A DNA stretch of 21,368 nt from a virus: positions 1 through 21,368 of the IMG/VR virus record IMGVR_UViG_3300021963_000761; one strand, written 5' to 3'. Positions 1 to 21,368 of this stretch are shown here, in pieces. The notes under the pieces are model-generated. The model worked only from the letters and a program-made list of their open reading frames with translations. It made no database searches and had not been told where the DNA came from. The translations under genes were made by a program, and so were the position numbers. Position 1 is the stretch's first letter. Each line of letters starts with the position of its first letter.

Positions 1-629
1 TATCTTTTAGTTGTTAAACCTTAATTAACAAAGTTTGCGGTTGTGGATGATGAAAGTAGCGGTTCGCCGACCAAGCCATGTTATCTTTTGAACAACACGA
101 TACTTAACTACTCCCTGAAATGTCCCCATCTCCATACTTCAAGTTTGTTTCATCTTAAATCCCTTGGTAGAGATTTTAAGAAGGAATCACCAGCACCACC
201 TGTACGACCTCTTACCTTTCGGTTTTAAACCCACTCTTGTAATGAATCACACAATTGTACGGTTGGATGACCGTATGTCTTGTAATAATTCTACGAGTTA
301 TTCTTATTGATGTTCCCATCTCAACCAAACGACCCACATCGCTTGGTCATCAAACCAGTTTCCCTACAGTGTCACCCTCGGTACTCAAGGTCTAACGATA
401 TCTCGCTTGTCTACTCGAGCTCTCTTTCGAAAGCCGCAAACCACTTAACCAAATGATTCACTTTATACCACTTTCATGGTTTATTTTATGGACTATAGAC
501 CGCCCAATATCTTTATCAGTTACACTCAAGCTGCGGACTTTCTGCCATTTACTCGGTGGATAATATCACCGACACTTTTGTGTTTCCTGAACGGATAATA
601 TCTTTAATTCAAAGAACGTTTTCTTAATT
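1..629 (-). ncRNA. putative large structured non-coding RNA (partial, runs off the window)
   Basis: No frame on either strand gives a convincing protein. A host-type promoter at 636-667 points into this stretch from the right, so the RNA would start near 630 and run leftwards past base 1. Base composition departs from its surroundings: 31 of 60 bases are G or C in 361-420, against 18 of 60 in 5761-5820. Read on the minus strand there are many local hairpins: 434-419 (six pairs closing a GAAA loop), 320-309 (four pairs closing a GGAA loop), 275-258 (six perfect pairs, loop CATCCA), 180-154 (about ten pairs with one bulge), 571-554 (five pairs) and 583-572 (four pairs). Length above 600 nt, a position directly 3' of a phage tRNA and GNRA loops resemble the giant phage RNA classes GOLLD and ROOL. 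I cannot confirm membership because I see no consensus that I recall. RNase P RNA and tmRNA signatures are absent or out of order. Confidence 0.5.
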
Positions 630-635
630 GTTTTA

Positions 636-667
636 CAAAGATAAGTATACTTTTTCGATTTTCCAAA
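636..667 (-). promoter_or_regulatory. Bacteroidota-type promoter P3, ahead of the putative ncRNA
   Basis: On the minus strand TTTG (667-664) is followed by exactly 20 bp and then TATCTTTG (643-636). This matches the primary-sigma consensus of Bacteroidota, with a -33 TTTG and a -7 TAnnTTTG. The start point should fall near 631-628. The sequence after the -7 box (TAAAACAATTAAG) nearly repeats that of P1 at 885-916. It lies between the tRNA and the structured region, which gives the RNA its own start. Confidence 0.75.
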
Positions 668-693
668 TCTTTTGTAAACTTTTTTTTGTTTAG

Positions 694-767
694 TAGCGAG
701 AGAAGGATTCGAACCTCCGACCTTCAGGTTATGAGCCTGACGAGCTGACCACTGCTACTACCTCGCG
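694..767 (-). tRNA. tRNA-Met (anticodon CAT), initiator-like
   Basis: On the minus strand a 74-nt cloverleaf is visible. The acceptor is CGCGAGG against TCTCGCT. The anticodon stem TCAGG/CCTGA is perfect and encloses CTCATAA with anticodon CAT. The T arm is GGAGG-TTCGAAT-CCTTC, the discriminator base is A, and no CCA is encoded. Position 1 is C opposite T72, so the first pair is unpaired, and the D stem has an A11-U24 type pair. Both are hallmarks of bacterial initiator tRNA. Against a canonical initiator, the anticodon stem has A29-U41 instead of the third G-C pair, and one extra base lies between the acceptor and D stems with a mismatch at the D-stem base. It could therefore be an initiator, an elongator Met, or a lysidine-modified Ile tRNA. 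Promoter P2 lies 40 bp upstream. Confidence 0.88.
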
Positions 768-798
768 ATATATTTTATGTTAAAGAACTTTCAAAGTA

Positions 799-852
799 AT
801 GTCCCACAAAGATAAAACTATTTTTTCGAATAATCAAATGCCTGTGGGACAT
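799..852. repeat. 10-bp perfect inverted repeat bracketing promoter P2
   Basis: ATGTCCCACA (799-808) is the exact reverse complement of TGTGGGACAT (843-852), with 34 bp between the arms. The -33 box of P2 (838-835) lies in the interval, and its -7 box (814-807) overlaps the left arm by two bases. This geometry suits a bipartite operator for a dimeric or looping repressor. A plus-strand terminator reading is possible because a T run follows at 852-860, but the loop would be very large and no plus-strand gene precedes it. Confidence 0.6.
807..838 (-). promoter_or_regulatory. Bacteroidota-type promoter P2, ahead of the tRNA
   Basis: On the minus strand TTTG (838-835), exactly 20 bp, then TATCTTTG (814-807). 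Predicted start is near 802-800, leaving a leader of about 33 nt before the tRNA 5' end at 767. It is enclosed by the inverted repeat 799-852. Confidence 0.78.
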
Positions 853-884
853 TTTTTTTTGAGACTCTCATCTCAATTGTTTCA

Positions 885-916
885 CAAAGTTAAAACAAAA
901 TTCTCATCTTGTCAAA
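885..916 (-). promoter_or_regulatory. Bacteroidota-type promoter P1, distal promoter of the tRNA/ncRNA locus
   Basis: On the minus strand TTTG (916-913), exactly 20 bp, then TAACTTTG (892-885). Start is expected near 880-877. No gene lies between it and P2, so it probably adds transcription into the tRNA and the region beyond, or makes a short RNA. A six-pair hairpin (TTGAGA/TCTCAA) occurs just after the start, followed by an A run and not a T run, so it is not a terminator on this strand. Confidence 0.7.
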
Positions 917-964
917 TATATATTATGAAACTTTTTGGGGATGTCCGTCATTTCTGACTGAAAC

Positions 965-972
965 TATAAATA
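965..972 (-). promoter_or_regulatory. TATTTATA motif, minus strand
   Basis: This is an exact TATTTATA octamer pointing toward the tRNA/ncRNA locus, about 50 bp upstream of P1. The same octamer recurs ahead of several genes in this window. The remainder of 768-1075 holds P1, P2, the inverted repeat and a small GTCA-GAAA-TGAC hairpin (958-947, minus). I see no protein gene there. Confidence 0.3.
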
Positions 973-1064
973 TCTCCAACACTTACAAAAGTACTACATT
1001 ACTTAATAAAAGTCAAATTTTTTTATAAAAAAGTTTAAAATAAGTCATATTCCACTATTATTTG

Positions 1065-1072
1065 TATTTATA
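1065..1072 (+). promoter_or_regulatory. TATTTATA motif just before the DUF192 gene
   Basis: Exact TATTTATA octamer preceded by G, ending 3 bp before the ATG at 1076. The spacing is too short for an ordinary promoter plus leader. Either it is a translation-related element or the transcript is almost leaderless. The 9185-9192 copy has the same arrangement. Confidence 0.3.
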
Positions 1073-1075
1073 GAT

Positions 1076-1423
1076 ATGCAAGTTAGAATCAACGACAATA
1101 TATTTAATGTTAAAACTTTAATAGACCGAAAATCAAAAGCAATCGGAATGATGGGTAAAAGGTTTGATTCTACTTTTGATGGTTTACTATTTTTGATGGG
1201 TGGTGATAAACAATCTTTTTGGATGAAAAACTGTATCATCCCATTGGATATCATAATCATTAGAAATAATGTAATTGTAAATATTCATCACGACTGTCCT
1301 CCATGTCGTGGAAATGAATGTCCTAGTTACGGTGGAAATGGAAATATAGTATTGGAACTTGAAGGTGGTACCTGTGATTATTTAGGTATCGAAGCTGGTG
1401 ATACTATTGAGTACTTATTTTGA
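1076..1423 (+). CDS. DUF192 family protein
   Basis: 115 aa, the usual size for a bare DUF192 domain. The family core is clear: a phage-like opening (residues 1-20), a G-M-M-G segment near residues 23-26, the signature F-W-M-K-N-C-x-I-P-L-D (about residues 49-59), then I-V-N-I-H and an ending of G-I-x-A-G-D-T-I-E. DUF192 proteins have a known fold but no settled function, and homologues turn up in large phages. Unlike many cellular members there is no signal peptide. A cluster of cysteines (C-P-P-C, then N-E-C-P) sits where family members carry a short loop, so a metal site or disulfide is possible. The ATG at 1076 is chosen because the ORF begins there and TATTTATA precedes it. The end overlaps the convergent DHH gene by 9 bp. 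Confidence 0.85.
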   Translation: MQVRINDNIFNVKTLIDRKSKAIGMMGKRFDSTFDGLLFLMGGDKQSFWMKNCIIPLDIIIIRNNVIVNIHHDCPPCRGNECPSYGGNGNIVLELEGGTCDYLGIEAGDTIEYLF

Positions 1424-2812
1424 TTCGGCAATCTTTTCTTTAAGTTTCTTTTCAAACTCATTTGCAATCATCTTCGTAAACTTAACTGAAGGTGAGTCAT
1501 CTTTTTCAGAATCATATCTGTATTGTCCTTGAGGTGGTCTTTTACCTCTACCTAAATAATTTAAACCTGAAATGTTTGTGATACATTTGTGTCCACCTGA
1601 ATTTGATTGAATTAAATCCCAAGCGTTAATCCCAATTTTATCTAACATCTCTTTGTGTTCTTCAGTTAAATCTTTGAATGGTGTTTCCATCATATCGTGA
1701 ATGTGGTTCAATACTTTTTCACCACCTTCCATAGTTGTAAACTTATCCCCATACAACGCTTCGAAATCTTTGAATGTGAACCCAATACTTTCAGGACCAA
1801 CAGAGGTTTCACTTACCCATTTAATAGTTGATAAAGGAATTGTTCTTTGTTTTAATTGGTCTTCCCATTTACCCACAACTTCTTGAGCTATTTCACCCAA
1901 GTTAACACCTTTTAACTCTCTTTCTTTTTTGAATGGGTTACAAGATGCTTGAACTAATCCCATTGGCCAAGCCATGATAAGGAAATCGGCTTCAGGATTG
2001 TTTCTAAATGGTGTATATCTATCATAAGAACCAGGTTTGAACATACTACCACCACCATATTGGAAAATAATACTATCACTGACTCTTGGATAATTCTTCA
2101 TACTTTCTTTATATCCCTCAGCGTTTTTCTGCATTTCTTCAGGAGTTGCCGCGTTTGTTCTTTTCATCCAATCTTTAATATTATTTAAGATAGACATTAA
2201 AGAAGGTTCTGAATCCATCACTAAAGATTCTAAAAACCCTGGTTTGTTTTTAAACGCCAACAATAACTTGTTAATAACCAAACCTAATAACATTTTGTTT
2301 TTTTGGAGTGGTTTGTCTTTATCTAAACGATAAATGTAATTAACCACCTCATCAGGTGTAATGTCATGTTTAGCATAATCGGCAGAATCAACAGTATTGA
2401 TTAATAAGATATCTGAAGATGGGAATAAATCTTTTGGAGAAACTACTTGAGAAATAGTTTCGACATTTGAACGTGCACCTCTAAATTGTTTTGAAGTTCC
2501 TTTTTCCACACCAACTTGTTTGTCGTGGTGGTCAGTATGAATTACGAACATTGGCTTACCGTGAGCAAAGTCCACAAGAACTGGCATCACGTCTCCCTGT
2601 GCATCGTTCTTTTTAACTGAGAATTCTTTGTCACCGTATTGGATTATGTGAGCACCTACTACATCAATACCATTGTCTTCAAGGTACCTTTTCATCGCGA
2701 TTGCAGTCGTCACTCCATCCAAATCTTGGTGGAAGTATATTTCCGCCTTTGAGTATCTTTTAGCCAAGGCATTAATATCTCTTAATCCTGTCTCTTTGAG
2801 TATTTTTTTCAT
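1415..2812 (-). CDS. DHH/DHHA1 family phosphoesterase
   Basis: 465 aa. Motif I is H-Q-D-L-D-G (residues 28-33), a second acidic site is V-D-F (80-82), the DHH motif is H-T-D-H-H-D (92-97), and V-D-S-A-D (141-145) supplies the fourth metal ligand region. A G-G-H (406-408) near the C-terminus corresponds to the DHHA1 substrate-binding motif. Known relatives are Mn-dependent: RecJ exonuclease, NrnA nano-RNase/pAp phosphatase, and cyclic-di-AMP phosphodiesterases. I see no OB-fold typical of RecJ. The about 240-residue stretch between the two halves is longer than in NrnA. Degradation of short oligonucleotides or of a nucleotide signal is therefore possible, but the substrate is not determined. 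It is the last gene of the 4607-1415 unit and begins 2 bp after the preceding stop. Confidence 0.85.
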   Translation of the reverse strand: MKKILKETGLRDINALAKRYSKAEIYFHQDLDGVTTAIAMKRYLEDNGIDVVGAHIIQYGDKEFSVKKNDAQGDVMPVLVDFAHGKPMFVIHTDHHDKQVGVEKGTSKQFRGARSNVETISQVVSPKDLFPSSDILLINTVDSADYAKHDITPDEVVNYIYRLDKDKPLQKNKMLLGLVINKLLLAFKNKPGFLESLVMDSEPSLMSILNNIKDWMKRTNAATPEEMQKNAEGYKESMKNYPRVSDSIIFQYGGGSMFKPGSYDRYTPFRNNPEADFLIMAWPMGLVQASCNPFKKERELKGVNLGEIAQEVVGKWEDQLKQRTIPLSTIKWVSETSVGPESIGFTFKDFEALYGDKFTTMEGGEKVLNHIHDMMETPFKDLTEEHKEMLDKIGINAWDLIQSNSGGHKCITNISGLNYLGRGKRPPQGQYRYDSEKDDSPSVKFTKMIANEFEKKLKEKIAESK

Positions 2813-2814
2813 CC

Positions 2815-3180
2815 TTAATCGAGTCCAAGCCAGTGAGCACCTTTATCAAAGATATCACCGTAATCAGAAACACATTGTTTGAACATTTCTTTATCCTTAT
2901 TTGGCATCTTTCTCATTGTATCTTCTCCCCAAACTCCGTCAGCAGGATATACACCAATTTTGGATTGATAACTATGTATTGCCTGAGCACTTTTAGAGTT
3001 TGGATAATTACCAATACTACCATCAATTTTTAATGATTGACCTGAGTCATCTTTAATCCCTCTTTTATTAAGGAAACATTGAATACCCCTTTTATAATCA
3101 CCTTCTTCTTGTTCGGCAATAACTCGTTTAACGATTCTTGTTAAATCTGATTCCGTTAATTTTATAACTTTTTTTCCCAT
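2815..3180 (-). CDS. peptidoglycan-binding-like virion protein with N-terminal targeting tail
   Basis: 121 aa. Residues 1-24 are a basic amphipathic helix of the form KLTESDLTRIVKRVIAEQ, a tail I recall from N-termini of unrelated phage structural proteins. Residues 28-90 fit a PG_binding_1-type fold: I-Q-C-F-L-N, K-I-D-G-S-I-G, then A-I-H-S-Y-Q and D-G-V-W-G-E-D-T. The tail ends in I-A-E, which matches the (L/I)-x-E consensus cut by T4-type prohead proteases, so it may be a capsid-targeting peptide removed during maturation. No catalytic domain is present. It may sit in the virion and bind cell wall during entry, or it may have lost its enzyme partner. It is separated by 1 bp from the gene before it and by 2 bp from the DHH gene after it. 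Confidence 0.65.
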   Translation of the reverse strand: MGKKVIKLTESDLTRIVKRVIAEQEEGDYKRGIQCFLNKRGIKDDSGQSLKIDGSIGNYPNSKSAQAIHSYQSKIGVYPADGVWGEDTMRKMPNKDKEMFKQCVSDYGDIFDKGAHWLGLD

Positions 3181-3181
3181 A

Positions 3182-3553
3182 TTATGATTTTAATGTTAAT
3201 AAATATTTTAATTGATTGATGTCTCCCAACATCTCGTCTCTTAAGTTTAATAAATCTGTATCGTATCTTGGATTTAATTGGTCTGTCATATCCACTAAAA
3301 ATTCTGTAATGCCGTCCAAGAAGTTTTGAACACTAATTGATTTAATGTCTTGGAACATCAACGAAAACTCTGACTCAAATTCAGGTCTACCGTATTTTCC
3401 CATCATACACTCAACAAACTTATCAATAAGGTCACCTAATGAATCGTATACTCCACCGTAGGCTCTATGTTTGGCATCACCAAATGTTTGCCAATGTAAA
3501 AATTTAAATTGTAATTGTATTTGTACTAATTTAAGTGTTAATTCTTCTTTCAT
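3182..3553 (-). CDS. small Dps/ferritin-like helical phage protein (DUF5856-like)
   Basis: 123 aa, predicted all-helical. Residues 7-60 (L-Q-F-K-F-L-H-W-Q-T, then Y-D-S-L-G-D-L-I-D-K-F-V-E) resemble the first two helices of Dps/ferritin-like proteins, where the H-W motif and following acidic residues line the di-iron or ferroxidase site. From memory this matches a phage family catalogued as DUF5856. The name is not certain. With only one such half it is short for a full Dps subunit (about 160 aa), so iron storage is not implied. It sits between two genes with putative targeting tails in the same operon, which fits a virion or morphogenesis role but does not prove it. The ATG at 3553 lies 10 bp after the previous stop. 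Confidence 0.55.
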   Translation of the reverse strand: MKEELTLKLVQIQLQFKFLHWQTFGDAKHRAYGGVYDSLGDLIDKFVECMMGKYGRPEFESEFSLMFQDIKSISVQNFLDGITEFLVDMTDQLNPRYDTDLLNLRDEMLGDINQLKYLLTLKS

Positions 3554-3563
3554 ATTTTTTTAA

Positions 3564-4607
3564 TTATATTGCTAACATTGCGGCATTTTTTAATTGTCCC
3601 CCAAATATATCTGACATGAACCCTTGAATCGGGTCTGATTGTGATGATGAACTTGGCATATCCATACTTGGACTACCTGAACTTGGTTGTGAAGGTGCAT
3701 CACCTTGATATTGAGCATTACCAAAATCAGCTTCAGCATTTTTAATACCTTGAGGTGTTCTAGCATATTCCGCCATTTTATTTTGAATATTTGCTTGTCC
3801 CATTTTTTTAGATAATTCTTCAGGTCCCACAAAATTTCCAACATTAATATAATCTAAGAAACCTAACCAAAATTTAGTTCTTCTCATTAGTATTCTCATT
3901 TCTCGATTACCGAATAGTCTTGGTGCTCCACCAAGAAAGATTTTAGCCATTGGTCCTTTTTTAGTTAAACCTGTCATTATCTTTTCATTCTTTAACATAG
4001 ATTGTAAGGCTTTGATATTTTCTGCAGGTTTTGCTGCAAGTCCAATATATTTTGAGAGGTTCCCAACATTTTTTTGGAACTTAAGACTCTTTGCACCAGC
4101 GTTTTCAAGTAATTTCAAATAATCCAATATTGTATTCTTAAAACCTTTCAATAGTCCTCCAGGCATTTTTTCAACATATGAGGCAGCCTTTGGTGCCCAT
4201 GATTTAGCTCCTTGTAAAAATCTACCAACCATACCAGGTTTTTCTGCCAATTTAGCCAAAGCAACACTAGCTTCGGCAGTTTTACCTGCTTTAGCTAATT
4301 TCATAGCCGCAGATAATCCTTTAGTTGCTCCACCACCAATTTTTAAGGAACCCATAAGAGTTTTTCCAACCGCATCACCAGCATATGGTATTGCAGATAT
4401 TAAACTTAATAAACCAAAAAGATGGTCTCCTTGTGAAAAATAAGATATTCCATTAATGATATCAATTGTTGGTGTAGGGTCAACAATACCTAAAATATCT
4501 CCAACAGTATTATACCACTCCGCTTCTTGAAGTAATTCAGTTCCTTGTGATTTTTGTTCTTTCACAATCAACTCAAGTTGTTTTTCGGTTATTATTATTG
4601 ACGCCAT
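3564..4607 (-). CDS. putative virion protein with targeting-like N-terminus and pre-toxin-like hydrophobic region
   Basis: 347 aa, not firmly recognised. Residues 3-18 (IIITEKQLELIVKEQK) resemble the amphipathic tail of the peptidoglycan-binding-like neighbour and end in a V-K-E site. Residues 30-85 (V-G-D-I-L-G-I-V-D-P-T-P, then L-I-S-A-I-P-Y-A-G-D-A-V-G) look like the hydrophobic segment found before toxin domains in polymorphic toxins and in some phage internal proteins. Residues 85-250 are Lys/Ala-rich and helical. The tail after 300 is Ser/Pro/Gln-rich and probably disordered. An internal or ejected protein acting at a membrane is the best guess. It is first in a four-gene unit, with a TATTTATT motif 15 bp upstream of the ATG. 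Confidence 0.5.
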   Translation of the reverse strand: MASIIITEKQLELIVKEQKSQGTELLQEAEWYNTVGDILGIVDPTPTIDIINGISYFSQGDHLFGLLSLISAIPYAGDAVGKTLMGSLKIGGGATKGLSAAMKLAKAGKTAEASVALAKLAEKPGMVGRFLQGAKSWAPKAASYVEKMPGGLLKGFKNTILDYLKLLENAGAKSLKFQKNVGNLSKYIGLAAKPAENIKALQSMLKNEKIMTGLTKKGPMAKIFLGGAPRLFGNREMRILMRRTKFWLGFLDYINVGNFVGPEELSKKMGQANIQNKMAEYARTPQGIKNAEADFGNAQYQGDAPSQPSSGSPSMDMPSSSSQSDPIQGFMSDIFGGQLKNAAMLAI

Positions 4608-4622
4608 TAAAAATGATTTATT

Positions 4623-4630
4623 AATAAATA
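4623..4630 (-). promoter_or_regulatory. TATTTATT motif ahead of the virion-type operon
   Basis: Minus-strand TATTTATT, one base off the recurrent octamer. It lies 15 bp before the ATG at 4607 and directly after the terminator of the preceding methyltransferase unit, where a new promoter is expected. Confidence 0.35.
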
Positions 4631-4640
4631 TCCATAAAAC

Positions 4641-4666
4641 AAAAAAAAGGGTTGTTAAACCCTTTT
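4641..4666 (-). terminator. rho-independent terminator of the methyltransferase unit
   Basis: Stem AAAAGGGTT/AACCCTTTT (nine perfect pairs, four-base loop) at 4645-4666. On the minus strand it is extended by four more T (plus-strand A at 4641-4644). It begins inside the methyltransferase stop codon. The symmetrical A/T flanks could also serve the plus strand weakly, but no plus gene ends here. Confidence 0.85.
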
Positions 4667-5516
4667 ATTTAAATTCCATTTCCATTTGTTTATTTTGGTC
4701 GACAAAATGTTGAACTCGTTCTTTCGCAACTTTACTGTAGTTTTCACTCAATTCAATTCCAATCCATCGTCTTCCACTAATCTCAGCTGCAACCAAACTA
4801 GTTCCGCTACCAGCAAAAGGGTCAAGAACGACATCGTTCTTATAGGTAAGAATCTTAATCGCTTTCATTGGGATATCCATTGAAAAGGTTGCCTTAGTTT
4901 GTTGTTTGGTGTCCGCAAAGTATTCCCACTGACCATAAACCAAAGACATAAATTCTTTCTTATCTTCATCTTGATATACTGCTTTGGTTTTTACGGTACC
5001 ATCCTCCTGTTCCATGTCAACCATGTCGGCCTTCCATTGTGGCTCACCTTTAATTTTCTTAATCCTGTCTTTCTTATAAGCCAAGATAACACACTCTTTT
5101 GGATTGTAGATGTAAGGACTTGAGGGACTCATCCAAGAACCCCAAGCCGTGGTCTTACTTCTGTGTGGTGAATTCTCATCAAGGTCAACAAGACCATAGA
5201 ACTTAAACCCAACCTGTTTCATGATGGCCCAAAACTCTGACATGAACAATACTCGTCCACCTCTATCCTGTACGTTCACTTCGTATGGGATGTTTACGGC
5301 AATCCTACCATCATCTTTTAATGTGTTGTACGCTTCGGTTAACCATTGTCTCGTGAAGTCCCAATAGTCCTCCATACTCATTCTGTCGTCATGACTATCG
5401 TAATCAATTCCAACATTATATGGTGGTGATGTCACAACCAAATCAACAGATTCTAATGGTAATGTTTTCATTACCTCAATACAATCACCTTGTAATATTT
5501 TTCCTGTTTCTATCAT
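4665..5516 (-). CDS. site-specific DNA methyltransferase (N4-cytosine/N6-adenine, beta class)
   Basis: 283 aa. Catalytic motif IV is T-S-P-P-Y-N (residues 29-34) near the N-terminus, and the AdoMet-binding motif I is D-P-F-A-G-S-G-T (232-239) near the C-terminus, followed by W-I-G-I-E-L. This order (IV before I) defines the beta class. The T-S-P-P-Y form does not by itself separate N6-adenine from N4-cytosine methylation. The region between (about 35-225) holds the target-recognition segment. No restriction endonuclease is adjacent, so it is an orphan methylase, commonly used by phages to evade host restriction or to mark their own DNA. The ATG at 5516 overlaps the DUF3310 stop by 4 bp (ATGA), so translation is probably coupled. 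It is the last gene before the hairpin terminator. Confidence 0.92.
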   Translation of the reverse strand: MIETGKILQGDCIEVMKTLPLESVDLVVTSPPYNVGIDYDSHDDRMSMEDYWDFTRQWLTEAYNTLKDDGRIAVNIPYEVNVQDRGGRVLFMSEFWAIMKQVGFKFYGLVDLDENSPHRSKTTAWGSWMSPSSPYIYNPKECVILAYKKDRIKKIKGEPQWKADMVDMEQEDGTVKTKAVYQDEDKKEFMSLVYGQWEYFADTKQQTKATFSMDIPMKAIKILTYKNDVVLDPFAGSGTSLVAAEISGRRWIGIELSENYSKVAKERVQHFVDQNKQMEMEFK

Positions 5517-5737
5517 ATCTTATTATTCTTTAAATTATCTATTCGTCTTTGTAGATACCATAGTGCCTTATTAAGGTCTTGTAATTCTTTATCTGTTTCT
5601 TTTTTTCCCGCCCTTGAAATATACTTAACGGTATTTCCAAGATGGAAATCTAATTCCCACGCTTCAATAACTTTGATAGCTTCGTATGGATTATCTTCCC
5701 CTCCGTAATGTTGTGGGTGATTAACTTGTTCACTCAT
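5513..5737 (-). CDS. DUF3310 family protein
   Basis: 74 aa from the ATG at 5737. The longer reading from 5761 starts at TTG and is less likely. It opens with N-H-P-Q-H-Y (residues 5-10), the family signature, followed by E-A-I-K-V-I-E-A-W and L-G-N-T-V-K-Y-I-S-R-A-G-K-K and a charged C-terminal helix. DUF3310 proteins are very common in tailed phages. They are often labelled nucleotide kinase-like, but I know of no firm biochemical role. The start overlaps the end of the upstream membrane-protein gene by 8 bp, and the stop overlaps the methyltransferase ATG. An A/G-rich AAGAAAAAGAAG precedes the ATG. Confidence 0.9.
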   Translation of the reverse strand: MSEQVNHPQHYGGEDNPYEAIKVIEAWELDFHLGNTVKYISRAGKKETDKELQDLNKALWYLQRRIDNLKNNKI

Positions 5738-5891
5738 CTTCTTTTTCTTTATAAAAACCAATTTTAATTTGTTGATGCATTTCTTCTTTTAACGACCTAT
5801 TTTCTCTTTGAAGTGGTCTCACAATCATAAAGTACATTATGATTAAATTTGCTATTACTGTAATTATCATGATAAAATACATCCAAAACAT
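5730..5891 (-). CDS. 53-aa single-pass membrane protein
   Basis: A short ORF with an ATG at 5891. Residues 1-25 are almost entirely hydrophobic (MFWMYFIMIITVIANLIIMY), giving one membrane helix near the N-terminus. The remainder is charged (R-P-L-Q-R-E-N-R, K-E-E-M, ending K-E-K-E-D-E) and probably forms a cytoplasmic helix. The stop overlaps the DUF3310 start by 8 bp, and the gene begins 27 bp after the previous stop, so it fits the operon exactly. Codon use resembles its neighbours. Function is unknown. Small proteins of this shape in phages include spanin parts, i-spanins and superinfection-exclusion proteins. No lysis gene is next to it, so none of these is favoured. Confidence 0.7.
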   Translation of the reverse strand: MFWMYFIMIITVIANLIIMYFMIVRPLQRENRSLKEEMHQQIKIGFYKEKEDE

Positions 5892-5918
5892 AATATTTCT
5901 TTTTATTAAATTTTTTAT

Positions 5919-6107
5919 TTACATGGTTTTAATCACATAGTAATCTTTCGCATAATTAGATTCTTCAATTACATTTTCTTCCATAAGTTTATTTAACACG
6001 ACTCTTGTTTCATCCTCAGGAATTCTTAGGATATACTTTGAAATGTAATCGATGTGAATCGGTTGTCTCAACTTGGACATCAAGGTTTTTGTTACTTTAT
6101 CGTTCAT
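5919..6107 (-). CDS. 62-aa winged-helix-like protein
   Basis: Not recognised by family. The pattern is helix (K-V-T-K-T-L-M-S-K-L), then I-D-Y-I-S-K-Y-I-L as a second helix, then E-T-R-V-V-L-N-K-L-M-E-E-N-V-I as a recognition-like helix, then Y-Y-V-I-K as a strand. This order is typical of a minimal winged helix-turn-helix of the kind used by small phage regulators. Start ATG (6107) and upstream stop overlap as ATGA, so the two 62-aa genes are translationally coupled. A regulatory role is inference only. Confidence 0.6.
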   Translation of the reverse strand: MNDKVTKTLMSKLRQPIHIDYISKYILRIPEDETRVVLNKLMEENVIEESNYAKDYYVIKTM

Positions 6108-6292
6108 AACTGTTCAATTGTTTCTAATATTTCTTTATCTGATTTACCTTCACAATGTAATTTGTAAATCTCGTGGCTTGCTTTGTCCATAAAAAAAAGA
6201 GCATCACTGTTACCGTAATACTCTTCCAATCTATCTTCCTTAAGTGATGATAAACTTCTCTCGTAATTGATATATCGTTTGTTGAAACTCAC
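6104..6292 (-). CDS. 62-aa acidic protein of unknown function, GTG start
   Basis: Charged and helical, with no family recognised. Residues 1-28 are mixed charge (Y-E-R-S-L-S-S-L-K-E-D-R). The second half ends K-S-D-K-E-I-L-E-T-I-E-Q-L, resembling a small helical binding domain. The start is GTG at 6292-6290. The next in-frame ATG is 34 codons later and would remove most of the protein. A host-type promoter (6297-6328) places the transcription start almost on the GTG, so the mRNA may be leaderless. It is first in the unit that runs to the methyltransferase. Confidence 0.65.
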   Translation of the reverse strand: MSFNKRYINYERSLSSLKEDRLEEYYGNSDALFFMDKASHEIYKLHCEGKSDKEILETIEQL

Positions 6293-6296
6293 GATA

Positions 6297-6328
6297 CAAA
6301 TATAGGTATATTATATTTCAGAGTCAAA
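6297..6328 (-). promoter_or_regulatory. Bacteroidota-type promoter P4, ahead of the methyltransferase unit
   Basis: Minus strand TTTG (6328-6325), exactly 20 bp, TATATTTG (6304-6297). The spacing is identical to P1-P3. It lies partly inside the 3' end of the preceding CDS. The predicted start at about 6291 coincides with the GTG start codon of the next gene. Confidence 0.7.
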
Positions 6329-7090
6329 GTTTTTTGTCTTAGTCATGTTAACTATTTGAAAAATATATGCGGTTATTTTTCTTTTCATAATTGGTATGAT
6401 GGATTGTTCCATTGGAAAATCTTGTCCACAGGACATTTCAAATACTGGTAAGTCTTTATAATACTCTGTTTTGTTAAACTTGGAATGGTTTTCGATAATT
6501 GAAAGTAATGTTGTTTTGTCAGGTGTGTTCTCATATATCTTAGTTATATAAGTTTGACTAACTCCTTTACTACCTCGTTTCTTTTTAATTTCGTATTCCC
6601 AAACATAAATTTTATTGTCCAATTTTCTATAATAAAAAACATACCCTGAACCCGCAGCCAAGTGTTCTTTATTCTTTTTGATTGAGATTTCAACCTCATC
6701 AAATACCATATTCCAAATGGATTTTGCAACATTAAATGTATCAAATAATTTGTTGTTCGAATATCTGATTGTCCTACTTAACTCGTCCTCCTCTTCTTTA
6801 GACATTTCTCTTGGTTTTTTTGGATACAAATCTTTTAACATGATTTCATCATCACAAGAGTTAAATTTTTTATCTGTAAGTAATAGAGTATTTTCTTTGG
6901 ATAATGATTGCATGTTTGCCAAGTGTAATGACAACTCAACAAAGTCAGGATAAATTTCAAACTTATCTAATCTTTGTTCGCATTTCTGTATGTAATCTAA
7001 TAAAGTATATTTGTTATATTCAAAGTCCAATGGCTCTTTTAACATCCACTCAGGATTTAGCTTAAACGCTATTTTCTTTCTTCTCCCCAT
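6311..7090 (-). CDS. protein of unknown function, 259 aa
   Basis: I recognise no family. It opens with G-R-R-K-K-I-A-F and is rich in Lys, Glu and Asn. Residues 35-75 look helical. A stretch near 140-180 (A-A-G-S-G-Y-V-F-Y-Y-R-K-L, then Y-V-W-E-Y-E-I) looks like paired beta strands. There is no signal peptide or membrane segment. It begins 26 bp after the stop of the gene before it (7117) and probably belongs to the same transcript. Its 3' end carries promoter P4 for the next unit. Confidence 0.65.
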   Translation of the reverse strand: MGRRKKIAFKLNPEWMLKEPLDFEYNKYTLLDYIQKCEQRLDKFEIYPDFVELSLHLANMQSLSKENTLLLTDKKFNSCDDEIMLKDLYPKKPREMSKEEEDELSRTIRYSNNKLFDTFNVAKSIWNMVFDEVEISIKKNKEHLAAGSGYVFYYRKLDNKIYVWEYEIKKKRGSKGVSQTYITKIYENTPDKTTLLSIIENHSKFNKTEYYKDLPVFEMSCGQDFPMEQSIIPIMKRKITAYIFQIVNMTKTKNFDSEI

Positions 7091-7116
7091 ATAACAATTA
7101 TAACCAAATAAAAATC

Positions 7117-8871
7117 TTAATCAATTCTCATTACATAAAAGGTCACACCTTCAACATCGATTTCATCTGCACTTCCATCATAACCATTTAATGTGGTACC
7201 ATATCCATCTTCTTCAACAACCGCTTTGATGAACGCATCTTTATCTATGTAGTTATTCCATTCTAACCCCCACTCATTCATAAAACCTTCCACATCATAT
7301 TTTGCTTCATCAACTCTTCTTTCAATTATATCTTCAAGTAACTCGTTAGGGAAATCACCTTCAGGGTCTTCTTTAATATCTTCAATCTCTGTTTCCATGT
7401 CGGTAATCTCATCATTCAACTCATCAATTCTTTCTTCAACATCCTCATCATCCTCACCATCTATACTACCTTCCAATTTGGACACTAACTCTCGATATTT
7501 TTCAATCTTGTCCTCTAAAATTTTAATTTGTTCTTCTTGTTTTTTAGATAAATTTCTATCAGAATCATCCAAATAAGATTCGGGACTCTCATAAACATCT
7601 TGGTTAAATAAATCTTCGGCATATGAAATAACCGCATCCTCATCAATATATTGTTTTACAAATTCAGGTCTGAAAGCCTCAAATCCTACATCATCAAGTA
7701 GTTGGTCAACATATTCATAAGAGCTTGATTCCATCTCATTCTCATCCCCAACCACATATCTACGGTCTTCTAACTCAGGAGCACCAATCACTTCAAACTC
7801 CGACGCATCATAATACCTACCTGTTGGGATAATATTATATACATCTATCTTGTTATCTAATTCGGTTAACTCATCTTCCAACTCACTTATCTCATCTAAT
7901 AAATCTTGTCTAACTTCTTCGTCATTATCATATTCCGATTGAAGTCTGGTAATTTCATTTTCAATTCTTGCAATCTCGCCTCGGTCTTGATTGGTCATTA
8001 CTTCAATCTCACCTTCTATCTCAAGAACTCGTAATAACGCATTTGCCTTTAAACCAGTCTCATCTGTATCAGGTAAATCCCATTCACCGTTTTCACGTCT
8101 TTCTTGAGCTTGAACTTCTCTTTGTCTCAATATTTGTGCTAGTCTTACTTTTTCTAATCGTTCTCTTTCTTTTCGAGCTAATTCTTTATCAGTAAAAATC
8201 TTAACCTGTTCAGGATAAGTTGATTTAATATATTCATCAACCGAACTTAAAATCTCGTTTAACTTGTTTGTTCCAAAAATCCAACCACCATTAACTGTTG
8301 CATCCAAAGCATCATAATAAGTTTTGTCCCCATCGAATTTTTGAAGTAGGGCAACTTTATAGAATTTATTATCACTTGGAGCCGTTCTATCCAAGATGTA
8401 AAATAACTTACCGTCTTGATTGTATCTGTTGAATTGGTGGTCAGAATCAGCAGTAGTACACCATTTAGTACCTTTACCATAATAACATGATGAGTCATGA
8501 GTTAATGGATTAACCACAAAAAATCTACCATCATCATAAACAACATTCCCACCTTCAACTTTCTTAACCACTCGTCTTTGTCTTCCCTCGTATTCTGAAA
8601 GAGCAGACAATAGTTGTCCTAAATTTTTGTATTGGAATAAATCTGTGATTGGAAGATTACTGGATATTTTTTGAAACTTATCTAAAGCCTGACTAACCTT
8701 TGAAAGGTTGTCCTCAAAATTAACCATGTCCAAGTTTTTACCAACCCAGTCCAAATATTTTTGTGGGACCGCCCCAAGAATTTTATTTACATTCTCTGTA
8801 CCAAACTTTTGTGAGTACTTGGCTTTGAAGTCGTCAACTCGTCCTTCTTGTATTAATTTTAAAAAATCCAT
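7117..8871 (-). CDS. large acidic coiled-coil protein with a WCTT-motif domain, unknown function
   Basis: 584 aa from the ATG at 8871. A longer reading starts with TTG at 8943 and would overlap the promoter area. Residues 1-100 are helical. About 105-210 form a compact domain with Y-Y-G-K-G-T-K-W-C-T-T-A, then Y-N-Q-D-G-K-L-F-Y-I-L-D and K-F-Y-K-V-A-L-L. I recall this pattern from phage proteins of unknown function. Residues about 215-365 and 440-520 are Glu/Asp-rich long helices, probably coiled coils. The C-terminal 60 residues end in a beta-rich segment. No enzymatic motif is certain. The first in-frame ATG is preceded by A-rich sequence and by both a TAnnTTTG box (8922-8915) and TATTTATC (8892-8885). 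Confidence 0.7.
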   Translation of the reverse strand: MDFLKLIQEGRVDDFKAKYSQKFGTENVNKILGAVPQKYLDWVGKNLDMVNFEDNLSKVSQALDKFQKISSNLPITDLFQYKNLGQLLSALSEYEGRQRRVVKKVEGGNVVYDDGRFFVVNPLTHDSSCYYGKGTKWCTTADSDHQFNRYNQDGKLFYILDRTAPSDNKFYKVALLQKFDGDKTYYDALDATVNGGWIFGTNKLNEILSSVDEYIKSTYPEQVKIFTDKELARKERERLEKVRLAQILRQREVQAQERRENGEWDLPDTDETGLKANALLRVLEIEGEIEVMTNQDRGEIARIENEITRLQSEYDNDEEVRQDLLDEISELEDELTELDNKIDVYNIIPTGRYYDASEFEVIGAPELEDRRYVVGDENEMESSSYEYVDQLLDDVGFEAFRPEFVKQYIDEDAVISYAEDLFNQDVYESPESYLDDSDRNLSKKQEEQIKILEDKIEKYRELVSKLEGSIDGEDDEDVEERIDELNDEITDMETEIEDIKEDPEGDFPNELLEDIIERRVDEAKYDVEGFMNEWGLEWNNYIDKDAFIKAVVEEDGYGTTLNGYDGSADEIDVEGVTFYVMRID

Positions 8872-8884
8872 TATATCTTTAATT

Positions 8885-8892
8885 GATAAATA
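8885..8892 (-). promoter_or_regulatory. TATTTATC motif ahead of the 584-aa gene
   Basis: Minus-strand TATTTATC, one base from the recurrent octamer, 13 bp before the ATG at 8871. Confidence 0.25.
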
Positions 8893-8914
8893 TTCTTTTA
8901 GTCTTATATTTCCA

Positions 8915-8944
8915 CAAAGATAGTATTTATTATCAGGAAACAAA
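8915..8944 (-). promoter_or_regulatory. weaker Bacteroidota-type promoter
   Basis: Minus strand TTTG (8944-8941), 18 bp, TATCTTTG (8922-8915). The -7 box is perfect but the spacer is two bases shorter than in P1-P4. The start would be near 8908, giving a leader of about 37 nt to the ATG at 8871. It lies in the 96-bp divergent region shared with the plus-strand gene at 8968. Confidence 0.45.
8924..8931 (+). promoter_or_regulatory. TATTTATT motif ahead of the 53-aa plus-strand gene
   Basis: GTATTTATT on the plus strand, 36 bp before the ATG at 8968, overlapping the spacer of the minus-strand promoter. The two divergent genes may therefore compete. Confidence 0.3.
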
Positions 8945-8967
8945 TAAACAATCTAAAATACAATACC

Positions 8968-9129
8968 ATGGGATGCGGATGCAAAAATAACGGAAACCAA
9001 TCACAACAGCCTTCACCTCAACAGGTTCAACAGGCTGCAGCTCAAAGACAACAAACTAACGAAAGTGTTAAAGCGGCTATCAAGAAAACGGTTGAAAAGT
9101 ATTACAACGTAAACAAAACGAGTAAGTAA
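8968..9129 (+). CDS. 53-aa Gly/Cys-tagged, Gln-rich small protein
   Basis: A short ORF beginning MGCGCKNNGN, then a Gln/Pro/Ala-rich linker (residues 11-29) and a basic helix (V-K-A-A-I-K-K-T-V-E-K-Y-Y-N-V-N-K). The M-G-C-G-C opening is one I recall from small proteins in marine and T4-like phages. Two cysteines separated by glycine could bind metal or form disulfides, but function is unknown. Support for a real gene: ATG start, its own hairpin terminator at 9151-9182, and a divergent promoter region upstream. Confidence 0.75.
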   Translation: MGCGCKNNGNQSQQPSPQQVQQAAAQRQQTNESVKAAIKKTVEKYYNVNKTSK

Positions 9130-9150
9130 TCTAACACATTTGAAAAAATT

Positions 9151-9182
9151 AAGGAGGGGGCAATGAAAATTGTCCCTTTTTT
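9151..9182 (+). terminator. rho-independent terminator after the 53-aa gene
   Basis: GGGGCAAT and ATTGTCCC pair around a GAAA loop, extended by A/G against T to about 14 pairs, ending in six T (9177-9182). The AGGAGG inside the stem also resembles a Shine-Dalgarno site before ATG at 9163, but that reading gives only 15 codons. Confidence 0.85.
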
Positions 9183-9184
9183 CG

Positions 9185-9192
9185 TATTTATA
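9185..9192 (+). promoter_or_regulatory. TATTTATA motif before the 328-aa gene
   Basis: Exact octamer preceded by G, ending 4 bp before the ATG at 9197 and directly after the terminator. Same arrangement as at 1065-1072. Confidence 0.35.
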
Positions 9193-9196
9193 TTAT

Positions 9197-10183
9197 ATGA
9201 CAATGGATGATATAATTGATTCGTTTAATAACGGAGAATTAGATGTTGAAGGATATTTCAACGACTACGACACTTTTTTTAATATATTAAAGAAAAGAGG
9301 TCTTATGTCTCAAGTAAACCCTGATGCTCCTGACTCTGAAGAATGGCAGAACGAATATCTTATTTGGTTATATTCCAATGACAAAGAAAAGTTTGATAGG
9401 TACATTGAAAAATTCTTAGGTGATGTTGAAATTGTTAATGGTAATCCATACTTAATTCTTAATTCAAGAGGTGAGCTTTCCAAATTATTTTGCACATTTA
9501 GAAATGAATTAAGACCAGAGACCATAGAATCTATATTAGACGGAGACTACGATAACTATTATGATTATTCAACAGATGATGTTTATCGTGATGTGATTGA
9601 GGAGTTAACCAAAGAAAATCTCAGAAGACTTAAAGAATATATTATTGATACTTTAAAAGGCCAACAGATACCAACAAGTACTGAAGTTCTTGAATCCATT
9701 GCAAACTCTCAAGGTAATGATTATGTAACTGTTGATGAAACAAACATCGATGAAATTGTTGACGATAAAGAAACAATGAAAGAATTAATGAATAATGAGT
9801 TAATTGACTTGAGGGGTGAATTATATAGTGTACATAGTAGTGCATATGATTCAGCTTATGCCGATGACTTATATGATACAATATGGGATAAACTTGAGGA
9901 GTTTTTTCAAGGTCCTGGAGAATGGTTATCAAGACCTCACACATATAAAAAAGATACTGAAGTTCAAAAATTTAGAGTACCCATTCACAATTTCTATAGT
10001 AACATTTTAGATTACCTACAAGATAATAAAGCTTACGGTCATTCAGGTACCTTAGAGTATCATGGTGATTACTTAAGTATACTACATGAAGGATGGGAAT
10101 GTTTAAAAGCGTGGGCTCCTGATTATCCTGATTCAAGAAAAGTTGATAAAAATATCAACGAATATTTTTCAGACTATATTTAA
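9197..10183 (+). CDS. acidic protein of unknown function, 328 aa
   Basis: Start chosen at ATG 9197 (M-T-M-D-D), with ATG 9203 also possible. An upstream TTG reading would run through the terminator. The protein is strongly acidic (many Asp/Glu/Tyr runs such as D-G-D-Y-D-N-Y-Y-D-Y near residue 115) and mostly helical, without signal peptide, membrane segment or enzymatic motif that I recognise. The C-terminal third (H-G-D-Y-L-S-I-L-H-E-G-W-E) is more hydrophobic and may be a separate domain. It is convergent with the fibre operon and shares a two-way terminator with it. Confidence 0.7.
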   Translation: MTMDDIIDSFNNGELDVEGYFNDYDTFFNILKKRGLMSQVNPDAPDSEEWQNEYLIWLYSNDKEKFDRYIEKFLGDVEIVNGNPYLILNSRGELSKLFCTFRNELRPETIESILDGDYDNYYDYSTDDVYRDVIEELTKENLRRLKEYIIDTLKGQQIPTSTEVLESIANSQGNDYVTVDETNIDEIVDDKETMKELMNNELIDLRGELYSVHSSAYDSAYADDLYDTIWDKLEEFFQGPGEWLSRPHTYKKDTEVQKFRVPIHNFYSNILDYLQDNKAYGHSGTLEYHGDYLSILHEGWECLKAWAPDYPDSRKVDKNINEYFSDYI

Positions 10184-10187
10184 ATAA

Positions 10188-10218
10188 AATAAGGGATTAA
10201 ATTAATCCCTTATTTTTT
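10188..10218. terminator. bidirectional terminator between convergent genes
   Basis: AATAAGGGATTAA (10188-10200) pairs perfectly with TTAATCCCTTATT (10202-10214), 13 pairs with a single-base gap, followed on the plus strand by more T. The minus-strand side is followed by an A/T-rich run with fewer T. The right arm encodes the last codons and stop of the third fibre gene. Confidence 0.85.
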
Positions 10219-13190
10219 GCAATACTTTCAAGTTGTGTTAATTTTTCTTCTTTAATATCTAAAAGAACTGATTGTTCTTTAATTGCTTCAATACATAATG
10301 CAATGATGTCAGAATATTTTACTTGGAATATGGTTTCTTCACTACCAAACACAACTTCAGGTAATACGTGATTAAGTTCTTGGGCGATGAATCCAATATC
10401 TTCTTTATCTTTTTTACTTAAATCAAAAAGATATTCATCTTTCCAAAAATATCTAACCCCTCTAATTTTATTAACTTTTTCTATTGAGTTAATAATTGGT
10501 TTAATGTCTTTTTTAAACCTTCTATCTGATGGTCCAGGAGCACCTGTGTCTCCAGTCGGACCAGTATTACCTTGAGCTCCTTGAGCTCCAGAAACCCCTT
10601 GTGCACCTGTAGGTCCTCCACCTGCAACTCCTTGAGCTCCGAGAGTACCTTGAGCACCTATAGGCCCTGTTGGTCCAGTATTACCACTATTTCCTTGAGC
10701 TCCCGTATTACCCTGAGCTCCAATTCCAGGAAGTCCTTGAGTACCTTGAGCACCTTGAGCACCTGCGAAGTTTGGTCCTTGGAACCCCTGTCCACCTGTA
10801 TTACCTTGAGCTCCAACACCTCCTGTTGCAATAGCAGGTCCCGTAGCACCTTGAGCCCCTTGAACTCCTTGTCCACCAACTGAACCTTGAGAACCTTGAG
10901 CACCTTGAACTCCTTGCCCACCATTACTTCCTACACCTCCTTGAGAGCCTTGAGAGCCCTTATTTCCTTGAGCTCCTTGTCCTCCTTGAGCTCCTTGATT
11001 ACCTGTTGCACCTGGAGGACCTGTGAATCCTTGAGAACCTTGTCCTCCTGTAGGACCGACATTTCCAAAATCTCCTGGAATACCTTTACCTCCTTGAGCA
11101 CCTTGTCCACCTTGAGCTCCTTGGTTACCTACGTTTCCTTGAGAACCTTGGGCACCTTGCGAACCTTGACCTCCTTGAGCTCCTTGGTTACCCGTATTAC
11201 CTTGAGAACCTTGGGCACCTTGCGAACCTTGACCTCCTTGAGCTCCTTGGTTACCCGTATTACCTTGAGAACCTTGAGCACCTTGTGAACCTTGACCTCC
11301 TTGGGCACCTTGAGCACCTTGAGCACCTTGAGCACCTTGTCCTCCTTGTGAACCTTGTCCTCCTTGAGCACCTTGGTTACCTACGTTTCCTTGAGAGCCT
11401 TGAGCTCCTTGTGAACCTTGTCCTCCTTGGGCACCTTGGTTACCTACGTTTCCTTGAGAGCCTTGAGCTCCTTGTGAACCTTGTCCTCCTTGAGCTCCTT
11501 GATTACCTGTTGCACCTTGTGAACCCTTACCTCCTTGAGAACCTTGCCCTCCTTGAGCACCTTGGAATCCAACGGCTCCTTGGGAACCTTGAGCCCCTTG
11601 TGAACCTTGTCCTCCTTGAGCTCCTTGATTACCTGTTGCACCTTGTGAACCCTTACCTCCTTGGGAACCTTGCGCTCCTTGAGCTCCTTGGCCACCTATG
11701 TTTCCTTGTGAACCTTGGGTACCTTGTGAGCCTTGTCCTCCCTGAGAGCCTTGAGCACCTATATTTCCTTGAGAACCTTGGGCTCCTTGTGAACCTTGTC
11801 CTCCCTGAGAACCTTGAGCACCTTGGTTACCTTGAGCACCTTGGGCTCCTTGTGAACCTTGACCTCCTTGAGCTCCTTGGTTACCTGTTGCTCCTTGAGA
11901 ACCCTCACCTCCTTGTGAACCTTGTCCACCTTGAGCACCTTGAAATCCAACAGCTCCTTGAGCTCCTTGAGCTCCTTGTGAACCTTGACCGCCTTGAGCA
12001 CCTTGGTTACCTGTTGCTCCTTGAGAACCCTTACCTCCTTGTGAACCTTGACCTCCCTGAGAACCTTGAGCTCCTTGAGCACCTTGAGCTCCTTGAGCAC
12101 CTTGAGCACCTTGTCCTCCCTGAGCACCTTGGTTACCTACGTTCCCTTGAGTCCCTTGAGCTCCTTGTGACCCTTGTCCACCCTGAGCACCTTGGTTACC
12201 TACGTTCCCTTGAGTCCCTTGAGCTCCTTGTGACCCTTGTCCACCCTGAGCACCCTGAGCACCCTGAGCACCTTGGTTACCAACATTACCTTGAGCACCT
12301 TGTCCTCCTTGAGAACCTTGACCACCTACGTTTCCTTGTGAACCTTGAGCTCCTTGCGAACCTTGACCTCCTTGAGCACCTTGGTTACCTGTTGCTCCTT
12401 GAGAACCTTTTCCTCCTTGTGAACCTTGTCCTCCTTGCGCTCCTTGGTTACCTGTGGAACCTTGTGAACCTTGAGCTCCTTGTGAACCTTGTCCTCCTTG
12501 AGCTCCTTGGTTACCTGTGGCACCTTGTGAACCCTTACCTCCTTGAGACCCTTGACCTCCCTGAGAACCTTGACCACCTACGTTACCTTGAGACCCTTGA
12601 GCCCCTTGTGAACCTTGACCTCCTTGTGAACCTTGGGCTCCTTGAGCTCCTTGAGCACCTTGTCCACCTTGAGAACCTTGTCCACCTTGAGAACCTTGGT
12701 TACCTACATTTCCTTGAGTCCCTTGAGCCCCTTGCGAACCTTGACCTCCTTGTGAACCTTGAGAACCTTGAGCTCCTTTAAGTCCTTGAGCTCCTTGGTT
12801 TCCTATACCACCTTGTGAACCTTGACCACCTACGTTACCTTGAGAACCTTGAGCCCCTTGATTTCCTGTGGCTCCTTTACCACCTTGAGCACCTTGAGAA
12901 CCTTGTACTCCTTGTGCCCCTTGAGCACCTGTAGGCCCTTGAGGTTGAGCACTACCTAACCATCCAGTAGTTCCAATTAAATTTCCAAAGTTATTAATAA
13001 GAAATCTAGTTAATCTTAAATTAACATTAACTCGGTAATTTGGATAAGTATTATCCATGGATAAATAAGTGGTAGAACCTCTCTTAAATTTTAGTGTACC
13101 AGATTCAATAACCCAATTGGTTTGAGTTGAAGTAGTATCAAAGAAATTAATCGTCCCACCTGAAGGTATTATTACTATATTTTCAGCCAC
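10197..13190 (-). CDS. collagen-like phage fibre with S74 chaperone domain (fibre C, uninterrupted stalk)
   Basis: 997 aa. Residues 1-84 are a globular head starting [11 protein letters not shown], a signature shared with the two upstream fibres, so it is probably the virion attachment end. Residues 85-887 are Gly-X-Y triplets with [12 protein letters not shown] and GNV dominating. Charged residues are nearly absent except a Lys in recurring GGK. Residues 888-997 form a peptidase S74 intramolecular chaperone: [10 protein letters not shown], then D-I-G-F-I-A-Q-E-L and L-P-E-V-V. By analogy with endosialidase, Ser888 and Lys893 would carry out self-cleavage just before Ser888 after trimer folding. 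The C-terminus is a heptad-like helix. Its start overlaps fibre B by 8 bp. It is probably a tail or whisker fibre, and the order of the three in the virion is unknown. Confidence 0.95.
10530..12938 (-). repeat. collagen stalk C: mostly 63-bp (21-residue) tandem units
   Basis: Most of the stalk is built from seven-triplet blocks of the pattern [12 protein letters not shown] followed by GAQ-GSQ-GNV or GGK-GSQ-GAT. Blocks of 15, 18, 24, 27 or 42 residues mark insertions or deletions of whole triplets, so the GXY register is never broken. Lys-bearing and Lys-free blocks tend to alternate, which gives a 42-residue period in places. Confidence 0.85.
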
Positions 13191-16100
13191 TTATCTTATC
13201 CTTTAAATTTTTTATTCTATTATATATCGATTCAATTCTGATTTGTTGTTCTTTAACACTACCCACACCTAATGTAACCATTAAGTCATATTGAACCGAT
13301 TTAAATCCATCTTTATCTGTAAATACCAAATTAGGTATTACTTCTTCAACTTGTTGGGCAATTACACCAATTGATTCTCCTTTAAATGCTTTTGGTGATG
13401 ATATTATTGGATTATTTTTAATTTTAAAATGTTCATCATCCCAAATAAAAGTTACACCTTCAATTTGTTTTGTAACATTTAATACATTATCAAGTTTTTT
13501 GATATTATCCTTAAGTCTTCTATCTGATGGAGGACCTGTAGGCCCTTGAGCTCCTTGTCCACCTTGAGCCCCTTGAGCTCCTTGTGGCCCTACATTACCT
13601 TGAGCACCACCACTTGAACCTTGAGAACCTTGAGCTCCTTGAGAACCTTGAGCTCCTTGAGCTCCTGCAGAACCTGCAACTCCTTGAGCTCCTTGAGCTC
13701 CTTGAGAACCTTGTCCTCCCGTGGTTCCTTGAGCACCTGTTGCACCCTGAGCTCCTTGAGTTCCTTGACCACCTTGAGCACCTTGTGTCACTCCTTGGCT
13801 ACCTTGAGCTCCTTGAGCTCCTTGAGCTCCTTGAGCTCCTTGATTTCCTTGAGCTCCTTGAGCACCTACAGGACCTGCAGTACCTGAACCTTGAGCTCCT
13901 TGATTTCCTTGAGCTCCTTGCACCGCTCCACCAGGTCCCTGAGAACCTTGAGCACCAACATCTCCTGTATCACCTTGTGCACCTTGAACACTTCCTGGAA
14001 ATCCTTGTCGACCCTGAAGACCTTGAGCTCCTTGAGCTCCTTGAGCTCCTGTATTCGCTCCTTGAACACCTTGTGCTCCTTGAGCCCCTTGCGCTCCTTG
14101 AGCCCCTTGTGCCCCTTGAACACTTCCTTGAGCACCTTGTGAACCAACATTACCTTGGGCACCTGTAGCGCCTTGAGCCCCTTGAACACTTCCTTGAGCC
14201 CCTTGTGAACCAACATTACCTTGGGCACCTGTGGCACCTTGGGCTCCTTGGGATGCACCTTGGGCTCCTTGTGAACCAACAGCTCCTTGTGAACCTTGGG
14301 CACCTTGGGCTCCTTGGGATGCACCTTGGGCTCCTTGAGCTCCAACATTACCTGTTGGACCAGTATTACCTTGAGCTCCTTGGGATGCTCCTTGAGCCCC
14401 TTGGGACCCCAAAACTCCTTGAGCACCTTGGGCTCCTTGAGCCCCTTGAACACTCCCTTGAGCACCTTGAGCTCCTTGAGAACCTTGAGCACCTGTATTA
14501 CCTTGAGCACCTTGTGATGCACCCTGAGCTCCTTGTGAACCAACATCTCCTTGTGAACCTTGAGCTCCTTGAGCTCCTTGGACACCTCCTTGAAATCCTT
14601 GAGCTCCCTGAGAACCTTGAGCTCCTGTATTACCTTGAGCTCCTTGAGCGGCACCTTGTGCTCCTTGAGAACCTTGAGCTCCTTGAGAACCTTGAGCTCC
14701 TTGGGCTCCTTGAACTCCTCCTTGGGCACCTTGGGAACCTTGAGCTCCTTGAGCTCCTGTATTACCTTGAGCTCCTTGTGATGCACCTTGAGCACCTTGT
14801 GAACCTTGAGCTCCTTGAGCCCCCGTATTACCTTGAGCACCTTGTGATGCACCTTGAGCTCCCTGAGCTCCCTGAACACCTTGAGCTCCCGTATTACCTT
14901 GAGCACCTTGAGCAGCACCTTGAGCTCCTTGTGAACCTTGAGCACCTTGAGCACCTTGAGCTCCCTGAGCACCTGTGTTAGCTCCTTGAGCTCCTTGAGC
15001 TCCCTGAGCACCTTGAGCTCCTATATTACCTTGTGCACCAGTATTTGCACCTTGAGCTCCTTGTGAACCTTGAGCTCCTTGTGAACCTTGAGCTCCTTGA
15101 GCCCCTTGAGACGCTCCTTGAGCTCCTTGAGCCCCTGTACCACCTTGAGCCCCTTGGTTTCCTTGAGCACCTTGAACTCCACCTTGAGCTCCTTGAGCTC
15201 CTGTACTACCTTGTGAACCTTGAGCACCTTGAGCTCCTTGAACTCCACCTTGAGCTCCTTGCGAACCCTGAGACCCTTGAGCCCCTGTGTTACCTTGAGC
15301 ACCTTGTAAAGCCCCTTGAGCACCTATGTTACCTTGAGCTCCTTGAACACCTTGGGCACCCTGAGCACCTTGAACTCCACCTTGAGCTCCTTGAGAACCT
15401 TGAGCTCCTTGGGCTCCTGTGTTACCTTGAGCACCTTGAGATGCACCTTGAGCTCCTTGGGCACCTGTATTACCTTGAGCTCCTTGAGCTCCCTGAGCTC
15501 CCGTATTCGCACCTTGAGCACCTTGTGAACCAGTCGCTCCTTGTGAACCTTGAGCTCCCTGAGCTCCCGTATTCGCTCCTTGAGCTCCTTGAGAACCTTG
15601 AGCTCCTTGTGAACCTTGAGCCCCTTGGGCTCCTGTGCTCGCTCCTTGAGCTCCTTGGGAACCTTGGGAACCTTGAGCTCCCGTATTACCTTGAGCACCT
15701 TGAACACCTCCCTGAGCCCCTTGAGCTCCCGTATTACCTTGAGCTCCCGTATTACCTTGAGCTCCTTGGTTTGCTCCTTGAGCCCCTTGAGACCCTTGGT
15801 TTCCTTTAGCACCTTGTGCTCCTTGAGCTCCTGTATTTGCCCCTTGTGCCCCTTGAGCCCCGACATCACCTTGAGCTCCCTGAGCCCCTTGTGCTCCTGT
15901 AACACCTTGTGAACCTTGAGCACCTTGAGCACCTTGAGCACCAATTGCACCTTGTGCCCCTTGAACTCCTTGTGCCCCCTGAGCACCAGTTACTCCTGTA
16001 TTACCTTGTGCCCCTGTACTACCTTGAGCACCTTGAGGTCCTTTAATACCCGCTGTCGGTCCAACCCAAATAGCCGAAGAATCAATCATTTGAGTACTTC

Positions 16101-16329
16101 CCACATATAATCCACCATTAGTAACACTTGAACCTGATGAAATTACCGCGCCACTTAAAGTAATCACCAAACCTGCAGATACAGTTGAAGATGAAAGCGA
16201 TAATGTTGGATTACTAAAAGCATCAGAGATAACATTAAACTGCAACTTATTAGTACCATCATCAAAAACAAAATGTGGGTTGGTATTTGAGGTCGTACCT
16301 GAAGGGAATATTATAACGTTAGATGCCAT
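13183..16329 (-). CDS. collagen-like phage fibre with S74 chaperone domain (fibre B, periodically interrupted stalk)
   Basis: 1048 aa. Residues 1-96 are a Ser/Thr-rich beta-type head starting [11 protein letters not shown] and ending S-A-I-W-V-G-P, close to fibre A in plan. Residues 97-934 are a collagen-like stalk. Between residues 145 and 804 this is thirty consecutive 22-residue units, each six GXY triplets plus one four-residue GXYZ. Residues 935-1048 are the S74 chaperone: [11 protein letters not shown], then [10 protein letters not shown] and a C-terminal helix, with Ser935 and Lys940 expected to drive self-cleavage. Residues near 975-985 ([11 protein letters not shown]) form a loop longer than in fibres A and C. 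It overlaps fibre A by 11 bp and fibre C by 8 bp, so the three are translated from one message. Confidence 0.95.
13918..15897 (-). repeat. collagen stalk B: thirty 66-bp (22-residue) tandem units with GXYZ breaks
   Basis: Counted by hand from residue 145 to 804: 30 units, all exactly 22 residues, and the total closes to the residue on the start of the chaperone domain. Each ends in GANT, GANQ, GAST, GASQ, GAAQ, GALQ, GGVQ, GSVQ or GAVQ, the only place where Gly spacing is four instead of three. A further 25-residue unit of the same kind (ending GVTQ) follows at about 825-849. Confidence 0.92.
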
Positions 16330-19300
16330 ATTTTAATTTGGACTCAATAAATTCCAATTCTTTATCAATATCTTCAATAAATACTTGTTGTTGTTTTATG
16401 GCTTCAACCAAAACCGCATTTAATTTAGTATATTCAATATAATAATAACCATCAGAATTAATTGAAACTAATTCAGGGAAATATTCTTTAACTTCTTGAG
16501 CAATTAATCCGATTGTATGTAATTTTTCTTGTTCTTGAAGTGAATCGTATTGTCTTAACTTATCATTCCAATCATACTCAACCGCATCAATCATCATTAA
16601 TTTTTCTAATGAATTAGTCAATGTTTGAACACCCCTTTTTAATCTGGAATCTGATGGTGTACATGAAGTACTTACACCACTATTACAACCTGATGGGTCT
16701 ATGTCACCACAATCAGGAGGAAAAGTTGGCTGACAAGTATAAAATCGTTGCCCGTAAGGCCAATCAGAAACTGGAGTTTGACAATTAGTTTGGTCTAAAT
16801 AATAACACTGAGAAATATTAGTAGTACAAGGATTTTCAGACCAAACAGAAACTCTACTAACTGAACCTGCACAGACATCAACACAATCTCCCGCAATCCA
16901 AACATCAAAATTCATACACGTGATTCCTGCAGGTCCAGTATCCCCCTGAGCCCCTTGTGCTCCTGCAGCTCCTTGAGCCCCTTGAGCCCCTTGAGCTCCT
17001 TGAGCCCCTGTTGATGAAGTTCCCGATGCTCCTTGAGCGCCTTGGTTTCCTATACCACCTAAAGGCCCAATAGTAATATTATTTGTACCTTGAGCTCCTG
17101 TATTACCTTGTGCCCCTTGAGGTCCCAATGGTCCTGTATTACCTTGAGGTCCTTGAGACCCTTGAGCTCCTTGAGCTCCTAACGCACCTGTAGGACCTCT
17201 ATTCCCTTGGGCACCTTGAGCGCCTTGAGCTCCCTGAGGACCTATTTTACCTCCAGCACCTTGAGCACCTGTTGGTCCAATACCTCCTTGAGCACCGATA
17301 TTACCTGTAGCACCTTGAGGTCCAGGAACACCTGTACCACCTTTAAGTCCTTGGGCTCCTTGGTTTCCTACACCACCTTGAGGTCCCACATTTCCTTGAG
17401 AACCTATCGCCCCTTGAGCACCTAGAGGTCCAACCCCACCTTGAGCACCAGTATTACCCGTACCACCTTGAGAACCTTGTGCCCCTTGTGGTCCTACCGC
17501 ACCCTGAGGTCCGACATTGCCCGTATTACCTTGAGTCCCTTGGGCACCTTGAGGTCCTGTATTACCTTGTGGTCCAACATTACCTGTATCTCCTTGAGTT
17601 CCTTGAGCTCCTGTGTTTCCTGTATTACCTTGAGCTCCTGTGTTTCCTGTGTTACCTTGAGCTCCTTGACTTCCTTGGTTTCCTGTATTTCCTTGAGCTC
17701 CTGTGTTTCCTGTATTACCTTGAACTCCCTTAGGTCCTTGAGGTCCTGTATTACCCTGAGCTCCCGTATTACCTGTCGCTCCTTGAGTACCTTGAGCACC
17801 TATATTTCCAGTATTACCTTGAGGTCCGACATTACCCGTTGGTCCTGTATTACCTTGAGCACCTTGTGGCCCTGTATTACCTTGAGCCCCCGTATTACCT
17901 GTTGCTCCTTGGGTACCTTGAGCACCTGTGTTTCCCGTATTACCTTGAGGTCCTATGTTTCCCTGAGCACCTTGGTTACCTTTATCACCAGTCACTCCTG
18001 TATTACCTTGAGCCCCTGTGTTTCCTGTATTACCTTGAATACCTTGAGCACCTGTGTTTCCTGTATTACCTTGCGGTCCAACATTTCCTTGAGCTCCTGT
18101 ATTACCTTGAGCTCCTTGAGGTCCTGTGTTACCTTGAGCTCCTGTGTTACCTTGAGCTCCTGTGTTACCTTGAGCTCCTTGTAGTCCTGTATTACCTTGA
18201 GCACCCGTATTTCCTATTGCACCTGTGTTACCTTGAGCTCCTTGAGGTCCTGTGTTGCCTTGAGCACCTGTGTTACCTGTGGCACCTTGAGCCCCCTGAG
18301 CACCTACATTACCTGTGGCTCCTTGAGCTCCTGTATTACCTGTGGCTCCTTGATTACCTTTATCTCCAGTCGCACCTGTATTACCTTGTGCTCCTGTGTT
18401 TCCTGTATTACCTTGAGCCCCTTGAGCTCCTGTGTTTCCCGTATTACCTTGTGCTCCTGCGTTTCCTATATTACCTTGAGCCCCTTGATTACCTTGAAAT
18501 CCAAGTCCACCCTGAGGTCCAACATTACCTGTATTACCTTGAGTTCCTTGAGCTCCTGTGTTACCTGTATTACCTTGTGGTCCAACATTTCCTTGAGCTC
18601 CTTGATTTCCTTGAGCCCCTTGAGGTCCTGTATTACCTTGAGCTCCTGTGTTACCTTGAGCACCTTGATTTCCTTGATTTCCTACGTTACCTTGAGCACC
18701 TTGTGGCCCAACATTTCCTTGAGCACCTATATTACCTTGAGCCCCTTGAGGTCCTGTGTTACCTTGGGCACCTGTATTACCTGTATTACCTTGAGTACCT
18801 TGAGCTCCCGTATTTCCCGTGGCTCCTTGAGCTCCCGTATTTCCCGTAGCCCCTTGAGAACCTTGTGCTCCAACATTACCTACAGCACCTTGAGCACCTG
18901 TATTCCCTACAGCTCCTTGTGCACCTTGAGCTCCTGTATTTCCCGTAGCACCTTGAGCTCCAGTGTTACCTTGAGCCCCTACATTACCTTGAGCACCTTG
19001 TGGTCCTGTATTACCTTGAGGTCCAACATTTCCTTGAGAACCTTGTGGTCCCGTATTACCCTGAGCACCTGTATTACCCTGAGCTCCTGTATTACCCTGA
19101 GCCCCTTGGTCACCTTGTGAACCTTGAGCTCCAATACTTCCTTGAGCTCCTGTATTACCTTGAGCTCCTGTATTACCTTGAGCTCCTTGAACATTTGTCG
19201 CCCCTTGAGAACCTTGAGCTCCTTGAGCTCCTACGTTTCCTTGAGCGCCAGTTACATTGGCATTACCTTGAGCTCCTTGAGCTCCCGTACTTCCTTGAGC

Positions 19301-19645
19301 ACCTTGTGGTCCCGTATTTCCTTGAACCCCTTGTGCTCCTTGAGCACCAGCAATATTAGTTGTTGGTCCAATCCAATTTGAAGTTCCATTAATTACTTGT
19401 GTACCTCCAACAGAAAAATAATCCTTAACATTTAAAGTATCACCTGATATTAAAGAATTGGTTGGGTCAACATAAATTGATACAGGATATGGTGACGCAC
19501 TATTACCACTAAACGCAATCGCTGCAGTGTTTAACACACTTATAGATAAAATAAAATTATTTCCCGTACCTATAAAATCAATATGTGGTATATGATTTGC
19601 TAATGGAGTACTATTACTTGGGTATATCGTTATATTCTTGGCCAT
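16319..19645 (-). CDS. collagen-like phage fibre with Cys-rich module and S74 chaperone domain (fibre A)
   Basis: 1108 aa, first and longest of the three. Residues 1-99 are the head ([11 protein letters not shown], ending S-N-W-I-G-P). Residues 100-908 are GXY triplets rich in GNT, GAQ, GPQ and GNV. Breaks appear only near the start ([12 protein letters not shown]) and near the end (around GTNNIT and GTSST). Residues 909-997 are a non-collagen module with ten cysteines. Residues 998-1108 are the S74 chaperone ([11 protein letters not shown], then T-I-G-L-I-A-Q-E-V and Y-F-P-E-L-V), with Ser998 and Lys1003 as the expected self-cleavage pair. After cleavage the Cys-rich module would form the exposed distal tip. 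TATTTATA lies 19 bp upstream of the ATG. The stop overlaps the fibre B start by 11 bp. Confidence 0.95.
16655..16921 (-). other. ten-cysteine module at the tip of fibre A
   Basis: Encodes residues 909-997 of fibre A. Ten Cys in 89 residues, with several Trp/Tyr/Pro, whereas the other 1019 residues of fibre A contain none. It lies between the last collagen triplets and the predicted self-cleavage serine, so it would form the distal tip of the mature fibre. Fibres B and C lack it and pass from collagen straight to the chaperone. Confidence 0.8.
16925..19348 (-). repeat. collagen stalk A: irregular GXY triplets
   Basis: A long run of Gly-X-Y with GNT-GAQ and GNT-GPQ pairs, with GNT-GNT-GAQ recurring at uneven spacing. 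I see no fixed super-period like those of stalks B and C. More Pro (GPQ) is present than in the other two. Confidence 0.85.
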
Positions 19646-19664
19646 CCAAAGATTTTCTTTATCC

Positions 19665-19672
19665 TATAAATA
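19665..19672 (-). promoter_or_regulatory. TATTTATA motif ahead of the fibre operon
   Basis: Exact octamer on the minus strand within GGTATTTATAGG, 19 bp before the ATG of fibre A. The other 90 bp of this divergent region are A/T-rich with no TAnnTTTG box on either strand. Confidence 0.45.
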
Positions 19673-19763
19673 CCTTGAAGGTAGTTTATATATTATATTA
19701 TGTTCGTTTTATGAATAAAATTTACTATAATTCATACAACAATAAATATTAAAAGAATGTATC

Positions 19764-20525
19764 ATGGTTTTAAAATCACCAAAAAGTAAATTATCCATCG
19801 TAAACTTATTATCAGATTTCATATTAAACAAAATCCCAAAAGAAGAACAAACAATTATTCAAGTTGTTGACTGTTATAATTTCTATGTTATTAAAGGTAA
19901 AACAACTCATGCCGAGCCATTAGACTTGGCAAAAGTTAGAGATGAGTTTATTTCAAAATACGAGGAATTTCTTGGTGAATATAAAATCTCACACACCATA
20001 GATTTAATTGAGTATGACTCAAAAATTAAACCTTTAGACACATTAAGTTTCCGTTATTATTATGGTTCAGATAATTGTTCTTATAGTATGATTCAATCCA
20101 AATCATATCTTGAAAATCCATCTATATCATACGTCCATGACCAAGTATTTAAACAAATGGAAGATGACGACTCTTTGGTTCACACATCAGAGTTTCCACA
20201 TGGGTATTCGTTGTCTCAGGGTCGTTTACTATATTATTATGGTAAACATATATTCTATAACATCCCATCATCATACCCTATTAATTCATTAATATTTAAT
20301 CTGTCAACAAACAAAGAAGAATCTGGTGACCCAGTATTTTCTGTGATAAATTTAAATCAAAAAGTTGATGAGGTTTTAACTTCAGCAATTTTGGATGTGT
20401 TTGATTTCGACATGTCTTGGTTAAATACGGAAATAAAAAAAGTGGATTGGTCTATTGAATTAACCAACCCACTTCAGGATTATGACTTTCTAAAAAAGAA
20501 AGTTGATGGTTTTGTTATCTTTTAA
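19764..20525 (+). CDS. protein of unknown function, 253 aa
   Basis: Not recognised. The N-terminal part (residues 30-75: I-I-Q-V-V-D-C-Y-N-F-Y-V-I-K-G-K-T, then L-D-L-A-K-V-R-D-E-F) has an alternating beta/helix pattern, and the rest is a Tyr/Ser/Asp-rich mixed fold. There is no signal peptide or membrane segment. The ATG at 19764 is preceded by A-rich sequence (AAAAGAATGTATC). The plus gene and the convergent glutaredoxin gene share their stop region (4-bp overlap at 20522-20525), and no terminator hairpin is evident between them. Confidence 0.7.
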   Translation: MVLKSPKSKLSIVNLLSDFILNKIPKEEQTIIQVVDCYNFYVIKGKTTHAEPLDLAKVRDEFISKYEEFLGEYKISHTIDLIEYDSKIKPLDTLSFRYYYGSDNCSYSMIQSKSYLENPSISYVHDQVFKQMEDDDSLVHTSEFPHGYSLSQGRLLYYYGKHIFYNIPSSYPINSLIFNLSTNKEESGDPVFSVINLNQKVDEVLTSAILDVFDFDMSWLNTEIKKVDWSIELTNPLQDYDFLKKKVDGFVIF

Positions 20526-20821
20526 ACAAGACCTATTTTTTTTCTGTGTTCTTTGATAATAGAAACAGCCTCACTTAGCTCATCGTAATTTCTTTCAGGA
20601 GCATATAAGAATGACTCATGTGATTCTTCATTCCCTTCAATAATCAAAAGAGCAGGAATCATGTCGTTGTCAGTAATCTCAACAAAAACATTATATTCTT
20701 CCTCATATTCCTCGATGTCTCGGTCAAAGAATTCAATCCCTTCGTTTACCAACATTTCTTTAAAGTCAGTACAAAAAGGACATCCCTTCATTGTATAGAC
20801 AACAACACTTAAATCTTTCAT
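20522..20821 (-). CDS. glutaredoxin-like protein
   Basis: 99 aa with thioredoxin-fold order: strand V-V-V-Y-T, active site G-C-P-F-C (Cys14 and Cys17), helix, strand, then a cis-proline site M-I-P-A (Pro56). C-P-F-C is typical of phage and bacterial glutaredoxins or NrdH-like proteins that supply electrons to ribonucleotide reductase. The middle (E-E-Y-E-E-E-Y-N-V-F-V) is unusually acidic, and the glutathione-binding T-V-P and G-G-x-D motifs of classic glutaredoxins are not clear, so NrdH-like use of thioredoxin reductase is equally possible. The ATG is 5 bp after the thioredoxin stop, so the pair is co-transcribed. Confidence 0.85.
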   Translation of the reverse strand: MKDLSVVVYTMKGCPFCTDFKEMLVNEGIEFFDRDIEEYEEEYNVFVEITDNDMIPALLIIEGNEESHESFLYAPERNYDELSEAVSIIKEHRKKIGLV

Positions 20822-20826
20822 AGTTA

Positions 20827-21147
20827 TTAGTTTAACATTCCAAGGACTTCTGTTGGTGACATAACACCAGCTCTTGAAAATACTTCAGAACCTTCCTTGA
20901 ATATTTTTATTGTTGGTACACTTCTGATTCCCAACTCTCTCATAAAGTCCATGTCACTATCAACATCGAATTTATAAATACCATATTTTGGTCTGTCAGT
21001 TGATTCACTAATCAATGACTCATTAACTTTAGTTAGATTATTTAACATAACCTTACATGGTCCACACCAAGTGGCATATAAGTCCAATACGAAGTTTTCT
21101 CCGTTACTAATCTTTTCTCTTAATTCATTTGCTGTTAGTTGTTCCAT
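20827..21147 (-). CDS. thioredoxin
   Basis: 106 aa, normal thioredoxin length. The active site is A-T-W-C-G-P-C-K (Cys28, Cys31), the strand pattern F-D-V-D is at 60-63, and the cis-proline is S-V-P-T-I (Pro78), followed by I-F-K-E-G near 82-86. It reduces disulfides. Phage thioredoxins serve ribonucleotide reductase or act as replication cofactors. Its start lies inside the previous CDS (23-bp overlap). The adjacent glutaredoxin suggests a small redox unit linked to deoxynucleotide synthesis, although no reductase gene is inside the window. Confidence 0.93.
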   Translation of the reverse strand: MEQLTANELREKISNGENFVLDLYATWCGPCKVMLNNLTKVNESLISESTDRPKYGIYKFDVDSDMDFMRELGIRSVPTIKIFKEGSEVFSRAGVMSPTEVLGMLN

Positions 21148-21367
21148 TCTTATAGGTTTTTAATAGTTGTCTTATAAATAATTTCAATTCGTTTAATTGT
21201 TCTTCTTTGTAATAAATAACCAAAGTCTTTTTATCGACGCAATCTTTAAATAAATATAAATAAAATGATTGTTTGGTTAAATATATTTGACTTCTTGTCT
21301 TAAGTTCACCTGTTTCAAAATCCATCCAACCATCAGTAAAAACTGTGGTTAATGCACGACCATCCAA
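21125..21367 (-). CDS. C-terminal part of an unknown protein, truncated by the window edge
   Basis: 80 visible codons. The only start in view is TTG at 21367, so the gene very likely begins outside the window. The visible part has a hydrophobic/aromatic patch (Y-L-T-K-Q-S-F-Y-L-Y-L-F) and a basic C-terminus. No family recognised. It overlaps the thioredoxin start and belongs to the same minus-strand unit. Confidence 0.6.
   Translation of the reverse strand: MDGRALTTVFTDGWMDFETGELKTRSQIYLTKQSFYLYLFKDCVDKKTLVIYYKEEQLNELKLFIRQLLKTYKNGTTNSK
21173..21180 (-). promoter_or_regulatory. TATTTATA motif ahead of thioredoxin
   Basis: Exact octamer on the minus strand, 25 bp before the thioredoxin ATG and inside the preceding CDS. 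A second exact copy lies at 21255-21262 on the same strand. Confidence 0.3.
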
Positions 21368-21368
21368 A

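Follow-up and report, generated by a model that had tools for sequence, protein, structure and literature searches.

Collagen fibers of phages, bacteria, and animals

The closest described relatives of the proteins reported here are the collagen-like tail fibers of phages, which combine the collagen repeat (PF01391) with a C-terminal chaperone domain, Peptidase_S74 (PF13884), and are represented by PHROG families and by the Synechococcus phages S-CRM01 and DSL-LC02. GAQ-rich GXY triplets, the C-terminal S74 chaperone, and matches to tail fibers are common to these proteins and our locus. Unlike our locus, the named phage collagens that we examined have few and irregular breaks in the repeat, no matched set of three genes, and no 22-residue period. 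The S74 domains of known tail fibers are homotrimers.

The breaks at issue are steps of four residues, GXYZ, among the GXY triplets; in the usual nomenclature, such a step is a G3G break (three residues between glycines), that is, a one-residue insertion. Each GXY triplet or GXYZ step is counted below as one level. Periodic G3G breaks, with a period of 19 or 22 residues, are also found in single-gene bacterial collagens (GPT...GPSGGPP) on prophage-like or genome contigs, including Thermoactinomyces sp. DSM 45892. These differ from the locus described here in being encoded by one gene with near-identical, Pro/Thr-rich units, no S74 match, and no partner chains. The Thermoactinomyces protein (L388) is a 1,601-aa open reading frame with ~17 near-identical 22-residue units, in a genome without an S74 match. 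Four other single-gene collagens (L367, L372, L369, and L375) carry a period-19 GXYZ array of near-identical GPTGPTGITGATGPSGGPP units and, unlike our array, look freshly duplicated. Another group of phage collagens (L180, L182 to L185, L376, and L384) shares the periodic one-residue insertion and the richness in Gln but has a period of 25 residues (8 levels), a single large collagen open reading frame in the loci examined, different ends, and a break that is always GTTQ.

Among animal proteins, complement C1q offers the nearest parallel to the fiber that we propose, with three different chains (A-B-C) and a collagen stalk that contains an additional residue (PMC9898670, PMC5632799); for the phage fiber, we infer the mixing of chains. 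An extra residue is reported to have kinked the C1q stalk, and bends are reported at interruptions of triple helices (PMC9898670). C1q has a single kink site and no periodic array, its flanking domains are unrelated, and it is of animal origin; no homology is claimed. The C-terminal globular domain of C1q is absent from the phage chains, for which the Pfam scan gives Collagen and Peptidase_S74 only.

A strictly periodic break in the middle of three collagen genes

The window, i.e., the whole 21,368-nucleotide stretch analyzed here (IMG/VR virus record IMGVR_UViG_3300021963_000761, positions 1 to 21,368), carries on its minus strand three tandem collagen/Peptidase_S74 genes at 19645-16319, 16329-13183, and 13190-10197, which overlap head to tail and share one domain plan. 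Their products, called chains 1, 2, and 3 in order of transcription, all open with a common start motif and end in Peptidase_S74. Pfam scanning yields collagen matches with E values of 1.9e-77, 1e-73, and 7e-112 in the three chains and Peptidase_S74 above the Pfam cutoff in each (16466-16654 in chain 1, 13324-13527 in chain 2, and 10350-10529 in chain 3, all minus). An SD-R-K start motif is visible in the C-terminal domains, the chains match PHROGs tail-fiber families, and the nearest solved S74 relative is 6f45, a long tail fiber distal subunit (E = 1.9e-7).

Periodic one-residue breaks occur in chain 2 alone; the other two chains are almost unbroken. Chain 1 (1,108 aa) has a collagen region of about 269 to 270 levels (16919-19348, minus) with 4 irregular breaks, and chain 3 (997 aa, GTG start) has a nearly unbroken one of about 268 to 269 levels (10527-12938, minus). 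Chain 2 (1,048 aa) consists of a 93-aa N-terminal domain (16051-16329, minus), whose start motif is paralogous to those of chains 1 and 3, an 841-aa collagen region, and the C-terminal S74 domain. An automatic Gly-phase parse of these 841 residues finds 32 four-residue steps, 30 of which close consecutive 22-residue units (six GXY and one GXYZ, a break every 7 levels) at aa 145 to 804, nucleotides 15897-13918 of the minus strand; all 29 successive spacings are exactly 22. The earlier note had read this stretch as 30 perfect 22-residue units (660 residues) of a collagen stalk that is broken with strict periodicity, about once per 6 nm. The units are indeed exact in length, and we agree with that reading of a periodic phage collagen stalk.

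The breaks read GASQ, GANT, GGVQ, GSVQ, GAAQ, GALQ, and others, each being a common triplet into which a small residue (A, G, or S) has been inserted after the Gly; GAQ is by far the most frequent triplet of the chain. Although constant in length, the units vary in sequence, with a mean pairwise identity of 0.74 in protein and 0.71 in DNA. No pair of units is 95% identical or more in DNA, and synonymous differences occur in 42% of the codon pairs that encode the same residue. The 66-nucleotide unit length has thus outlasted sequence divergence and does not reflect fresh duplication; recent unit duplication in this array is ruled out by the synonymous divergence. Chance and an assembly artifact are ruled out as well: many independent metagenomes show the period, and no two units of the array are identical.

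Other features of the window include a Cys-rich stretch present in chain 1 alone (10 Cys in ~85 residues, 16640-16918, minus), between the collagen region and S74, which could be a candidate interchain disulfide knot. Genes for thioredoxin (20827-21147) and glutaredoxin (20522-20821) are close by on the upstream side. Elsewhere are genes for an N6/N4 DNA methylase (4665-5516), a DUF192 protein (1076-1423), and a DUF3310 protein (5513-5761), and a weak match to DHH phosphoesterase, below the Pfam cutoff, at 1415-2812.

The period recurs in a group of uncultured phages

Scanning all of IMG/VR for four breaks in succession returned 44 stretches of period 22 on at least 40 contigs, 9 of period 19, 9 of period 25, and 3 of period 16. 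Among prokaryotes, a four-break period-22 array was found in 1 of 84,980 species genomes, the Thermoactinomyces gene with its near-identical units. None of 88 phage collagen regions in an unselected sample has even two equal successive GXYZ spacings. Among named phages, a search of 50,697 records turned up no relatives of the N-terminal domain, the best collagen records inspected lack such an array, and neither DNA searches nor the N-terminal-domain search yielded a periodic gene set. A tblastn search of named phages with the whole protein gave matches to the S74 domain only, the collagen part presumably being filtered. Within one group of uncultured phages, the pattern is therefore common; elsewhere among phages, it was not found at the sensitivity used, barring the few period-19 and period-25 cases. 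The search for such 22-mers in other phage collagens that the earlier note had proposed located them in at least 40 uncultured contigs and found none among the named phages. The rarity expected there holds for the named phage collagens examined and fails for uncultured ones, in dozens of which the pattern recurs, so that it is no solitary oddity.

The break itself can change while the spacing stays: in L038, L132, L137, and their relatives, it is sometimes the seven-residue GAQSSVQ, in which the Gly of the break step is lost and the 22-residue spacing is kept. Nor is 22 an essential number, a possibility that we rejected, since the locking of partner chains described below persists in arrays of period 19 and at break spacings of 6, 8, and 14 levels.

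The three chains have equal numbers of levels

Counted in levels, the three collagen regions of the window are equal: 270 in chain 1, 270 in chain 2, and 269 in chain 3, the last after trimming of 4 spurious non-collagen levels at the N terminus from a raw count of 273. Counted in residues they are 810, 841, and 804, a difference that approximates the number of breaks. The same holds in other phages. Level triples are 195/195/194 in L338, 302/302/303 in L038, 306/305/306 in L392, 225/224/223 in L396, 215/216/215 in L390, 154/154/153 in L148, and 161/161/160 in L199, with 158/158/157, 144/143/142, and 168/169/168 in further uncultured phages and 188/187/186 in the period-19 family. Across the three-gene sets compared, the broken chain carries about one surplus residue per break, and the level counts stay equal while set length ranges from 118 to 306 levels.

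How often would such agreement arise by chance? The chains agree within 2 levels in 13 of 23 three-gene sets; when partners were shuffled between phages, the mean was 0.07 and the maximum 2 in 10,000 trials. Among adjacent collagen genes without periodic breaks, used as a control, 2 of 14 pairs agree to within two levels. A difference of more than 5 levels was seen in 7 of the 23 sets (among them L141, L341, L173, L393, L394, L395, and L400), some of which have uncertain level parsing, e.g., the L393 count includes long bridged gaps. Every untruncated record of the main family that was searched, the window included, has exactly three S74/collagen genes. Two further loci, L399 (G017, 8000-13500) and L219, encode three S74 collagens of similar level counts (86/93/94) without periodic breaks, possibly a matched three-chain set without marks.

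A tree of the C-terminal domains has three chain clades, each chain grouping with its own kind across phages. The tree requires 7 changes of chain label, compared with a possible minimum of 2 and a mean of 33 after shuffling; it is based on 121 columns, and many of its inner forks are unresolved. Within the main family, the broken chain always falls in the chain 2 clade, even in L173, in which gene order is permuted. Recent duplication of one gene into three is ruled out by this tree. Because the chains are old orthologues, their equal length does not stem from recent gene duplication; the three chains are old and change length together.

Partner chains are locked to the breaks

In chain 3, one level of every seven has Gly at the X position (GGQ), and its offset from the chain 2 break is fixed. 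GGQ occupies this offset at 20 of 20 breaks in L338, 15 of 15 in both L348 and L389, 27 of 28 in L396, 34 of 36 in L392, and 29 of 32 in the window, against a base rate of 0.18 to 0.29; L038 has Gly there at 35 of 38. Irregular arrays follow the same rule. In L394, whose breaks are mostly 14 levels apart, GGQ is found at 9 of 11 breaks versus a rate of ~0.2 seven levels away, and in L148, with spacings of 6 to 9 and 25 levels, it is found at 8 of 12 breaks (base rate, 0.08). The best offset is -2 levels in the majority of sets, with -1 for four or five others and 0 for two; the chain starts are thus not level aligned, and these values depend on the collagen start assumed for each chain. Chain 1 has a G-(N/H)-(not Q) triplet one or two levels ahead of the break, at 29 of 32 breaks in the window, where it takes the form G-N-(T/V).

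We permuted the order of intervals within each phage, a test in which irregular arrays alone have power. Combined by Fisher's method, the P values are ~3e-11 for chain 3 and 6e-6 for chain 1; the phages were treated as independent and are related, so these values overstate independence and are indicative only. L141 and L341 give no significant locking. In the independent family with a 6-level period (period 19; L158), partner chains carry GPV-GVQ and G(A/F)Q-GVP at fixed levels before nearly every break. Irregular breaks toward the C terminus coincide weakly between chains (P = 0.03 for exact coincidence and 0.13 within one level) and are not relied on here. The layout of the N-terminal end is fixed: the breaks of chain 2 lie at level 23 from the collagen start and then at 30 and 37 in eight phages, and chain 1 has a lone break at level 9 to 11 in about ten phages.

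A proposed heterotrimer with a register code

We consider it likely, judging from these sequence patterns, that the products of the three tandem genes are the different chains of a single heterotrimeric A-B-C fiber, a very long tail fiber or whisker, in which the breaks would set composition and register. Equal levels, bulging extra residues, and compensating partner residues are what an A-B-C triple helix predicts. In such a fiber, the chains would wind around each other. Their three S74 domains, which are intramolecular chaperones, would align them and, to go by the family, probably nucleate the trimer. The extra residue of chain 2 would bulge out and add no rise, making this chain longer in residues and not in levels; the breaks would probably be bulges of a single strand within a mixed trimer rather than hinges of a homotrimer. 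Where chain 2 bulges, chain 3 would give room through its Gly at the X position, and Asn/His-Thr/Val/Pro of chain 1 would form a cap. This handshake, repeated every 7 levels (~6 nm), would block wrong registers and homotrimers. It would be needed because nearly all other triplets are the interchangeable GAQ, GSQ, and GNT, so that unmarked chains could slip by whole triplets or self-associate. The most likely main role of the breaks is thus to select chains and hold them in register, and small evenly spaced bends may be a by-product or a second use. That locking is kept with a period of 6, 7, or locally 14 levels suggests that the match between chains outweighs the number 22.

The main rival, which we regard as unlikely, is a bundle of three homotrimeric fibers of equal length lying side by side, with levels matched by lateral packing and each break a three-chain bulge. 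Side-by-side packing would also lead one to expect equal levels and locking, and S74 is homotrimeric in known tail fibers, 6f45 being the nearest solved relative. It leaves unexplained why the gene number is constantly three and why the break is confined to one chain, and packing to a single level over very long fibers is less natural than register between chains. The earlier note saw a homotrimeric stalk whose periodic breaks act as hinges or kinks tuning flexibility or binding. Exact periodicity and the capacity of interruptions to bend triple helices (PMC9898670) speak for this reading, which we hold to be less probable still: it predicts neither equal levels in two neighboring genes nor partner triplets that track irregularly spaced breaks. 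The periodic phage collagen stalk of that note stands, and its homotrimer hinges are improbable in view of the matched levels and locked sequence of two neighboring genes. The matched set of three chains, the near-unbroken partner genes, and their locking to the breaks had been missed there.

Least probable, and in our view very improbable, is a neutral origin, in which a GXYZ-bearing unit was duplicated and homogenized without any function for the period. Expansion by unit duplication is known from tandem-repeat genes, and near-identical GXYZ arrays exist in single-gene bacterial collagens such as L367, L372, and L388. The units of the window are instead old, as their divergence and lack of near-identical pairs attest, and never depart from 66 nucleotides; moreover, the period and level counts are conserved across orthologues and covary with two other genes.

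Implications

In the open-licence literature, we found no description of a phage or prokaryotic collagen that is heterotrimeric. With slightly less assurance than for the heterotrimer itself, we propose that this phage fiber would be the first heterotrimeric collagen outside animals. In it, one strand would bulge by one residue at every 7th (or 6th) triplet, complementary residues of its two partners would read the bulges, and these would serve as a register code along 100 to 260 nm of degenerate sequence. By analogy, the fiber would work like the heterotrimeric collagens of animals, to which it is unrelated beyond the collagen repeat. Controlling the register of heterotrimers is difficult in the laboratory (PMC8968730, PMC10404678); if the proposal is true, it would open a bacterial-expression route to defined heterotrimers. 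The code would also be readable: in dozens of natural cases, residues of two chains can be predicted from where the third has its one-residue insertion. For the phages themselves, it would pose an evolutionary puzzle, that of three genes changing length together, level by level.
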